Assembly (NCBI RefSeq): GCF_002761295.1
Contig: NZ_CP017881.1
Location: 979,069 to 1,043,068 of the forward strand
Origin: Methanohalophilus portucalensis
Lineage (GTDB): Archaea; Halobacteriota; Methanosarcinia; Methanosarcinales; Methanosarcinaceae
Reading direction: 5' to 3'
Length of the DNA: 64,000 nt
This document shows positions 1 through 64,000 of this stretch, in pieces. The translations under genes were made by a program, and so were the position numbers. Position 1 is the stretch's first letter. The number at the start of each line of letters is the position of its first letter. Under the pieces are notes generated by a model, which was not told the DNA's origin, made no database searches, and saw only the letters and a list, made by a program, of their open reading frames with translations.

Positions 1-58
1 CTATCCAGAATCACATTGGGGACTTCTTCTTATAAAAATAATGATGTATTAGTGAAAG

Positions 59-439
59 TTAGAGGAAAGGGTTTCTACAGAGCCCGTATTCGAAATAATT
101 ATGAACAAAAGAATATATGAGTGCAGGGTCATGCTTATTTTTTTCAGCTGAATTGAGGATATCGTTAGTTGTATCAGTGGCAAAATAAAAATCCAGATCA
201 GAATCTGAAGGTTGATTGTTTTGAGACTCATAAGACGGTGTTATATAAGATGAAGAAAGTGGTTTTGCTTCATAGTCCATTGAGCGATGTATTAACTTCA
301 AATTTGTCTTTTCGTCGGATTGTTCCGTAAAGTTTGCATTTGGTTCACGATCAACAATCACAGGTGCAGCACCTGCAAAAACAGATGTTAGCATTATAGA
401 TATCAGGATTATACTGATTATTTTGCTTGTATTTTTCAT
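59..439 (-). pseudogene. N-terminal fragment of a secreted transglutaminase-like protein
   Basis: About 126 residues are readable. The start at 439 is preferred over 454 because a GGTGA ribosome site lies a few bases upstream. Residues 1-24 form a signal peptide ending near FAGAAP. After a polar linker comes the motif DPALIYSFVHNYFEY, which resembles the entry of archaeal transglutaminase-like domains (DPVAIYNYVRNNIEY type). The frame then stops at 59-61 before any catalytic Cys could appear, and no other frame in bases 1-58 continues the domain convincingly. It is therefore probably a truncated or frameshifted gene, though the window edge prevents certainty. The family assignment rests on one short motif. 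Confidence 0.5.
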
Positions 440-750
440 ATTTTCACCACTCATACCTCTTGTATACTAACACCGTAACTGGAGGTTTGGTTAATAATTT
501 TTATATTTGTAATTGTACCCGACGAGTTTGATACATAATTTTAGAAATCTTAAATGTGAATACTAAGATAATATACTATATAAATATAATTATTATATTA
601 AATGGTCTTTTAAACTATTTAGTATATATAATTATCATTATGATAATAATCAAGGAGAGTGAGAGTGTGCACTTAGATACGATGATCTCAGCAATTTGCA
701 CTCTGAATAAGAATCATTATTGGTTTATATTTATAGAAGCCCAAATTTTA

Positions 751-888
751 GAGGAACCTGAAGGTGAAGAAGTAACAGATGAACCTGCAGCTGAAACTGA
801 AGATGAGAGTGCTCAGACACCCGGATTTACCGCCATTTTTGCAGTGGCACTGATTGCAGGTGCAGCACTGATTATGCGGAAGGACTGA
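751..888 (+). pseudogene. PGF-CTERM tail remnant of a surface protein
   Basis: The last 45 codons of this frame read as a Glu/Thr-rich linker followed by TPGF, a hydrophobic helix of about 16 residues and the basic end RKD. That is the PGF-CTERM sorting signal recognised by archaeosortase in S-layer-type proteins of methanogens. The upstream part of the open frame (556-750) is Ile/Tyr-rich AT DNA with no signal peptide or domain, so I read this as the surviving 3' end of a lost surface-protein gene. A related remnant lies at about 41.35 kb. Confidence 0.55.
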
Positions 889-963
889 AAGTCTTGAAAG
901 TGAGCGGAATCACCCGCTCATAATATTTTTTTTAAATTGATGATTTTTCTACAAAGCCAGCAA

Positions 964-972
964 CTTTATAAA
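964..972 (+). promoter_or_regulatory. TATA box of the histidine kinase gene
   Basis: TTTATAAAT is centred about 30 bases before the ATG at 998, with no ribosome site between. This spacing fits an archaeal promoter producing a leaderless or nearly leaderless mRNA. Confidence 0.5.
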
Positions 973-997
973 TCACAATAATCATATAAATAATCAG

Positions 998-2866
998 ATG
1001 AAAAAATCATCACCGATTAAAAAGGATGTAAATGCAGTTCTGACAACCACATTATTGTATGTTGTCTTTGCGAGCCTTTGGATCATTTTTTCAGATATGG
1101 TACTGGGCTGGTTTGTTTCTGATATAAGGTTATATAGCCTGCTGCAAACCTATAAAGGCTGGTTCTTTGTTCTTGTAACTGCCCTTTTGTTTCTATTTTA
1201 CGTAATGCCTCACATCAATGAGATCAACAACTCCTACGAACAGGCTTTGAAAGCCAAAGAGGACTACAGGTCCATCTTTGATACCGCTGCAAACCTGATT
1301 ACCTCTGTAGATGCGGATGGCATAATTGTTGACTGCAACAATCAGGTCCAAAATTTTATGGGCTACAAAAGAGAGGAAATCATAGGCTACCCAATGGCAA
1401 AGATCATTCATCCTGATTATCTGGACAAAGCCTCCCAATCCCTTCAGGAAATCCTTGAAACCGGCTATTCCTATGATAAAGAATACAAGATGGTCAGAAA
1501 GGATGGCACTCTTATTGATGTCATCATAAATTCCTCTGGTATGAATAAAACCAATGGAAATTATGAAAGAACTATATGTATCATCAATGATATCACCGAG
1601 CGTAAAACGAATGAAAAAAGGATTGAGTACCTGACTTCGGTGTTAAAATCCATACGCAATGTAAACCAGCTTATCGTAACAGAAAACGACAAATTGAAAC
1701 TTGTACAGGGTATCTGTAATAGTCTCACAGAATCCCATAGTTTTTACAGTGCATGGATCTGCCTGATGGATCACAATCAAAATCCAATCATGTTTGAGGA
1801 TTGTGGCGAGGATAGTAAATTTTCAATCCTTTCATCAAAAATGAAAAATGGGGAAATACCTGATTACATCAGGACAGTTTTAGAAACAAACGAGCTGCTT
1901 TTTGTAGACGACCTATCAGGGCAAGATTCGGACAATACTCCGGCAAAGCAAAATACAAAATCAGTACACCTGCTTTCTAAACTTGAATATAAGGATAATG
2001 TCTATGGTGTGATTGCAGCCACCATTTCCCGGGAGTTTGCACAGGATAGTGAAATAATCGGTTTGTTTGAAGAAGTAAAAGGTGACATTTCTTTTGCCCT
2101 CTACAAACTGGAACTGGAAAATATCCGCCAGGAAATAGAAAAACAGCTTCTCGAAAGTAAGGCAGCAGCTGAGGAAGCAAACCGTACCAAATCCGAATTC
2201 CTCGCTAATATGAGCCATGAATTGAGAACGCCCTTAAATTCAATCATTGGTTTTTCCACTATCCTGAAAGATAGGAAACACGGAGATTTGAATGAAAACC
2301 AGACCAGATACATATCCAATGTTCTCAAGAGTGGGAAACACCTGCTGGATTTGATCAATGACATTCTTGACATTTCCAAAATAGAAGCGGGTAGAATGGG
2401 ATATGAACCCGAAAATGTGAACCTTTCAGAAACAGTTGGTGAAGTAGTAACGTTGATGCAACCGATGGCCAACAAAAAGCATATTGAACTTACATCCAAC
2501 ATCGAACCTGAAGACATAGTAATATTTGCTGATAAGATAAAATTCAAAGAAATTATGTATAATCTACTCAGCAATGCAATTAAATTCACACCTCAAAAAG
2601 GTAAAGTTGCAATTACATCTCAACTTGTCAGTGATAATATTGAAATATCTATCTCAGATAATGGTATAGGTATTCCTGATGAAAAATACCAAAGCATATT
2701 TGACCCCTTTAAACAGCTTGATTCGTCTTCCACCCGTAAATATGGTGGCACCGGTCTGGGGCTTGCCATTGTAAAAAGATATGTGAAAATGCATGGTGGA
2801 AGTATACGGGTGGAAAGTGAGCCTGGTAAGGGTAGTACTTTTACGTTGGCGATACCTGTACCATAA
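998..2866 (+). CDS. membrane PAS-domain sensor histidine kinase
   Basis: A 622-residue sensor kinase. Two transmembrane helices lie at about residues 14-33 and 52-70. A PAS domain occupies about 88-205, and a GAF-like region lies at about 215-370. The HisKA helix has the phospho-acceptor His at 407 in the SHELRTP motif. The ATPase domain shows the N box (NLLSNAIKF), G1 (DNGIGIP, 554-560) and G2 (GGTGLGLA, 583-590). It should autophosphorylate in response to a small-molecule or redox signal sensed by PAS/GAF. No receiver domain or response regulator lies next to it, so the partner is elsewhere, as is common in Methanosarcinaceae. The ligand is unknown. Confidence 0.93.
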   Translation: MKKSSPIKKDVNAVLTTTLLYVVFASLWIIFSDMVLGWFVSDIRLYSLLQTYKGWFFVLVTALLFLFYVMPHINEINNSYEQALKAKEDYRSIFDTAANLITSVDADGIIVDCNNQVQNFMGYKREEIIGYPMAKIIHPDYLDKASQSLQEILETGYSYDKEYKMVRKDGTLIDVIINSSGMNKTNGNYERTICIINDITERKTNEKRIEYLTSVLKSIRNVNQLIVTENDKLKLVQGICNSLTESHSFYSAWICLMDHNQNPIMFEDCGEDSKFSILSSKMKNGEIPDYIRTVLETNELLFVDDLSGQDSDNTPAKQNTKSVHLLSKLEYKDNVYGVIAATISREFAQDSEIIGLFEEVKGDISFALYKLELENIRQEIEKQLLESKAAAEEANRTKSEFLANMSHELRTPLNSIIGFSTILKDRKHGDLNENQTRYISNVLKSGKHLLDLINDILDISKIEAGRMGYEPENVNLSETVGEVVTLMQPMANKKHIELTSNIEPEDIVIFADKIKFKEIMYNLLSNAIKFTPQKGKVAITSQLVSDNIEISISDNGIGIPDEKYQSIFDPFKQLDSSSTRKYGGTGLGLAIVKRYVKMHGGSIRVESEPGKGSTFTLAIPVP

Positions 2867-2925
2867 TGATTTTTTGGTCTCAGTGCAATTTAATACTAAT
2901 TAATTGTCGTTTCTTTTCTTTTGTA

Positions 2926-3420
2926 TCAGTTAGATTTGGATTCATCATCAACTATCAGTTCCGTAAGATAGCCTGCAATAACCGATGTCAGAATGATGTA
3001 TACTGTAAGTATTAGAGTGTAGATAAACCTGAAATAATATATCATTATAGGAAGTAGAGGAAGTTTTACAGAACGATTGTAAAGGAAAGTGCTCATGAAA
3101 GATGTTCTCATTCCCTTTTCTTTGAGATCTGATAGTAGAGGATACCATATATAAATGGGACCGGTACTCAGGATACCCGCTACGATCGAAAATACCCATC
3201 CTTTCATTCCAGCCTCCTTGCCCAGATGCTTCTTGATCTTATCAGGTTTGAGAAAGAGATTGAAAAGGAATATGAAGACAAATACCAGTGCAAGGATTGG
3301 AATTACACGTAAAAAGATTGAGTAGTTTTCCAGCATGGATTCGTGGAAAAGGGCGGGAGATGTAAAATAAACTACCAGGTAGATTGCAATCATAAATACA
3401 ACAAAATAATATTGTCTCAC
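2926..3420 (-). CDS. DUF318-type permease, C-terminal half
   Basis: A 164-residue integral membrane protein with four or more hydrophobic helices. It starts with GTG only two bases after the stop of the gene at 3423-3851. The motif STGPIYIWYPLL matches in style the second Pro-containing repeat of the PF03773 permease family (ArsP/DUF318), which normally occurs as one chain of about 300 residues with two such repeats. The two genes therefore look like a permease encoded as separate halves. Substrate is unknown; organoarsenicals or metal conjugates are exported by some relatives. Confidence 0.6.
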   Translation of the reverse strand: MRQYYFVVFMIAIYLVVYFTSPALFHESMLENYSIFLRVIPILALVFVFIFLFNLFLKPDKIKKHLGKEAGMKGWVFSIVAGILSTGPIYIWYPLLSDLKEKGMRTSFMSTFLYNRSVKLPLLPIMIYYFRFIYTLILTVYIILTSVIAGYLTELIVDDESKSN

Positions 3421-3422
3421 GG

Positions 3423-3851
3423 TTACAGTTCTCCTACTATTCCTAAAGTAATTACTGTTAATATAGCTACAAGAAAAGATACAATAAAGCAGATGATGTT
3501 CCTGGTAAGGGCAAATTTCTTTCCAAGAATATCCATCTCAGCTGGCAAACTAATAATTCCTACAGTAACCCAGCTTAACAGGAAGGCTGTAACAGCAAAA
3601 AGAGAGACCCCTTGTTTGATAAGTTCTCCTCCAATTATATAACTTGTAATTGGGTTACCTGCAGCAATACTGCCGATGAGATTGCCTATGAAAGGATCAA
3701 TCAGAATATTGCCGGTAAAGATTGTAGAATAAAAGGATTCAGGAACTGCAGTCTTGAGGAGACTAATGGCCATTATGACTCCCACAACCACAGGTAAACT
3801 TTGATTTAAAGCATTGAGGGTCCTTTTTGCACTTTTTCCAATATGGTTCAT
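3423..3851 (-). CDS. DUF318-type permease, N-terminal half
   Basis: A 142-residue membrane protein containing GNPITSYIIGGELI, the GNP-type repeat of DUF318/ArsP permeases, followed by three hydrophobic helices. It is translated just ahead of the second half (2926-3420), with two bases between them, so the products probably assemble as a heterodimer. Split forms of this family are known in archaea. No adjacent regulator or metallochaperone points to the substrate. Confidence 0.6.
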   Translation of the reverse strand: MNHIGKSAKRTLNALNQSLPVVVGVIMAISLLKTAVPESFYSTIFTGNILIDPFIGNLIGSIAAGNPITSYIIGGELIKQGVSLFAVTAFLLSWVTVGIISLPAEMDILGKKFALTRNIICFIVSFLVAILTVITLGIVGEL

Positions 3852-3980
3852 AGATACATCATCTTTTTATGGCCTGTATCTTTGAATAAGTCACAAATGT
3901 ATTCGCCATTTTTATATAATTAAGTAGAATACAAAGAATAGGTTTCTTTAGATTGGTAGTAGACATTTCAAGGAGATTAG

Positions 3981-4925
3981 ATGGTGGATATGTTAAAATT
4001 TTTGTTAATATTATTTCTGGCAATTACATTTGTTATATTTCCGGCAGGTGCTGAAAATCTGTATTCTGCTGAAGAAAAACAAATGCTGGATTTGATCAAT
4101 GAAGAACGTGTCGAACAGGGTGTATCTCCTTTACAATTCAATTCTCTGTTAAATGAGGCGAGCAGTGCACATAGCAGGGAGATGATTGAAAATAATTATT
4201 TTGCTCATGATTCCTATGACGGCACATCTTACTGGCAGCGTCTGCAGGATTTCAATTATCAATCGAGCACAACAGCCGAAAATATCGCAATGACCGTTCC
4301 CTTTGATGTACAGAAAGCACATGAAAATCTAATGGCTTCTCCGGGGCACAGGGCTAATATCCTAAATCCTGATTATAATGAAGTTGGTATTGGGATCTGG
4401 GTGGGTGATTATACCTATAATGGGGTTACCTATTCCAATACAGCAATGTTCACACAGGATTTTGGGTGGAGTACCTCTGCTGCAGTAGATGAAAAAGAGC
4501 CCCTTTCAATAGAAAGTTGCAGTCCACAGGATGATTTTTCTTCAGATTCTGGAAGTATGCAGGAATTTGCTGTAACTACGAATCGACCATGCAATATACG
4601 TTGGCTGATAGATGGGGTTGAGGTCCAAGAGATAAATAACGAACAGACTTGCTCCTATACTACATCAAAATCTTCACCCGGTACCTATGAGATAAAGGTA
4701 ATAGCCGATGATGGAGTTTCTACAGATTACAGGGAGTGGTCCTGGACTGTAGTAGAGGAAGAAACTGCTTCCTCCTATCATGCTTACGACTTCAACCAGG
4801 ATTGTGTGATAGATACCAGTGAAGTCTCAAAAGCCATCGATGATTATTATGCCGGGAAATTAGATGTTGCGGCGATTTCTCAAGTAATCGATTACTGGTA
4901 CCTTGGTTCTGATGGATATTGCTGA
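3981..4925 (+). CDS. secreted CAP/SCP-domain protein with dockerin-like C-terminal module
   Basis: A 314-residue secreted protein. The signal peptide ends near PAGA (residue 24), and the ATG at 3981 follows AAGGAGATT. The CAP (SCP/PR-1) domain covers about 31-165 and has the expected conserved residues: His76 in FAHDSY, Glu100 in TAENIA, and His123 in SPGHRANILNP. A beta-rich Ig-like segment follows at about 175-258. The last 45 residues carry an EF-hand-like loop (DFNQDCVID) and two short helices, shared with the genes at 6791 and 7554. CAP proteins of prokaryotes act outside the cell, but their reactions are mostly unknown. It converges on the next gene over a shared terminator hairpin. Confidence 0.85.
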   Translation: MVDMLKFLLILFLAITFVIFPAGAENLYSAEEKQMLDLINEERVEQGVSPLQFNSLLNEASSAHSREMIENNYFAHDSYDGTSYWQRLQDFNYQSSTTAENIAMTVPFDVQKAHENLMASPGHRANILNPDYNEVGIGIWVGDYTYNGVTYSNTAMFTQDFGWSTSAAVDEKEPLSIESCSPQDDFSSDSGSMQEFAVTTNRPCNIRWLIDGVEVQEINNEQTCSYTTSKSSPGTYEIKVIADDGVSTDYREWSWTVVEEETASSYHAYDFNQDCVIDTSEVSKAIDDYYAGKLDVAAISQVIDYWYLGSDGYC

Positions 4926-4938
4926 TCTCTAAAAAAGA

Positions 4939-4965
4939 AAGAATGGATCTGATAAATCCATTCTT
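4939..4965. terminator. bidirectional terminator hairpin between convergent genes
   Basis: A perfect 10-bp stem (AAGAATGGAT at 4939-4948 paired with 4956-4965) encloses a 7-base loop, with A-rich and T-rich flanks on the two sides. It sits between the stop at 4925 and the opposing stop at 4964, which suits termination in both directions. Confidence 0.6.
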
Positions 4966-6688
4966 ATTTTTCTTTCCTTCTCAAACCCATTACACCAGCA
5001 AGTCCCAGCATTCCTATGATTAACAGAGGATTTGCAGTTGGCACTTCAAAATTGGGTTGCGAATCGTGTCCAAAGTAATGACTCATGTCTGAATCAGTTA
5101 CATTGGGTCCAATTGGTGGCACTCCTACAGCTGTAGCTGTGTTCTCATATTGACCCAAACTGGCAGTTGAATTTTCGGTCAATACCTGAGATTCACCAGG
5201 TTGCAACAATGGAATGGTTCCGATCAATCCAAGTTCATCATCGGTCACTTCAATATAGGTCAAATTGACATTACCGGTATTGGTAATATTGAAGTCCCAT
5301 ACAACTTCATAGTTCAATCGGATGTACGGTCCTGTCTTATTATCCGCATCCTCTCCATTGGTAGATTTTTCAATATCAATACCAGGGATCACTTCAAACA
5401 TTCCTGCATCGAAAGTCATATTGAAATCGGTTGTTTGCACGTCTATTTTCCCGGTCCTTCCCATAGCAGGATCAACGTCACTATCGTTTTCATTGTCAGT
5501 ACCCTGGTTTTCTGGACTGAAAATGTGGCCGGGCAGCAAATCGAATTCTATATAATACTCTCCGGCTGCAACACTGAAGTTATAGTAACCGCTTTCATTT
5601 GTTAATGTAGTTTCCAGGAGTGAGTCATCACTGAAGTTATATAGATAGACATTCACTCCTTCAATCCCCGGCTCACCAGCTTCCTGGATTCCATTGTTGT
5701 CTGCAGTATCATTCCACAGGAAATCCCCGATTGTTGCATTAACCCCCACATAGTGACTCGGATCTGAATCACTGACATTGGGCCCTGATGGAGGTGTACC
5801 TACTACAGTTGCATTGTTTGCATACTGTCCCAGGCCAGCAATTCCATTTGCTGTGAATTCCTGTGATTGGCCTGCCTGTAACAATGGGATGGTTGCGATG
5901 TGTCCAAGTTTGTCATCGGTTACATTGACATCTGTCAAATTGTAATAACCGGTATTAGTCACATTGTAGGTCCATTCAACATTGTTTCCATTAAGTACCA
6001 GTGGACCAGTTTTGCTGTCAGCATCTTCACCGTTGGTGTATTTCTCGATATCCACCATGGCACCTACTTCAATGAATAACAGTTGTTTACGTTCTTCTGA
6101 GGTTTCAAACGGATCAATTACCACGATTGCAATATCATTGTCACCCGGACAAAAACCAGTTCCGTTTACATTTGCATCATTGATAATATATTGAGATTCC
6201 GTTGTAAAAAATCCCTTATACTCAGGATCCGTATCTGTAAGGTTCCAGATTGCAGCCTGAACTTCCTTCCAGTCTGCTTTGGATGTTGAACTTAATTGAG
6301 AATCATAGGCTCCCTCACGGTATCTGTTAATTACATAATTGACCTTATCCCATTGTTCATCGTCATTCGCGTAGGGAGGCATTGAAGAATTCTCACTGCA
6401 ATAGACATTACTATCATACGATGTTTCAGGTGTAATGAATACTTCACTGTCGGTACACCAGCCAGTCCATGTCCCATTACTTATATCGTAACCTGCAGGA
6501 ACATCACTCAGTTGTATATCAAAATAATTCCCATTACTACCAGGTATAGTTTTTGCTTCGACCGTGATTATCGCTGAAGGGATCTCTACTGGACAACATT
6601 CTTCTGCCTCTGTATTTTCTGCAGTCGCTATTGAAATTATTGCAAAAATGATTGCAACTAATACGATTAGTTTTATTTTAGCCTTCAT
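4964..6688 (-). CDS. surface protein with SdrD-like domain, two conserved repeats and sorting tail
   Basis: A 574-residue secreted surface protein. The signal peptide covers residues 1-23. Residues about 30-205 form a Cys-containing N-terminal domain of unknown function. Two DUF11/DUF7507-like repeats begin with DIEKYTNGEDAD and DIEKSTNGEDAD, and between them lies an SdrD B-like domain (IGDFLWND...GIQEAGEPGIEGV). The end has a sorting signal: VPTANP, a hydrophobic helix and GLRRKEK, resembling PEF-CTERM tails processed by archaeosortase. The last repeat and tail are closely related to those of the gene at 11182, including a 140-bp identical DNA stretch. It probably decorates the cell envelope. 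Confidence 0.85.
   Translation of the reverse strand: MKAKIKLIVLVAIIFAIISIATAENTEAEECCPVEIPSAIITVEAKTIPGSNGNYFDIQLSDVPAGYDISNGTWTGWCTDSEVFITPETSYDSNVYCSENSSMPPYANDDEQWDKVNYVINRYREGAYDSQLSSTSKADWKEVQAAIWNLTDTDPEYKGFFTTESQYIINDANVNGTGFCPGDNDIAIVVIDPFETSEERKQLLFIEVGAMVDIEKYTNGEDADSKTGPLVLNGNNVEWTYNVTNTGYYNLTDVNVTDDKLGHIATIPLLQAGQSQEFTANGIAGLGQYANNATVVGTPPSGPNVSDSDPSHYVGVNATIGDFLWNDTADNNGIQEAGEPGIEGVNVYLYNFSDDSLLETTLTNESGYYNFSVAAGEYYIEFDLLPGHIFSPENQGTDNENDSDVDPAMGRTGKIDVQTTDFNMTFDAGMFEVIPGIDIEKSTNGEDADNKTGPYIRLNYEVVWDFNITNTGNVNLTYIEVTDDELGLIGTIPLLQPGESQVLTENSTASLGQYENTATAVGVPPIGPNVTDSDMSHYFGHDSQPNFEVPTANPLLIIGMLGLAGVMGLRRKEK
4977..5116 (-). repeat. 140-bp perfect inverted repeat, copy 1
   Basis: The reverse complement of this stretch is identical, base for base by my reading, to 11941-12080. 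It encodes the last repeat end and sorting tail of the surface protein. Similarity continues at a lower level to about 5390. Confidence 0.9.
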
Positions 6689-6790
6689 ACCGCCACCTCT
6701 ATAGTATATTTCTTGCTGGCACTATAAAGGATTACATGTACGAAGGATAAGAAAGAAAGTATAGGAACAATTATTTTTCCAAAACCAGTT

Positions 6791-7573
6791 TTAGCAATAT
6801 TTGTCCCCTGACAGGAAATAGTCTATCAACTGTGAGAGTTTATTGATGGAAAGATGGCCGGTAAAAAAGTCATCTATCCCTGCAGAAAGTTCTCCCATCT
6901 CAATTATGTAGTTCTGGTTTGCATCATATTCATTTTCGGGCGGGATTACGACTGGTTCCTCATATAGGGTAATTATCTCATTAATTTCACCAGCGCTTAA
7001 TTCAAATATCCCCGGTGGTATCGAATTAGTGGCATAAGTCTCTTCAAAGTAACCCTGTGTATCTGCCTTTATCGAGCTGGATGCATTAATGGTGAGGTTG
7101 ACAGTTGATTCTCCATCCTCTGCCTGTCCATCAATTATAATATCATAAGTTCCTGAAGGTACGTTTGATTGGGATACTGTTGCCACACCTGATTCAGCAT
7201 CTGCGCTCTTGGTAATCCAGAACAATATTTTAACCCGGACATTCAGGTCTTTAACGTTCTCGCCTCTCACCTGAAAAGTATTGGATCCATCGGGAATTTC
7301 AACATCATCTATCCTGTACTTGTAAGTGCCATCAGATACATTGACAGTTTGATTAAAAGAAACGGTTATATCGATTGATTCATCAGGTTGAGAAGTACCA
7401 TTTATTTTTATGTCCTCTCCCACAACCGGATAATCGGGATATACGGATAATTCTGTGACAGCAGCACTGGAGAGGGGTATTGCCACAGCAATCATAAGTA
7501 ATGCGTATAGTATTGCTATAAAAACTCTAGCACCGCTTCCGTGTGATTTACCGTTAGATGCGATAGTATTCAA
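6791..7573 (-). CDS. secreted beta-domain protein with dockerin-like C-terminal module
   Basis: A 260-residue protein. The frame opens with TTG at 7573, overlapping the upstream gene by 20 bases; the signal-peptide core (about residues 17-38) supports a start near there, but the exact codon is uncertain. The middle, about 39-205, is a beta-rich domain containing VVGEDIKINGTS and VPSGTYDIIIDG. A paralogue at 31030-31539 has this domain alone. The last 45 residues (NEYDANQNYIIEMGELSAGI onward, ending KYC) match the C-terminal modules of the genes at 3981 and 7554. Function is unknown; it is probably extracellular and co-expressed with its neighbour. Confidence 0.75.
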   Translation of the reverse strand: MNTIASNGKSHGSGARVFIAILYALLMIAVAIPLSSAAVTELSVYPDYPVVGEDIKINGTSQPDESIDITVSFNQTVNVSDGTYKYRIDDVEIPDGSNTFQVRGENVKDLNVRVKILFWITKSADAESGVATVSQSNVPSGTYDIIIDGQAEDGESTVNLTINASSSIKADTQGYFEETYATNSIPPGIFELSAGEINEIITLYEEPVVIPPENEYDANQNYIIEMGELSAGIDDFFTGHLSINKLSQLIDYFLSGDKYC

Positions 7574-8834
7574 CCCCTGATAGGTAGTAGGTTACAAATT
7601 CTGAAATTTCGACAATCGACAGATCCCCCACAAAGAAGTCGTCTATACATGCACTAAGTTCTTCCATTTCAATTGTATAATTTCCATTGATATCATAGGG
7701 GTTGTACGGGGCAACGAAGACGTCCTGCTGGCCGAATGCAACAACACCTTCCCCGGATTTGTATACTCCTGTAAGCAGGACGTATTTATCTTCCGGAAGG
7801 TCGGTTGTGGTTATACTGAGGCTGGTTTGGTTTGCCTCTACAGTTTTCATGATAATAGTCCCGTTATCAGGTCCTATCATTTCTATTATCTTATTCTGGA
7901 CATCATTGCGCTCAATATTGGAAGAGTCAATCCCCAGAAGGTTACATCCCTGGATCAGAGGGATATCATTCACTGTCAGATTAGTGCTGTCCTTTGAACC
8001 ATTGCATTGCATTTCAATATCGGCTTTGTACACACTATCCTTCACAAGGACTGCACCATAGGTATAACTGTTATCATTCGCAGCATTCTGCAGGCTGATG
8101 TCCACATTTATATTCTCATCCAGATCGACAGCTGGGGGCGCAGTTATTACGGAATCATATTCCAGTACTTCAAATCCTGTGGCAGAAAGGATGAAAGCAT
8201 CGTATTCCTGCATTTGGCTGGTATTGAGCAGCATAAGGGCCATGTAATCCCCGGCTTGCAGATCATTACATGTAACTTCAAGATCCCCATTTCCATCAAG
8301 TTGTTCGTTCGGGTATTTTTTGTATGCATTTTCAGTTAGATCATGTATACTTGCAAGGTCTGCATCTTTCAGATTTTGATTAATGTCGCTGATAACTCCC
8401 CGGTTTACATTGATGATGTAGAGTTCAACATCATCATGGGCAAACATGTCTGAACCATAAAACTCAAGCTCTACATCGTTCTGTCCGGGTATGTCGGTGA
8501 ACATTGAATGATTCGCAAAGGGATAGGTGACAGCATAATCGTCATCTGCATCCAGGGTTATATTTATGGATGCACTGCCATAATTGAAATCCGTTGCATT
8601 TATTCCCTGATAGGTAAAAGATATTGGATGTGGTAACCGGAATTCTTCTCCACCCTTAACAGCTATCCAGTTTCCCTCGGTGTCAGAACTTGTATGATTG
8701 GCAAATCCTATGCTTGCATCGTTAATTGTGATATTCCCTTCATAGGAATCCGCAACAGCAGTACTTCCCAGTCCAATTAGCAACAAGGTAACTATGAATG
8801 TATAACAGAATGCTTTAAGCCCCTTTGATCTCAT
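7554..8834 (-). CDS. secreted methanogen protein with dockerin-like C-terminal module
   Basis: A 426-residue secreted protein with a signal peptide at about 1-28 and an extended Asn/Asp-rich beta region at about 30-375. The C-terminal module shares YDxNxNYxIEMxELSAxIDDFF with the two neighbouring secreted proteins. I do not recognise a catalytic domain. The overlap with the downstream gene indicates one transcript. Number and size of the beta units suggest a surface-layer-associated protein, but no TM anchor or sorting tail is present, so retention may depend on the shared C-terminal module. Confidence 0.75.
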   Translation of the reverse strand: MRSKGLKAFCYTFIVTLLLIGLGSTAVADSYEGNITINDASIGFANHTSSDTEGNWIAVKGGEEFRLPHPISFTYQGINATDFNYGSASINITLDADDDYAVTYPFANHSMFTDIPGQNDVELEFYGSDMFAHDDVELYIINVNRGVISDINQNLKDADLASIHDLTENAYKKYPNEQLDGNGDLEVTCNDLQAGDYMALMLLNTSQMQEYDAFILSATGFEVLEYDSVITAPPAVDLDENINVDISLQNAANDNSYTYGAVLVKDSVYKADIEMQCNGSKDSTNLTVNDIPLIQGCNLLGIDSSNIERNDVQNKIIEMIGPDNGTIIMKTVEANQTSLSITTTDLPEDKYVLLTGVYKSGEGVVAFGQQDVFVAPYNPYDINGNYTIEMEELSACIDDFFVGDLSIVEISEFVTYYLSGVEYYRI

Positions 8835-8971
8835 GCCCTTTCCCCGTATTTATATTAAGAATGATTTTAACACATTACTAGCTTAGTTTCAATGTTATAT
8901 CATTGGTGAAGGGCCCAGATATAAACATACGAACCATTTATCAGGACGTTTGGTAAGGGGTTTCAGGATTA

Positions 8972-8994
8972 CAAACCGCTTAGTTGGCGGTTTG
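8972..8994. other. stem-loop upstream of a small gene
   Basis: An 8-bp perfect stem (CAAACCGC at 8972-8979 paired with GCGGTTTG at 8987-8994) and a 7-base loop lie about 100 bases before the small gene at 9096. It could be a terminator for an upstream transcript, a regulatory site, or a mobile-element end. Confidence 0.4.
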
Positions 8995-9095
8995 CATTGT
9001 TCAAATCATCAGGATTTGCTATTTTCAAAAAGAGCAGTTTTTGGGAACAAATATATTTATATAATTTATATATTAATATATACTTGGGGTTTTAT

Positions 9096-9374
9096 ATGAT
9101 TGCAGATTCGGTGGAGCCGATTGTGGAGAATATCCACTATAGTGATACGTTGATGTTCTATAATTCAAAGATAGCACGAGGAGCTCTGTCCTGTAGTACT
9201 GAAAAATCAGGACTTTGTGAGATTGATGAGAAATACGCAAATGTGTGTCGACAAGTCATGGATATCGCCATACAGGAAAATCGTGCACCTGCTGATTGTG
9301 TTAATCAGGTATGTTCAAGGCATGGCGTCGGAGTGAATGAACTTTTACAGGTCCTTGATGCAAATCTGGGGTAA
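9096..9374 (+). CDS. small hypothetical protein
   Basis: A 92-residue soluble protein. The ATG at 9096 is chosen because a GGGGT ribosome site ends six bases upstream and the sequence before it is very AT-rich promoter-like DNA. The protein has five Cys residues, mostly in the middle and C-terminal part, and ends in a helical segment (GVGVNELLQVLDANLG). I do not recognise the family. It converges on the broken pilin gene. Confidence 0.6.
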   Translation: MIADSVEPIVENIHYSDTLMFYNSKIARGALSCSTEKSGLCEIDEKYANVCRQVMDIAIQENRAPADCVNQVCSRHGVGVNELLQVLDANLG

Positions 9375-9428
9375 TGCGGGGATGTATAAAAATTTATATT
9401 CCAAAAAGAGATGGAAGATATTTGAATT

Positions 9429-10184
9429 TCAACTCTGACATTCCAATTTACTATCTTCCGTTGCCTTTCCTGTATATTCTTTGGCCGTAGCAGTTATCTT
9501 GCTTATCACAAAATAGTGGTCTGGTCCCAGAAAAGTAATTTCGACATTATCCCCGGCTTTCATTGGTCTCTCCCCTTCAAAATCAACCGGGTATCTCCCT
9601 TCTGTTGCAAAAAAAGGATGTTTGCCGACAACATCGATTTGGTTTGAACCTGATTCTACATATCGGAAACCCACTTCCTCCTTGGGAGTTTCTCCATCGT
9701 CTTGCCATTGATTATGGGCCATTTGAATTACCAGTCGGTCCCCTGCACTAAAGTCCCCTGTACAGAATTTACCTACATCTTCATCGTGATATTTTTGCTG
9801 GGTTTCTTCATCAAAATAGGTAGGATTCACAAACCTGAGTTCTCCTCCTTCTCCGCTGGAATTGGTCCATCGTATAATAATGGAGCCAATTTCATCACCT
9901 TTTACCTCCGGCCCGTGTAAATAATCCAGATATATCAAATCGATGTCCCCTTTTTCCGGACTGCTTCCAGAACCTGCCCAGTAATCTCTGTATTCAGCAC
10001 CCAGCAAGACTTCTGCCTTCTCAAAACCCATCTGTTAAGGAGGTTCTTTAAGTTTGTCAGTAATATCAAAAGCAGATATACCTATAACTGCTGCTAGAAT
10101 TATCGTAATGATCAACATAAGAATAATACCAACCGCAGGGACGATTCCATTGGTATCATTGGAGAGGTGAGGTTTGAGTTGCAT
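9429..10184 (-). pseudogene. archaeal type IV pilin-like gene interrupted by an in-frame TAA
   Basis: Reading from an ATG at 10184 gives a typical archaeal pilin N-terminus: a short leader, then GIVPAVGIILMLIITIILAA. After 49 residues there is a TAA at 10037-10035. Past it the same frame continues without a shift into a 200-residue beta-rich domain starting at the ATG at 10031. The downstream part lacks any secretion signal of its own. The fused product would be an ordinary class III signal/DUF1628-type pilin of about 250 residues. A single nonsense mutation, a sequencing error, or reinitiation at the nearby ATG are the choices. TAA is not a pyrrolysine codon. Confidence 0.7.
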
Positions 10185-10285
10185 GAATATAATTAATATA
10201 TAAATATTATTAATGTGTTTGGATGCTTTGCAATTTTTTGGGCAACCGAAATATTAAAGGTTGCCTGTTACAAAGCCTCTTTCAT

Positions 10286-10978
10286 ATGCCGATAGAAAAA
10301 ATACATCAGATGGGTAGAGAACTGTCTTCCAATCTCCAGTTGACCTATATGCCGGTAGCTGTAACATTGCTTACGGATAATCAACGTCCTCCTGAAGGAA
10401 TAAGTAGAATTGGGCACAATATGAGTCACTGTCAGATGGTGGATAAAGCAAGGCGAGACGGTTCCCAATTCTATTCACTGATAGACGATCAACAGTGCAA
10501 GAATGGGGCTGCTGTGATGGGTATGGGTCACATGCCTCCTGAATTTGCCAGTGGCAAAGAACATTACGATGAAGGCCACTACAGAACAATTGAATTGGCA
10601 AGAGATACCATACAACAATGTCCCAGGTTAGAGGCCAATTCCACAGAAGCAATCCTGTATGCGCCTTTGAGTGAAGCAAATTTTATTCCGGATGTTGTGA
10701 TTATTCTTGATATTCCAGAAAAAGCCATGCAGGTATCCCAATCTTTGCTGTATAATGTTGGAGGCAGCATTGATGCAAACTTTGCAGGGATATTGAGTCT
10801 CTGTGCAGACGGTGTGGTCAAACCCTACAAAAGTGGGAATATCAGTATTTCTTTAGGGTGTGTGGGCAGTCGCAATTGTGGAAATATTGCAAAAGATGAG
10901 ATGATAATAGGTATACCAATGGAAAAATTGCAGTATATAGTTGATGGTGCCAGGCGGATGTTCTCTTATTCTTCCTGA
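10286..10978 (+). CDS. DUF169 family protein
   Basis: A 230-residue soluble protein with the DUF169 (PF02596) pattern: an N-terminal segment on permitted ligand use (YMPVAVTLL), a Cys in SHCQMVDKAR, CKNGAAVMGM, then ILYAPLSEA and GCVGSRNCGNI near the end. The family is widespread in methanogens and anaerobes; its reaction is not established, though conserved Cys residues and neighbourhoods in other genomes suggest a role with metals or cofactors. The ATG at 10286 begins the family-typical start; upstream codons look non-coding. Confidence 0.8.
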   Translation: MPIEKIHQMGRELSSNLQLTYMPVAVTLLTDNQRPPEGISRIGHNMSHCQMVDKARRDGSQFYSLIDDQQCKNGAAVMGMGHMPPEFASGKEHYDEGHYRTIELARDTIQQCPRLEANSTEAILYAPLSEANFIPDVVIILDIPEKAMQVSQSLLYNVGGSIDANFAGILSLCADGVVKPYKSGNISISLGCVGSRNCGNIAKDEMIIGIPMEKLQYIVDGARRMFSYSS

Positions 10979-11181
10979 TTTTCAGAGCATTTTGAGAGTG
11001 AATTAATTGGATTGAGTGCCTGCCTGAATCTGCTGGATTTATTATACCTGAATATATTCTGATTTTTATCCAATTGCACTTTATATTTTTAGTTTAAATA
11101 CTAGTATACTTCTTTCGTACCTGTAGTTATTTAGACTTTTTATAATATTATTTTTCAATGTATTACTAATGAGGTGGTATT

Positions 11182-12093
11182 ATGAAAGCTATCTATAAAT
11201 TATTAGTATTTTTAACATTGTGTTTAATAACGACGGTCAGTTGTGCGAGTGCAAATGGATCGGATTCAGATACAGAACCTGCATTTGTTGGGTTACCCTG
11301 TCCTGCTGTTGAAGTTACAAAATATGTCTCTTCTGACAATTCCAGCTGGGAGGATGCAAATACAGCAGGAAGTGCCCTTCTTGTGGAATCCAATCAGGTC
11401 TACTGGAAGTATGTAGTAGAAAATGTAGGTGACGAACCACTTGTAGATGTAGAAGTGACTGATGATCAGCTTGATCCAGGTTTGATATGCACGATTGGAG
11501 ACCTTGGGGTCGGGGAAGAGGCCACCTGTTACGCAGATGATTATGTACCTGAAGACTGTCCATATGTTGACGGCGAGGTCTACAGGAACAATGGTACAGT
11601 TAATGGTGTAGGTTTGGTTACAGGAATTGTGGTCACAGACAGTGATCCGAGCTGCTATTTCGGTGCAGATCCTTCTGTTGATATCGAGAAATCTACCAAT
11701 GGAAAGGATGCAGATGAAGCACCTGGTCCATACATACGATTGAACTATGAAGTTGTATGGGAGTTCAATGTGACCAATACCGGTAATGTCAATCTGACCG
11801 ATATTGAAGTGACAGATGACAAACTTGGATTGATCGGCACAATTGAATTGTTACAGCCTGGTGAATCCTGTGTGTTGACCGAAAGTGGAACTGCCAGTTT
11901 GGGTCAATATGAGAACAATGCTACGGCCGTAGGCGTGGCTCCAATTGGACCCAATGTAACTGATTCAGACATGAGTCATTACTTTGGACACGATTCGCAA
12001 CCCAATTTTGAAGTGCCAACTGCAAATCCTCTGTTAATCATAGGAATGCTGGGACTTGCTGGTGTAATGGGTTTGAGAAGAGAACAGGAGTAA
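11182..12093 (+). CDS. surface protein with conserved repeat and sorting tail
   Basis: A 303-residue secreted protein preceded by GAGGTGGTATT. The signal peptide covers 1-24. Two DUF11/DUF7507-like repeats follow: a Cys-containing one (VEVTKYVSSDNSSW) and a second one (VDIEKSTNGKDAD) that is close kin of the last repeat in the protein at 4964-6688. The sorting tail (VPTANP, hydrophobic helix, GLRREQE) is identical to that protein apart from the last residues. It is presumably exported and processed by archaeosortase. The two genes face opposite ways and share a 140-bp identical stretch. Confidence 0.85.
   Translation: MKAIYKLLVFLTLCLITTVSCASANGSDSDTEPAFVGLPCPAVEVTKYVSSDNSSWEDANTAGSALLVESNQVYWKYVVENVGDEPLVDVEVTDDQLDPGLICTIGDLGVGEEATCYADDYVPEDCPYVDGEVYRNNGTVNGVGLVTGIVVTDSDPSCYFGADPSVDIEKSTNGKDADEAPGPYIRLNYEVVWEFNVTNTGNVNLTDIEVTDDKLGLIGTIELLQPGESCVLTESGTASLGQYENNATAVGVAPIGPNVTDSDMSHYFGHDSQPNFEVPTANPLLIIGMLGLAGVMGLRREQE
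11941..12080 (+). repeat. 140-bp perfect inverted repeat, copy 2
   Basis: Identical to the reverse complement of 4977-5116. The copies bracket about 6.8 kb in opposite orientation. The preceding 250 bases of each gene are also similar but carry many, mostly synonymous, changes, so the perfect block suggests recent gene conversion or recombination. Confidence 0.9.
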
Positions 12094-12108
12094 ATTGAGG
12101 AAGTATTA

Positions 12109-12137
12109 TCTCTTCTTCTTCTTCTTCTTTTTTATTT
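12109..12137 (+). terminator. pyrimidine-rich terminator tract
   Basis: A run of CTT triplets passing into T6 follows the stop at 12093. Archaeal transcription commonly ends at such T-rich tracts without a hairpin. Confidence 0.45.
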
Positions 12138-12250
12138 AAATTTAGATTGTTGATGAACACAGTCAATTATCGTATATAATTACGCAATTTTATATACTAT
12201 ATCTCTCTCAATATATCCCGATAATCATAAAATTGTCAGGATAATAGGAA

Positions 12251-13561
12251 ATGGCAGGCGTACTGGAAAACTTCTTTCATCTGAAAGAACACGGCACAGA
12301 TATAAAGACTGAAGTTATGGCCGGGCTTGTCACTTTCATGACAGTTGCCTACATTATAGTTGTCAATCCTGCTATTCTGGAAGCCGCAGGGATACCCTTT
12401 GGTCCTTCCCTGGTGGCTACAATCCTTTCTGCAGTATTCGGAACTCTCATTATGGGTGTCTATGCCAAAAAACCCATTGCGATTGCGCCATATATGGGAG
12501 AGAACGCTTTTGTTGCCTATACTGTGGTGGGAGTGCTGGGTTATCCATGGCAGACGGCACTGGGTGCAGTATTCATAAGCGGTGTCCTTTTTACGATTCT
12601 GACAATTTCAGGCTTCAGGGACAAGATGATCGATGCAGTTCCGAATAATCTCAAATACAGTTTTGTAGCCGGGCTGGGTCTGTTCATAACCTTTATCGGG
12701 CTTGTCAATGCAGGTATTGTTTCGCTGGGTGTGGAAGGCTCTCCCCTGCATGTAGGTGCTCTGGATACAATGCCTGTAGCCCTTGCTGTACTGGGATTTC
12801 TTTTGATCAGTGTCCTGATGATCAAAAATATCAAGGGCTCGATCCTGATAGGTATCATTGCTACAGCTCTTTTGGGATTTGTGACAGGTGTTTCCCATAC
12901 ACCGGATTCGATAGTTAGCATGCCGCCAAGTCTTGCACCCATTTTCCTGCAGCTGGATATTGTCGGGGCTCTGTCATGGGGTTTCTTTGCTGTGATCCTC
13001 ACAATGTTCACCATGGATCTGATGGATACGATGGGTACCCTCGTGGGTGTATCTATGGAGGCCGGATACATGGATGAAGAGGGTAATCTTCCTGATATGG
13101 AGAAACCTTTCCTTGCAGACTCCCTGGCCACAGTATTTGCAGCAATTGCCGGTACCACTACCACAGGTGCCTATATCGAATCCGCTACCGGTATAAAAGA
13201 GGGAGGCAGGACCGGGCTTACTGCAGTTGTGGTTGCACTTCTTTTCATGCTGGGCCTGTTCTTCTATCCACTCTTTTCAGCAATCCCGGCAGCCGCCACA
13301 GCTCCTGCATTGATAATTGTCGGTTTTCAGATGATGACATCGATAAAAAAGATAGATATGAATGATCTGACCGAGATGGTACCTGCAATGGCGGTTATAA
13401 TCCTGATGAGCTTTACCTATAATCTGGGAATTGGTCTGTGTGCAGGTTTTGTCCTGTTTCCCCTTTTTAAAGTGGTAAGTGGTAAGGGCAGTGAAGTCAA
13501 ACCAATAGCCTGGGGATTGTTTGTCCTGTGTACCCTGTTCTTTATATTCTATCCTTACTGA
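12251..13561 (+). CDS. NCS2/AzgA-like purine permease
   Basis: A 436-residue integral membrane protein with about 12-14 helices. Family motifs include the start HGTDIKTEVMAGLVTFMTVAY, APYMGENAFVAYTVV and TTTGAYIESATGIKEGGRTG, typical of the AzgA/GhxP branch of nucleobase:cation symporters that import adenine, guanine or hypoxanthine. Length matches the family. The neighbouring genes give no further substrate hint. Expression probably starts from the AT-rich region at 12.15-12.25 kb. Confidence 0.9.
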   Translation: MAGVLENFFHLKEHGTDIKTEVMAGLVTFMTVAYIIVVNPAILEAAGIPFGPSLVATILSAVFGTLIMGVYAKKPIAIAPYMGENAFVAYTVVGVLGYPWQTALGAVFISGVLFTILTISGFRDKMIDAVPNNLKYSFVAGLGLFITFIGLVNAGIVSLGVEGSPLHVGALDTMPVALAVLGFLLISVLMIKNIKGSILIGIIATALLGFVTGVSHTPDSIVSMPPSLAPIFLQLDIVGALSWGFFAVILTMFTMDLMDTMGTLVGVSMEAGYMDEEGNLPDMEKPFLADSLATVFAAIAGTTTTGAYIESATGIKEGGRTGLTAVVVALLFMLGLFFYPLFSAIPAAATAPALIIVGFQMMTSIKKIDMNDLTEMVPAMAVIILMSFTYNLGIGLCAGFVLFPLFKVVSGKGSEVKPIAWGLFVLCTLFFIFYPY

Positions 13562-13603
13562 ATATAATTGAGGCTATAAACTAGATGATAAGGGTAGAGC
13601 ATA

Positions 13604-14023
13604 ATGAATTCGACTATAAATTCTAAACTGGAATTATTAGGGCAATATATCGAGATTCTCAAAGGTTATCAGGATTACAGTATTGATGATATCGCTCAGG
13701 ACCACACCCTTAGAGGAGCAGTGGAAAGGTATCTGGAAGTTTCTCTCGAATGCATGATTGATATTGGAGAGATGATAATTTCCCGACAATCACTGAAAAA
13801 ACCCGAATCCTATAAAGAAATTCTTATCATTCTGGGTGACAATGGAATCTTGCCCCTGAATTTTTCCAGGAAAATCTCCCCTGCAGCAGATTTTAGAGGC
13901 GAACTTCTGCACATGTATGCCGATATTGATATGGAAAAAGTGTATCTTTCTTTGCAAAACCATCCAGATTATCTGGAGAAGTTTGCACGCTACATTAACC
14001 TCTATCTTGAAAGAAGGGATTGA
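13604..14023 (+). CDS. orphan HepT-like (DUF86/HEPN) protein
   Basis: A 139-residue helical HEPN protein with the diagnostic RX4HXY motif in RGELLHMY (about residues 105-112). HepT toxins of this family are RNases held inactive when a partner MNT nucleotidyltransferase (MntA) modifies the Tyr. No MNT gene adjoins it; the nearest is at 20025. It may be a lone survivor or a trans-acting pair member. The ATG follows AGGGTAGAG. Confidence 0.75.
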   Translation: MNSTINSKLELLGQYIEILKGYQDYSIDDIAQDHTLRGAVERYLEVSLECMIDIGEMIISRQSLKKPESYKEILIILGDNGILPLNFSRKISPAADFRGELLHMYADIDMEKVYLSLQNHPDYLEKFARYINLYLERRD

Positions 14024-14149
14024 ATTCTTAGGTCACTACACATTCTGTCAGATAGTTGATATTTTTGATTAGCAGGCAAATATGTGTTAATTACCTTCTC
14101 TTTTACTGAGACGACTGTCCATATCCCCTATTATTACTCATAATATACC

Positions 14150-14183
14150 ATTCAGTAATATACTACCCAGTAATATACTGAAT
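14150..14183. promoter_or_regulatory. operator-like repeat upstream of the glm operon
   Basis: CAGTAATATACT occurs twice as a direct repeat (14153-14164 and 14168-14179, spacing 15), and the whole is bounded by an inverted repeat ATTCAGTA/TACTGAAT. It lies about 130 bases before the operon start, in a 286-base gap with nothing else recognisable. A regulator-binding site is plausible. Confidence 0.4.
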
Positions 14184-14309
14184 AGTATACTTCTCAATGG
14201 GAAAGACTCACTTTCATGACAATATTAGAAGGAAGTCCATGATTTCCTTAAAGGATAATTCACTTCCAAAAGATAACCTATAAATTCTTTCACGTTTCAT
14301 GTTAATTCC

Positions 14310-15530
14310 ATGAAAGCCATCGTTCTTGCCGCAGGGGAAGGTGTCAGATGTACACCCCTCACAAATACCCGTTCAAAAGTCATGTTACCGGTAGCCAATC
14401 GTCCCATCCTGGAATACGTTATATCCTCGCTTGTGGATAACGGGATCGAGGATGTAGTGCTGGTTGTCGGTTATGAGAAGGAGAAGGTGATGAACTATTT
14501 TGGAGACGGGAATGATTTCGGGGCAAGAATTACTTATGTGGACCAGACTTCACAGTTGGGTACCGCTCATGCGATCAGTCAGGCCATCCCTGCACTTGGG
14601 GAGGATAATGGATCTTTCCTGGTACTCAACGGGGATAACATAATTGAAAAAGAAACTATCAGTAAACTAATCGCAGATCATGCAGGGGATGCCACCGTAC
14701 TAACCACTCCCCGGGAGAAGGTATGTGGATATGGAGTGGTCATGAGTGCTGCGGGAAAGGTAAAAGGCATTTTTGAAAAACCCAAACGCCAGATCAGTCA
14801 TATGATAAATACCGGTATCTATGCTTTTAATCGGGATATTGTTGCAGAGATAGAGAATACCGAGATCTCCGAGAGAGGGGAATATGAAATTACCCATACC
14901 CTGCAGAATATGGTGAAAGGGAACAGGGATGTCAGGGTCACTGTAACCAAGAACCTGTGGATGGATTCGGTGTATGCCTGGGATCTGCTTGATACCAATG
15001 CCAGACTGCTGGCAAGTTGTGAATCTGCTATCGAGGATACTGCCATAATTGATGATACCGCTACCCTGATAGGGGATGTGGAGATTGGAGAATATACGGT
15101 TATCAGGGCCGGGTCATATATCGTAGGACCGGTAAAGATCGGGGATAACTGTGATATCGGACCCCAGGTGACAATTTTGCCTTCCACCAGTATAGGGAAT
15201 AATGTATCGCTGGGTCCCTTTTCTTATATCCAGAACAGTATCCTGATGGATAATGTACGTGTGGATTCCCACAGCCATATCTCTGAAAGTATTATAGGGT
15301 TTAACTGCAATCTAGGTCCCTACTCCATCTGTGAAGTGGACAATGATGTGAATATCGAGATCGAGAATGAACTTGTGCCTGTGGAAAAAAGCGGCGTGGT
15401 TATCGGGGATGACTGTAAATTTGGTTCAAGGACCCTTACTGAGGCAGGCACTCTTGTGGGCAATAACTGTACCGTGCGATCGGGTACAACTGTGGATAGA
15501 CATCTGCCTGCAAATTCCACAGTACTGTGA
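14310..15530 (+). CDS. GlmU-like sugar-1-phosphate nucleotidylyltransferase/acyltransferase
   Basis: A 406-residue two-domain enzyme. The N-terminal nucleotidyltransferase domain has the signature LAAGEGVRCTPLT, with Cys where Met is usual, then SKVMLPVANRP and LNGDN. From about residue 245 a left-handed beta-helix of hexapeptide repeats (IGDVEIGEYTVI) forms the acetyltransferase domain. Archaeal relatives join UTP or dTTP to GlcNAc-1-P or glucose-1-P, and may acetylate GlcN-1-P. It opens a tightly packed operon with GlmS and GlmM, so a role in UDP-GlcNAc synthesis is likely. No clear ribosome site precedes the ATG. Confidence 0.87.
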   Translation: MKAIVLAAGEGVRCTPLTNTRSKVMLPVANRPILEYVISSLVDNGIEDVVLVVGYEKEKVMNYFGDGNDFGARITYVDQTSQLGTAHAISQAIPALGEDNGSFLVLNGDNIIEKETISKLIADHAGDATVLTTPREKVCGYGVVMSAAGKVKGIFEKPKRQISHMINTGIYAFNRDIVAEIENTEISERGEYEITHTLQNMVKGNRDVRVTVTKNLWMDSVYAWDLLDTNARLLASCESAIEDTAIIDDTATLIGDVEIGEYTVIRAGSYIVGPVKIGDNCDIGPQVTILPSTSIGNNVSLGPFSYIQNSILMDNVRVDSHSHISESIIGFNCNLGPYSICEVDNDVNIEIENELVPVEKSGVVIGDDCKFGSRTLTEAGTLVGNNCTVRSGTTVDRHLPANSTVL

Positions 15531-15539
15531 GGGGATATT

Positions 15540-17360
15540 ATGTGCGGAATTGTAGGATATGTGGGAAAGACCGGTGCTTCATTGGTAATCATGGATTGCC
15601 TGCGTCGATTGGAGTACAGGGGTTATGATTCTGCCGGGTTAAGTGTATTAAACGGTGATCTGCAGACGTACAAGACTGCCGGCAGTATCGGTGAACTTGA
15701 TAAAGTATTGCCTGCAGAGATCGAAGGTAATATCGGGATTGGGCATACACGCTGGGCCACACATGGGATACCCAATGATGTCAATGCTCATCCGCACTGT
15801 TCTTCGGATATCGTGGTCGTACACAACGGCATCATTGAGAATTACCTCAAATTGCAGGAATGGCTGGAAGCTGAAGGTTATGAATTTGTATCCGATACCG
15901 ATACCGAGGTAATTGCCCATCTGGTGCATTTTTACAGTAATTCCCTGGACCTGTTCGAGGCAGTGCGCAAAAGCATGACAGTGCTGGAAGGCTCCTATGC
16001 GATCGCGGTTATGAGTAAGAATGATCCGGATACATTGATCGCTGCCAGAAAAGACAGTCCCCTGATAGTGGGCCTGGGGGAGAATGAATTTTTCACGTCC
16101 TCTGATGCCACGGCTTTTGTGTCTCATACCCGCAACGTGGTATTTGTGGATGACCGGGAGCTCGTGAAACTGACTCCTGAGAAGGTGGAGTTCTATGATA
16201 TGGACGGCCAATTGCTGGAAAAGCAGGTTTCCACAATCGATTGGGATGTGGAGGCGGCGGAAAAGAGTGGGTATGCACATTTCATGCTCAAAGAGATCCA
16301 TGAGCAGACCCGTTCATTGCAAAAAACCTTTGCCGGCAAGTTATCAGAACTTGAAGGCAATGTCCAATTACCTGAGCTCAAACTTACAGATGACCAGATC
16401 AGAAATATTGGCAGGGTGGAGATTATTGCCTGTGGCACGTCCTGGAATGCCGGATTGTTTGGCAAATATCTGCTTGAAGGACTGGCCGGTATACATACCG
16501 ATGTCAGTGCAGCCTCGGAGTTTCGGTACCGGGATCCAGTGATGGATTGCAATACCCTTACCATTGCAATCACTCAGTCCGGAGAGACGGCCGATACGCT
16601 GGCTGCGATCCGCAATGTGGCACAGTATGAATCAAGTACCATCGCGATAACCAATGTGGTCGGCAGCACCATTACCCGGGAGGCTGAAAATGTAGTGTAT
16701 ACCCATGCAGGCCCTGAGATCGGAGTGGCTGCGACCAAGACGTTTACGGCTCAATTAATAGCGCTGTATCTGCTGGCTGTATATATGGGCAGACGCAGGA
16801 ATTATCTTTTGCCGGATGAAGCAAAGGCTATAATCAAAAATCTCAAGGAACTACCCGGCAATGTGCAGCAGGTATTGAACCAGAGGGATATTATACGCAA
16901 GTATGCAGCCCGGTATGCGGCCAACCGGGATTATTATTTCATTGGCAGGGGACTTAATTACCCGGCGGCACTGGAAGCGGCTTTGAAACTCAAGGAAATA
17001 TCCTATATCCATGCGGAAGGTTATGCTGCAGGCGAACTGAAACACGGGCCCCTGGCCCTGCTGGAAAACGGCACGCCCGTGGTGGCGATCGTTACAAAGG
17101 GGCGAACCTATGAAAAAATGTTGAGCAATATCAAGGAAGTCAAGGCACGCGGAGCTGAAGTGATTGCAGTGGCCGATCAAGGAGATCGGGAGATAGGCAA
17201 GTATGCCGATATTGTGATCCCGGTACCTGCTACCAATCCCCTGCTATCACCCGTCCTGTCCTCGGTGGCTTTGCAGCTGCTTGCCTATTATACGGCTCTG
17301 GAAAAGAGTTGTGAGATCGATAAACCGCGCAATCTGGCCAAAAGTGTGACTGTGGAATGA
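15540..17360 (+). CDS. glmS: glutamine--fructose-6-phosphate aminotransferase
   Basis: A 606-residue enzyme making glucosamine-6-phosphate from fructose-6-P and glutamine, the entry step to amino-sugar nucleotides. The glutaminase domain starts directly with the catalytic Cys2 (MCGIVGYVG) and has GHTRWATHG and HNGIIENY. Two SIS domains follow, with CGTSWNAG and TQSGETADT in the first and [18 protein letters not shown] in the second, ending in the typical KSVTVE. It starts nine bases after the preceding stop. Confidence 0.97.
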
Positions 17361-17373
17361 AGGAGTGTATGAA

Positions 17374-18669
17374 TTGAAACTTTTCGGATCATCGGGAATC
17401 AGGGGACCGGCCAATAAGGTAATCGGTCCCGAACTGGCATTGAATGTGGGTATGGCCGTGGGTACAGTTGCCGATTCGGTTGTGGTCGGTAAGGATCCCC
17501 GTATCTCGGCGGATATGATTGAGCAGGCCTTGATCGCAGGACTGTCTGCCACCGGCTGTGAAGTAACCCTGGGAGGATTGATGAGTACACCCACTCTGGC
17601 TTTTGCCACCGCGGATTATGATTGCGGGATTATGATCACGGCTTCCCATAACCCTGCAGAAGATGTGGGGATCAAGTTATGGAATCCCGATGGCATGGCT
17701 TTTGATTCGCAGCAGCAAAAACGGATTGAACATATTATTGAGAATAACGAGTATGCAACCGTTGTCTGGAATGAAGTGGGGGCTGTGAAGTATGAGGAAG
17801 GTTTTGTTGAGCGGCACTGCAATGCAATCTTGAGCAAGATGCAATCTTCTCACAAACGTGTGGTTGTGGACTGTGGTTGCGGGGCTGGAAGTACAATCAC
17901 TCCTTATCTACTCCGGAAACTGGGTTGCGAGGTAATTACATTGAACTGCCAGCCGGATGGATATTTCCCGGCACGCAATCCCGAACCAGTGGAAAAAAAC
18001 CTGGGTCAACTGATCAAGGCAGTGGTGGCGTTTGAGGCGGATATCGGGATTGCGCATGACGGTGATGCGGATCGAATGATGGTTGTGGATGAGCAGGGTA
18101 ATTTTGTCTCGGGGGATGAATTGCTTGCCCTGTTTGCCCTGCAGGACAAACAGGAAAAAGTTGTGGTGCCTGTGGATACTTCCATGATAGTGGATGATGC
18201 GCTTGGGGATACCGAGGTGCTGCGCTGCAGGGTTGGGGATATATATGTGGCAGAACAGATCAAGGCTTCAGGTGCTTATTTTGGAGGCGAGCCTTCAGGC
18301 AGCTGGATTTTCCCGGACGTATCGTATTGTCCCGATGGTATCTATGCAGCAGCCCGCATTGTGAATTTGATTGCAGACAGCTCGTTATCAAAGATGGTTG
18401 CGGATCTGCCTCATTATCCCACCCTCAGAGGTACGATCGAATGTCCCGAGGACAGGAAGGAACAGGCGATGCAGCAGATCAAACAATCCCTGGAAATGAT
18501 GGGAGATGTTACTACCATTGATGGAGTTCGGGTGGATCTGGAGGATGGCTGGGTGCTTGTGCGGCCTTCAGGTACCGAATCCAAGATCCGGATCACTGCC
18601 GAGGCCAGGAAGGATGTGGATGATTTGTTTGGTGAAGCAGTATGTATTGCAAGGGGTGCAATACAGTGA
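17374..18669 (+). CDS. glmM: phosphoglucosamine mutase (GlmM-like phosphohexomutase)
   Basis: A 431-residue alpha-D-phosphohexomutase. I prefer the TTG at 17374, which gives the family start [11 protein letters not shown] and stands six bases after GGAGTG; a GTG at 17365 is possible. The phosphoserine loop reads TASHNP, the metal loop DGDADR, the sugar-binding loop GGEPSGSW and the phosphate-binding loop [10 protein letters not shown]. It interconverts GlcN-6-P and GlcN-1-P, linking GlmS with the GlmU-like enzymes on either side. Confidence 0.92.
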
Positions 18670-19856
18670 AAGCGGTTATTCTGGCAGCGGGGCAGGGGAC
18701 AAGAATGCGTCCTTTAACGGATAGGCGACCCAAGGTAATGCTGCCCATCGGGAACAAACCTATTTTGGAACATATCATTGATGAGGCAATGGCTGCCGGT
18801 ATCCGGGAATTTGTGATAGTTACCGGTTATATGGAGGATTGTATAAAGGACTATTTTGGAGACGGTTCGCAGAAAAATGTGAGTATCGATTACGTTCTCC
18901 AGGAAGAACAGAACGGGACGGGACATGCCATCGGATGTGCTGAAGAGTATGTGGATGACAGGTTCATTGTGCTTAACGGGGATATGCTGATAAGTTCTGT
19001 CCAGATTAAAAATTTGATCGACAGGGCAGAAGATGCTGTCCTGACAGTTAAGGAAGTGGAAAATCCCTGTAATTTTGGAGTTGTTTGTACTGCCGGGGAA
19101 AAAGTGACTCAAATTGTGGAAAAACCCGAAAACCCTCCGACCAATCTGGCCAATGCGGGAATCTATCTGTTTCCCCGATCAATTTTTGATTATATCCACA
19201 GAACTCCTGAATCACCTCGCGGGGAGATTGAGATCACGGATTCCATACAGATGCTGATCGATTCCGGTGCCATTGTGGGTTATGAAGTATTCAGGGACGC
19301 ATGGATCGATATCGGCAGACCCTGGGATCTGCTCACTGCCAACAAGCATGTGTTGGCCGGGCTTACCGGCAATATTGAGGCAGAAGTGGAACCCAATGCT
19401 ACTCTAAAAGGAGAGGTGGTTTTGGGAGAAGGTACGATTATCCGTAATGGTGCCTACATCATCGGTCCTGTGATCATTGGAAAGAACTGTGATATAGGAC
19501 CGAACTGTTTTATCCGGCCATCCACTGCCATAGGGGATAATGTGCGTATCGGCAATGCAGTGGAGATCAAGAATTGCGTGGTTATGAATAATACCAATAT
19601 CGGACACCTGAGTTATGTGGGTGATAGCGTGATCGGCCGGGATTGTAATTTCGGAGCCGGGACCAAGGTTGCCAATCTCAGGCATGACGGGCGCACTATC
19701 CGGGTCATGGTCAAGGGGGAAAAGGTTGATTCAGGTAGGCGTAAACTCGGTGTGATAATGGGGGATAATGTGCATACCGGCATCAATACCTGTATCAATG
19801 TGGGTTGTGTGCTTAAAACGGATAGGTGTACGGGGTTGGGGGAAGTGGTGAAGTAA
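18666..19856 (+). CDS. second GlmU-like sugar-1-phosphate nucleotidylyltransferase
   Basis: A 396-residue paralogue of the gene at 14310. The GTG at 18666 overlaps the glmM stop (GTGA) and has GGGGTG seven bases upstream. The nucleotidyl domain has [22 protein letters not shown]; the beta-helix domain begins near residue 245 and ends with [18 protein letters not shown], a tail seen in bifunctional UDP-GlcNAc pyrophosphorylase/GlcN-1-P acetyltransferases. One of the two paralogues may act on glucose-1-P or a galactosamine sugar. Which enzyme does the acetylation cannot be decided from sequence alone. Confidence 0.88.
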
Positions 19857-20024
19857 GCGATCAAAAAGAGTAGTTGAATTTGACTATAGTTAGATCTGAC
19901 TATTTTTTGAGGTATGTAGGCTTTCTCAAGGCTGTGAGAACTACAGATCAAAATACCCTTTCCGTGATGAAGAAAAGTAGTTGACAAAATATATCTATTA
20001 TAGTAACTTAAATATTGAGTGAAC

Positions 20025-20375
20025 ATGGAAGTCAAAGAAAATTCTCATCGGATCAATGATCCATTTGAACTTGTACAGGTTCTGAACCTCGAAAAAAGTG
20101 TGGGTGAGCAACTCATAACATTTTGTCAACGCAATGATATTGCTTTTCTGGGTCTTTTTGGCTCCTTTTCCAGAGGAGAACAAACCAGAGATAGTGATAT
20201 TGATCTGCTTGTGAGGTTTTCTGAAATGAAAAGTTTGTTTGATCACATAAGAATGGAAAATGAACTGGAAGATTTGCTCGGGACAAAAGTTGATATGGTT
20301 ACCGAAAATTCATTGAGTGCCTATATTGCTCCTCATGTTCAGGAAGATTTGCAAAAATTGTATTGTGAAGAATAA
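20025..20375 (+). CDS. orphan MNT-type nucleotidyltransferase (MntA-like)
   Basis: A 116-residue minimal nucleotidyltransferase with the motif GSFSRGEQTRDSDIDLLV, giving the GSx10DxD catalytic pattern. Family members pair with HepT and transfer AMP units to its active-site Tyr, neutralising it. No HepT follows; the next gene is opposite and unrelated. The ATG at 20025 is chosen within GTGAACATG. Confidence 0.75.
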   Translation: MEVKENSHRINDPFELVQVLNLEKSVGEQLITFCQRNDIAFLGLFGSFSRGEQTRDSDIDLLVRFSEMKSLFDHIRMENELEDLLGTKVDMVTENSLSAYIAPHVQEDLQKLYCEE

Positions 20376-20408
20376 TTCAATTTTTTCTGCATTTTGTGAA
20401 GAGTATCC

Positions 20409-20894
20409 TCAATCATCGCCTCCATCATCTGCATCATCGTCTCCCAGATAGTAACCACCATGCAGGTCTGCCTGATGATACTTATCTGAAGTGAGTTTTC
20501 TTCCCCTATTAGAAAGTATATCATTTCTCCAGAACTCATAACCAAAATTCTGTTCGAAATCCTGTCTGGGTAACCTGGCGACAAAATCTCTAAGAAAAGC
20601 ATCCAGATAATCATAAGCTTCCCTTTCTTCCAGAAACCACAGCAGGATTGTAAGTGCTGTCATCCGGGATTTTTCCGAAGTATCTCCCCAGCTAAAGGTT
20701 TCATACTCGCTACCGGTTTTTTCCAGTACTTCAGAGGAAAGGGGATTTCCCAGAAGGAATATTTCCCCGGTTTGCCAGTTTCCTTTAATTTCAAGACCCT
20801 GTTCTATTACTCTCCTGTGATTGACAGCCTTATCGTCAATGATTTTGTCAAGGCCAACCGTAACAACGTCCAAAACCCTGTCTAACAATCCCAT
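20409..20894 (-). CDS. uncharacterised acidic protein, third gene of a secreted/membrane operon
   Basis: A 161-residue soluble helical protein with an Asp/Gly-rich end (LGDDDADDGGDD). The ATG at 20894 has GAGGG five bases upstream; an alternative start at 20906 overlaps the previous stop. It has no signal peptide or TM segment, and I do not recognise the family. It follows two exported or membrane-anchored proteins with nearly no gap, so it may work on the cytoplasmic face of the same complex. Confidence 0.6.
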   Translation of the reverse strand: MGLLDRVLDVVTVGLDKIIDDKAVNHRRVIEQGLEIKGNWQTGEIFLLGNPLSSEVLEKTGSEYETFSWGDTSEKSRMTALTILLWFLEEREAYDYLDAFLRDFVARLPRQDFEQNFGYEFWRNDILSNRGRKLTSDKYHQADLHGGYYLGDDDADDGGDD

Positions 20895-20902
20895 ACAATC
20901 CC

Positions 20903-21370
20903 TCATACAATTGATTTAACAACCACTTTTGAACGGAACTCGTCCATATCTATCTCATAATTCAGTAGGGATTGTACGTCGGTAGTATATGCTTCTACCT
21001 CATAGAGAGGCTCCTCATCCGAATACATATGAATCACAATCTTTTCTGTATGGGGAGCCAATTCTGCAGCTGTACCCATCATATAAAACCAGGAAAGAAG
21101 TGAATCGACCTGTGAACGAACAGGAGGTTGATCATAAGCCATGAACACATAATTATCGGTGACCTCCACACTGGCTTTTTCAAAACCACTGAAAGCAAGG
21201 GTCTCGTAGATCTTCATACTCTGGCCCCTGTATTCAGAAGAAGTGCTATCAGCAACAGGGCCCCAATCATCGATATCTATACCAGGTGATGATTCACTAC
21301 CATCATCTCCGCCCATAAACAAGAGCAGGATGAAAAGGACAAATATGCCTGCAATGATTTTTTTTATCAT
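20903..21370 (-). CDS. uncharacterised N-terminally anchored protein, second gene of the operon
   Basis: A 155-residue protein with a single N-terminal helix (KIIAGIFVLFILLLF, about 4-18) followed by an acidic linker and an alpha/beta domain, probably outside the membrane. Its ATG overlaps the stop of the 573-residue upstream gene (ATGA), and its own stop meets the next gene, so the three are translated together. No family recognised. Confidence 0.7.
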   Translation of the reverse strand: MIKKIIAGIFVLFILLLFMGGDDGSESSPGIDIDDWGPVADSTSSEYRGQSMKIYETLAFSGFEKASVEVTDNYVFMAYDQPPVRSQVDSLLSWFYMMGTAAELAPHTEKIVIHMYSDEEPLYEVEAYTTDVQSLLNYEIDMDEFRSKVVVKSIV

Positions 21371-23088
21371 AAGTCATACACCTCCCCGTCATTATAAACA
21401 ACGGAAGGATTGGAATATTTCACAACCTGGCAGTTATCCCAGGTCCAGGGCTTCCAGGAAGCTTTATCCATTATAGCCACATCGCCTATAGGATTGCCTT
21501 CAAAATCTGTCGGTATGTAGTAGGTCTGACCCTTTATGGAGGATTTTACCCAGTAATCCGGTGAAAGGGTTTTTTCATCCCCTTTGTCGTCCTTGTATTT
21601 GAAATTGTAAACAGGTCCATCGTCAGTTTTAATTCTTTCCCCATACCTATCTAGGAATGCATTAGGGGTTTTTGTACCAATAGCACCGCTGGTAATCTGG
21701 CCCTGTCTGAAATCACTGTTTGAAACAGCATCATCTATTTCAGGCATAACCATGACTGTCTTTTCAACTACTTCTGAACCTTTTTCGACCAATTTACCAA
21801 CTACAGGAATATCGCCTCCTAGCTTTTGGCCAGCCTTGGCAAGCCCATAAAGAGCTTTTGTGGTCGTACCAGCTGAACCCTTAAGCTGGCTCAATTTCTT
21901 TGTATCATCAGCTACCTGATTGATTTCTTCAACTTTTTCTTTGACCATGTTCAGTTTATCTACATCATCTATAAGTTTGGCAAAGTTTGAATTCCTGAAA
22001 TCTTCAGAAAAATAAGATGCAGCCTGCTGGCCGGATTTGATATTTTTAATCAAGTCCTTGTCATCTTTTGAAAGTTCGTCCTTTTGCAGGACCTCCTGTA
22101 CCTTTGCCGCCACTTTTTCTTCACCTTCATATCTCTCTTCACGTTGCAGGGATACTTCTCCGTCGCTGCTAATCGTAAAATCATCCTCAAAGGTACCTTT
22201 AATGAGTTCATCATTCAGAACAGGGTCCTGCTCAGAGGATACATCTATTTCCTGAGCCGGTATTTCACCTGCATATTCAAAACCATTTCTTAATGCATTG
22301 ACACCTGCGGAATAAGTCTGCATTTCGGCCATGAAATTATCGTCCAGCAGGTAAGTACCCATAATCTGCTGGTACTGCAACACATCTTCTCTGGAGATAT
22401 CCTCAATTGAGACGGTACCTTTGACATCAACTACATTTTCTTCCTCAAGGATATCCATGTAATCTTCGATCTGCTCAATATCAATTTCCAGGGATTCAAC
22501 TGCTGGCGGCGCTTCATCTCCTGTTGAAGGTGAACTGTCAATTATCTCTTCTTCCTCGATCTGTTCTGAGGATTCAACAGGTGCACTTTCACTATTATCT
22601 ACAGATGGCACATCGCTTGATGTTCCTGCACCTTCTCCTATAGCTCCACTTTCCACAGAAAGTCTCACAAGTTCATTGAATACCCATTCCGACACCGGAC
22701 GAATTTCTTCTGCAGGCAGGTTGTAGCCGTCAACTGTTATGTAGATAGTTTTTCCATCCGGCCCAGGAGCTTTGATTTCAGCTGTACTTGATACCATCTG
22801 GTTTGGGAATTCACCAATCACAACCCGTTCATCCACAGACCAGTAATCGAGGGATTGCATTTCGCCTTCGATAGCATGGCGGTTATCAATGGCATACAAA
22901 AGCCCCAATCTGTCATCGGCCCCCTCATACCATACCCCTCCATTATCCATTGTGGTTTCAAGCTCCTGTGCAATCTCGATTACCAGAGCTTCGTGATCCT
23001 CTGCTGCAGAATTGGAATATTCGGCTGCTACTGTGCCTGTAATGCAAATTAAAAATAAACCTATAAATATTATATTGAAGATTTTCAT
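21367..23088 (-). CDS. uncharacterised large secreted protein, first gene of the operon
   Basis: A 573-residue exported protein. The start at 23088 gives a clean signal peptide (MKIFNIIFIGLFLICITGTVAA), and a TATATATT stretch about 25 bases upstream suggests a leaderless mRNA; an ATG at 23118 is less likely. Residues about 165-215 are Ser/Glu/Pro-rich and acidic. The middle is helical and charged, with many Lys/Asp; a Gly/Val segment (GDIPVVGKLVEKGSEVVEK) may be amphipathic. The C-terminal 100 residues are Trp/Tyr-rich. I know of no family match. Co-translation with an anchored and a cytoplasmic protein suggests a small envelope complex. Confidence 0.75.
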   Translation of the reverse strand: MKIFNIIFIGLFLICITGTVAAEYSNSAAEDHEALVIEIAQELETTMDNGGVWYEGADDRLGLLYAIDNRHAIEGEMQSLDYWSVDERVVIGEFPNQMVSSTAEIKAPGPDGKTIYITVDGYNLPAEEIRPVSEWVFNELVRLSVESGAIGEGAGTSSDVPSVDNSESAPVESSEQIEEEEIIDSSPSTGDEAPPAVESLEIDIEQIEDYMDILEEENVVDVKGTVSIEDISREDVLQYQQIMGTYLLDDNFMAEMQTYSAGVNALRNGFEYAGEIPAQEIDVSSEQDPVLNDELIKGTFEDDFTISSDGEVSLQREERYEGEEKVAAKVQEVLQKDELSKDDKDLIKNIKSGQQAASYFSEDFRNSNFAKLIDDVDKLNMVKEKVEEINQVADDTKKLSQLKGSAGTTTKALYGLAKAGQKLGGDIPVVGKLVEKGSEVVEKTVMVMPEIDDAVSNSDFRQGQITSGAIGTKTPNAFLDRYGERIKTDDGPVYNFKYKDDKGDEKTLSPDYWVKSSIKGQTYYIPTDFEGNPIGDVAIMDKASWKPWTWDNCQVVKYSNPSVVYNDGEVYDL

Positions 23089-23353
23089 ATAGGAACTATG
23101 CTCAATTAATATATACATATTAACAGTAGCAATATTTTAATTTAATAGCATTAAATAATCATTGAGTATACATGATAGCAATTCTGATTTTAGCAGGGGA
23201 TGACTGTGGATTGCAGAATTTAAAAGCAACTTAAAAGAAAAACATGACTAAAAATAGAAAGGTTTATGTATATATAGCCTATTGCCTATACATCGAATAA
23301 GGTTCCACCAAGGAACTGAAAATAATCCATTAATACAAACAGGTGTGAAAACA

Positions 23354-23911
23354 ATGAAAGTGGTAGGTTTTGTAGGCAGTCCCCGTAAGGGCGGTAATAC
23401 AGATGTCCTCGTACAGCAAGTTCTTGACGGATCTTCTGAAGCCGGTGCAGATGTCAGAAAATTCAATATCAATGAAATGAATTTTACGGGATGTCAGGCA
23501 TGTGGCTACTGTAAAGCCCATGAAAGATGCAAACTTGATGATGATATGGAAAAGGCTCTGGACGCAATCATAGATGCTTATGGTATTGTTTTTGGCTCAC
23601 CCATCTATTTCGGCCAGTTCACGGGTCAGGCACGTTCATTCATAGACCGGTTCTACTCTCTTATCAACCCTGATTTTTCTCCACGTATCAATGCCGGTAA
23701 GAAACTTGTATTGGTGGGTTCTCAGGGATTTCCTGAAAAGGACCAGTACAAACCGGTATTTGATGAATTCGGTGGACTGATGAACCAGTTTTTCGGAATG
23801 GAAAATAAGAATACATTGCTTGCTGCCGGTTATTATGAACCGGGTGCAGTGAAAAGTAACACTGAATTAATGGATGAAGCAAAAGTCTCTGGAAAAACTT
23901 TGTTTGAATAA
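23354..23911 (+). CDS. NADPH-dependent FMN reductase / iron-sulfur flavoprotein family
   Basis: A 185-residue flavodoxin-fold protein. The FMN phosphate loop GSPRKGGNTD and the compact Cys motif CQACGYCKAHERC, characteristic of the Isf-type flavoproteins of methanogens, are both present, as is VFGSPIYFGQFTGQ. Isf-like proteins move electrons among ferredoxin, FMN and oxygen or peroxide. AGGTGTGAAAACA precedes the ATG. The first part of the longer open frame (23282-23353) is not family sequence. Confidence 0.88.
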   Translation: MKVVGFVGSPRKGGNTDVLVQQVLDGSSEAGADVRKFNINEMNFTGCQACGYCKAHERCKLDDDMEKALDAIIDAYGIVFGSPIYFGQFTGQARSFIDRFYSLINPDFSPRINAGKKLVLVGSQGFPEKDQYKPVFDEFGGLMNQFFGMENKNTLLAAGYYEPGAVKSNTELMDEAKVSGKTLFE

Positions 23912-23950
23912 AGATAAAACGTAAAACAAGGAAGATACGGGGAATAGCAA

Positions 23951-24784
23951 ATGATACCTAACTACAATTACAAACCAGGGATTTATTATCTTTCAACTTT
24001 TATCGTAACCTATATTCTCTGGTTTTCGGGAGCCTATGCAAGTTTTCAGGATGAGCTGAGCGGTCTGTATATGCTTCTAATGCTCCCCGGGCTTATGGCG
24101 CCTTTTCTGATATCGCTTGTTATGATTTTCAGATCTAAAAATGCAGATCTTAAAAGGGATTTTGTTAACAGGTTGACGAATATCAGATTAATACGGCCGG
24201 GGATTTTGCCTGTTTTCTTCCTTCTAATGCCTCTGTCAGTTGTGGTATCTATTTTTATTTCCCTGTTCTTCGGAGGATCGATGTCACAATTTCAGCTGGC
24301 TGAAGGTTTCTCTTTCTCGACTGGCTTTGTTCCTGTTCTGCTGCTTCTTTTACTTGCAGCGGGTTTTGAGGAACTGGGATGGCGAGGCTATGCTTTTGAC
24401 AGTCTGCAGAGCCGACACACCTATTTCAAGGCATCAGTCATTTTCAGTGTACTCTGGTCCCTCTGGCACTTCCCGCTGATATTTGTGAACAATTCCTATC
24501 AGTATGAGATATTCCAGGAAAGTTTCTGGTACGGTTTGAACTTCTTTGTCAGCATCATACCCCTGGGAATGATAATCAGCTGGATATGTATCAAGAACGG
24601 CAAAAGTATCATTGCTGCAATTGTTTTCCATTTTATCGTGAATATGTCCCAGGAGATACTGGATATAACCCAAACCACGAAATGTATTCAAACTGCAGTT
24701 CTTCTCATTGTAACTATTGTGCTGATTGCATATGACAGGGAAATGTTCTTTTCCAGAGCCCATCTTGGAAAAAGAAGTATCTGA
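23951..24784 (+). CDS. CPBP/CAAX-type intramembrane metalloprotease
   Basis: A 277-residue membrane protein with about eight helices and the three CPBP (Abi) motifs: EELGWRGY, HFPL and FHFIVN, which supply the glutamates and histidines thought to bind catalytic zinc. Such proteins cleave prenylated or peptide substrates in membranes, and often occur with peptide export or immunity genes. The next gene, an MFS exporter, starts 29 bases later and is probably co-transcribed. Confidence 0.88.
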   Translation: MIPNYNYKPGIYYLSTFIVTYILWFSGAYASFQDELSGLYMLLMLPGLMAPFLISLVMIFRSKNADLKRDFVNRLTNIRLIRPGILPVFFLLMPLSVVVSIFISLFFGGSMSQFQLAEGFSFSTGFVPVLLLLLLAAGFEELGWRGYAFDSLQSRHTYFKASVIFSVLWSLWHFPLIFVNNSYQYEIFQESFWYGLNFFVSIIPLGMIISWICIKNGKSIIAAIVFHFIVNMSQEILDITQTTKCIQTAVLLIVTIVLIAYDREMFFSRAHLGKRSI

Positions 24785-24813
24785 AAATTCACAAAATAAA
24801 GAATGGTAATAGG

Positions 24814-26130
24814 ATGACGGATAATTTCCAGGATCAGTATTCCAAATTTCTCTATATCTGGTTTGGCCAGTTCATATCAATAATCGGAACCGGCCTTACG
24901 ATTTTTGCACTGGGCGTATATGTATACCAGCTAACGGGTACGGCTTCAAGTTACGTCTTTATCCTGATGTGTGCATTCCTGCCTCCTATATTACTGAAAC
25001 CCTACGGTGGTATACTGGCCGATCGCCATGATCGACGCATAATGATGGTGTTTGGAGATCTTGGTTCAACCCTGGGCCTCCTTTTCATCTTTTTCATGAT
25101 GGTTAAAGGCAATATAGAACTCTGGCAGGTCTATCTGGGTATCTCTGTAAGTTCCATTTTTGCAGCTTTTCAGGAACCAGCCTACAAGGCACTTGTCACT
25201 GATCTTTTGACCAGGGACCAGTATGCTAAAGCAAGCGGACTGATGCAGCTGGCAAGTTCGGCCCAGTATCTGCTATCTCCATTTCTGGCCGGTGTATTGC
25301 TTTCTTTATTAGATATCAAATTCATATTCCTGATCGATGTTTCCACCCTCCTGATAGCCAGTTTCATTGTGATCTGGATCAGAAAAGTCCTGGGTGAAAT
25401 TCCTGTTAAACGTCAGGAAACAAATTTCATGGAAGAGTTTAAAGAAGGTTTCCAGGAGTTTTCCAAGAATAAAGGTGTGGTGCATCTTGTAATTACCACC
25501 ATGATAGTACTCTTTTTTGTTGGCCTGCTCCAATCTCTCTTTGTCCCAATGCTGCTGAACTTGGAATCAGTTAAAACTGTGGGAATCTCCCAGTCACTCT
25601 GTGCATCGGGAATGATAATTGGAAGTCTCTTTATCGGGATATTTGGAAGCAGGAGCGGCCATGTGACAATGTTGTCGATTGCTCTTTTCCTGTCAGGTTT
25701 ATTCTTTGCAGGGCTGGGTTTCTCAGCAAATATAATCCTGATTACCCTGGCGGGCTTTTTGTTCTTTGCAATGCTGCCTTTCATAAACACCCCGATCGAG
25801 GTTTTGATCAGGACAAATATTGATAATCAAAAACAGGGGCGAGTCTGGTCAATCATCTCAACGACAACCTATGTTGGTTCGATACTTGCTTTTGCTGTAG
25901 CAGGTTTTCTGGCAGATTATGTATTCGATCCCCTGCTAAAACCAGACGGTATGCTTGCGGATTCTATTGGCTCCCTTATAGGAACCGGAGCTGGCAGGGG
26001 AATTGCTTTAATGTTCATTGCATCCGGGCTGATGATTTCGGTAATTTCTCTGTTCATCTGGAAGAATAGCCGGATAAAAGGGCTGGAAGATGTCGAAAAG
26101 CAAAATAATGTAGTGCCTTTGCAATTATAA
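24814..26130 (+). CDS. MFS transporter, MFS_3/EntS-like
   Basis: A 438-residue transporter with 12 predicted helices, the inter-helix 2-3 motif GGILADRHDRR and PLLKPDG in a late loop. It belongs to the MFS branch that includes siderophore and macrolide exporters. The flanking CPBP protease suggests export of, or protection from, a peptide or small toxin, but no biosynthetic gene is near. Confidence 0.88.
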   Translation: MTDNFQDQYSKFLYIWFGQFISIIGTGLTIFALGVYVYQLTGTASSYVFILMCAFLPPILLKPYGGILADRHDRRIMMVFGDLGSTLGLLFIFFMMVKGNIELWQVYLGISVSSIFAAFQEPAYKALVTDLLTRDQYAKASGLMQLASSAQYLLSPFLAGVLLSLLDIKFIFLIDVSTLLIASFIVIWIRKVLGEIPVKRQETNFMEEFKEGFQEFSKNKGVVHLVITTMIVLFFVGLLQSLFVPMLLNLESVKTVGISQSLCASGMIIGSLFIGIFGSRSGHVTMLSIALFLSGLFFAGLGFSANIILITLAGFLFFAMLPFINTPIEVLIRTNIDNQKQGRVWSIISTTTYVGSILAFAVAGFLADYVFDPLLKPDGMLADSIGSLIGTGAGRGIALMFIASGLMISVISLFIWKNSRIKGLEDVEKQNNVVPLQL

Positions 26131-26197
26131 TCTCAAAACTGGGAATGGGGAAAGTGCCCTTTCCCAAAGACAGGCAAAAAGCAAATCCACTGTTTTT

Positions 26198-27643
26198 TCA
26201 GTGTTTCCAGAAAGCAGGTGTAAGAAGTACCATTACTGTAAAAACCTCGAGTCTTCCGATCCACATATTTGCAGTAAGGATCAGCATCCCGGGGTCCGGA
26301 AGATTTCCGAAATTGCCCATGGGTCCCACAAGCCCAAGTCCCGGTCCCACATTCCCCAGGGTTGCGATCGAAGCACTGAGAGTGGTGACAAAATCCACTC
26401 CCATCAGGGAAAGCAGTGTTGCACTTGCAATAAAAATCATGAAATAGATGATCAAAAAAGAAACGATGGCATGCATGATCTCTTCGGGGATTCTTCTATG
26501 GTTGAATCGAATGGGTCTGATCGCTTTTGTGTGAATTGTTTTAAAAAGTACATTATCTGCATATTTCATCAGTAGCAATACACGTACTACTTTCATTCCG
26601 CCGGAAGTTGAACCTGCACATCCTCCAATAAACATCAGTAAAAACAGGATAAAACGGGAGGAGTCCGGCCACATGTTAAAATCCACAGTAGCATAACCCG
26701 TGGTTGTCAGTATGGATACTACATGGAAGATACTGTATCTGAAAGAATCAGTAAATGCGTATACTTCACCTCTGGTGAGGGTATATGCCAGGACCACGGT
26801 TGCAAGTAAAATAATAATCAGGTAGAACCGGAACTCTTCATCTTTTACCAGACTTGTCCTGTCAGAAAAAATGGTTTTGTAATGCAGGGCAATGTTGGCT
26901 CCGCCCAGGATCATGAAAATTACGAAGATTCCTTCTACGGTGGAATTATTAAAAGCTGCTATACTGTCTGAATATGTCGAGAACCCTGCACATGATATGG
27001 AAGTGAAGGTATGGGTTATGGCATCGTAAGCATTCAGTCCTGCGAAATACAGTAAGATGAATTCGAGAATTGACAATCCTATATAAACAAACCAGAGCAG
27101 AGTTGCGGTTTCTCTGATCCTGGGGCGCAGTTGTTCTTCTTTGAGGCCCGGGACTTCTGCACGAAACATCTGCCTGCCCGCAACCCCGAGTTTTGGCAGG
27201 ATCACTATAAAGAGAACAATGATACCCATTCCACCTACCCATTGGGTCATTGCCCTCCAGAACAGGAGGCTTTTACTATAACTTTCAATATCTGCAAGAG
27301 CGGTAGCACCGGTTGCAGTTACTCCTGACATGGCTTCAAAAAGGGCATTAATCGGGGGTGTACCTTCAAAGATGTAGGGCATTGAAGAAAAGATCGCAGC
27401 GGTAAGCCAGCCCAGAGCTACGATCATGAAACCCTCTCTCATGTTCCATTCGCCTTTTTCCTCTGTGAGCAACAGTGAAAAAATGAATGCAATCAGGAGG
27501 GTGATTGTCAGGGAAAGGGAAAAAGGAAAAAGATGTTCTCCGTAGTAAACGGCTACCATGAATGGGATAATCATTAAAATACCAATGATCCACAGGATAG
27601 AACCTATGGCGCCAAGAACTACGTTAATCCTTAATCCACTCAT
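26198..27643 (-). CDS. trkH: TrkH-family potassium uptake protein
   Basis: A 481-residue membrane protein with the repeated membrane-pore-membrane architecture of Trk/Ktr channels. Filter-like segments include SGVTATGATAL, SCAGFSTYSDS, LTTTGYATVDF and ATLGNVGPGLG. It imports K+ driven by the membrane potential, important in salt-loving methanogens. The regulatory TrkA/KtrA subunit is not next to it. AAGGTG lies ahead of the ATG. Confidence 0.93.
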   Translation of the reverse strand: MSGLRINVVLGAIGSILWIIGILMIIPFMVAVYYGEHLFPFSLSLTITLLIAFIFSLLLTEEKGEWNMREGFMIVALGWLTAAIFSSMPYIFEGTPPINALFEAMSGVTATGATALADIESYSKSLLFWRAMTQWVGGMGIIVLFIVILPKLGVAGRQMFRAEVPGLKEEQLRPRIRETATLLWFVYIGLSILEFILLYFAGLNAYDAITHTFTSISCAGFSTYSDSIAAFNNSTVEGIFVIFMILGGANIALHYKTIFSDRTSLVKDEEFRFYLIIILLATVVLAYTLTRGEVYAFTDSFRYSIFHVVSILTTTGYATVDFNMWPDSSRFILFLLMFIGGCAGSTSGGMKVVRVLLLMKYADNVLFKTIHTKAIRPIRFNHRRIPEEIMHAIVSFLIIYFMIFIASATLLSLMGVDFVTTLSASIATLGNVGPGLGLVGPMGNFGNLPDPGMLILTANMWIGRLEVFTVMVLLTPAFWKH

Positions 27644-27816
27644 GTTGATAGTACACCTTGAATTTAGTCTTCCTCTATGTTAATAATTATTTGCCTATAT
27701 AATATAACGCTGTAATGGTTGTTTTGATGGAGTGTCACTATCTCTTTTGTCAGGGGGAGTAGTTGATGTTGGTTAGGTTTTAAATAAAGAGAAATGAAAT
27801 TTGTAATAAGGTAAAA

Positions 27817-28008
27817 ATGGTCATCAGTGATAGGATAGTTATCATTCAAGATATTTGTGCAGGCAAACCTGCAATTAAAGGAACCAGGATATCCGTAGAT
27901 TTTATAATAGAACTTCTGGAAAGCAACTGGACATTTGATGGTATTCTGGAAAACTATCCCCAACTTGAAAAAGAAGATATTCTTGCAGTAGTAAGATATG
28001 TTTCTTAA
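27817..28008 (+). CDS. DUF433 antitoxin-like protein (orphan)
   Basis: A 63-residue protein with the DUF433 pattern: ICAGKPAIKGTRISVDFIIELL and a C-terminal YPQLEKEDILAVVRYV helix-turn-helix. DUF433 proteins usually pair with a DUF5615 PIN-like toxin directly downstream. Here only about 30 bases separate its stop from an opposing gene, so the toxin has been lost or lies elsewhere. Confidence 0.8.
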   Translation: MVISDRIVIIQDICAGKPAIKGTRISVDFIIELLESNWTFDGILENYPQLEKEDILAVVRYVS

Positions 28009-28038
28009 GGAAGAACATATTATAGGCACACTCAGAAA

Positions 28039-28314
28039 TTACAAATTTGAACTCACCGATTGTGCCTGATCTAATTGTTTTCTAAGAGTTCCAAGACCCG
28101 TCAACAATCCCCACCATTCAAAATAGTTACGGGAATCACCAAGGTCACCGTTTTCAAATTTCTTGTGGAATAAAGACGACGGCATGTTGTACCTGTCTTC
28201 AAAAACAGCAATTTCTTTTTCTGCCAGACGTATCTTTGCCCGCAGCAGAAGAATCTCCCTTCCCAGTGACTCTTTTACAACAGGTATTGCATCGTCTGAG
28301 ATTGCAATCTCCAT
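28039..28314 (-). CDS. small hypothetical protein of archaeal toxin-antitoxin neighbourhoods
   Basis: A 91-residue helical protein with a Glu/Arg-rich coiled segment (REILLLRAKIRLAEKEIAVFE) and FEWWGLLTGLG. From memory similar small proteins recur near toxin-antitoxin genes in methanogens, but I cannot name the family. It follows hicA by 24 bases on the same strand, so it may share the HicBA transcript. Confidence 0.6.
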   Translation of the reverse strand: MEIAISDDAIPVVKESLGREILLLRAKIRLAEKEIAVFEDRYNMPSSLFHKKFENGDLGDSRNYFEWWGLLTGLGTLRKQLDQAQSVSSNL

Positions 28315-28338
28315 AATAGAAAATACACATCCCCTAAT

Positions 28339-28566
28339 TTAATTTGTTTCAAGCCATTTGTCCCTGGGGATTTTGGCCTGTTTAAGAATCTTTTTTAGTA
28401 AAGCCACACCAATTTTCCCTTTGTGTGGATTTGGTATGGTTAAAACAAGATCGCCTTTTACCATAAACGGATGCTTTCCTCCGGAATAGGGCCCCTCAAA
28501 ACCCAATTCTCTGAGTCTTTTTACAAGGATTCTCCAGTCTACAGGATTTAGCTTAGGCAACGGCAA
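28339..28566 (-). CDS. hicA: HicA-type mRNA interferase toxin
   Basis: A 75-residue double-stranded-RNA-binding-fold toxin. The catalytic His lies in GGKHPFMVKGD, followed by TIPNPHKGKIGVALLKKIL, both typical of HicA. It cleaves mRNA in a translation-independent way. It overlaps hicB by 14 bases, with the antitoxin gene first. Confidence 0.88.
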   Translation of the reverse strand: MPLPKLNPVDWRILVKRLRELGFEGPYSGGKHPFMVKGDLVLTIPNPHKGKIGVALLKKILKQAKIPRDKWLETN

Positions 28567-28807
28567 ATTCTCCGAGATCGTCTATTGTATGGTTGCCAAG
28601 GGGTGGAATGGGGAGATTTCTACGCAATCTTAAAATGAGCCACTCCTCTATGATTTCCTCCAGATTCTTACGGCATTCTTCAAGGGACGTACCTGTTGCC
28701 CAGACTCCTTCCAGTTCAGGTATTTCTCCATAGTAAGGCTCCTCTTCATCTTCAATTATCTCATATTTGGCTCTGTCAAGGGCTGCCTGTATATATTCGA
28801 TCAACAT
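28553..28807 (-). CDS. hicB: HicB-type antitoxin
   Basis: An 84-residue partner of HicA with the partial RNase H-like fold: YYGEIPELEGVWATGTSLEECRKNL and EEWLILRLRR. It lacks an obvious added DNA-binding domain. GAGATGAT stands upstream of the ATG. HicB binds HicA and usually represses the operon. Confidence 0.88.
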   Translation of the reverse strand: MLIEYIQAALDRAKYEIIEDEEEPYYGEIPELEGVWATGTSLEECRKNLEEIIEEWLILRLRRNLPIPPLGNHTIDDLGEFAVA

Positions 28808-28993
28808 CGACTTATCATCTCAAGCAATTATCACTTTTGGGATTGTATATAGCATTGTTTATTTCAGATATTTAGTAATTATCCTCTCCTTACGACAGTT
28901 TGCCTTTTGAGTTTACTGCTTATCAGGAAAAACTGATACTCATCAATGGAAAGGAATGCATCGATCATCTCTGAGTTCTAAAATAAAGAACTC

Positions 28994-29318
28994 TCATAAA
29001 ACCACCATCTCTTTCAGGATATCATCTTGCATCCTGGGGTGTAGGGCTCGTTTTGACACCACGTCTACAGGCAATCCGAGCAGGTCCTCAAGATAGTCGC
29101 CAAGCCCCACAAGGTCAAACAGGGTGGCTATCAAAATCAACCAGTACATCAACATCACTTCCCGGCTTTTCTTCTCCCCTGGCATAGGATCCGAAGATTC
29201 CGACAACTTCGGCTTTGTACTCCTACCTGATCTCTCCCCGGTGTTCTTTGATCAGGAGTTTGATTTCATCCAATTTTGGTGGGACTTTTTCTTCCCTTAT
29301 TGCTCTTAACTCACACAT
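28994..29318 (-). pseudogene. broken MntA-like nucleotidyltransferase
   Basis: The gene can be followed from an ATG at 29318. First comes a helical part ending GEIR, then an in-frame TAG. The same frame continues EYKAEVVGIFGSYARGEEKP and SDVDVLVDF, the MNT catalytic motif. A one-base frameshift near 29125 then leads into LFDLVGLGDYLEDLLGLPVD and the end at 28994. With a stop and a frameshift it should be inactive, and no HepT adjoins it. Confidence 0.8.
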
Positions 29319-29422
29319 AATTTCTCAAGGGTCGAGCTCTTCAAACATAGTTGGAAATTAGTTTGTAATTATAAATAAGTAATACGGCCCACTCCAAAAT
29401 CACGATAATATTAAACAGGAAA

Positions 29423-29454
29423 CTCACGGACTTTAGGCGTGGGAGTATGTCAGC
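29423..29454 (+). mobile_element. solo IS200/IS605-type right end (omega-RNA-like remnant)
   Basis: A short hairpin, CACGGACTTTAGGCGTG, is followed by GGAGTATGTCAG. This resembles the right-end hairpin plus GGGAGTAxGTCA tail common to TnpB-encoding elements of methanogens and haloarchaea. There is no transposase gene beside it. Confidence 0.5.
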
Positions 29455-29492
29455 GCCTGATTTCCGGTATGATGGGTAAAGTTTTTTCCTGC

Positions 29493-29831
29493 TCAATTTA
29501 TCTCAACCAGAATTGCCCGGATAGCATTCCTTAAACCAATCAGACGATTGCCAACAACATCCCACACAATCAAATAATCGATTCCGAAATAACCATGAGC
29601 TAAGCGGTCCCGCATACCGACAATCACCCGCCACGGAATGTCAGGATAACTTGCCTTTATCTCATCCGGCACATTCTTAGCGGCCTCACCGATGATTTCG
29701 ATATTCTTCACAACTGCCTTCTGGGTTTTCCTATCGTTAAGAAAATCAGTGAAGTCCATCCCTGAAGTGAAATCTTCAATTTCATCAATCGCTTCAACAA
29801 TATCAGTTAAAAACAACCTGTACTCACGCAT
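29493..29831 (-). CDS. hepT: HepT-like toxin (DUF86, HEPN)
   Basis: A 112-residue HEPN protein with the RX4HXY active motif (RDRLAHGY) followed by FGIDYLIVWD, the classical DUF86 end. GAGGTGG precedes the ATG at 29831. HepT cleaves RNA unless modified by MntA, whose gene lies nine bases upstream in the same operon. Confidence 0.9.
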   Translation of the reverse strand: MREYRLFLTDIVEAIDEIEDFTSGMDFTDFLNDRKTQKAVVKNIEIIGEAAKNVPDEIKASYPDIPWRVIVGMRDRLAHGYFGIDYLIVWDVVGNRLIGLRNAIRAILVEIN

Positions 29832-29840
29832 GAAACCACC

Positions 29841-30140
29841 TCATGCATGCGCATAAACCACTTCTGAAAAAATCCTGCTTTTCAATTCATCCCTTACGGC
29901 ACGTTTCGAGATGATATCTACCTTTGACCCGAACTCGTCTTCAAGAAAAATTCCAAGAGCTGCGAGATCAAAAAGGTCCGCACCTTTCTCAAACTCAACA
30001 AGGAAGTCAATATCGCTGCCGGTTTTGTATTCATTCCTCACTACCGACCCAAAAAGACCTATTTCCTTTACTTTATAGTTCTTTTTCAATTCCGGAAGCA
30101 GCTCATCCAGTCTTCCCAGAATAATATCCCTTTTGATCAT
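29841..30140 (-). CDS. mntA: MntA-like nucleotidyltransferase antitoxin
   Basis: A 99-residue MNT nucleotidyltransferase. The catalytic motif is GSVVRNEYKTGSDIDFLV (GSx10DxD). The start at 30140 (MIKRDIILG) is preferred over 30170 because AAGGGAATCA precedes it. It should AMPylate HepT and so neutralise it. This is the only intact MntA-HepT pair in the window; two orphan and one broken relatives lie elsewhere. Confidence 0.88.
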   Translation of the reverse strand: MIKRDIILGRLDELLPELKKNYKVKEIGLFGSVVRNEYKTGSDIDFLVEFEKGADLFDLAALGIFLEDEFGSKVDIISKRAVRDELKSRIFSEVVYAHA

Positions 30141-30344
30141 ATTGATTCCCTTATGAGATCTTTGGTACACATTTTGGAGGGTCTTTTTATATTATTGCTT
30201 TGGTTGGCATTGTCTGACCACTTATTAATTGACACCCAGATCTACCTTGATTGCAGTGTATAATTAATTTGTGTACGGCTGAGGGATAATAGCCCGATTT
30301 TGCCTCTCTCCTCGTCCAGGAACTTGCTCCGTACTTGCAACTCT

Positions 30345-30983
30345 TTACCGCCAGATATGCAATCCCAGCAATACCAGTCCCTGTTGTATGAAAAACAATG
30401 CAAAGAGGAGATACAGAATTCCCAGACTTCGAAATAGATGAAGATAATACTTGCTTTTCAGGAAATCCCTGCTTTTGCCTACAAACAGGGCAATCACAAC
30501 TTTTGAACCTACAAGCAATGCATAGAATCCGATAACAAACATTACCTGTGCGAGCCTGTCGACCTCAGCAGCCCTGAAGAGAATGGGTCCTCCGATTGCA
30601 ATCCAGAACAGGTAGGGATGGGGATTCAGAAAATTTGCCAGTATGCCTTTTTTCAGGGATTCCTTCTTCAGGTTACTTACTTCGATACTGATGTTTTTGG
30701 TCCTCAGAGAAGCAATACCCAGATGCGTCAGGTAGAGTGCTCCTGCCAGGCTGATAAGGGCGATCACCGAATTTTGCTGCTGGAAATGCATTAGTATGTA
30801 AATTACAGCTGATACTATCAGCAAGTCTGTTATCAGGGGGGAAATAGCAACCTTGAAGCCTTCTTTTGACCCGTGTTGCAGGCTTTCGGATATTGTTATG
30901 GCCATCAGGGGACCCGGAGAAATACCTGCAGCAAAACCAAGAAGGATCCCTGTTATCAGGAATTCTGCAATTTCATACATCAT
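30345..30983 (-). CDS. LysE/RhtB-family amino-acid exporter
   Basis: A 212-residue membrane protein with six helices and the family signature GFAAGISPGPLMAITISESL at the N-terminus, with NPHPYLFWIAIGGP midway. The family exports amino acids such as lysine, threonine or homoserine lactones. Substrate cannot be set from sequence. Confidence 0.9.
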   Translation of the reverse strand: MMYEIAEFLITGILLGFAAGISPGPLMAITISESLQHGSKEGFKVAISPLITDLLIVSAVIYILMHFQQQNSVIALISLAGALYLTHLGIASLRTKNISIEVSNLKKESLKKGILANFLNPHPYLFWIAIGGPILFRAAEVDRLAQVMFVIGFYALLVGSKVVIALFVGKSRDFLKSKYYLHLFRSLGILYLLFALFFIQQGLVLLGLHIWR

Positions 30984-31029
30984 TCTCTCTTCTTATCTTC
31001 GGAAGGATCCATCTACAGGAGTGAAAATT

Positions 31030-31539
31030 TCAGTGCAGTTTGATAGTTTCAGTCTGTTCTGCGACCGTTACTTCAAATTCATCTGCGGGAATGGTTTTGG
31101 TAGGAAAGGTTTCTTCAAACCTGCCGTTCTCAACCTTTATGGTCCGGCTGGCCGCGACTGTGAGGTTCACCTGAGACTGACCTTCTGCAGCATTACCTTC
31201 GATGCGGATATCGTATTTGCCTGAAGGTACATCGGATTCGCGGATTTCCGCCACACCCTCTGAAGCCCTTGCACGTCTGGTCATCCATAACAATATTTTT
31301 ACCCGGACCTTCAGGTTCTTCACATTTTCGGCTATCACCGTTAAACGATTGGGTCTTTCTGGTACTTCTGTGTCAGGCATACGACATTTGTATTTTCCGC
31401 CCTTCACCGGCACGGTCCTGGTAAAGGTCATCGCTATATCCACTGATTCTGCAGAGGATGTGCCGCGTATAGTGACATTATCTCCTGCCCTGGGTTCTGG
31501 GGGTATGATCTCGAAATCCCTGTTCTCTGGATTATTCAT
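31030..31539 (-). CDS. signal-less paralogue of the secreted beta-domain protein at 6.8 kb
   Basis: A 169-residue protein aligned by eye with residues about 45-205 of the protein at 6791-7573: shared blocks include DNVTIRGTS/EDIKINGTS, VKNLKVRVKILLWMT/VKDLNVRVKILFWIT and VPSGKYDIRIEG/VPSGTYDIIIDG. It has no signal peptide and no C-terminal module, and is richer in Arg and Lys. The start is uncertain (31539 or 31608). It may be a truncated copy or a cytoplasmic form. Confidence 0.65.
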   Translation of the reverse strand: MNNPENRDFEIIPPEPRAGDNVTIRGTSSAESVDIAMTFTRTVPVKGGKYKCRMPDTEVPERPNRLTVIAENVKNLKVRVKILLWMTRRARASEGVAEIRESDVPSGKYDIRIEGNAAEGQSQVNLTVAASRTIKVENGRFEETFPTKTIPADEFEVTVAEQTETIKLH

Positions 31540-31682
31540 TGTAATAAAAAATGGCTGGTAGTCCTTTATGTGTCTTTCTGATGGCCGGTTACAGAAGCGT
31601 ATAATCATTATTTTTATAATTATTTTGCAGATCGTTTGCTCTATTTGGGAATTCAGGAAAAGTTGGCAGGAAGATCAAAACT

Positions 31683-31931
31683 TTAGTCGCGGGGAATTGA
31701 CCTGAATATGTCGGATGGGTCATGGACCTTTACAAAGGATTTTTCTTCTTTTATCCTATCAATGACTTCGTCTTTGACGGGCAATTCGTCAACGGGATGC
31801 CAGTCGATAGATTCACAAAAGGAGGCATCAGATTCGGAGATTGTATTGTTTCTGATATAGGTTTCGAAGATCTTGCGTTTGCGTATCTCCTTTTTGAAGT
31901 TGTCTGGTAGGGCCACTGTGTAGCGTTTCAT
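31683..31931 (-). CDS. small basic/acidic protein, possible antitoxin
   Basis: An 82-residue protein. The ATG at 31931 has GGTGATTCT directly upstream. The N-terminus RYTVALPDNFKKEIRKRKIFETYI could form a ribbon-helix-helix strand and helix, and the C-terminal half is acidic (DELPVKDEVIDRI), a layout seen in antitoxins. No toxin partner is adjacent. The function is inferred from shape only. Confidence 0.5.
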   Translation of the reverse strand: MKRYTVALPDNFKKEIRKRKIFETYIRNNTISESDASFCESIDWHPVDELPVKDEVIDRIKEEKSFVKVHDPSDIFRSIPRD

Positions 31932-32398
31932 AGAATCACCATTTGCATATCTATTAAGATGATATATAGCAGCATCTGCATTATTTCGAGCAAAAAACCA
32001 CTTCCAATCGATTTCACAAAACCTTTTCAGATGCAAAAAGAACGCTTATTTTGGAAAATTTGTCAAGAATACATGTAAACAATCGTTTGATGCAAAATCA
32101 GCTCTAATTTGCAATTTATGAAAGAAATTATTCGCAATAATTCTACATGATACAACATTCAGCAAATATTTTCGACTCTGCGTTTTCCCCTTTACAGGCA
32201 TATACATGCCTTCCATACTCTACTATCATCTACGATGCGTAGCATCGTATGTACGTATACATCTAGCAACTCTAAAAAGATGGGGTAATAATTGCAGGAC
32301 AACAAGGTATTCTGGATGATACAACTTTTAATGGAAATTGGAATTTGCATGATAGCAGAACGGAAAAGGAGAAGGCTCTTTATAGAGTAAAAGGATAA
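31932..32398. other. 467-base gap without recognised gene
   Basis: This AT-rich stretch has no convincing coding frame on either strand. It contains the stem-loop at 32231-32249 and promoter-like DNA ahead of the gene at 32408. Nothing else was seen. Confidence 0.5.
32231..32249. other. perfect hairpin
   Basis: TACGATGC and GCATCGTA flank a three-base loop GTA, making an 8-bp perfect stem within a gene-poor stretch. The tight loop could act in a transcript or mark a mobile-element end. Confidence 0.45.
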
Positions 32399-32407
32399 GT
32401 GTTCAGT

Positions 32408-33412
32408 ATGCTGGGTATATTTGGATTGATTGCTGTTGCTGTTTTTATTGTTTTTCTGGTAGGGCTGACTGTGAAGGTATGGATGAACAAGACATATTCG
32501 GGCACGAAAAAGGTTTTTTTGAGCCTGGCTGTGCTGCTTTTCATGATTGTTCTTGTTTATGGATTGTTCTTTTTTGTACTGGTAGACAGTGACCAGGCGT
32601 CCTATTATACAACCGGTGGAAAACACTTTGAAGATATAGATAATGAAATGATACTGGAGAATGCAAAAGAGGCAGATTATCAGGTCCAGGGTCCGTTCTA
32701 TGTCAATGTAAGGCCCCAGGATTCAGCAGGCATATATCCGGATGACCTTCCAGAACTTGAGCAACATCTCGGTACTGACTATATTTTAAAATTCAGCACC
32801 TATTACTATAATGCAGATAAGATAATGGAGATCTTTTTTATAGCTGAGGATGAGACAATCATTACTTTCTTCAACTACAGCCGACCGGATCCTTACTTTT
32901 CTCCCTTTAAAGTAGAGCACCTGCCAGATGACAGGTGGATGATCGACAGGATGATTGCAGTCTTTGGGTTTGATGAGCAAACAGCCAGGAGTCATCTGCA
33001 GGAAATGAAAACAGAAATCGAAAATGAGAATCGGCCAAAAATGGAAGTAGCCAGACCCATTGTACCGTCTGCCCTGTATGCTGACCTGCAAAAGATGAGC
33101 ACCAGTTCAAATTTTTCATTGACCTACGGAGAAGGCAATACTGCCCTTATGTTTTATGAGGATGAGCGGCTTGCGGGCAAGATAAATTGCGTGGTCCCAA
33201 ACCACAGAATAGTTCATGAGACAGATGAGGCAACCTATACTGTTAAGGTTGACAAATTGGGTGGCGTGGATCTGTATGTGGAACTTGCTGCCGGAGAAAG
33301 AATCCCTGAAGAAACATACACTGCAGGGTTCAAGAAGATGTTCAGAGATATTGGATTGCCTGAGGCAGCCGTGGAGGAGTATGAATTCAATTATTCATCT
33401 TCTGCGTGGTGA
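32408..33412 (+). CDS. uncharacterised membrane-anchored protein
   Basis: A 334-residue protein with two N-terminal helices (about residues 2-24 and 36-58) and a large soluble domain after them, probably outside the membrane. The domain is rich in Tyr, Phe and acidic residues and shows no recognisable motif. ATG 32408 and GTG 32399 are both possible starts. No neighbours suggest a function. Confidence 0.7.
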   Translation: MLGIFGLIAVAVFIVFLVGLTVKVWMNKTYSGTKKVFLSLAVLLFMIVLVYGLFFFVLVDSDQASYYTTGGKHFEDIDNEMILENAKEADYQVQGPFYVNVRPQDSAGIYPDDLPELEQHLGTDYILKFSTYYYNADKIMEIFFIAEDETIITFFNYSRPDPYFSPFKVEHLPDDRWMIDRMIAVFGFDEQTARSHLQEMKTEIENENRPKMEVARPIVPSALYADLQKMSTSSNFSLTYGEGNTALMFYEDERLAGKINCVVPNHRIVHETDEATYTVKVDKLGGVDLYVELAAGERIPEETYTAGFKKMFRDIGLPEAAVEEYEFNYSSSAW

Positions 33413-33549
33413 AAACGGGTGGATACATTCCATCCGGGTATGTGAGATGGTTAGGGGCTTTGTTTTGTCAGGCAACAATGTTGCCCCTTCAACATCTACA
33501 GTTCCCACAATGGCCCTTAAATCCCGTTGGCTGTGTTATCACCAGATTC

Positions 33550-33717
33550 ATGGAAAATGTTAAAGTTGAAATCTACAAATCGTCTTTGGCAGTGATCTGC
33601 CTTAGAATGCAGGGTCCGGACCAGGAAACCCCAACTGTGTGGCTACATTTCATTGCTTCAAGGCACGGGCTTTTCCCTAAAATCTCTCAGGAGCTAGCAA
33701 AAATTATGGGGATGTGA
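33550..33717 (+). CDS. possible 55-residue protein
   Basis: A short frame starting MENVKVEIYKSSLAVICLRM and ending ISQELAKIMGM has the composition of real protein rather than AT noise. It follows a frame with no clear ribosome site, and the family is not recognised. It may be the remains of a longer gene. Confidence 0.25.
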   Translation: MENVKVEIYKSSLAVICLRMQGPDQETPTVWLHFIASRHGLFPKISQELAKIMGM

Positions 33718-33850
33718 AGAGTTTATTGAGTGTAAGCAAGAAAACCATATCTGCAATCTGATGAAATTGGATCCTAAAAAACCATTATATATTTATTAGT
33801 CAATTCACATAAAGAACAATTTATAAAAGGAAAATCCGGAGAAATAAAAC

Positions 33851-34435
33851 ATGAAAAAGACTGTAGAAAACCTGTCAAAAGCGTTTGTCGGCGAAAGCCA
33901 GGCCAGAAACCGATATACAATTTATTCCAAGGTTGCTAAAAAGGAAGGTTTCGAGCAAATTGCCGATCTTTTCCTCCTCACAGCCGAAAACGAAAGAGAG
34001 CATGCAAAATGGAGTTTCCGTCTGATCAATGAGTTGAAAGAAGAAAGCGGGGAATCCTTCGATGACATTGCAATTCAGGCTGACGTTCCGAACGACTACG
34101 GCACAACCGCCGAGAACCTAAAAGCCGCGATCAACGGTGAGGATTACGAGACCACCACCATGTATCCCGAATTCGCACAGGTGGCTGAAGACGAGAACCT
34201 GCCTGAGATCGCAGCAAGACTCAGAGCCATCGGCAAAGCTGAAATGCATCACAAAGAACGCTTTGAAAAACTTCTCCGGGAAGTGGAAAATGAGACCGTT
34301 TTCAAAAAGGAAAAAGAGGTTGAATGGGTCTGCCGCAAATGTGGCTATGTGCACAAAGGACCCGAACCTCCCGAAGAATGTCCTTCATGTGATCATCCGT
34401 ACAACTATTTCGAGAGAAAGTGCGAAGAGTATTGA
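33851..34435 (+). CDS. rbr: rubrerythrin
   Basis: A 194-residue diiron peroxidase. The four-helix domain has the paired Glu motifs ESQARNRYTIYS and ENEREHAKW, then the second half EFAQVAEDE and GKAEMHHKERF. The C-terminal rubredoxin-like domain binds one iron through CRKCGY and CPSC. It reduces hydrogen peroxide for this anaerobe. An AT-rich promoter lies at 33.78-33.83 kb. Confidence 0.96.
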   Translation: MKKTVENLSKAFVGESQARNRYTIYSKVAKKEGFEQIADLFLLTAENEREHAKWSFRLINELKEESGESFDDIAIQADVPNDYGTTAENLKAAINGEDYETTTMYPEFAQVAEDENLPEIAARLRAIGKAEMHHKERFEKLLREVENETVFKKEKEVEWVCRKCGYVHKGPEPPEECPSCDHPYNYFERKCEEY

Positions 34436-34556
34436 TAGTTTTAATGAGGTTTCAAAAAATTGCAATCCTCTTTCCTTCAATTTTTTTGTGATAAAAACGC
34501 TGAACTAGTCTATTTTTTTGAAAAAGAGCAATCACACTGGAATGTATTTCATCTCT

Positions 34557-34632
34557 TAATCATATCTGCCAGACCAATCAGAATTACTTCTTACTCTGCA
34601 ATCTCCTGCATTTGTGGAGAAAAACCGGCCTG
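34557..34632 (-). pseudogene. 3' remnant of an ATPase_2/DUF234-type gene (copy 1)
   Basis: On the minus strand this reads AGFSPQMQEIAE, a TAA, then EVILIGLADM. It matches the C-terminal end of the intact ATPase at 46544 (SGFTEQARQFAEEHDFVLYT followed by LADM) and the remnants at 40.3 and 41.15 kb. Only the last 25 codons survive. Confidence 0.6.
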
Positions 34633-34705
34633 ATTTATCTAATCGGGAAAGTGAAACTATTACTGATAGGTTTATATAGGTATCATTATATAGTGATAGG
34701 TACAG

Positions 34706-35728
34706 ATGATAAGTGCAGAAACTACTGATTGGAACAACGTACAAAATCATATCCGCAAAGACCTGGATATTTCGCCACAATCCCTCTATACCGACATCAC
34801 TACGTTAAGCGAAAATATTGCGGTGGATCTTCCTATCTATCCTGATCTAATTGTAGAAGAAAATGATGCAATCTATTTTATTGGGATTAAATCGAAAGCC
34901 AGTGTAGACGTTATTGCAAAATTGAATCTTCTTCGGGATTTCTGTCTCAAAAACACATTCCCAAAAAAAATACAATTGGCTATTGCTGCCAAATCCTTTC
35001 CTGTACGAGAAAAACTGCTCATGGACCAACTGGATATCACCATGGTAAAACTTCCCTGGTCCATTAAACTCACCACTGAAAAACAGTCCAAACCCAGCAA
35101 CCATCGAATAACTTCGGCCAAATCATGGAAAATAGTATCCCGCCTTTTGAAAGAAAAGAAAACCTCTATCCGGCAGCTGGCAATTCTTGAAGATATATCG
35201 TACGGCTGGGCACACAAAACAACCCAGGCACTTATTCAGCAGAATATTGTGAAAAAGGAAAACAACCGTGTAAGTATTTCTAATGCTGATAAACTGCTAA
35301 ATGGTATTGCGTGGGAGCGTCCTCTAAATAAACTTAAACGTTGCGAGATCCAGATCCCTTTCAGTGAATCGATGGTTGCAGCAAGGGAAATTACCCGGGC
35401 TTTTTCGATGCAGCACAACATACCAGTCGGATTTACTTCATACACGGCAGCGGCTTTGTATACCGGCTATGGGGTACGTAATGATACAGTTTACTTATAC
35501 CTGAATGATGAGCATATAGATTATTTTAAAGAATTATTCGAATCCTCTTCGAGAAATAGTATAAAGGCGATAATCTATAGGCCTGACAGAGAAGTTTTCC
35601 AGAACACTCTGGAAAAAGAGGGTGTCCGGATCGTATCCGCTTCCCAGACACTTCTGGATCTGGCAGGCATGGGATATTCTGCAATGGATATTACAAAAGC
35701 AATGGTTGCAAAATATGAGTTCTTATGA
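34706..35728 (+). CDS. AbiEi-like antitoxin/regulator of a type IV toxin-antitoxin pair
   Basis: A 340-residue protein. The N-terminal third resembles a restriction-nuclease-like fold fragment (VEENDAIYFIGIKSK). A winged-helix segment lies at about 135-195 (KIVSRLLKEKKTSIRQLAI). The remainder resembles AbiEi C-terminal domains, with GFTSYTAAALYTGYG and a closing DLAGMGYSAMDITKAMVAKY. AbiEi proteins repress and counteract AbiEii nucleotidyltransferases. It overlaps the next gene by 14 bases. The long N-terminal extension is unusual for AbiEi, which is nearer 200-280 residues. Confidence 0.65.
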   Translation: MISAETTDWNNVQNHIRKDLDISPQSLYTDITTLSENIAVDLPIYPDLIVEENDAIYFIGIKSKASVDVIAKLNLLRDFCLKNTFPKKIQLAIAAKSFPVREKLLMDQLDITMVKLPWSIKLTTEKQSKPSNHRITSAKSWKIVSRLLKEKKTSIRQLAILEDISYGWAHKTTQALIQQNIVKKENNRVSISNADKLLNGIAWERPLNKLKRCEIQIPFSESMVAAREITRAFSMQHNIPVGFTSYTAAALYTGYGVRNDTVYLYLNDEHIDYFKELFESSSRNSIKAIIYRPDREVFQNTLEKEGVRIVSASQTLLDLAGMGYSAMDITKAMVAKYEFL

Positions 35729-36461
35729 AAAAATGAGTGAAATAATTAATTTTTCACTGGATGAATTACGTGTAATTACCAGATATCTCCATGAAAGAGA
35801 GGATACCGATAACCCTACAACCGTGTTAATTGGCGGATGGGCAGTCGATTCATATAACCCCTGGTATGGCTCAGTAGATATCGATCTCATTACCAATAAC
35901 AGTACACGAAATAGTCTAAATTACTATCTGCGAAAAGAGCGTGATTTTGTACCATACAGACTGCCCGGACAACCCCGGAGTGTAAAAAAAGTAACCAAAG
36001 CAGGGTCTGTAATTATTGATTTTGCGACAAGAGAAAAACTATTTCCTTTTGAAGGGACACATGAGTATTTAGATTTCAGTATTCTTGACGGAAACACTGA
36101 AACCAGGGCAATTCGGGGTAACATTGAAATGGCAGTGCCCAACAGAGCAACGTTGATTGTTCTGAAGTTAAAAGCTGTATGGGATCGAAATAATAGAATA
36201 TCCCAAAGAAAAAGTTATGATATTGAATGGGAATCCGGAAAACTTGTCAAAGACTATGCAGATATTCTTGCATTAATTGACCCCAATAATGGTGGGAATG
36301 ATGTGGAAATCTCCGTCTTAGGTAAATTTATGAACACATATCCATTTCTAAAAGAATCTCTTGCATCAGTAAGTGAATCAGATGATGGAATCGAAAAATA
36401 TGGCAGAATGCCAGAAAGCACCGCTAAAACGATTATTGGACAGATACTTTCTTTGATTTGA
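35715..36461 (+). CDS. AbiEii-like nucleotidyltransferase
   Basis: A 248-residue nucleotidyltransferase with the motif GGWAVDSYNPW (about 40-50) followed by SVDIDLI, whose DxD binds the metal. Downstream helices include ATLIVLKLKAVWDR. The start at 35715 overlaps the upstream regulator gene by 14 bases, typical of AbiE operons where the toxin is the GTP-preferring nucleotidyltransferase that modifies tRNA. The size is near the family norm. Whether it acts as a phage-defence module here is inference. Confidence 0.68.
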   Translation: MSSYEKMSEIINFSLDELRVITRYLHEREDTDNPTTVLIGGWAVDSYNPWYGSVDIDLITNNSTRNSLNYYLRKERDFVPYRLPGQPRSVKKVTKAGSVIIDFATREKLFPFEGTHEYLDFSILDGNTETRAIRGNIEMAVPNRATLIVLKLKAVWDRNNRISQRKSYDIEWESGKLVKDYADILALIDPNNGGNDVEISVLGKFMNTYPFLKESLASVSESDDGIEKYGRMPESTAKTIIGQILSLI

Positions 36462-36620
36462 TTAAGGTCATTTAATGGCTAAAATCACACTGGAGATTTC
36501 CTTTCTGCCCATCCTTCTTAAAATAATAGCAACCCCGGAAGATTGTAGAAAGCAAATTTACCATTCTACAACCCCCGGACTTCTGTTTTTGTGGCAGTTC
36601 AAATCAATTTCTCAAAAATC

Positions 36621-37367
36621 TTACTGGACAATGTATGTAACCCGGACTGACATTGAAACCCTGGACTCTCCCGGCTCAATTGGTGTTGCCGGTTCTTCAG
36701 CAGCATCCATTGCCACACTCTCTTCATAATATGTTCTTGGCTGTGTACCATCGGATATCGATGATGACTTCACACCTACGATCTCCACACCCAGATTCTC
36801 AGCCAGTACTTCGGCCTTTGATGATGCATCGGCCACAGCTTCGGTGATCAGGTCCTCATGCAATTCTTTCTGTTTTTCATCAGATACACTAAAAGAAACT
36901 CCGCCGATCTGATTTGCTCCTGCAGATGCAGACCTGTCAATAATCTCTCCGAGGATATCGAGGTTTGTAGTGGTAATCTGCACACTATTGGAAGCTGAAT
37001 ACCCTTCAATTGTCCGTGTCTCTTCTCCATAGTTGTATTCAGGCCTCACAGAAACATGTGATGTCCGGATATCTTCATCCTCCAGACCAAGATCCTTAAG
37101 TTCCTCGATAACCGCATTCATGACATCTGCATTCTCCTGACTCGCTTCTTCTGCAGTGGGAGCCATGATCTCTGCACCAATGTTCAGAGTTGCAGTGTCG
37201 GGCATAACCATCATTTCTGCATTTCCATTCATTTGCAGAGTGTTTTCTGAATCACTGTCAGATCCATCGACAGATCCTGCATACAATGTGGCTGCCATTA
37301 GCACCAGCACTACTGAAAGTGCAATTATGATGTAATATGACTTATCTTTATTATTTTCCTGAGCCAT
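36621..37367 (-). CDS. SIMPL (DUF541) domain protein
   Basis: A 248-residue protein with one N-terminal helix (about 13-33) and a DUF541/SIMPL domain from about 45: MNGNAEMMVMPDTATLNIGA, then EDEDIRTSHVSVRPEYNYG and EGYSASNSVQI. The ATG at 37367 follows AGGAGAGGATAAA. The family is periplasmic or extracellular, found in oxidative-stress and signalling contexts, with no agreed reaction. Confidence 0.88.
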   Translation of the reverse strand: MAQENNKDKSYYIIIALSVVLVLMAATLYAGSVDGSDSDSENTLQMNGNAEMMVMPDTATLNIGAEIMAPTAEEASQENADVMNAVIEELKDLGLEDEDIRTSHVSVRPEYNYGEETRTIEGYSASNSVQITTTNLDILGEIIDRSASAGANQIGGVSFSVSDEKQKELHEDLITEAVADASSKAEVLAENLGVEIVGVKSSSISDGTQPRTYYEESVAMDAAEEPATPIEPGESRVSMSVRVTYIVQ

Positions 37368-37645
37368 TTTATCCTCTCCTTTATTCATATACTAGATGTA
37401 CCGCCATGTATTAAAAAATTGGCTAAGGTTCGGATTCGTTCGAAGTTACATCAAAAGAGACAGACAGAGAAAACCCCTTCTCTGCTCCGGTATTTCTAAT
37501 CCACTTCTTATGCTAAAGAATAGTTTATAACGTCTGCTGACACCCCAAACGTTAGTTGTGCAAATCTCTCAGGTTGCAAACGTGCAAAATTTGCAAAAAG
37601 ACTATTAATTTGTCTTTTAATCCCTAATGGCAGGGGAATATTCCA

Positions 37646-38959
37646 ATGATGGATAACAGGGATGATCTGGTTCATATTCTACATGATACCCGTTTAAACA
37701 CTGTTTTATCCTGGGCTATCGTACTGGTACTTATATTCCTGGCAACCGTGAATTTTTTTGAAGGACGTTTCACATGGACAATTCTAATAATCTTTATAGT
37801 AATTATCGTTATTTTGCCAGGAGTATTTTTTTGTAAGCCATCGGTAATGCCATCCTGGTTACTGTTGCTTCTGGTACTGATCCCTATTGTTGGAAATACA
37901 ACAGCCTATTACTTTTTCCTTACACGAATTCCTGTGTATATCTCAGTCGCTACGCTCTCCCTTTTAATTGTAGCGGAATTAAACTGGTTTACTTCAGTGC
38001 GAATGAATCCAAAATTTGCAATTTATCTGGTGATAATTACGACACTTGCTGTAACCGGCATGTGGCATTTCATGAGATGGGTGCTGGACGTAATGATTGG
38101 AACCACATTTCTCCTTGATGGCCGCTCGGTGGATGCAATCAATGCTGCAGTAATGTATGAATTCATCTATGCACTGATTGCTGGTATAGTTGCAGGTGTT
38201 TTGTTTGGATGGTATTTCAAAACCATGATGAAAAAAGGCGCTTCCAGCATAATATTTCCAGACAGGGGTATGGTTGCATCTCAGGAACACATCTATTCAG
38301 AACCGCCGAAGGTTATTAGGAAACTACTGGGGTTATCTGTCCAGAGGCAAAAGAATATAACAATATTTCTGCAGGCATGTCTTGTAGTATTATTCATATT
38401 TGGTATTTTTTCAAGGGAACTGCACATATTGCGAAGTGCATTTTTAGCACTGATAATTACCTTCGTGCCTGCATTTATGAGACACAGGCATAATCTTTCT
38501 CTTGATCCGTCACTAACTTTGTGGATAACGATTGCAGTATTCCTTGATGCTATTGGTACATTTTGGTTATATGATAACCTTGCCAGATGGGATAATCTGA
38601 CCCACGCCGCATCTTCAAGTACGGTTGCGGCTGCAGGATATGTAATTTTAAGGGCTATTGATATTTATGACCCCGAAATTAACATACCACCAAGAACGAT
38701 GTTTGTATTTATCCCCCTGTTCATCCTTTCAGTAGGTGTCATGTGGGAGATTCTGGAATTCATAACCGATGAGCTGACATTGATGCTTGGAATAGATGCT
38801 TTTTATTCCCAGCATGGTATTCATGATACAATGGGTGATATGCTATTCAATTTGATAGGATCTATTGTAGTGGCTTTCTGGGGCACCGTCTATCTAAATA
38901 GCCTGTCCTATAAAATCGCAGAACTATTTGAGAAAAGATTTGATAGCAAGAAACAATAA
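37646..38959 (+). CDS. multi-spanning membrane protein with DUF2238-like C-terminus
   Basis: A 437-residue protein with about ten helices. The second half matches in style the YjdF/DUF2238 family: DAIGTFWLYDNLARWDNLTHAASS, MWEILEFITDEL and QHGIHDTMGDMLFNLIGS, with conserved His and Asp residues. The first half contains four helices and a cytoplasmic loop. Role unknown. The upstream region holds several TGCAAA repeats, which might be regulatory. Confidence 0.7.
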   Translation: MMDNRDDLVHILHDTRLNTVLSWAIVLVLIFLATVNFFEGRFTWTILIIFIVIIVILPGVFFCKPSVMPSWLLLLLVLIPIVGNTTAYYFFLTRIPVYISVATLSLLIVAELNWFTSVRMNPKFAIYLVIITTLAVTGMWHFMRWVLDVMIGTTFLLDGRSVDAINAAVMYEFIYALIAGIVAGVLFGWYFKTMMKKGASSIIFPDRGMVASQEHIYSEPPKVIRKLLGLSVQRQKNITIFLQACLVVLFIFGIFSRELHILRSAFLALIITFVPAFMRHRHNLSLDPSLTLWITIAVFLDAIGTFWLYDNLARWDNLTHAASSSTVAAAGYVILRAIDIYDPEINIPPRTMFVFIPLFILSVGVMWEILEFITDELTLMLGIDAFYSQHGIHDTMGDMLFNLIGSIVVAFWGTVYLNSLSYKIAELFEKRFDSKKQ

Positions 38960-39034
38960 TTTTTTACTAGCACTCCTTCGTCGATTATTTAAAAATAGAA
39001 AGGAGATCTTAGATCAAAAATTGTAATTAAGATC

Positions 39035-39931
39035 TCACTCAGTTAATTCCGGTTCACTTGTTTTAAGATCCTCTAGTTTTTTGGGATCCCGTACATCCTG
39101 GCCGGTTTTTCCCATGTACAGGAAAGTCCACCATATTGTGAATACTGCAGGTATTACCACAATACTCAGTACAGTGCTTATGATACTCCATATCACTGAA
39201 AGATACTCAAACGAGGCAAACAATGTACCAAGAGAATTGAGTGCAACAACCACCACAATGGTAAGTAACCACAGTATCACAACAGCGGCCTTGTTATTAA
39301 GAAAGAACCTGTACCCGGTCTTTAGAGCCTGAATCGGTCCGAGGTTGTCAACAACAAGTGCATAGTAGGATACTGCTAATATGATACTTATTGCAATACC
39401 ATAAATAATCCAGAGCAAAAATCCAGCACCCAGTACTAACAGATTTTGCATTATGACATCAATATTGGTAAGGTCACCTGCCTGCAAAATACCGGGTATG
39501 ACAAATATAACACCTGCCAGTATTATCAGGTAAAACAATATCTGTAACAGGAAATAATTGAAAAAATGTGTCTTGCCGGAATTGATCATCTCTTCATAAC
39601 TGGTTCTGCCAGTTAGTGCTACATCTTTTGCCATGCCTACCGCACCGGCTGTAAAAAATACTTCTATTAAAGAGCTGATAATCAGCAATATTGCAAATCC
39701 TCCGCCTAAGTACACAATATGTGGAGTGATTGCTTCAATGATATCGCCCATGACAGGTTCGGCCATCAGTGGCGCTACAGATGGTACTACTGCTGCTATA
39801 AACAGAAACATGTAAGCTATCCAGATAATACCTATTATGATAACCGAAAGAATGAAAGGAACTGATATCTTCAAATTCTTCGTCCAGGCAGTAAAACCCC
39901 GGTTTAATACTTCCTCTATGGTTATTGGCAT
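39035..39931 (-). CDS. multi-spanning membrane protein of the DUF7847 type
   Basis: A 298-residue membrane protein with six helices, opening with ITIEEVLNRGFTAWTKNLKI. A C-terminal cytoplasmic tail is charged (DPKKLEDLKTSEPELTE). GAGGGAGGATCAA precedes the ATG at 39931. Relatives in archaea and Gram-positives are annotated as membrane domains near glycerophosphodiesterases, without known activity; the family name is from memory. Confidence 0.65.
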   Translation of the reverse strand: MPITIEEVLNRGFTAWTKNLKISVPFILSVIIIGIIWIAYMFLFIAAVVPSVAPLMAEPVMGDIIEAITPHIVYLGGGFAILLIISSLIEVFFTAGAVGMAKDVALTGRTSYEEMINSGKTHFFNYFLLQILFYLIILAGVIFVIPGILQAGDLTNIDVIMQNLLVLGAGFLLWIIYGIAISIILAVSYYALVVDNLGPIQALKTGYRFFLNNKAAVVILWLLTIVVVVALNSLGTLFASFEYLSVIWSIISTVLSIVVIPAVFTIWWTFLYMGKTGQDVRDPKKLEDLKTSEPELTE

Positions 39932-40000
39932 TTGATCCTCCCTCTTAGTAATTAAACATATAGAGCTGTGCATTTACACATATCTTTTGGATGCTGATAG

Positions 40001-40053
40001 GATTCATCTCTTTGAAAAAGGAGATTCCTTACGTAAAGGAGGAGTATTTGACA
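40001..40053 (+). mobile_element. solo IS200/IS605-type end remnant
   Basis: GATTCATCTCTTTGAAA, then GGAGATTCCTTACGTAAAGG and GGAGTATTTGACAT, closely resembles 45172-45220 and the ends with GGTTGACA-type tails at 42.83 and 46.41 kb. A short TCCTT/AAGGA stem is visible. No transposase lies beside it. Confidence 0.5.
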
Positions 40054-40122
40054 TAAATCGGCTCATGAATGAAAACAGCCACACTTATATAACATAACTA
40101 ATATTTTTGTGCCATCATTAGA

Positions 40123-40197
40123 TGAAAGGGACCGGGCTAAAAACATTATTGTACCCCAATACACCACAATCCCCTCTATTTTCTCCGGTCCCTTTCA
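40123..40197. repeat. 13-bp perfect inverted repeat with 49-base spacer
   Basis: TGAAAGGGACCGG (40123-40135) and its exact complement (40185-40197) enclose a 49-base spacer with no coding signal. It may be a decayed small mobile element or a structured RNA. Confidence 0.55.
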
Positions 40198-40288
40198 CCC
40201 GATTATACCGCTCTTCTTCCAGTCCCCTATCATATCAGGTTAATTATAGGTGTATGTTTATTGCTGTGATATGTTTTCTACAGAGCGA

Positions 40289-40480
40289 TTATATCTGTGC
40301 CATATCTGCCAGACCAATCAGAATCACTCTTTCTTCCTCTGCGACCTGTCGCATCCGGGAAGTAAAACCGGCCCGGCTTATCAGGGCGAAATGTTCCTGG
40401 CTTTCAGGATACCAGTCCACAAAGCAGCCCCTTTCTTTCAGGGAATAGTACGCATCAGGTCCAACCTTTTGCACTTCCAT
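40289..40480 (-). pseudogene. 3' remnant of an ATPase_2/DUF234-type gene (copy 2)
   Basis: The minus frame reads FVDWYPESQEHFALISRAGF, then RMRQVAEEERVILIGLADM. It matches the C-terminal nuclease-like end of the ATPase at 46544 (LVDWYNMERSEYFMIVSKSGF). Only about 60 codons remain, with no ATPase domain. Confidence 0.7.
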
Positions 40481-40554
40481 TATTTGAGATGTTGTAAGTC
40501 TTTTTGTCGAAAGAGGTATATACTATCTTACTTGTAAGATATGTGGGGTATTTT

Positions 40555-40818
40555 ATGACTTTAATAGATGTAAAAAGTGTGACTGTCAGCAAAAAAGGGC
40601 AAATTACCATTCCCAGCGCATACAGAAATTGCGGTATGAAGATAGGCGACAGAGCAGCTGTTTTTGTGTATGATGATCACATTGAGATTCGACCTTTGTC
40701 TTTCATCGAAGAAGGATTAAGTTGTGCTATCGCTTCCCAGGAATCCCTTTCAAAAGAATGGGACACTCCTGAAGAAGATGCTGCCTGGGATCATTTGAAA
40801 GACTACCTGGGGAAGTAA
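40555..40818 (+). CDS. AbrB-type antitoxin
   Basis: An 87-residue SpoVT/AbrB-fold protein, with VSKKGQITIPSAYRNCGMKIGD followed by an acidic helical tail that would bind the toxin. The ATG at 40555 follows GTGGGG. It precedes a MazF-like toxin by three bases and probably represses the pair. Confidence 0.88.
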   Translation: MTLIDVKSVTVSKKGQITIPSAYRNCGMKIGDRAAVFVYDDHIEIRPLSFIEEGLSCAIASQESLSKEWDTPEEDAAWDHLKDYLGK

Positions 40819-40821
40819 TCG

Positions 40822-41145
40822 ATGATTTATAGAGGAAGCATAGTTATCATTCCTTTCCCCTTTACAGACAATAACAATAGCAAACTCAGACCGGCGATCG
40901 CTGTTTCTGATCAGATGAGGCGGGACGTGATACTGTGCCAGATTACATCCGGAAAACCTGCGGACAATTGTGCTGTCTATGTTTCAGATAGCGATCTATC
41001 TGAAGGCTCACTTCGCCAGGGTAGCTGGGTTCGGGTGAACAAAATATTCACAATGGACTCCAGCAATATCCTTAAAATAATTGGAAATGTTCATTTGTAC
41101 AAACAAAAAGAAATTCAGAATAATTTATTGAAACTTTTCCTGTAA
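40822..41145 (+). CDS. MazF/PemK-family mRNA interferase toxin
   Basis: A 107-residue PemK-like toxin: RGSIVIIPFPFTDNNNSKLRPAIAVS at the start, QITSG in the core and GSWVRVNKIFTM near the end. Such proteins cut mRNA at specific short sequences. Its gene is translated right after the AbrB-type antitoxin. Confidence 0.88.
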   Translation: MIYRGSIVIIPFPFTDNNNSKLRPAIAVSDQMRRDVILCQITSGKPADNCAVYVSDSDLSEGSLRQGSWVRVNKIFTMDSSNILKIIGNVHLYKQKEIQNNLLKLFL

Positions 41146-41150
41146 GTCTT

Positions 41151-41225
41151 TATCTGCCAGACCAATCAGAATCACTTTCTCTTCCTCTGTGACTTCCTGC
41201 ACCTGTTGAGTGAAACTGGCCCAAT
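41151..41225 (-). pseudogene. 3' remnant of an ATPase_2/DUF234-type gene (copy 3)
   Basis: The minus frame reads ASFTQQVQEVTEEEKVILIG then LADKDL, again the C-terminus of DUF234 ATPases. The stretch ATTCTGATTGGTCTGGCAGA is common to all three remnants. Confidence 0.65.
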
Positions 41226-41284
41226 CAACAAATTTACGGAACATGTTTCTTATGATTGTGTTTCGTATATTGATAATGGTACTG

Positions 41285-41340
41285 ATGGTGAACCGCCCCT
41301 ACCTTACGAAAGGGGCTTCCTGTTTCTTCTCTTTTCCTAA
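41285..41340 (-). mobile_element. solo IS200/IS605-type end remnant, minus orientation
   Basis: On the minus strand GAAACAGGAAGCCCCTTTCG, then TAAGGTAGGGGCGGTTCAC, parallels GAAACAGGAGACTCCTTCCG with TAAGGTAGG at 45187-45215 and the GAGGGGTAGTTGAC tail of the TnpB element. Confidence 0.45.
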
Positions 41341-41344
41341 CGGA

Positions 41345-41467
41345 CACAGGTCACAGGCATCCGGATTAACTGTCATATTTGCTGTAGCACTGACCGCGGG
41401 TGCAGCGCTCATTATAAAAAGGAAGGGGGAAAGTGTTCCAAATGCGGAAACACTTACACATCTTTAG
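41345..41467 (+). pseudogene. decayed PGF-CTERM tail
   Basis: About 20 codons read SGLTVIFAVALTAGAALIIK followed by a basic run, close to TPGFTAIFAVALIAGAALIM at 820-880. PGF has become SGL, and a non-homologous extension follows, so this is a degraded surface-protein tail with no upstream gene. Confidence 0.6.
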
Positions 41468-41789
41468 CAATAATTTTATCAGCATACTCGCAAGCCACAG
41501 GCAGCCTTACTAAATTCCCGGTATAGGTCATGTAAATCAGATAAAACCATAATACTAGACTGACCAAACCTATGAGGGAAGATATCACTCCTCCTAGAAC
41601 CGGGACCATTGACACTATGGTGTTCAGTATGGAAAGACCCCCAAATACAACGATCGACTGTGCTGCATTGAATCTCACGGATTTGTTCTCTTTCTCGATT
41701 AAAAGAAAAATTATGCCGGTAATAAAACCCAGGAGATAGGTCAATACACCAGCTATATTTTCCTCAAGCCCGATACTTGTTTTACTCAT
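41454..41789 (-). CDS. DUF4870 family membrane protein
   Basis: A 111-residue protein with three helices. The start SIGLEENIAGVLTYLLGFIT, then VRFNAAQSI, are the DUF4870 hallmarks. One base separates it from the lipoprotein gene upstream, so they are co-transcribed. Function unknown. Confidence 0.85.
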   Translation of the reverse strand: MSKTSIGLEENIAGVLTYLLGFITGIIFLLIEKENKSVRFNAAQSIVVFGGLSILNTIVSMVPVLGGVISSLIGLVSLVLWFYLIYMTYTGNLVRLPVACEYADKIIAKDV

Positions 41790-41790
41790 C

Positions 41791-42579
41791 TTAACCCGTC
41801 CTCGTTTCCACATAGATTATAATTTCATTCATTTCTGCATAATCCGAACTGGGCTGTGTTCCGATTTCTAAAGTTTTACTGTCTTTGGTGGCTGTCACAT
41901 ATATCATGACATCCCCTTTTTCAGTTAACATTTGGGATTGGATATTTTCCCATCCCTGTGTTTCCAGTTCATTTTCGTAGAAATTTTTTACATCTTCGGG
42001 ATTATCGCCACTTAAATAGTGCACTTGTTCCTGAGTAACATCCGAACCTGTCGTGAGTGAAGCATAGTCTGTCCTTACAGAGTCGGGATACCTGGGTGCA
42101 TCTGCAAAGTCCTGGCCATCCACATCCGTGGTAGGTGGAGCATCAGGTTCTTCTTCAGCAACCTGGGAACTTGTCCCATCATTGTTCATGTCAGCAACGT
42201 TTACTCCTTTTCTTGGACCGGTAATTACTGTAGCAGTCGTGATATTACCATTAACAGCTGTATTTATGCCCATAATTCTATCGTCTTTTCCAAGAGCAAC
42301 TCCTACTTTATATCCTGCAAAATCTCCTTCCCAGTCAGCTATAACTTCCCAACCTTCACTTTCTGCCGTTTGTTGCAGGTCATTTAGAACCTGGGAAGAA
42401 TCCTGTGTCTCGATTTCATACTGGGTCAGTGAAATGTTATCTCCCAGATTAATACTTCGAGTTTCTTCGTATTCAGAGGGTATATCATCAACAGCCGGGT
42501 CTCCGCTTGAACAACCACTTAATGCCATTGCGCCAATTATCATCAGAAGAACAAATAGGTACATTTTATTCGATGCCAT
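41791..42579 (-). CDS. predicted lipoprotein
   Basis: A 262-residue protein with a signal peptide and lipobox ALSGCSS, so Cys near residue 23 is likely lipid-modified. The start at 42579 has GGGGTG seven bases upstream. The mature region holds two alpha/beta units with SEGWEVIADWEG and TQGWENIQSQML, suggestive of an internal duplication. It probably works with the small DUF4870 membrane protein encoded next. Confidence 0.75.
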   Translation of the reverse strand: MASNKMYLFVLLMIIGAMALSGCSSGDPAVDDIPSEYEETRSINLGDNISLTQYEIETQDSSQVLNDLQQTAESEGWEVIADWEGDFAGYKVGVALGKDDRIMGINTAVNGNITTATVITGPRKGVNVADMNNDGTSSQVAEEEPDAPPTTDVDGQDFADAPRYPDSVRTDYASLTTGSDVTQEQVHYLSGDNPEDVKNFYENELETQGWENIQSQMLTEKGDVMIYVTATKDSKTLEIGTQPSSDYAEMNEIIIYVETRTG

Positions 42580-42826
42580 TTTCTTACACCCCATTTTATA
42601 AATTCATCTTTTGGAAGTGTGGTCTAAAGACAAAATAGTAAACCGCCCTTCGTTTAAAGATATGTAAATATATTTCACATAAATTTTTTGGGTTTTGGCT
42701 GCAAATGTTGTGGAAATAATAGAGGGCTGAGGTGGAATGAAAATTGAACACAAAACACGGGATTTCAGATATATCCTGAAGTATCAGAGGTGCTTGTCAG
42801 CCGGCCAGACAAATGTTAATTGACAT

Positions 42827-42861
42827 TCAAGCCCTTGCCATCAGGGAGGGGTGGTTGACAT
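42827..42861 (+). mobile_element. solo IS200/IS605-type right end inside a VapB-like gene tail
   Basis: TCAAGCCCTTGCCATCAGGG, then AGGGGTGGTTGACAT, closely matches the end of the TnpB element at 46413-46448 (ACAAGCCCCTTCCGGCAGGG, AGGGGTAGTTGACAT). There is no tnpB beside it. Read backwards it supplies the last codons and the stop of the antitoxin gene at 42841. Confidence 0.7.
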
Positions 42862-43068
42862 TTCGTCAATTGAGACAAACTGATCCTTTTCTTCCAGACG
42901 CTTGTACATTCTGTCCATGAATTCCTCCCTATCAATCAAATCCATCATCCTTGTGAGAATATCGCTATAGGTCTCCCCTTTATGGCCATAGTTTTTCAGC
43001 CTGTCTTTTATTGCCTTTGTTGTGGGGATAGTCGTTGCGTGGTTAATGCATGATAAAAAAATATCCAT
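42841..43068 (-). CDS. archaeal VapB-like antitoxin (orphan)
   Basis: A 75-residue protein with the archaeal antitoxin pattern TTIPTTKAIKDRLKNYGHKG, ETYSDILTRMMDLIDREEF and a negatively charged end. The last residues (STTPP) and stop are encoded by the solo mobile-element end at 42827-42861, so the natural C-terminus seems to have been altered by an insertion scar. A PIN-domain VapC does not follow. The start is uncertain. Confidence 0.65.
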   Translation of the reverse strand: MDIFLSCINHATTIPTTKAIKDRLKNYGHKGETYSDILTRMMDLIDREEFMDRMYKRLEEKDQFVSIDEMSTTPP

Positions 43069-43081
43069 ATCTGAACTGATT

Positions 43082-43477
43082 TCAGACAGCCACAGCCATC
43101 GTACCAGAACTTGTAGATGGCAACTTCATCTCATTTGCCCCGGTAATCGATAATTTTAATGGCAATTCGCGATTTCGTTTAGAAACTTCCAATAATAGTT
43201 TAATATTGATAGATTCTTCTGAAACCTTGATATCTGCCCTGATCTGTTTAAGATTCTTCATGTCATATTTGGAAATTCCAAATCTTTTGGCTGCATCAAG
43301 TATTTCAATCCCGACAATCGAATTGTCCATTCCAACATCCAATAAAACACCATCAATTTCTATAGAGGACTTGTATTGGACTCCTTTTGAAAATGCAAAA
43401 AAACTATCATTGAGTGAGTCATAATCCCAGTAGTCGCTCTTACTATTGATATTAATCACTTTTTGTGGCTCTGACAT
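43082..43477 (-). CDS. DUF2283 domain protein
   Basis: A 131-residue protein. Residues about 20-75 match DUF2283: YDSLNDSFFAFSKGVQYKSS then VLLDVGMDNSIVGIEILDAA. The second part is a beta-rich extension ending in a Ser/Ala stretch. DUF2283 proteins are often seen in toxin-antitoxin neighbourhoods, and this one sits between a DUF1828/1829 gene and a VapB-like gene on the same strand. Confidence 0.75.
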   Translation of the reverse strand: MSEPQKVININSKSDYWDYDSLNDSFFAFSKGVQYKSSIEIDGVLLDVGMDNSIVGIEILDAAKRFGISKYDMKNLKQIRADIKVSEESINIKLLLEVSKRNRELPLKLSITGANEMKLPSTSSGTMAVAV

Positions 43478-43550
43478 AAATCCTCCCAATTATTTTTCCA
43501 CATAATACAGATGCTGTATGTATGGACAGTACAAATCTAACCAAATTTAG

Positions 43551-44318
43551 TTAGCATAAGGCCATTTTTTTGGTATACTCAGGCATTAGTTCTTTTGCGG
43601 ATGTCAATGTTGAAAATTGCTTATCGACCCAATCCATGGATTGAGCTAAAACCTTTGGGCTAATGTTTTTACTTTCTTCAAAAACACCAATCGAATTAAA
43701 TGTGTATCCCCATTCTTTGAAGGCCAAACATGTTATGATAGCGTCTTTGCACCTGTAATCGCCTGTAAGTGCGAAAATCAATAGTGGCCGGTCTAAATCG
43801 ACATAACAATCGACAACATAGTTGCCGTCTGGGTCATGCTTTGGCTCACTGTAACTAAAAGTACATTTATCTCCAAATATATGTTTCATATATTCCTTAA
43901 AATCTTCCTTAAATAAAGAGGATATGTGCTGTTTTCTGATAAACGATAAATCTGTTATTTTTGTAAGTGCCTGTATGAAACTAAAAAGAGAATCCCCGTA
44001 TTGTTCATTTTCCACTCTAATAATCAGTTCGCCATTTATGTCTTCTATATTGTGTGTTTCCAATATATTATTGAAAAATGAACGTCTTTTTCCTTTTGTA
44101 GAAGGGATATCGAGATCATAATATGATAAATGCATTAAAGTATGACCTTCATCTGTAAAATGCCAACCGTCTTCATCTTTTTTTAGCACTATTACAAAAG
44201 AATCGCCATCATCAAATCCAAACGGAGTATCTACTACATATCGTTCAATTCCTTCTTGGAAAATCTCTAACTCCTAGCATACGGATTCCTTTAGAGTCTT
44301 TATCAGATCCTTTTCCAT
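43551..44318 (-). CDS. DUF1828/DUF1829 protein with an in-frame TAG at codon 15
   Basis: From the ATG at 44318, preceded by GGAGTG at ideal spacing, the frame reads 14 codons (ending KESVC), a TAG (44276-44274), then continues unbroken: ELEIFQEGIERYVVDTPFGF and on to 43551. The body has DUF1828 (WHFTDEGHTLMHLSYYDLD) and DUF1829 (VVDCYVDLDRPLLIFAL) features, a pair found in predicted antitoxins. The TAG is the only lesion. The gene is either read through, for example as pyrrolysine, or newly inactivated; a GTG at 44189 could make a shorter product. Confidence 0.75.
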
Positions 44319-44333
44319 ACTTGACACTCCGTT

Positions 44334-44801
44334 TCAATAATCATATATTGTTTTTCCTTCTATTTTTATATTGCAATCATACAACATGACGCTTAATGCA
44401 TCGTGCCAATTAGAATATGTGGATGCTTCTTCGGCATATCCATCAATATTATATCCCCTCAATTGATAGCGTTCTGTTGCTTTGTGTATATGGTACCCAA
44501 GAATTCTTTCTTTTTCAATTTTATTTTTGTGAGTATGGTTTTTTCCGTTGTACCGTCTCAAAATATACCAATATTTGCTTTGTGGTTCTTGATACATCAG
44601 AATTACTGAGAAATCAAATGGGTTGTTATCATTAACACGGATGCGGACTTGGAACTTATTTCCATTAGAAGACGTTAATGGTAAATCATATTCCTTGTAC
44701 TGCCTGCCTTTTTTCAATATTGGTCGAATATATTTTACAACCAACGCCGAAACTGGTTTTGTTTCACCAATCAGAGATTGTATTTTATGATCATTCAACA
44801 T
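44334..44801 (-). CDS. probable toxin partner of the DUF1828/1829 protein (DUF6978-like)
   Basis: A 155-residue basic protein: GRQYKEYDLPLTSSNGNKFQ, then YILRRYNGKNHTHKNKIEKE and HIHKATERYQLRGYN. From memory it resembles the DUF6978 family found beside DUF1828 proteins. The high Lys/Arg/His content and clustered His suit a nucleic-acid-acting toxin. Its stop is 15 bases before the next start on the same strand, so the two are probably one operon with toxin first. The family name is low confidence. Confidence 0.55.
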   Translation of the reverse strand: MLNDHKIQSLIGETKPVSALVVKYIRPILKKGRQYKEYDLPLTSSNGNKFQVRIRVNDNNPFDFSVILMYQEPQSKYWYILRRYNGKNHTHKNKIEKERILGYHIHKATERYQLRGYNIDGYAEEASTYSNWHDALSVMLYDCNIKIEGKTIYDY

Positions 44802-44980
44802 TATCTCGCGTTCTCAAGTGACGATCTCCTGACTTGTATCAGATTCTTTCAACCCACGTCCGTTAGGTGTATTTGATTTACAGCCAAATTAAGCATTATG
44901 GGTAAATTTGTTCACATGTTATTTATATTAAGTGAATAAAAATGGACATGATATATGTCCCTGTGCAAGTATGGAGCCGC

Positions 44981-45169
44981 TTATCTGCTGTAAGCAATCC
45001 TATCCAATTTCCTGGAAACCTCCGGCGTATAATAAACCTCCCCGCAGATATCACACACGTAGGCAGATACTCTCAAAGACACACGTTCCCCTTCCGCTTT
45101 TTTGACTTCAACTTCGGTGTTTTTCTAAACCAATCTGCCCTGGCAGAAATTACAACTGTCCGGTAACAT
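44981..45169 (-). CDS. YgiT-type zinc-finger protein with an in-frame TAG at codon 15
   Basis: From an ATG at 45169 the frame reads CNFCQGRLV, then TAG (45127-45125), then KNTEVEVKKAEGERVSLRVS, then YVCDICGEVYYTPEVSRKL. The two CxxC pairs and the spacing are those of YgiT/MqsA-type zinc-finger domains, and Glu is usual at the TAG position. Total length 62 residues. There is no frameshift. Either a mutant or a pyrrolysine-containing small protein. No DUF4258 partner adjoins it. Confidence 0.6.
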
Positions 45170-45171
45170 AT

Positions 45172-45220
45172 AGATTCATCTCTTTTGAAACAGGAGACTC
45201 CTTCCGTAAGGTAGGAAAGG
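45172..45220 (+). mobile_element. IS200/IS605-type end remnant upstream of tnpB
   Basis: GATTCATCTCTTTTGAAACA, then GGAGACTCCTTCCGTAAGG, repeats the 40001-40040 sequence with few changes. It lies about 65 bases before the tnpB start and may be the trace of an earlier element. Confidence 0.45.
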
Positions 45221-45284
45221 AATGTTTCTTACTTTTGTTTTGCATACTTATCACGTTAACTATTTAATGTATTGTGTCTAATAT

Positions 45285-46406
45285 ATGAGTATGGATAGGA
45301 CTATTAAATTGAAACTTGATGTGTCTGAAGAAGACAAAACAAGTCTCAAGAACACAGTTGTTTGTTTTAACAAAGTGTTCAATATAGTTGCTGAGTATGG
45401 GTTTGCCAATCATACTCATTCCAAAGTCTCTATCCATCACGCTACTTACAAAGACATTAGAGAACAGTATCCGGAACTTCCTTCTGCACTTGTTCAGGGT
45501 GCAAGGGATGTTGCCTGTGAAGCACTCAAGGCTGTTAAGAAAATGCGCCTTCCTGTGAGTAAACCATTCTCTGCAATCCGATACAATAAACGTGTTATCC
45601 GTATTATTTTTGAACATGGATTTGCTTCTATTGCATCTGCTGATGGTAGAGTGAAGGTTCACTTTACACTCCCTGAATACTACAAACAGTATGTAAATTG
45701 GGAAATCAGGAGTTCTACACTTAGATACGATACAGCAGATGATGTGTTTTATCTGCATGTCACTCTGCGTAAAGATTCTCCTGAACCAACTGGTGATACG
45801 ATTGTTGGTGTGGACAGGGGGATTGTTAATGTTGCAGTATGTTCCAATAATGTCTTTTTTAACAGTAAAGAGGTCAAAAATACAAGGGCTAAATATGCAC
45901 ATCTCAGGCGAGAACTTCAGTCCAAAGGCACCAAATCTGCTAAACGTCTCTTGAAGAAGATTCGCAGAAAGGAAAGACGGTTTGTGACTGATGTTAATCA
46001 TTGTATTGCCAAGGAAATTGTCAATATGCCATATGATGTGATTGCTCTTGAAGATCTGACAAGTATTCGTGTCCAGAACCGAAAGGGTAAGAATTTTAAC
46101 AGGAAACTCAACAATTGGAGTTTTTATCAACTGGAACAGTTTATCCGCTATAAGGCAGAAGCCATTGGAAAGCGGGTTATTTCTGTTGACCCCCGGTATT
46201 CCAGTCAGAAATGTTCCAAATGCGGACATACTTATAAGGGAAACAGGGATGGTAGTTCTTACCGTTGTCGCAATTGTGGATTTCAAATACATGCTGACCT
46301 CAACGCTGCACGAAACATTGCTCATGCAGGTATAACTTGCCTGAGTAGGCTGTCTGTCAACCAGCCGAATGTAGGGATGAATGCTGTACAGGATACAGCA
46401 CAATGA
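45285..46406 (+). CDS. tnpB: RNA-guided endonuclease TnpB
   Basis: A 373-residue IS200/IS605 TnpB. RuvC residues are intact: Asp177 in GVDRGI, Glu256 in ALEDLT, and Asp338 in HADLNAARN. The zinc finger has four Cys (CSKC at 310-313, CRNC at 328-331). An N-terminal WED-like region (TIKLKLDVSEED) and a central basic helical part (RRKERRF) are present. It cuts target DNA using an RNA from the element's right end, just downstream. No tnpA is near, so the element would depend on a transposase in trans. Confidence 0.93.
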   Translation: MSMDRTIKLKLDVSEEDKTSLKNTVVCFNKVFNIVAEYGFANHTHSKVSIHHATYKDIREQYPELPSALVQGARDVACEALKAVKKMRLPVSKPFSAIRYNKRVIRIIFEHGFASIASADGRVKVHFTLPEYYKQYVNWEIRSSTLRYDTADDVFYLHVTLRKDSPEPTGDTIVGVDRGIVNVAVCSNNVFFNSKEVKNTRAKYAHLRRELQSKGTKSAKRLLKKIRRKERRFVTDVNHCIAKEIVNMPYDVIALEDLTSIRVQNRKGKNFNRKLNNWSFYQLEQFIRYKAEAIGKRVISVDPRYSSQKCSKCGHTYKGNRDGSSYRCRNCGFQIHADLNAARNIAHAGITCLSRLSVNQPNVGMNAVQDTAQ

Positions 46407-46448
46407 TTTACTTACAAGCCCCTTCCGGCAGGGAGGGGTAGTTGACAT
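46380..46448 (+). ncRNA. omega RNA / right end of the TnpB element
   Basis: Directly after tnpB, ACAAGCCCCTTCCGGCAGGG folds on itself (GCCCCTTCC with its GGGAGGGG counterpart) and ends GGTAGTTGACAT. Such right ends carry the guide RNA scaffold of TnpB, with the guide taken from the flanking DNA beyond about 46448. The 5' boundary is a guess. Confidence 0.6.
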
Positions 46449-46543
46449 CTTCTGGATTGCCCAAATAATCTTTGTCTGGCAGGAATCCCTGGATTATCTG
46501 ATAAGGATTGATTTTATATATTATTGTTTTCACAATAATTGTT

Positions 46544-47974
46544 GTGGCAATAAAAAGTGAGTTCATCAACAGGCAGGCAGAACTGGAGTACCTGGAAGCC
46601 GAATATGCAAAGGCGGATTTTCGCTTCATCTCCATAATAGGACGCAGACGACTTGGTAAAACACGTCTGATTCGAGAATTCTTGAAAGACAAGCCTAATT
46701 CCAGTTTCCTGCTAATCCCCGAATTGAACGACTCCCAGGCCCGGCTTGAAATAGCAAAGAACCTGCATCAAAATTTCGGGCTCAGTTTTTTTGGAACACC
46801 CCACTGGGAAGATATTTTTGAGCAATTGTTCCAGTATTCCCGCCAACACAGGATTATACTGGTGTTTGATGAATTCCAGCGTTTTCTGGGTATTAACAAG
46901 GACATCTTCTCTAAAATGCAAAAATACATCGATGAATACGGCCCGGATTCACAAATGTTCCTGCTGGTTTGCGGCTCATCCATAGGTATGATGCACAGCA
47001 TCTTCGATCATGCTTCACCTCTATATGGGCGCAGGACCGGTCAATTGATGTTTGAGGCGCTGGATTTCTTTGCTCTTGACGAATGGTTTCCAGATTTTGA
47101 TATCGAATCCAGAGTCAACATATATGTAATCTATGGTGGCACTCCCAAATATCTGGAAGAGGTGGAGTCTGAAGATATCGCCGGGAACATCAACCGCATA
47201 CTGGACAAGACGAGTATTCTGTATAATGAGCCGGATATTTTGTTGAAAACCGAAATATCAGATAGCAATACTTATTTTTCCATACTGAAAAACATTGCAC
47301 AGGGGATGACAAAGTCGTCTGAGATCGCCAACAGTTCGGGGATAAAAACCACATCTATCGATTATTATCTCAATGTTTTGATCAATGATCTGGACCTTGT
47401 CAAAAAGGAAATACCTGTAACCGAATCCCGCAAATCCAAAAAGACCCTGTATCGGATGAAAGACAACTTTTTCAGATTCTGGTTTAAATTTCTCTATCCC
47501 AACCTCTCTGAAATTGAAATCGGCAATACGTCCGTTGTTGCAGATCACATTCTCTCTGAACTCAACAGGTTTGCTGGACATACATTCGAGGACATAACCA
47601 AACAATTCCTGATTAAATTGAATAAACAGGACAAACTTAATTTTAAATTCAGTAAGATCGGCAAACAGTGGGGACGTTACCAGAAATCCAGAGGCAAAAA
47701 CACCTATGAGATAGATCTCGTGGCGTTGAATGAAAAAACCCGACAAATTCTGTTCTGCGAATGTAAATGGCAAAATAAACTGGTAGATGTCGATGTCCTG
47801 CAATCCCTTATCGACAAATCCCGGCTTGTCGACTGGTACAATATGGAGAGATCGGAATACTTTATGATTGTTTCCAAATCCGGATTCACAGAACAGGCCC
47901 GGCAGTTTGCAGAAGAACATGATTTTGTACTTTATACACTGGCAGACATGCAGACCTGCTTTCTTTCACTATAA
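46544..47974 (+). CDS. archaeal ATPase_2 protein with DUF234 nuclease-like domain
   Basis: A 476-residue P-loop ATPase. Walker A is GRRRLGKTRL and Walker B ILVFDEFQRF. A winged-helix follows (GMTKSSEIANSSGIKTTSID), then a DUF234 domain with PD-(D/E)XK-like residues: YEIDLVALN and FCECKWQNK. I prefer the GTG at 46544 because a TTTATATA box lies 25-32 bases upstream. The family is expanded in methanogens; its job is not known, but the nuclease-like end suggests DNA metabolism or defence. Three remnants of similar genes lie upstream in the window. Confidence 0.85.
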   Translation: MAIKSEFINRQAELEYLEAEYAKADFRFISIIGRRRLGKTRLIREFLKDKPNSSFLLIPELNDSQARLEIAKNLHQNFGLSFFGTPHWEDIFEQLFQYSRQHRIILVFDEFQRFLGINKDIFSKMQKYIDEYGPDSQMFLLVCGSSIGMMHSIFDHASPLYGRRTGQLMFEALDFFALDEWFPDFDIESRVNIYVIYGGTPKYLEEVESEDIAGNINRILDKTSILYNEPDILLKTEISDSNTYFSILKNIAQGMTKSSEIANSSGIKTTSIDYYLNVLINDLDLVKKEIPVTESRKSKKTLYRMKDNFFRFWFKFLYPNLSEIEIGNTSVVADHILSELNRFAGHTFEDITKQFLIKLNKQDKLNFKFSKIGKQWGRYQKSRGKNTYEIDLVALNEKTRQILFCECKWQNKLVDVDVLQSLIDKSRLVDWYNMERSEYFMIVSKSGFTEQARQFAEEHDFVLYTLADMQTCFLSL

Positions 47975-48062
47975 ACCTATTCTAGAAGTTTATCGACTAT
48001 ATACGATAGATTCCTGCAAATTTGTCGAATACAGTCGACAAAATGTGTAGACATAATCTGTA

Positions 48063-48261
48063 TTATTTCACCCGATTGTACCATCGCACAGCACCCGTCA
48101 TACATATCATGATCCCGAAAATTTCCGATACAAAAACCATCGATATGGCCGGGAAACCCCATCCCGGAAATGGCCAGAACAGTACTTCAGGAGTCTCCCA
48201 GTAAAAACCTGCCCGGTGTTTTATCGATCAGGTCGGGCAGCAGCGTTACGATCACCCCTAA
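48063..48261 (-). pseudogene. remnant of a small membrane hydrolase-like gene
   Basis: Two minus-strand frames join across a one-base shift: VIVTLLPDLIDKTPGRF, then WETPEVLFWPFPGWGFPAIS and a hydrophobic helix ending WYNRVK. LLPDLIDK is a hallmark of YdjM/DUF457-type membrane metal hydrolases. The N-terminal part is missing. Confidence 0.4.
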
Positions 48262-48338
48262 TTACATTTTGAAGACCAAAACCTAATATCAATTGGACAC
48301 ATCAAACATAACAGAAAATGATACCAGAGGATGCTGAA

Positions 48339-49199
48339 ATGGATGTAAAAAAAGCCGTAATTCCGGTGGCGGGGTTGGGGACCCGTTTTTTACCGGTAAC
48401 AAAATCAATGCCCAAGGAAATGTTGCCGATAATTGATACTCCTGTGATTCATTATGTGGTGCAGGAAGCCATTGAATCCGGGATCGATGATATCATATTT
48501 GTAACAGGGCGTAACAAGCGGGCGATCGAGGATTATTTTGACGGCTGTCCTGAACTGGAGATGCATCTGCAGAATCGGGGTAAGTATGACATGCTGGAAA
48601 TGGTTCAGGAGATTTCTTCAATGGTGGATATTCACTACATCCGCCAGAAGGAACCCAATGGATTGGGAGATGCCATAATGACCGCTCGCAAACATGTCAG
48701 TGGGGATCCTTTCGCAGTATTGCTGGGTGATGATATTATTGTCAACGATAAACCCTGCACACGTCAGCTAATTGATGTCTTCCAGAAATATGGTCGCTCC
48801 ACGATCGCGGTGGAGAAAGTGCCGCAGGATAAGGTCAGCAGTTACGGGATAATAAGTGGCAGTCCTGTAGATGAATATCTTTATGCCCTGGATGATATCG
48901 TGGAAAAACCCTCTGTGGAGGAGGCTCCCTCGAATATCGGTGCTATCGGACGGTACGTTTTCACCCCGGAGATCTTCGATTGCATAGAGCAGACCTCCAA
49001 AGGCGTGGGTGGCGAGATCCAGCTGACCGACGGGATCAGGTTGCTCAATGATTCACAGAAGGTGTATGCACACCAGTTCACCGGACAGCGTTATGATTCC
49101 GGCAACAAGGTGGAGTATGTGAAGGCTGTGCTGGATTTTGCCCTGAAGGATGAAGGGATGAGGGACGAGATCCTGGGGCATATGGAGAAGCTGGGCTGA
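48339..49199 (+). CDS. galU: UTP--glucose-1-phosphate uridylyltransferase
   Basis: A 286-residue enzyme that makes UDP-glucose. Motifs: GLGTRFLPVTKSMPKEMLP, the RQKEPNGLGDAI segment, LLGDD, and VEKP near residue 195. Start ATG at 48339 has GAGG upstream. UDP-glucose feeds the glycosyltransferases, methyltransferases and flippase found in the next 16 kb. Confidence 0.95.
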   Translation: MDVKKAVIPVAGLGTRFLPVTKSMPKEMLPIIDTPVIHYVVQEAIESGIDDIIFVTGRNKRAIEDYFDGCPELEMHLQNRGKYDMLEMVQEISSMVDIHYIRQKEPNGLGDAIMTARKHVSGDPFAVLLGDDIIVNDKPCTRQLIDVFQKYGRSTIAVEKVPQDKVSSYGIISGSPVDEYLYALDDIVEKPSVEEAPSNIGAIGRYVFTPEIFDCIEQTSKGVGGEIQLTDGIRLLNDSQKVYAHQFTGQRYDSGNKVEYVKAVLDFALKDEGMRDEILGHMEKLG

Positions 49200-49241
49200 A
49201 GGGGTTACTGATTTTATGGGGGTATATCCCCCTGCAGCAAA

Positions 49242-50066
49242 TCAGGATTGTTTTGCTAAAACTCTCATATTCCCATTCCTCTTTTTTGAAATCAATAGAT
49301 AGACTTCGCCGAGAAGTAGTAATCCAATGCAGACAATTGTGATATTGATAATTACAGGGTACTGGCCTCCAAACCCATCCGTAGAAGTGTGCTTGGACAA
49401 GATTCCCGTATAAGCCCAAACAATAACAAGACCATAGGCAACATCCCTGTTCTTCAGCATTGTTACGGCTCCTATAAGAAAGCCAAGAATGATTATGATA
49501 GATGCCCATATGGGTTCAGCTAAACCAAAACCCTGCCAGTTCAGGCTGACAAGGAGAACAGTAGCGTTGGCAATGGTTGCCACTGTGATCCAGCCGAAGT
49601 ATACGCTAAAGGGCAATCCGATAAACAATTTCTCTTTTGCAGAAAGTTGTTCTTGGTTTATTCTTTGATTTATCAGGATCAGGCATACAAGGATTACTAC
49701 AATCAAAACCAGGGATAATGGCACCACCCGATAGTGCCAGGCAAAAATCCAGGCGGCATTGGCAAGGGAGGAAATTGAGAAGAGAATTCCTATTTTATTT
49801 AAGAATTCACCCCTTGCAGTATCAGTATTGTCCTGAAAAACTCCAAGCTGGTACAGTGTATATCCCGCCAGCAATAGATAGATGAGTCCCCAGATTGCAA
49901 AGGTCCAGCCTGCCGGGGCAAAGAGATTGGGATAGAAATCCGATATCTGGCCGGTAGTGAGCCCATTGATCGGGAGAGCATTGGCCAGCGCATTGGCAAT
50001 GACCATTGCTAAAAAGGTTGCTGTGGTGATTATTTTGATCATCAATGTTGGTTGATTTCGTTCCAT
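49242..50066 (-). CDS. TspO/tryptophan-rich sensory-like membrane protein
   Basis: A 274-residue membrane protein with eight helices and the segment FAPAGWTFAIWGLIYLLL, then HYRVVPLSL and the Trp-rich core LVSLNWQGFGLAEPIWASI. It belongs to the TspO/MBR-related group in databases, longer than classical TspO (about 160 residues). Ligands are unknown; porphyrins are typical of classical members. Confidence 0.75.
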   Translation of the reverse strand: MERNQPTLMIKIITTATFLAMVIANALANALPINGLTTGQISDFYPNLFAPAGWTFAIWGLIYLLLAGYTLYQLGVFQDNTDTARGEFLNKIGILFSISSLANAAWIFAWHYRVVPLSLVLIVVILVCLILINQRINQEQLSAKEKLFIGLPFSVYFGWITVATIANATVLLVSLNWQGFGLAEPIWASIIIILGFLIGAVTMLKNRDVAYGLVIVWAYTGILSKHTSTDGFGGQYPVIINITIVCIGLLLLGEVYLLISKKRNGNMRVLAKQS

Positions 50067-50135
50067 CTTATTTTTCCATTTATTTTTATACCTTCAATAT
50101 TTTAAATATTATTTTGTACGACTTACTTTTTAGAT

Positions 50136-50801
50136 TCAACCAACATAAACGATAAAAGAATAAGTTAGACCAAACATTTTTTCTTCATAAATAGTCCCTT
50201 CTGGAAACATCCTTTCAAGCTCTTTTCTTTTCAATAATCTCACAGACTTAGCCATTTCAATTGCTTTTTGCTTGTTTGAGACTTTTTTTCGTCGGCCCAG
50301 ATTAAAATTACGGATCAACAGTGTTTTTATTTTAAGAGGTAAAAACTGGAAACATGGAAAAAGGAAGTGTGGTTCAAAAGGAAAATAGTAGTTGGGAGTT
50401 TGCAAAAAATATCTTTTGCTCACTCTTTTTATTTCATGGGCCATTTTAATCTGATCCTCGTAGTCACCTACATGTTCAATTACAGAATTTGAGAATACTA
50501 TATCAAATGAATTATCTGGGTATTCACTTAGGTCCCTTGCATCTCCAGAAACAGATTGGATATTATTATAGTCTGTTTTTGTAGACTTTAAGTTTAATAT
50601 CTTAATTGAATAATATTCATCATTGGTAATATCCATCATTTTCCAAAAAGAAACAGTTCCTCCAATATCAAGAATATTTATAGGCTTTTGTAGCGGATTA
50701 ACAATATTTTTGAAAAGGGCAATTCTCTGTCGTCTTAATTTATTTATGAATGAATCTTCCTTATTTACATCTGTGATTTCTTTGAAGCTCAAACCTCTCA
50801 T
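50136..50801 (-). CDS. class I SAM-dependent methyltransferase
   Basis: A 221-residue enzyme with motif I ILDIGGTVSFWKMM, the acidic VSGDARDL and FDIVFSNSVIEHVGD. GGTGG precedes the ATG. Methyltransferases of this type modify surface glycans or small molecules. It lies beside a glycosyltransferase on the same strand, so glycan methylation is plausible. Confidence 0.85.
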   Translation of the reverse strand: MRGLSFKEITDVNKEDSFINKLRRQRIALFKNIVNPLQKPINILDIGGTVSFWKMMDITNDEYYSIKILNLKSTKTDYNNIQSVSGDARDLSEYPDNSFDIVFSNSVIEHVGDYEDQIKMAHEIKRVSKRYFLQTPNYYFPFEPHFLFPCFQFLPLKIKTLLIRNFNLGRRKKVSNKQKAIEMAKSVRLLKRKELERMFPEGTIYEEKMFGLTYSFIVYVG

Positions 50802-50853
50802 TTATGCCACCCTTATTGTCTACCATTTGTAAATTATTTATGAATATATGCAA

Positions 50854-51981
50854 TTACACTTTTTTTCTTTCAATTGCCTGCCAGACGTGGACTCCCTTGG
50901 ACATGTAGACCAGACTTACCAGCAGGTAGATCTGGTGCCAGATAAAGGATGATATGAGGTTGGATTTCCATTGCCCTGAGAGCAGTGCCAGGCCAAAAAG
51001 AACCCATACTCCGATGCCCCAGAAAAGGTTGATTCCGCCCAGCACCACTGACCAGAGTATCACTGCCAGGAAAAATGAGGCAGGTGCTATGAAGAACATA
51101 GTAAAGCGTAAAGGCAGCACAAACAGACCGAATTTTCCGTATTTTGGTGAGATCAGCCCGAGGTTGTGGAGGGTTGCTTCCTGCAAGCGGGCTGAGCGTC
51201 TGAGTTTCTGGCGGCGCTGCTGACCCATGTCATTGGTAATGTATTCAGAGAATCGGGCTGAGGATTCGTAGAGGCAGCGGTAGCCATTGCGGATGATACG
51301 CAGCGCCATGCCTGCATCGGATGCTCCTTTTGTTTCGGGTATCGGGGAGAAGGCTTTTTTCCTCAGCACAATGAGGGGGCCGTTGAAACAGTAGGTGGAA
51401 TGCAGGCCACTTTCCCAGGAACACATCCTGCCGTAGACGTCTCTGTAAGCCTTCTCAGAATGGGTGGTAAAGGAATCCTTGCGAGCGATGGGTTCCAGTT
51501 CCCCGCATACCGCTCCAATTTTCTCATCGCTGAGCAGCCTGCCCAGAGCGTGGTTTACCGCATCCGGCTCAAAGGTGACATCTGCATCGGTGGTCACTAC
51601 AAAATCGGTTGTTGCCTCACCTACTCCCATGTTAACCGAAGCATTGGTACCGGTACGTTTTTCCTTCACAATCACTTCGCCGGATAGATCGTACTTTTTA
51701 AAAGCCTCTGCCGCCAGGCCGACTGTATTATCTGTGGACTGGTCATCCACGACTATGACATGGATATTTTCTGCAGGATAATCCATTTCCACAAGGTTTT
51801 TGATGCGGTGTTCGATGACCTCGCTTTCATTGTAGGTGGGAATTACCACTGTGATCGGAGGTTGAGTGGCCGGTGTGTGGATTTCTGAGTTGGGGGATCT
51901 AAGGATTGCCAGGATGTAAATAAGATATGTAATAACCGGAATGGCGGTGAATATTATTGCTGCGATGAGTAGGGAGTTCAT
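50854..51981 (-). CDS. membrane glycosyltransferase family 2
   Basis: A 375-residue protein with one N-terminal helix, a GT-A domain (TVVIPTYNESEV, VVDDQSTDNT, TTDADV, and a QRRQKLRRSARLQEA QxxRR-type segment) and two or three C-terminal helices. It adds sugars to a membrane-bound or exported glycan. The upstream stretch (51982-52081) is non-coding. Confidence 0.9.
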   Translation of the reverse strand: MNSLLIAAIIFTAIPVITYLIYILAILRSPNSEIHTPATQPPITVVIPTYNESEVIEHRIKNLVEMDYPAENIHVIVVDDQSTDNTVGLAAEAFKKYDLSGEVIVKEKRTGTNASVNMGVGEATTDFVVTTDADVTFEPDAVNHALGRLLSDEKIGAVCGELEPIARKDSFTTHSEKAYRDVYGRMCSWESGLHSTYCFNGPLIVLRKKAFSPIPETKGASDAGMALRIIRNGYRCLYESSARFSEYITNDMGQQRRQKLRRSARLQEATLHNLGLISPKYGKFGLFVLPLRFTMFFIAPASFFLAVILWSVVLGGINLFWGIGVWVLFGLALLSGQWKSNLISSFIWHQIYLLVSLVYMSKGVHVWQAIERKKV

Positions 51982-52040
51982 TGTTTTGGGTAGGGTGTGA
52001 ATGGGATATAATTGTTTGGGATGTTATGTATAAATTCAAC

Positions 52041-52080
52041 TTTTAGAGCAGGAGTTTCCTTCTGTAATGTATGTGGACAT
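52041..52080 (+). mobile_element. possible IS200/IS605-type end remnant
   Basis: GCAGGAGTTTCCTTCTGTAA followed by TGTATGTGGACAT resembles the 45.19 and 40.02 kb remnants, but with more differences. Weak. Confidence 0.3.
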
Positions 52081-52081
52081 A

Positions 52082-52269
52082 GCGTGATCTTTGCAGGCCA
52101 CAGGCAGTATTATTCTCTGTATCCCAGGCAGTTGCAGGAGTTGTCCGGACAGACTCATCCTGTTATTGTAAATTGCAGTAATGTGGTGGAGCTAGATGCT
52201 TTCATTGATGCAGGGTTTGTGTATAAGGGGATTGGTAGAGGGGATAAGAACTGCCATGAAGTGAAATGA
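52082..52269 (+). pseudogene. 3' remnant of a UDP-sugar (UDP-Glc/ManNAc) dehydrogenase
   Basis: The last 55 codons read YPRQLQELSGQTHPVIV, NVVELDAFIDAGFVYKGIGR and GDKNCHEVK, the end of archaeal UDP-glucose/UDP-N-acetylmannosamine dehydrogenases. The NAD-binding and catalytic domains are absent, so only the tail survives. It lies in the glycan locus, next to the sulfate-activation operon. Confidence 0.65.
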
Positions 52270-52313
52270 TTTTATCTAAAAAATGGTATAAAAAAGATTC
52301 CATCCTTTACCTT

Positions 52314-53846
52314 TCACTCCAATGAAACTTCATTTTCAGTACACAACACCACAGATACTCCTGACTCTGTAGCAATATTACACAAACCTTCTATAATCCT
52401 GGAATATTCATCGGTATCGACCGCAATTCCCCTGCAAAGGCCTTTTTGGAGAATTTCGTCATCCACATAGATGCATTGGGTACCCTGCATGGAAAGACGG
52501 TCATAATCCGATTTTGCCTTTTCCTTCTTGTCTCCAGGATATCTGATTACTTTGGCTTTTACAGATTCACATGCTTTGTCCGGTGAGACCTGCTTGTATT
52601 TGGATATCATGCCGGCGGCAACTGTCTGGTTGGTATGCTGGTCGATTACAATAAAAGAACCTGTAAATCGGTTTTTGGAATAAAGGTCTGCGTAAAGGGG
52701 TTTTTTAAGTTCAATCTTCACCTTCCCGATATCATTTACGCTCAGGAACTCAGCAGGTATTCTATGGATCTTTTCGAGATCGAATTTATAGCGTACTTCT
52801 GAAAAACTGCCCTTTACGGTTTTGGTGGTATGCTTGATCAAATAATCTTTGCCGGTTTGCATGGATTCTGTATCCATCCATACAACATTCGCTTCAATAT
52901 TACCGGTGATGGCAGGCAGATTATTTTCCCTTGAAATCAGGTCTCCACGACTGATGTCTATGTCATCCTCAATACAGAGGGTTATTGCCATGGGGGCAAA
53001 GGCATAATCCAGGTCTCCGTCATAGGTAACAATTCTTGATATTTTACTGGTTCTTCCGGATGGCAGGGCGATTACACGTTCACCTTTACGAATTACGCCG
53101 GATGATATTGTGCCGCAATATCCCCTGAATTCGTTTCCACTCCAGTTGACATATTGGACCGGGAACCTGAAATCAATCAAGTTACGTCCGCCGGCTACAT
53201 TCACATTTTCCAGATAATCCAGCAGAGGGGAACCCTGATACCAGGGCATATTGGTGCTACGTTCAATGACATTGTCACCTTTCAGGGCACTCAGAGGAAT
53301 AAAAGAAATTGATTCGACAGACAGTTTTTCAGCGAATGCTTTATATTCTTCAACTATTTGCTCGAAAACCTCTTCTGAATAATCAACAAGATCCATTTTA
53401 TTAATGGCTACCACAAAATGGCGGATACCCAGCAGGGAAGAAATAAAGGTGTGTCTTCTGGTCTGTGTTACAATGCCCTTTTTGGCATCAATAAGAATCA
53501 GGGCAAGGGAGGCATTTGACGCTCCGGTGGCCATATTTCTTGTATATTGCTCATGCCCGGGAGTGTCTGCTATAATAAAACGTCTCTTGGGAGTTGAGTA
53601 GAAGCGATAGGCAACATCAATTGTAATTCCCTGTTCCCTCTCGGATTTCAGGCCATCGGTAATCAGTGAATAATCGATTTCCTGATTACGGTTGGTCTTC
53701 GAGTAATCCCTGATCGAACTTAACTGGTCTTCAAATATTGATTTTGAATCATACAGCAGGCGTCCGATAAGGGTGGATTTCCCATCATCCACGCTTCCTG
53801 CAGTGGTAATTCGTAACAGTTCGATATTTTGACTGTCTTCGATCAA
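52314..53846 (-). CDS. cysN: sulfate adenylyltransferase subunit 1 (GTPase)
   Basis: A 510-residue EF-Tu-like GTPase. The P loop is GSVDDGKST, G3 DTPGHEQY and G4 NKMD. It partners with CysD to make adenosine 5'-phosphosulfate from ATP and sulfate, using GTP hydrolysis. It follows cysD by 14 bases and is the last gene of the operon. Length lies near the usual CysN and it has no fused CysC domain. Confidence 0.96.
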   Translation of the reverse strand: MIEDSQNIELLRITTAGSVDDGKSTLIGRLLYDSKSIFEDQLSSIRDYSKTNRNQEIDYSLITDGLKSEREQGITIDVAYRFYSTPKRRFIIADTPGHEQYTRNMATGASNASLALILIDAKKGIVTQTRRHTFISSLLGIRHFVVAINKMDLVDYSEEVFEQIVEEYKAFAEKLSVESISFIPLSALKGDNVIERSTNMPWYQGSPLLDYLENVNVAGGRNLIDFRFPVQYVNWSGNEFRGYCGTISSGVIRKGERVIALPSGRTSKISRIVTYDGDLDYAFAPMAITLCIEDDIDISRGDLISRENNLPAITGNIEANVVWMDTESMQTGKDYLIKHTTKTVKGSFSEVRYKFDLEKIHRIPAEFLSVNDIGKVKIELKKPLYADLYSKNRFTGSFIVIDQHTNQTVAAGMISKYKQVSPDKACESVKAKVIRYPGDKKEKAKSDYDRLSMQGTQCIYVDDEILQKGLCRGIAVDTDEYSRIIEGLCNIATESGVSVVLCTENEVSLE

Positions 53847-53860
53847 GGCTTCAGGACTCT

Positions 53861-54769
53861 TCAGAAATACCCCTCCATTTTTTTCTGCTCCATTGAACTA
53901 TCCTGATCATGATCAATGACCCGTGTAATCCGCTCGGAATGGCGTGCAACCATCATTTCTTCAATAATTTTTGGCATGGTGTCTGCCTCAGATCTTACTG
54001 CACCTGTGCAGTAATGGCATCCAAGGGTTCTGAAGCGACACATGACTTCCTTTGTCTCTTCCGGATTTTCATCCGTATAAACCGGAATGAGCTGGTTATT
54101 CTTCTCGATAACCGGTCTCTTTTTTGCAAAGTAAAGGGGTACGACCTCGATATTTTCATGGTATATGTATGTCCAGATATCAAGTTCGGTCCAGTTTGAA
54201 AGGGGGAATACCCTTATGGATTCACCTGGATCGATCCTTGAATTAAAAATATTCCATAACTCCGGTTTCTGATTCTTTGGGTCCCATTGACCATGTTTGT
54301 CACGGAATGAAAAAACCCTCTCTTTTGCCCGGGATTTTTCTTCATCCCTTCTGGCCCCTCCGAAAGCAGCATCATAGCCGCCTTCTTTCAATGCATCCAG
54401 CAGGGCCTTAGTTTTCAGTTCAGCACAACATTTGACTGTTCCCGCAGAAAGGGGATTTATTCCTTTTGACAGAGCTTCTTCATTCCTGTGGACTTTCAGT
54501 TCCAGATTATGTTTTTTTGTGTAATAGTCCCTGAATTCATACATTTCGGGGAATTTGTAGCTGGTATCAACATGCAGGAGAGGGAAAGGTACTTTTTCCG
54601 GATAAAAAGCCTTGATTGCCAGATGAGCCATAACTGAGGAATCTTTGCCAACAGAATATAGCATCACCGGATTTTCAAATTCTGCAGCAACTTCCCTGAT
54701 TATTCCTATACTTTCGGCTTCAAGTGTCTTCAAGTTTGAGAGGTGGTAGGATTCTTCCTTTTCTTCCAT
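53861..54769 (-). CDS. cysD: sulfate adenylyltransferase subunit 2
   Basis: A 302-residue PP-loop ATP pyrophosphatase: [12 protein letters not shown] holds the ATP-binding loop, and later come [28 protein letters not shown] and [14 protein letters not shown]. It is the catalytic subunit forming APS. It starts nine bases after cysC and is co-transcribed with cysC and cysN. Confidence 0.96.
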
Positions 54770-54778
54770 GAGATGTCC

Positions 54779-55309
54779 TCAGATATGCTCTTTTTCTTCC
54801 AGGTATTCAATAACTTTCCCTACAGATTCCAAGATATCCTCTTCTGCAGTATTGAGGACGATCTCCGGATTTTCAGGCTCTTCATAGGGATCAGTGATGC
54901 CAGTGAATTCCTTAATTTCGCCTTCGATTGCCTGTTTATAAAGGCCTTTGACATCCCGGTTAATCAGGGTGTCCCTATCACATTTAACGTAAACTTCAAT
55001 GAAATTGTGGCATTTATGTCTTGCACGTTCTCGTAGAGATATATAGGGGGAAATGAATGATACAAGAGTTGCGACACCATTTTTTGACAGCAGTTCAGCA
55101 ACAAAGGTGGCCCTTTTGATATTCTCATTTCTGTCTTCTTTTGAAAAACCCAGATCACTGCAAAGGTCACTTCTGATAATATCTCCATCAAGTCTCTGCA
55201 CTGGTCCAATATTTCTTTTTTTCAGTTCTTCTTCAAGGGCAATTGCAATCGTAGTTTTACCTGCACCCGACCATCCCGTAAACCATACTGTAAATCCTTC
55301 CTCTGGCAT
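54779..55309 (-). CDS. cysC: adenylylsulfate kinase
   Basis: A 176-residue kinase with P loop GWSGAGKTTIA, then LDGDIIRSDLCSDLGFSKEDR and FISPY. It phosphorylates APS to PAPS, the universal sulfate donor. No PAPS reductase is present in the window, so PAPS is probably used for sulfation rather than sulfide assimilation. Confidence 0.96.
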   Translation of the reverse strand: MPEEGFTVWFTGWSGAGKTTIAIALEEELKKRNIGPVQRLDGDIIRSDLCSDLGFSKEDRNENIKRATFVAELLSKNGVATLVSFISPYISLRERARHKCHNFIEVYVKCDRDTLINRDVKGLYKQAIEGEIKEFTGITDPYEEPENPEIVLNTAEEDILESVGKVIEYLEEKEHI

Positions 55310-55320
55310 AGGTATCCTCT

Positions 55321-56124
55321 TTATATTTCAGGTATCTTTATTGAAGAAATATCTAACCCCTTGGTCAGTACTATAAAATAATTATTCAGTAATGATTCCT
55401 TGTTGTATTCAGGCTCTTTCATTGTTTTAAGGTCTACTAAATTGCATCCGGCTTCCTTTGCAACGATATGACCTGCTGCAATATCCCATTCCATTGAACC
55501 CTGGAATCTTGGATATAAATGAGCATCTCCCATAGCCACTTTGCAGAATTTAAGGGAAGAGCCTGCAGGAACCGTTTCCTGGATATTGTTCATCCGGGCA
55601 AAGTCTGCATCGAGATTTGTACTATGCTTTCTGCTGCCGGTGGCAGAAAGTTCTTTCTTTGAAGGTTTACTCAAAGGCAGCTTTTGTATACCGTCTTTGT
55701 TTTCCACATAAGAGCCAAAATTTTCGGCTGCAAAAAATGTAGTTCCGGATGCCGGGACATAGATGACTCCCATTACAGGTTTTTTGTTTTTCACGTATGC
55801 AATATTTACTGTGAATTCGCCGTTGCGCTCGATAAATTCCTTTGTCCCATCCAGGGGGTCGACGAGGAAAAATTCAGAAAAGCCTTTTCTTATCTCATAT
55901 TCATCATAACATTCTTCCGAAATAATAGGGATGTTGTACAATTCCTTAAGTTTTCCACAGATGTATTCATTGGATTCAGTGTCTGCCTTTGTCAGGGGGG
56001 ACTCATCTTCCTTTATCTGGATGGATTGTTCCGGGTTATCATAGTAATTCAGGATGATGTTTCCGGCATCCTTGGATATTTCAATTAATTCTTTCAACAT
56101 TTTGGGAATAGTTTCTTTATTCAT
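55321..56124 (-). CDS. cysQ: 3'(2'),5'-bisphosphate nucleotidase
   Basis: A 267-residue inositol-monophosphatase-fold enzyme. Metal-binding motifs are EDESPLTKAD, DPLDGTKEFI and, in the C-terminal part, MEWDIAAGH. It hydrolyses PAP left by sulfotransferases to AMP, removing product inhibition. It opens the operon cysQ-cysC-cysD-cysN, which supports a sulfotransfer role for the whole. Confidence 0.93.
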   Translation of the reverse strand: MNKETIPKMLKELIEISKDAGNIILNYYDNPEQSIQIKEDESPLTKADTESNEYICGKLKELYNIPIISEECYDEYEIRKGFSEFFLVDPLDGTKEFIERNGEFTVNIAYVKNKKPVMGVIYVPASGTTFFAAENFGSYVENKDGIQKLPLSKPSKKELSATGSRKHSTNLDADFARMNNIQETVPAGSSLKFCKVAMGDAHLYPRFQGSMEWDIAAGHIVAKEAGCNLVDLKTMKEPEYNKESLLNNYFIVLTKGLDISSIKIPEI

Positions 56125-56283
56125 TGTTTAGTATCCCTGAAGTAATCGTTGTGTAATGAATTGATTAAATATGAATGAACACTTATTTTAAATATTATAA
56201 AATTATCCTTTGTGACATTGCAATCCAATTTACTGCTAATTTGATTAAATTAAAGAAATTAAGTAAACCAGGGGATAGGATTA

Positions 56284-57675
56284 ATGGGAAATGGTGGCAC
56301 CAATCGTGCGGTAGTATTATTCAGTTTGATCGTGCTGATTGGCATATTCCTGCTACCTTCCCCGGATGGTCTATCCACGGAAGCAAAAAATGCACTGGGT
56401 ATCTTTCTTCTTGCCATAATTCTCTGGACTACCAATGCTCTCCCTCTGTCTGTCACCGGTCTTTTTGTAATCGTCCTCCTGCCCCTTCTGAATGTGATGA
56501 GCAGTAAGGCCGCTTTTGCTCTATTCGGTAACAAGGCAGTATTCTTTATTCTGGGTGCCTTTATTCTGGCAGCAGCTATGATGAAGACCGGTCTGAGTAA
56601 AAGGGTGGCCCTTTTGATGCTCGGCAGGTTTGACCGAACTCCACGTAGGCTGCTCTGCAGCATTATGTGTACCTCCGCCCTTCTTTCCTTCATTATGCCA
56701 GAACATGCGGTAGCTGCGATCATGTTCCCTGTGGTAGGGTCCATTGCAGACAGTTTGGAACTGGAACCCTTAAACAGTAAATACGGAACCCTGCTTTTCC
56801 TGTCAATGGCATGGGGCACAATTATCGGCGGTGTGGGTACCCTGCTGGGAGGGGCACGTAATCCTCTTGCCATCGGTCTGCTGGAAGAGAGTGCTGGGAT
56901 GAGCATCTCCTTTTTTGAATGGTGTGTGGCAGCAATTCCCATAGTTTTTGTGATGCTGGCTGCAGGTTTTGTGGTTTTGAACCTTTTTTTCCGTATAGAT
57001 GTGAAGGACGTGAAGGCTGCAAAGGATGTGCTTGCCAGGGAACTTGATAATATAGGCCAGATGAGTATCATAGAGAAGAAGACTGCAATAATTATAACCA
57101 TTACAATCCTTGCATGGATCTTTTTCGGTACAGATATGGGGCTGGCTGTAATAGCCATACTGGCCGCAGTTGCTCTTTTCATGCTGGACATCCTGTCCTG
57201 GGATGACGTGGAATCCAATGTGAACTGGGGAATCATCCTGATGTATGGCGGGGCCATTGCAATGGGTTCGGCCCTGGCAAAAACAGGGGCTGCGCTCTGG
57301 ATTTCCAATCTGGTGCTGGACAATGGTTACCTGACCCCCCTGCTTTTGTTGATTATCGTCAGTCTGGTATCGATCTTCCTGACAGAAGGGATCAGTAATT
57401 CGGCTGCAGTTGCAATTCTGCTGCCCATTGGTTTCAGTATCGGGGATGTACTGGGCATCAATCCCATCGCCATGGTATACATGATAGCAATCCCCGCGGG
57501 CCTGGCTTTCATCCTGCCCATGGGCACGCCTCCCAATGCCATAGCTTATTCTTCGGGGTATTATGAGATAAAGGAAGTTATCCTGCCCGGCCTTATCCTC
57601 AATTTAATTGCCTGGATAGTTTTCATTATAATGGCGCTTGTCTACTGGCCATTGGTAGGAATTAATATAACATGA
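56284..57675 (+). CDS. SLC13/DASS-family anion transporter, probably sulfate
   Basis: A 463-residue membrane transporter with about 11 helices and the SNA/T-P type loops of the DASS family (EGISNSAAVAILLP and MGTPPNAIAYSSGYY). It starts about 160 bases from cysQ in the opposite direction. Given the neighbouring sulfate-activation genes, sulfate is the likely substrate, though dicarboxylates are also carried in this family. Confidence 0.85.
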   Translation: MGNGGTNRAVVLFSLIVLIGIFLLPSPDGLSTEAKNALGIFLLAIILWTTNALPLSVTGLFVIVLLPLLNVMSSKAAFALFGNKAVFFILGAFILAAAMMKTGLSKRVALLMLGRFDRTPRRLLCSIMCTSALLSFIMPEHAVAAIMFPVVGSIADSLELEPLNSKYGTLLFLSMAWGTIIGGVGTLLGGARNPLAIGLLEESAGMSISFFEWCVAAIPIVFVMLAAGFVVLNLFFRIDVKDVKAAKDVLARELDNIGQMSIIEKKTAIIITITILAWIFFGTDMGLAVIAILAAVALFMLDILSWDDVESNVNWGIILMYGGAIAMGSALAKTGAALWISNLVLDNGYLTPLLLLIIVSLVSIFLTEGISNSAAVAILLPIGFSIGDVLGINPIAMVYMIAIPAGLAFILPMGTPPNAIAYSSGYYEIKEVILPGLILNLIAWIVFIIMALVYWPLVGINIT

Positions 57676-57696
57676 TTTCTTTATAGGATGAATGAT

Positions 57697-58134
57697 ATGG
57701 CAGAGATCAATACAGTGCTCGTGGCCTTTTCGGCAACCTCGATCCACCGCAATCTGGCAAAGGCAGCCCTTGATATGGCAGAAGAGAAGGATGCCAGGCT
57801 TATCATACTGAATGTGCGCGACAAGAATATGGCTGAAAAGGTGGCCAGGGTTACGAAGGACCAGGGTTTCATGGGCAGGGGTGTTGTGGAGAAACTGGCG
57901 GCTGATATCAAGAGAGATCGGGATGAGTTGATCGCCCAGAGACTCGGGATGGTGGAAGAAGAGGCTGGAAAGCGTGGGATTGAGTTTGAGACGGTGAAGG
58001 TCAAGGGAGATTTTGTGAAGCAGGTAATTGAGACTGCGGGGATGTATGGTGCTGATGTGGTGATGGTTGCTTCCAGTTCCGTTGTAAATGATATTGAAAA
58101 GAAAATAGACGCAGAAGTTTATTCATTTGAGTGA
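57697..58134 (+). CDS. universal stress protein (UspA) family
   Basis: A 145-residue alpha/beta protein: INTVLVAFSATS at the N-terminus, then a long charged helix, and ADVVMVASSSVVNDI at the end, a variant of the UspA nucleotide-binding site. It follows the transporter by about 20 bases and may regulate it, as UspA proteins often sit beside SLC13-type transporters. An ATG at 57688 is an alternative start. Confidence 0.75.
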   Translation: MAEINTVLVAFSATSIHRNLAKAALDMAEEKDARLIILNVRDKNMAEKVARVTKDQGFMGRGVVEKLAADIKRDRDELIAQRLGMVEEEAGKRGIEFETVKVKGDFVKQVIETAGMYGADVVMVASSSVVNDIEKKIDAEVYSFE

Positions 58135-58265
58135 CATTTTGCAGAACTATTTTATTTTTTCATAACTTGAAACCACAAAGTTTTTACTTTAATATTTCAA
58201 TTCCCTTAAAATCCTGAGTATCCAGTATTCTGTCTAAGTGTTATTCTAATTAATTTGGTCCAACA

Positions 58266-59714
58266 ATGAAAGAATACAAACTTTTTGCCCAAAGGGTGGG
58301 ATTGGTAGGGTTGACAAAATTCGTAAACCGATTCCAGGGAGTTATACTGCTGCCAATCCTTACAAAGAATATGTCTGTTGGAGATTACGGTATATGGGCA
58401 CAGATCATGGTTACCATCGGACTTATCCCCAGTTTGATGAGTCTGGGGCTTTCACAATCAATGGTTCGCTTTATGCCTTCTGTAAAGAATAAGGTAAACT
58501 TTCAGGATATGTTCTATTCATTTCTTTCCGTCATAACCCTGACAGGTATATTTGCCTCTCTTGGAATATATTTAATGTCAGAACAAATTGCAGATTTACT
58601 TTTTGATGGTGATAGATTAATAGTTGAAGTTCTGGCATTGGTGGTTTTTTTTGAAGGGATTTTGAAATTACTTTTAAATTATTTCAGGGCTACACAACAG
58701 ATAAAGAGGCATTCTATGCTAACTGTAGCAAAGAATGTACTCACGGTTGTTATTGTGGCATTTTTCGTTTTGCAGGGAGAAGGAATCTTTGGAGCTGTAA
58801 AAGGGTTACTTATTACAATAGTGATAATGTTATTGATTGCCCTACTCTTCATAATCAGGGATCTGGGACTGAAAGTTCCAAAATTTAATGATCTTAGGCA
58901 ACATCTGGCTTTTGGCATACCTACAGAATCCAGCACCATGTCAAAATGGATTTTAAACTCCAGTGATCGCTATGTCATAAGTGGCTTTCTGGGAACATCT
59001 GCTGTGGGTTATTACTCCCCTGGCTATACTTTAGGGACCGTTTTACAAATGTTTGTGGCACCTCTCAATTTCATGCTGCCAATGATCCTGTCAAAACATT
59101 ACGATGGGAATAATCTGGAGGAGGTCAAAAGGTATCTGAGTTATTCACTGAAATATTTCCTGGCCATTGCCATTCCTGCAGCATTTGGATTATCCCTGCT
59201 TTCAAGACAATTGCTGGAGATCCTCTCAACACCGGAAATAGCAGAGCAGGGTTATTTCATCACGCCTTTTGTGGCAATTGGGGCGATTTTTTTCGGTATA
59301 TTTTCTGTCTTTGAAAAGGTTGCGATGCTTGTGAAGAAGACAAAGGTTATTGGTACGATCTGGGTAATTGCAGCAGCCCTGAACTTGGGGCTGAATATGC
59401 TACTAATTCCTCATATCGGAATCATAGCTGCGGCAGCAACTACACTCCTGTCTTTCACGGCTGCCCTTGGACTTATGGCTCGCTATTCGTTGAGATATTT
59501 GCAATTTGACATGGATTTTGCATTTATATTAAAAAGTGTGTTTGCCTCTGTTTTGATGTCAGGGATAATTTTGTTATGGAATCCTTCAGGATTGTTTGCT
59601 GTTTTAGGGGTTATTGGGGCATGTGTAGTGTTCTATTTTGTGATACTGATTTTGTTGAAAGGATTTAATAAAGAAGAATTTAAATTCTTTAAGGAATGTA
59701 TAAGTAGCAGTTAA
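58266..59714 (+). CDS. polysaccharide (Wzx-like) flippase
   Basis: A 482-residue membrane protein with 13-14 helices of the MATE/Wzx polysaccharide exporter type. Motifs in style include NRFQGVILLPILTKNMSVGD and SSDRYVISGFLGTSAVGYYS. It would flip lipid-linked glycans across the membrane. Genes before and after it make sulfated and methylated sugars. Confidence 0.9.
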   Translation: MKEYKLFAQRVGLVGLTKFVNRFQGVILLPILTKNMSVGDYGIWAQIMVTIGLIPSLMSLGLSQSMVRFMPSVKNKVNFQDMFYSFLSVITLTGIFASLGIYLMSEQIADLLFDGDRLIVEVLALVVFFEGILKLLLNYFRATQQIKRHSMLTVAKNVLTVVIVAFFVLQGEGIFGAVKGLLITIVIMLLIALLFIIRDLGLKVPKFNDLRQHLAFGIPTESSTMSKWILNSSDRYVISGFLGTSAVGYYSPGYTLGTVLQMFVAPLNFMLPMILSKHYDGNNLEEVKRYLSYSLKYFLAIAIPAAFGLSLLSRQLLEILSTPEIAEQGYFITPFVAIGAIFFGIFSVFEKVAMLVKKTKVIGTIWVIAAALNLGLNMLLIPHIGIIAAAATTLLSFTAALGLMARYSLRYLQFDMDFAFILKSVFASVLMSGIILLWNPSGLFAVLGVIGACVVFYFVILILLKGFNKEEFKFFKECISSS

Positions 59715-59887
59715 TCTTTATTTATTGGAAATTGGGATACTATAAAAACAGTCACATATTTATTTTATCTACACTCAAAAAATTCATATTTGAATACATC
59801 AAAAAGGATTGGGATATCATTTACAATAAATAATTTATGTAATTATAACTATGTGGCAATAACGATTTTTATAGGAGGCACATTCTT

Positions 59888-60625
59888 TTGGGAACAAAAA
59901 CAAAATTTGAAATTCAAGATAATCAATATACATTTCCTTACCATCACATACCCCATCTGGATAAAAGAGGCTACCCTTTAAGGCATCGTTTTTTGAATTT
60001 TGAGTATATCTGCAATATATATCACATCAAGGAAATTGTAGAGAATTTAAATCCTGATTCTGTGCTAGATGTTGGATGTGGAGATGGAAGATTTCTATGT
60101 GAATTGTCTGATAGAATCAAAAGAACTGGTTGTGATATCTCATACCGAGGTATTCAGTTAGCAAAGGGCGTTGAACCAAAAATAGAATTTTATAATAAAG
60201 ATGTAAAAGACATTAATAGGACTTATGATGTAGTTACCTGTATAGAGACATTGGAACATATACCAGATGATGAAGTTAATGGGTTTATAAGTAAATTGGC
60301 TACAAAAACAAAAAAATCGGGGCACATAGTAATATCCGTACCATCTAAAGTGAAAACATTACAAAGTAAACATTATCGTCATTATGATATAGATACATTT
60401 ATTAATGAACTTGAAAATTCAAAGGCCCCACTAAAGATAAAGAACTGGGAATATATTCTTAAAACCAGTAGACTGCAAAAATTATACAAGTTGACAAATA
60501 ACCGACTTTTTTTTATCGAATTCCACCCATTTAGAAGATTTATCTGGAAGCATATTTGGAACAAAAATAGACGTGCAGAAGAGCATAATGGATTACACCT
60601 TATAGTGCTAATGGAGAAAATTTGA
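59888..60625 (+). CDS. class I SAM-dependent methyltransferase
   Basis: A 245-residue methyltransferase with motif I VLDVGCGDGRFLCEL and later TCIETLEHIPDDEV. The start is TTG at 59888, nine bases after AGGAGG. It is more AT-rich than genes before 59.8 kb. It probably methylates a sugar of the surface glycan. Confidence 0.88.
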   Translation: MGTKTKFEIQDNQYTFPYHHIPHLDKRGYPLRHRFLNFEYICNIYHIKEIVENLNPDSVLDVGCGDGRFLCELSDRIKRTGCDISYRGIQLAKGVEPKIEFYNKDVKDINRTYDVVTCIETLEHIPDDEVNGFISKLATKTKKSGHIVISVPSKVKTLQSKHYRHYDIDTFINELENSKAPLKIKNWEYILKTSRLQKLYKLTNNRLFFIEFHPFRRFIWKHIWNKNRRAEEHNGLHLIVLMEKI

Positions 60626-60663
60626 TTTTGACATTTATAACAAAATGTAATAGAGGTAAAGAG

Positions 60664-61470
60664 ATGAACGATCCAGATTTTATTATATGTGGGGCCCAAA
60701 AAGCAGGGACGACTTCTCTTTTGAGATATTTAAGATCACACCCAGAAATTTTTATGCCAAATAAAGAAGTACATTTTTTTGATAGAAATTATCTCAAAGG
60801 CCTTGAATGGTATAAATCACAATTTGCTGATAATTCTGTAAGCATCAAAGTATATGGTGAGAAGTGTCCTGAATATATGTATTTGGAAAATGTTCCTGAA
60901 CGTATATACCAAAACTTTCCAAACATTAAACTAATTTTTATACTTAGAAACCCCCTTGAGAGGGCATATTCAGGTTATTGGCATGAGGTGAAAAATGGTA
61001 GAGAAAATCTTCCATTTGAAAAGGCGATTAAAAAAGAAGAAGAACGGTTAAAATCTGAAGAGGCCTATTGTAAGATACATTGTTCCTATATAGATAGGGG
61101 AAAATATATTGAGCAGTTAAAACGATTTGAATATTATTTTTCAAAAGATTAGATGTTGGTATTAATCTATGACGAACTTAAAAAAGACCCTACGACGGTA
61201 CTATCAAAGATATATGATTTTCTAGGTGTTACCAATGTTCAAATCAATTTGGATAAAGTTCACAATACAGGAACTTCACCACGTAGCATAAAGCTACAAC
61301 AATTAAACACTAAAATCCCTGTTAATTTCATCAATAAATGTATCAGCAAGATAAATCTCAAGAGTGGATACTCTCCGATGGCATCAAAAACAAAGAAAGA
61401 GTTAAAGAATTATTTCGAACCTTATAATCAGGAATTACAACTGTATCTAAATAAAAGATTGGGGTGGTAA
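60664..61470 (+). CDS. PAPS-dependent sulfotransferase with an in-frame TAG
   Basis: From the ATG at 60664, preceded by GAGGTAAAG, the frame reads 162 codons, a TAG (61150-61152), then 105 more codons in the same frame. The 5'-PSB loop is GAQKAGTTSLLRYLRSHPEI, the 3'-binding segment RNPLERAYSGYWHEV. Before the TAG is YYFSKD, after it MLVLIYDELKKDP, where related sulfotransferases have an unbroken strand. Combined length 268 fits the family. It would use PAPS from the CysNDC operon. Whether the TAG is read through is unknown. Confidence 0.8.
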
Positions 61471-61586
61471 CATTAAACCATTGAAAAATATCTTAAAAAC
61501 TTCTTCTATAAATACTGGGTACATCAAGATTATGAAAGTATTTGACTCTCTACGTATACTAATAAGTAGGGGGATTTTTCATAGAG

Positions 61587-62440
61587 GTAAATAACAAGTT
61601 AAAGGTAATCTACATTATGGGGCTGGTCATAGCGGTTCTACTTTATTGGATACTGTACTAGGGAACCATCCAGATATCCAAAGTTGTGGTGAGTTAAAAA
61701 ATACATTCTTTGATAATTTACAAAATAATAGGACTTGCTCGTGTGGAGTAGAAGGTCGAAATTGCTCCTTTTGGTATCAGGTCATAAATGATTTTACGAA
61801 TAAAAAGCAACTTGATATGACCAATTATAGATATTTACAAAATATATTTGAGAATAATAATAAAAAAAATCAGAGAGCAATAAATTATAAAGCTTATATG
61901 AATTACACTTTGGGTTTTTTTAAAAGTATTAGTAATGTAAGTAACAAAACCATAATTGTTGATTCATCAAAAAATCCTCAACGTGCGTTAAACCTCTCAT
62001 TAAATCCCAATATTGAATTGGTTCTTATACATCTTGTTAGAGATAGTAGGGGTGTAGTTTGGTCTAATATGAAAAAGGAAAGAAAAAGTTTGGGAAGTAT
62101 CAAAGCCTATATACTAACAAATTTAAGGTCAGAAATCGTTTATAAAAAAACAATATCTAAAAAGATTAGGATAAGATATGAAGATTTCGTGTCTGATAGT
62201 ACAAAAATCTTTGAAAAAATTGGAGAGGCATCTGGTATCGAATTACAATCTTTATCAGAAAAAGCTATCAATGACGACTTAAAAGTAAATGGACATATTT
62301 TAGCTGGTAATCGCATGGCTTATAATTCTGATATCAAAATAAAACAGGATCAAAATTGGAAACATCGAATGCCATACAATGATAGATTTTTAACAACTAT
62401 ACTAACTTATCCTTTTTTGAAAAAATATGGATATATTTAA
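61587..62440 (+). pseudogene. second sulfotransferase, one-base frameshift at a G run
   Basis: The intact part runs from about 61620 to 62440 (TTG at 61646 or further up) and contains GAGHSGSTLLDTVLGNHPDI, a PAPS-binding loop, then VDSSKNPQRAL and the later LVRDSRGVVWSN, typical of the sulfotransferase fold. Upstream, a second frame encodes NNKLKVIYIM, which would join if the four-G run at 61619-61622 were five G. A homopolymer shift, real or from sequencing, therefore separates the start from the body. A phase-variable or dead gene. Confidence 0.65.
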
Positions 62441-62514
62441 AATTTAATAATATTAGTTTATTGCATTTTTCTTCCATTGGTAAGAAACTAAAAAATCAAT
62501 CTGTTGGTGTATGA

Positions 62515-63758
62515 ATGGACATACAGAGGAAAATAATATCATATCTATATTTTGGATATTTACCTATTGCAGATCAAACTATAGATATTGGAATCGATAA
62601 ATTAGATATTAATAAGAAAGATACGTATAAGCTATTTAATGAAAAAGAACTGGTGCAAAAAGGTGTTGAGTCATTAAAAAATGGATTCGCTGATTGTCTG
62701 AATAATATCGATGACTACCAAAACAGGAAACATATTGTACCTATAAGCGGTGGTTTAGACTCAAGAGCTATTTTAGCGGGATTGATTGATTTAGGGTTAA
62801 AAGACAATATAGTTACAGTCACGTATGGAACACCCGGCACATTAGATTACGAATTGGGAAACCTTGTAGCTAAACATGCAGGAACAAAGCATATCTCACT
62901 TGATTTAAGTAATATCAATATCACCCAGCAATCTTTAGGATGGACCTATAAATCAGGTGCTGAGTGGACCCAGTTGTTTACCTCTTACTATAACCACCGT
63001 ATAACCCATAAATTTGGATATGAAGCGGTATATTGGAGTGGTTTTATGGGTGATCCTTTAGCAGGATCGCATCTTCAAGCTCAGGAGAGTAGTACATGGG
63101 ATTTGGCTGTTTTTGAATTTGCAAAAAGGAATCAATTTTCTAAAAACTTTAATTTGCTTCCTCCTCAATTCAATCCCTGTGATGTGTTACCACAAGAGCC
63201 AATATATGATACAAATCTCTTAAATTTTGATGAGCAATTGGATTTTGCGATTCGCCAGCACAGCTTTATTAAACCAACAGTTATGGCTAAAGGTTACAAT
63301 TATATTGCACCATTCACTAACCAGAATTGGATTAATTTCATTTTAAATGTCCCATATGAGTATAGGTATAATGAATACATCTATAAAAAAATCTTACAGG
63401 AAGCATACCCGGATTTTTTTAAATTACCCGTTAAAAATAGAATGGGATTAACCTTGGATGATTCTGGATGGAAGTTGTATTATATATATATATATATAAT
63501 AAATTGAAGTTGTTGTTAACAGGTTCGTCTAAGCCGAACTTAAACTATATAGATTTCAATAATGCAATCAGAGATAGACAGGATATCAGGAATATTGTGT
63601 ACAATAATATCATAGACCTCAAAAATCGAAATGTAGTGGATTGGCTTGATATAGATGGAATTTGGGATGCTCACCAAAATAAAAAGAAAGATTTATCCAA
63701 TGCACTGTTACTATTATCTTCATTAGAAATAAATTTAAAGTTTGAGGAAAACGGATGA
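62515..63758 (+). pseudogene. asparagine-synthetase-like gene split at a (TA)9 tract
   Basis: The first frame (62515-63507) has the PP-loop ATP motif PISGGLDSRAILAG but no N-terminal glutaminase domain with Cys2. At 63481-63498 lies TATATATATATATATATA; frame one ends shortly after (TGA). A shift of two bases there joins the second frame (up to 63758), whose codons read NKLKLLLTGSSKPNLNYIDF and a C-terminal domain. With (TA)8 the whole frame, about 413 residues, is open. Such enzymes amidate sugars or amino-sugar acids in glycan loci. Confidence 0.75.
63481..63498. repeat. (TA)9 simple-sequence tract
   Basis: Nine TA units inside a coding region, at the exact joint of two frames. Loss of one unit puts the frames together. 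Confidence 0.9.
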
Positions 63759-64000
63759 AAATTGCATATCTGGCAAATTCTATAATACCTTCAAGAACTG
63801 CAAACAGCATACATGTAATGAAAATGTGTCAGGCTTTTGCAAAAAACGGACATGATGTTGTTTTATTGGTGCCCAATAGATATAGTGAAGAGGAAAGTGT
63901 AGATAATGTTTATTCATTTTACGGGGTAGACGATTGTTTTGAAATCAAAAAAATGCCCTTTAAAAAAATAAAATATGCAGGCATGGTTTATAAATCTCTA
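63755..64000 (+). CDS. glycosyltransferase family 4, N-terminal part (cut by the window end)
   Basis: An ATG overlapping the previous stop (ATGA) opens a frame to the window end. The 82 residues start KIAYLANSIIPSRTANSIHV then AFAKNGHDVVLLVPNRYSEE, typical of the GT-B N-terminal domain of family 4 glycosyltransferases. It belongs to the glycan operon. Confidence 0.75.
   Translation, partial: MKIAYLANSIIPSRTANSIHVMKMCQAFAKNGHDVVLLVPNRYSEEESVDNVYSFYGVDDCFEIKKMPFKKIKYAGMVYKSL

Follow-up and report, generated by a model that had tools for sequence, protein, structure and literature searches.

A 140-bp sequence is repeated perfectly, in inverted orientation, in two surface-protein genes, g1 and g2, within the 64,000 nucleotides analyzed here (the window) from the genome of the salt-loving methanogen Methanohalophilus portucalensis, which raises the question of whether the DNA between the two copies is a switch for the cell surface, or whether the repeat is an outcome of recombination between related genes. 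The features of the locus are listed in Table 1.

Table 1. Features of the g1/g2 locus (positions in the window)
Feature	Position	Strand	Description or basis
CAP-domain secreted protein gene	3981-4925	+	Left synteny anchor; domain match
L-type 3' flank	4939-4965	.	Terminator-like hairpin (by pattern match only) where the convergent CAP and g1 genes meet; common to L-type copies
g1, 574 aa	4964-6688	-	N-terminal domain with TED-like motifs, DUF11/DUF7617-like repeat (sub-threshold), SdrD_B, DUF7507, VPXXXP-CTERM
Left arm of the 423-nt inverted homology	4964-5386	-	DUF7507 repeat and VPXXXP-CTERM tail; 88%, domain matches
Left copy of the 140-bp block	4977-5116	-	Encodes part of the last ~50 residues of g1; exact match
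secB (6791-7573) and secA (7554-8834)	6791-8834	-	Secreted-protein pair; TIGR04279 profile match for secA, synteny
Pilin gene remnant	9429-10031	-	Frame runs on upstream, cut by one in-frame stop
DUF169 gene	10223-10978	+	Domain match
g2, 303 aa	11182-12093	+	Short body, DUF7507, VPXXXP-CTERM; R-type last codons
Right arm of the 423-nt inverted homology	11671-12093	+	DUF7507 repeat and VPXXXP-CTERM tail; 88%, domain matches
Right copy of the 140-bp block	11941-12080	+	C-terminal part of g2; exact match
R-type 3' flank	12094-12250	+	Between g2 and permease; also found at G004 g1
Permease gene (Xan_ur_permease)	12251-13561	+	Right synteny anchor; domain match

An exact block inside two sorting tails

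By sequence comparison, the left copy of the block was found to be the exact reverse complement of the right copy (140/140). The pair sits inside a 423-nt inverted homology with 88% identity, whose 52 mismatches comprise 46/270 on the upstream side, 6/13 at the outermost positions and none in the block itself, and the identity of the block stops sharply on both sides. When 52 mismatches were placed randomly over 423 positions, a clean run of at least 140 was obtained in 0/20000 trials. Additionally, 22 VPxxxP-type tails from five Methanohalophilus genomes were compared in 231 pairs, among which the 140 bp of g1/g2 was the longest exact run; the runner-up, of 97, was a pair from two different genomes. 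An earlier sequence-only reading had described an exact inverted repeat with similar but diverged flanks in two oppositely directed genes, and all of this was confirmed. A correction to it is that the shared sequence forms the C-terminal (3') part in g1 as well as in g2. As g1 and g2 diverge in direction, the tails can be observed at the outer edges of the segment and the non-shared bodies inside.

The two genes have in common a 3' module (DUF7507 repeat and VPXXXP-CTERM tail), and their bodies differ. Both proteins match the VPXXXP-CTERM model TIGR04143 above its cut-off (44.4 and 46.4 bits, compared with 30). g1 and g2 are paralogous surface-protein genes, with products predicted to be anchored via this tail. 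Six such tails were detected in the genome, and two of them adjoin an archaeosortase B gene (L044:4780-5199; TIGR04144, 279 bits with a cut-off of 150), whose product is the expected processor of the g1 and g2 tails. A profile search for archaeosortase D (TIGR04175) as a partner gave no match, and an ArtE candidate (TIGR04124 match) was rejected because the gene is really archaeosortase B. The locus thus resembles the VPXXXP-CTERM/archaeosortase B system (TIGR04143/TIGR04144) in the tails of both products and in the sortase gene of the genome, and the g1/g2 tail itself has no unusual features.

Outside the shared module, the N-terminus of g1 carries putative thioester-domain-like motifs. W-C and QxAxW motifs are invariant in the 6 aligned sequences, including one distant homologue, and a conserved Cys and a QxxPhiW helix motif are described for the thioester domain (TED; PMC4450167). 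Matches to the Pfam TED model (PF08341) were found in 2/6 proteins, with 15.7 and 16.6 bits under a gathering score of 22. Two AlphaFold models of the domain had a mean pLDDT of 32 and 33, and a PDB sequence search with it returned chance-level matches only. Compared with the TED adhesins with isopeptide stalks described in PMC4450167 and PMC12617251, g1 is alike in its stalk domains (SdrD_B and DUF7507) and in its conserved W-C and QxxxW N-terminal motifs, but its Pfam TED match is under the cut-off and its predicted fold is unreliable.

Origin of the identical block

As already proposed in the sequence-only reading, the sharp 140-bp block is best explained by gene conversion, judging from the distribution of the differences (0/140 in the block versus 46/270 beside it) and from a run of 28 consecutive polymorphic sites shared by g1 and g2, a length reached in 0/5000 shuffles. 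In the same test, the best value among the other 14 pairs was p 0.04, uncorrected. Recent, short, non-reciprocal copying, as in ectopic gene conversion through ordinary homologous recombination, would have removed all differences over 140 bp of the tail. The tail of the window g1 is 95% identical to that of g1 in the relative G006, an ordinary divergence, and the tail of g2 is 82-83% identical to that of the sole other R-type gene; with this one comparator, g1 as the donor and g2 as the recipient would be the likelier direction. In bacterial gene families, conversion tracts of a few hundred nucleotides are reported (PMC8223754), and concerted evolution by gene conversion is reported for mtrA-1/mtrA-2 in methanogens (PMC4632066). 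The g1/g2 pair is similar to these described cases in having a short tract that is closer within the genome than to the orthologues, with other parts distinct. It differs in that the tract is a sorting-signal tail and is inverted, and in that inverted copies appear to have reordered genes.

An assembly or polishing artefact, in which reads from one copy replaced the sequence of the other, is improbable. The length of the block is similar to that of a read, and MiSeq-based drafts are reported for the genomes of these species (PMC6491703; in a word search of the text of that paper, "inversion" and "rearrange" were absent). However, there is no direct evidence for such an artefact, and G002, a genome that may share the sequencing project, also has sharp stretches of identity in a further inverted pair of tail genes.

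Purifying selection is a very improbable cause of the identity, whether on the sorting tail itself or on some RNA- or DNA-level element within it. The protein sequence of the tail is strongly conserved among the copies, but between the window g1 and four other g1 copies 6-14 of the 47 third positions in the 140-bp stretch differ, which means that protein-level selection leaves the DNA able to change. Moreover, the window g1 and g2 tails both hold states that are absent from those four copies, and the identity ends abruptly at either edge of the block. A very recent partial duplication, by which one gene obtained its 3' module from the other without later conversion, would agree with the common module and the different bodies, but it is very improbable. 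The module adjoining the block is already 17% diverged (46/270), and the last codons and flanks fall into two types that each recur in another species, which makes the module older than the identical block.

Proposed inversion between tails in the window and in relatives

The sequence-only reading also suggested that recombination between the copies could vary the surface, by inversion of the segment or by an exchange of N-terminal parts. This proposal found no support when positions 4977-12080 were flipped in silico. The lengths of both proteins were kept, the last 3 residues alone changed in each, and the promoters were carried along with their genes, none being moved relative to its gene; neither the product nor the promoter would therefore be switched. 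The inverted arrangement was not found in any of the three relatives that carry the locus, namely G006, G002 (M. halophilus-like) and G004 (M. mahii). G006 and G002 keep the order and direction CAP-g1-secB-secA, and G004 keeps those of secB-secA. In a profile search limited to tyrosine recombinases (PF00589), none was detected in the window and two in the genome, the nearer one about 204 kb away. Probably no dedicated recombinase acts at the tails. Against these results stand the perfect 140-bp inverted repeat within two surface-protein genes and the probable inversion, in the genus, of a neighbouring block via similar tails (see below), and a working switch at this segment is, in our view, very unlikely.

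Two described inversion systems can be compared with the g1/g2 repeat. The HMW1/HMW2 loci of Haemophilus influenzae (PMC10127715) are likewise two paralogous adhesin loci that serve as inversion ends, but their inversion sites are in the promoter regions and the promoters are exchanged, whereas the g1/g2 block is at the 3' end and leaves expression and protein unexchanged. In Ureaplasma mba/UU172, inverted repeats are also found in surface-protein genes and chimeric genes are reported; there, the repeats are short, one is in 5' gene sequence, and the observed switching is attributed to site-specific recombination (PMC3047005). The g1/g2 repeat is probably a case of ectopic homologous recombination between anchor-tail paralogues, and not a switch.

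The idea that inverted tails can recombine fared better at a neighbouring block, which contains a g1-type gene and a peptide-transporter (opp) cluster. In G002 and G004, this block is flanked by the same CAP and permease anchors but runs in opposite directions (G002 (H) 10822-17455 matches G004 (M) 12690-6040 at 91%). The g1-type gene of the block in G002, a third copy named g1M, and g1 of G004 have 240 bp of upstream sequence in common, including a secB-like remnant, compared with 137 bp between g1M and the window g1 and 151 bp between G004 g1 and the left copy of G002, so g1M and G004 g1 appear to be the same copy. Yet the 3' end of g1M is L-type, whereas G004 g1 has the R-type end and flank observed at the window g2, a tail swap that is predicted by crossover between inverted tails. 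Moreover, the private differences of G004 g1 rise at about nt 790, from 0.028 per site before to 0.088 after (0/300 shuffles), and a shift as strong was found in none of the other four copies. These comparisons suggest that inverted tails of VPXXXP-CTERM genes can recombine, with one junction showing the predicted swap. As to mosaic tails, whose comparison across strains had been proposed as a check, the signals with g2 of G006 g1 (p 0.05) and G002 g1M (p 0.04), uncorrected for 15 pairs, are weak and unconvincing alone.

As a model, a crossover between the tail of g1M and a tail beside the permease would have inverted the neighbouring block in the genus, and the same crossover would have left a g1 body connected to the opposite tail with its flank. 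We infer that it took place inside the homologous 3' regions. The permease of G002 has no adjoining tail gene, and an ancestral partner tail at this site is deduced from the window and G004. The second junction expected in G004 is absent, its place being taken by about 260 bp of unrelated sequence with no L-type terminator. The window g2 and G004 g1 are grouped by last codons and flank only; over the shared 3' region, g2 is 81.9% identical to G004 g1 versus 84.5-87.3% to the other g1 copies. An outgroup search to polarize the inversion gave no match to the opp-permease block in G001, G003, G005 and G007 at 1e-60, and a contig scan for g1 matched one relative, strain RSK.

Taken as a whole, the account that we consider probable is ectopic conversion of paralogue tails together with an occasional crossover between inverted tails that inverts a neighbouring block. 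The tail homologies would sometimes cross over rather than convert, and the likely outcome is a slow homogenization of the anchor and a turnover of gene order, without phase variation.

Meaning for surface-protein genes

A wider proposal, which we regard as rather unlikely, is that the sorting-tail end is a portable homology island in Methanohalophilus, whose copies, inverted or direct, recombine and thereby cause surface-protein cassettes to be duplicated, exchanged and inverted (with g1-type bodies moving among left, middle and right sites), so that the surface repertoire is remodelled by way of its anchor, with a cargo that includes a would-be archaeal thioester adhesin. For ectopic gene conversion between paralogous surface-protein genes, the locus offers a methanogen example worked out in detail. 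It also sets aside a tempting misreading, because a perfect inverted repeat that is confined to the 3' ends of two surface genes does not make a phase switch, and it suggests that the conserved anchor tail may itself be the recombining unit.

Inverted repeat and the genes that carry it

The two 140-bp copies pointed out in the sequence-only reading are exact reverse complements, and they lie at the 3' ends of the surface-protein genes g1 and g2, which point apart, with their tails outermost and their bodies within the 6.8-kb segment. Its description of the flanks as similar but diverged was likewise borne out: the arms contain 52 mismatches, none of them inside the block, and a clean run of at least the block length was obtained in 0 of 20,000 random placements of 52 mismatches over the 423-nt arms. 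Among 231 pairs of 22 tails from five genomes of the genus, comprising only the tails within retrieved loci that fitted a simple pattern, the window pair has the longest exact run.

Coordinates of the features (window positions unless a locus is named)
Feature	Position	Strand	Size or identity
g1	4964-6688	minus	574 aa
g1 N-terminal domain	5999-6616	minus	residues 25-230
g2	11182-12093	plus	303 aa
Exact inverted copies	4977-5116 / 11941-12080		140 bp
Inverted homology	4964-5386 / 11671-12093		423 nt, 88%
Pilin gene	9429-10260	minus	
Order absent in RSK	8968-12610 (L042:8152-9102)		~3.6 kb
Stretch resembled at g1M flanks	9038-9091 (L039:11700-13427)		54 bp
Second tail pair, G002	L050:1244-2830 / 13342-15138	minus / plus	
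Archaeosortase B gene and two tail genes, own genome	L044:206-5199		
g1 homologue, G048	L084:1258-2817		

In both products a DUF7507 repeat is accompanied by a VPXXXP-CTERM sorting tail (TIGR04143, 44.4 bits for g1 and 46.4 for g2; cut-off 30). The genome encodes six such tails and an archaeosortase B (TIGR04144, 279 bits), whose gene adjoins two of the six, ~542 kb from the window pair; one of these two genes has a long array of similar repeats.

In a profile scan, SdrD_B and DUF7507 were the g1 stalk domains above cut-off. The N-terminal domain shows thioester-domain-like motifs (W-C, QxxxW), and W-C and QxAxW are invariant in an alignment of six sequences, including the distant G048 homologue, which adjoins an archaeosortase B gene. 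The TED match was below the Pfam cut-off of 22 bits in the window (15.7) and G004 (16.6) proteins and absent from the other four proteins scanned, and two structure predictions yielded no usable model; a thioester here is no more than a lead. The pilin gene has an in-frame stop between a pilin-like N-terminus and a 200-aa remainder; its G002 homologue is a single 251-aa frame with Pfam Pilin_N.

Probable gene conversion between the tails

The proposal that gene conversion caused the sharp identity block was supported when six genes from four genomes were compared over their final 432 coding nt, where 122 sites are polymorphic. Over 28 of these sites in succession window g1 agrees with g2, a run reached in 0 of 5000 shuffles; the best of the remaining 14 pairs gave p = 0.04, uncorrected. 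Of the 47 third positions in this stretch, 6 to 14 separate window g1 from each of the four remaining g1 copies, so the DNA there is not frozen by selection, and both window copies have in common states absent from those four. We regard gene conversion between the g1 and g2 tails as highly probable. On one comparator, g1 is the favoured donor, because its tail shows normal divergence from g1 of strain RSK (G006) and that of g2 stands well apart from the sole further gene with a right-type end. Published accounts of gene conversion cover polyploid archaea and gene families of methanogens (PMC8223754, PMC4632066).

Gene order and inversion in the genus

Seven of the eight Methanohalophilus genomes, own included, have a DNA match of some kind, and four (own, G002, G004, G006) have full-length g1.

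Gene orders in CAP-to-permease orientation (signs, strands)
Window	CAP+ g1- secB- secA- orf125+ pilin- DUF169+ g2+ permease+
G006 (RSK)	CAP+ g1- secB- secA-, permease
G002	CAP+ orf251- g1L- secB- secA- g1M- orf125+ pilin-, ORF (presumably peroxiredoxin-like), opp cluster-, permease+
G004	CAP+ secB- secA- opp cluster+ g1+ permease+

None of these three relatives carries the 6.8-kb segment in inverted form. The peptide-transporter-like cluster, labelled opp on inspection of translations, has opposite orientations in G002 and G004 (91% identity over 6.6 kb). The RSK gap, with a permease lacking its first 125 residues, may be either a deletion or an assembly error. Both flanks of g1M, the second g1 copy in G002, carry a stretch resembling window 9038-9091; this is reminiscent of a target duplication, although the stretch is rich in AT.

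The permease-side g1 of G004 appears to be the counterpart of g1M, because the two have 240 bp of upstream sequence in common (84% identity, with a secB-like remnant), versus 137 bp (window g1/g1M) or 151 bp (G002 left copy/G004 g1) for left copies. The g1M end is of the left-copy kind (RRKEK, hairpin flank); that of G004 g1 is of the window g2 kind (RREQE, same flank as far as the permease). Near nt 790 the G004 gene steps up in private differences, with 0.028 per site before this point and 0.088 after it (0 of 300 shuffles), which fits another origin for its 3' half. Had the g1M tail crossed over with that of a tail gene next to the permease, the opp block would have been inverted exactly and the G004 junction formed. 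Against this count the opposite G004 junction, about 260 bp of unrelated sequence with no left-type end, the lack of a tail gene at the right site of G002, and window g2, whose sequence before the last codons is closer to other genes than to that of G004. On balance, inversion through crossover between tails is likely.

A second inverted pair of VPxxxP-tail genes occurs in G002, with 5' ends 96% identical over 576 nt, tails 88% identical over 339 nt and diverged middles, which suggests that such exchange recurs within the genus. The products of this pair are asparagine-rich repeat proteins that look NosD-like by eye. An inverted-repeat search of the window-equivalent loci in three relatives (L039, L041, L042) gave none of at least 60 bp.

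Consequences for the surface proteins

The idea that inversion of the segment could vary the surface was not supported: flipping 4977-12080 in silico swaps only the last 3 residues of each protein, leaving 574 and 303 residues. Since both gene starts lie inside the segment, the promoters should move together with their genes, and no tyrosine recombinase was found within the window. We therefore take the 140-bp block to have arisen incidentally, when anchor modules underwent homologous recombination with one another, and not to be a phase switch; such recombination would slowly homogenise the tail and now and then change gene order.

Follow-up and report, generated by a model that had tools for sequence, protein, structure and literature searches.

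Repeat-based phase variation has been treated as a bacterial phenomenon. In surface-glycan genes of Haemophilus, Neisseria and Campylobacter, a repeat lies within the gene, the number of its units sets the reading frame, one length in three is ON, and switching has been demonstrated. The genomes of these bacteria carry many SSR tracts. For TA repeats, the closest described system is hifA/hifB of Haemophilus influenzae, where phase variation by the length of a (TA)9-11 tract was shown experimentally (PMC2651432). A 2025 review mentions archaea only as a subject for later study (PMC11868660). As to the type of enzyme considered below, uronamides are made by asparagine-synthase-type enzymes of glycan gene sets (PMC6025236; PMC7468200). 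Loss of wbpS alters the N-glycan of Helicobacter pullorum (PMC6025236), and a wbpS-type amidotransferase, PGN_1234, is found in P. gingivalis (PMC7468200).

We examined a TA repeat in the salt-loving methanogen Methanohalophilus portucalensis. The window, by which we mean the whole stretch of DNA that was analysed (64,000 nt), contains an asparagine-synthase-like gene that is divided at this repeat. Pattern search and frame reading defined the tract, and homology defined the two open reading frames:

63481..63498, + strand: (TA)9 tract, perfect, 18 bp
62515..63507, + strand: ORF1, 5′ part of the asparagine-synthase-like gene (ATP pyrophosphatase, PF00733), 330 aa as read
63468..63758, + strand: ORF2, 3′ part of the asparagine-synthase-like gene, in a different frame

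The first-pass annotation had placed the break precisely at the repeat, and this is where we find it: the stop codon of ORF1, a TGA at 63505-63507, starts 7 nt downstream of (TA)9, and ORF2 runs in another frame. It had also claimed that deletion of one unit joins both frames. When computed, either loss of one unit or gain of two (8 or 11 units) indeed fuses ORF1 and ORF2 into a protein of 413 aa. A change in unit number at this tract would thus switch the reading frame, as expected of a contingency gene, and the ON length is one in three: 8 units, 11 units, and every third step. In its TA unit and in its length, the tract matches the 9-11 range of hifA/hifB. That tract, however, is located between divergent promoters and changes their spacing, whereas the one described here is intragenic and would act by frame, and its host is an archaeon. 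The bacterial surface-glycan genes share with this locus a repeat inside a glycan gene whose unit number determines the frame. Their switching is an established fact, while ours is a candidate, and their genomes have many tracts where this one has a single TA tract.

The repeat is longer than chance expects. TA runs were counted genome-wide by pattern search, and no second run of at least 6 units was found anywhere in the 2,084,875-bp one-contig genome. In 114 kb that we read directly, there were 601 two-unit runs, 58 three-unit runs, 6 four-unit runs and a single nine-unit run. Markov models of order 1 to 5 predict between 0.0001 and 0.003 (TA)9 runs per genome, and (TA)9 was absent from 100 of 100 shuffles of the window. 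Uniqueness in the genome, the Markov expectation and the shuffles together rule out a chance origin. A search of the flank against viral contigs gave no match, and Rfam and promoter/terminator scans around the region returned nothing useful. The window also holds a (TCT)6 tract (12111-12129); since this is a triplet repeat, a change in its unit number would not shift the frame.

We considered whether ORF1 and ORF2 might be unrelated genes, and this was ruled out because homologues span both. Proteins from other phyla align unbroken over residues 1-412 of the joined protein; single chains covering both halves were found in Phycisphaerae, Desulfobacterium, Planctomycetota, Anaerolineae, Chloroflexi and Halomonas MAGs, and further unbroken homologues are present in other archaea of the same phylum. 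ORF1 carries the PP-loop SGGLDSR and the motif YWSGFMGD, both kept in homologues. ORF2 carries the conserved segments NYIDF and LKxRxxxxW, which correspond to confident C-terminal helices in an AlphaFold2 model of the Desulfobacterium homologue, built from 7 sequences. Further lesions in the gene, which the first-pass annotation had named as evidence against a switch, did not turn up: over 1,240 nt there is no second stop or frameshift, and conserved blocks are kept on both sides of the tract. Apart from (TA)9, then, the gene is intact, as a contingency gene would be. Identity to six close relatives is 33-46% in the N-terminal part, 32-51% in the C-terminal part and about 9-29% in the linker that holds the tract. 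Across 12 homologues this linker measures 39-51 residues; the 8-unit form has 35, 4 fewer than the shortest of them. Being the least conserved segment and variable in length, the linker is where the protein tolerates change best. No (YI)n run occurs in the linkers of the 12 aligned homologues, all of which are distant; no close orthologue was found. In the homologue model, the linker, at a pLDDT of 43-58, lies between well-predicted parts, and the segment that follows it reaches 87-96 except for its last residues. Since this segment is confidently modelled, what the OFF form would lack is a well-defined C-terminal part. The GC content of the gene is 0.33, compared with 0.41 for the window, which suggests recent acquisition, and the gene is absent from all same-genus genomes examined.

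The first-pass annotation had assigned the gene to a glycan cluster, and its surroundings bear this out. The following neighbours are encoded in the window:

58266..59714, + strand: polysaccharide flippase (Wzx/MurJ type), first gene of the N-glycan cluster
59888..60625, + strand: SAM-dependent methyltransferase of the cluster
60622..61470, + strand: sulfotransferase 1 (PF00685), with one in-frame TAG at 61150-61152
61601..62440, + strand: sulfotransferase 2 (PF13469), frame-shifted near its start
63755..64000, + strand: start of a GT4 glycosyltransferase, which runs past the end of the window

The cluster extends past the end of the window, where it encodes an epimerase/dehydratase of the sugar-nucleotide type, another GT4, a NeuB-type synthase, a fusion of cytidylyltransferase and phosphatase and, after these, the archaeal oligosaccharyltransferase AglB. 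In the matching region of a sister genome (G004), the borders are the same and the contents different, and the asparagine-synthase-like gene is missing. Comparison with this genome located the lesion in sulfotransferase 2, which reads ATGGGGCTGG here and ATGGGGGCTGG in G004. Relative to G004, the gene is one G short near its start (ATGGGG-CTGG); the change falls in a short G run and not at a long repeat. Because the frame that encodes the P-loop has no upstream start codon, we take sulfotransferase 2 to be broken by an ordinary one-base change. A neighbouring gene frame-shifted without a long repeat is a sign of decay in the cluster. The G004 copy of sulfotransferase 2 (L084:12688-13620, minus strand) is also broken, with frame changes near T5 and A8 runs.

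The joined protein belongs to the asparagine-synthase family (PF00733) by a profile match, weak at 34.6 bits against a cut-off of 21, together with the PP-loop SGGxDS. The SGG-DSR residues of this loop are invariant among aligned homologues. In fold, the homologue model comes closest to asparagine and beta-lactam synthetases, though the TM-scores are weak (0.3-0.5), and a search of the joined protein against the sequences of solved structures gave no match. An N-terminal class II glutaminase domain was not found, there being only about 70 residues ahead of the PP-loop, and the score against TIGR01536 was 24.6 bits for a cut-off of 267. Judged by the glutaminase domain, the predicted protein would not be a glutamine-dependent asparagine synthetase or a WbpS-type amidotransferase. 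With WbpS, WbqG and PGN_1234 it shares the asparagine-synthase ATP-pyrophosphatase domain and a place in a surface-glycan gene set; it differs from them in lacking the glutaminase domain, in its total length of about 413 aa and in its weak PF00733 match. Analogy with these enzymes suggests an amide-forming or ligase role, and the substrate is likewise proposed by analogy.

From these data, a slippage switch would work as follows. Replication slippage would add or remove TA units. At a length of 8 or 11 units, the gene would yield a complete ATP pyrophosphatase of the asparagine-synthase type, and this enzyme, by analogy with WbpS, may amidate an acidic sugar in the N-glycan or modify it in some other way. 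In the sequenced state of 9 units, translation would end just past the tract, the conserved C-terminal helices would be lost, and the N-glycan would be produced without that modification. Some methanogens are polyploid, and a slipped copy might therefore have to spread by gene conversion before the phenotype changes. A useful rate of slippage, its reversibility, the substrate of the enzyme and any selective value are the parts of this scheme that we infer. Methanohalophilus has MutS1, which should lower the rate of dinucleotide slippage.

To see how such tracts are distributed, we scanned for (TA)8 or longer, at first in 60 relatives, and examined 80 distinct tracts in all. A tract was counted as lying in a recognisable gene if the open frame leading into it is at least about 90 aa long. 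By this measure 74 of the 80 are outside recognisable genes, mostly intergenic, and 6 are in one. This distribution rules out the idea that a TA tract generally marks a switch gene in the class. The best parallel comes from a same-genus genome, G001, in which a PF01757 (Acyl_transf_3) membrane acyltransferase is split solely at a 27-bp TA tract (L061:1500-1526 = L075:4955-4981). Its halves match profile positions 2-143 and 126-325, one on either side of the tract; the frame is restored by +1 or -2 units, and homologues elsewhere are unbroken at this position. Like the gene studied here, it encodes an enzyme of a surface-modification type and has a single clean frame break precisely at a TA tract. 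It differs in belonging to an unrelated family, in lying outside a glycan cluster and in the unit changes that restore it. A methyltransferase gene beside GT4 genes in G039, from another family of the same order, stops at a 21-bp TA tract (L047:1501-1521 = L169:8001-8021) and has, judged by eye, a plausible C-terminus in another frame past the tract; it is apparently split there. A DUF2254 membrane-protein gene in G508 changes frame at a 20-bp TA tract (L183:2503-2522), and is only a possible case because no family matches its second half and part of the sequence after the tract is N. Two tracts in G421 (C37 and C34) were rejected as further switches, since both genes have other lesions. In surface-type genes, then, a TA tract meets a clean frame break in more than one case, yet TA tracts also sit in dead genes. 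It is a tentative and rather doubtful idea that members of the Methanosarcinales employ intragenic TA slippage to switch genes for surface glycans and surface modification, as contingency loci, with three candidates: the amidotransferase-like gene of M. portucalensis, the acyltransferase of its sister species and the methyltransferase of the order-level relative. If true, this would be a rare archaeal case of repeat-based phase variation of glycan genes. Outside genes, a 39-bp TA tract in the same-genus genome G002 (L062:1501-1539) is located just upstream of a histidine-kinase-like gene, where it could change promoter spacing. G001 also has an intergenic compound repeat, in which a 31-bp TA tract comes after a CT run (L074:2501-2531).

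The best single explanation for (TA)9, in our view, is a slippage-prone ON/OFF site, and we hold it with even confidence. The sole lesion of the gene is at the sole long TA tract, the tract lies in a tolerant linker, and the genus provides a parallel. The chief rival, a serious one to which we assign a substantial though lesser probability, is recent inactivation: a TA run arose in the tolerant linker of a dispensable, newly acquired gene and slipped once, so that the tract is a neutral hot spot, and not a selected switch, in a gene that is decaying within a cluster that loses genes. This account fits the separate frameshift in the next gene, sulfotransferase 2, the low GC, and the absence of the gene from the G004 region and from all same-genus genomes examined. 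It also gains from the two in-gene tracts, of six, that lie in genes with more lesions, both in G421, and from the presence of MutS. It does not account as well for a gene that has kept its motifs on both sides of the tract with no second lesion in 1,240 nt, or for a like single break at a TA tract in the unrelated acyltransferase gene of the sister species. The linker adds a further point against a switch, since at 35 residues the 8-unit form would be shorter there than all 12 homologues. The phase switch proposed in the first-pass annotation therefore keeps the anatomy of an OFF-state slippage switch and gains a same-genus parallel, and is weakened by MutS1, by the frameshift in sulfotransferase 2, by the small share of surveyed TA tracts (6 of 80) that touch a recognisable gene and by TA tracts in dead genes; on balance it is supported in part.

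The break might also be an error of assembly or sequencing, with 8 (or 11) units and an intact gene in the true culture. PCR stutter occurs at dinucleotide runs, and the lesion of sulfotransferase 2 is likewise a matter of one base in a short G run. However, the contigs of M. portucalensis FDF-1 were assembled from 300-bp Illumina reads at about 5,300x average coverage (PMC5773736). Reads of this length easily span an 18-bp tract, and given this coverage we consider an error improbable. Use of both open reading frames, be it as a split enzyme, by translational frameshifting or by re-initiation, strikes us as slightly less probable again. ORF2 does have an in-frame ATG at 63468, 13 nt ahead of (TA)9, and the C-terminal segment is compact in the homologue model; but the first 40 nt of ORF2 lie within ORF1, a clear ribosome-binding site is lacking, all 12 aligned homologues are single chains, and the frames part just where the genome has its one long TA tract. 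Were a methanogen able to switch an N-glycan gene in this way, it would matter for virus attachment and for the diversity of S-layers. Should the length of the tract turn out to be constant, the locus would illustrate the breakage of a dispensable gene at a repeat.

The in-frame TAG of sulfotransferase 1 is a different matter. Among 80 open reading frames of at least 150 aa in 104 kb (the window, L042 and L043), that of sulfotransferase 1 is the only one to end in TAG. The genome encodes PylS, and solved homologues carry glutamine at this site. Because TAG ends are rare, PylS is encoded and homologues have glutamine there, the codon is probably read as pyrrolysine, which would make it a read-through position in a glycan enzyme, not a lesion.
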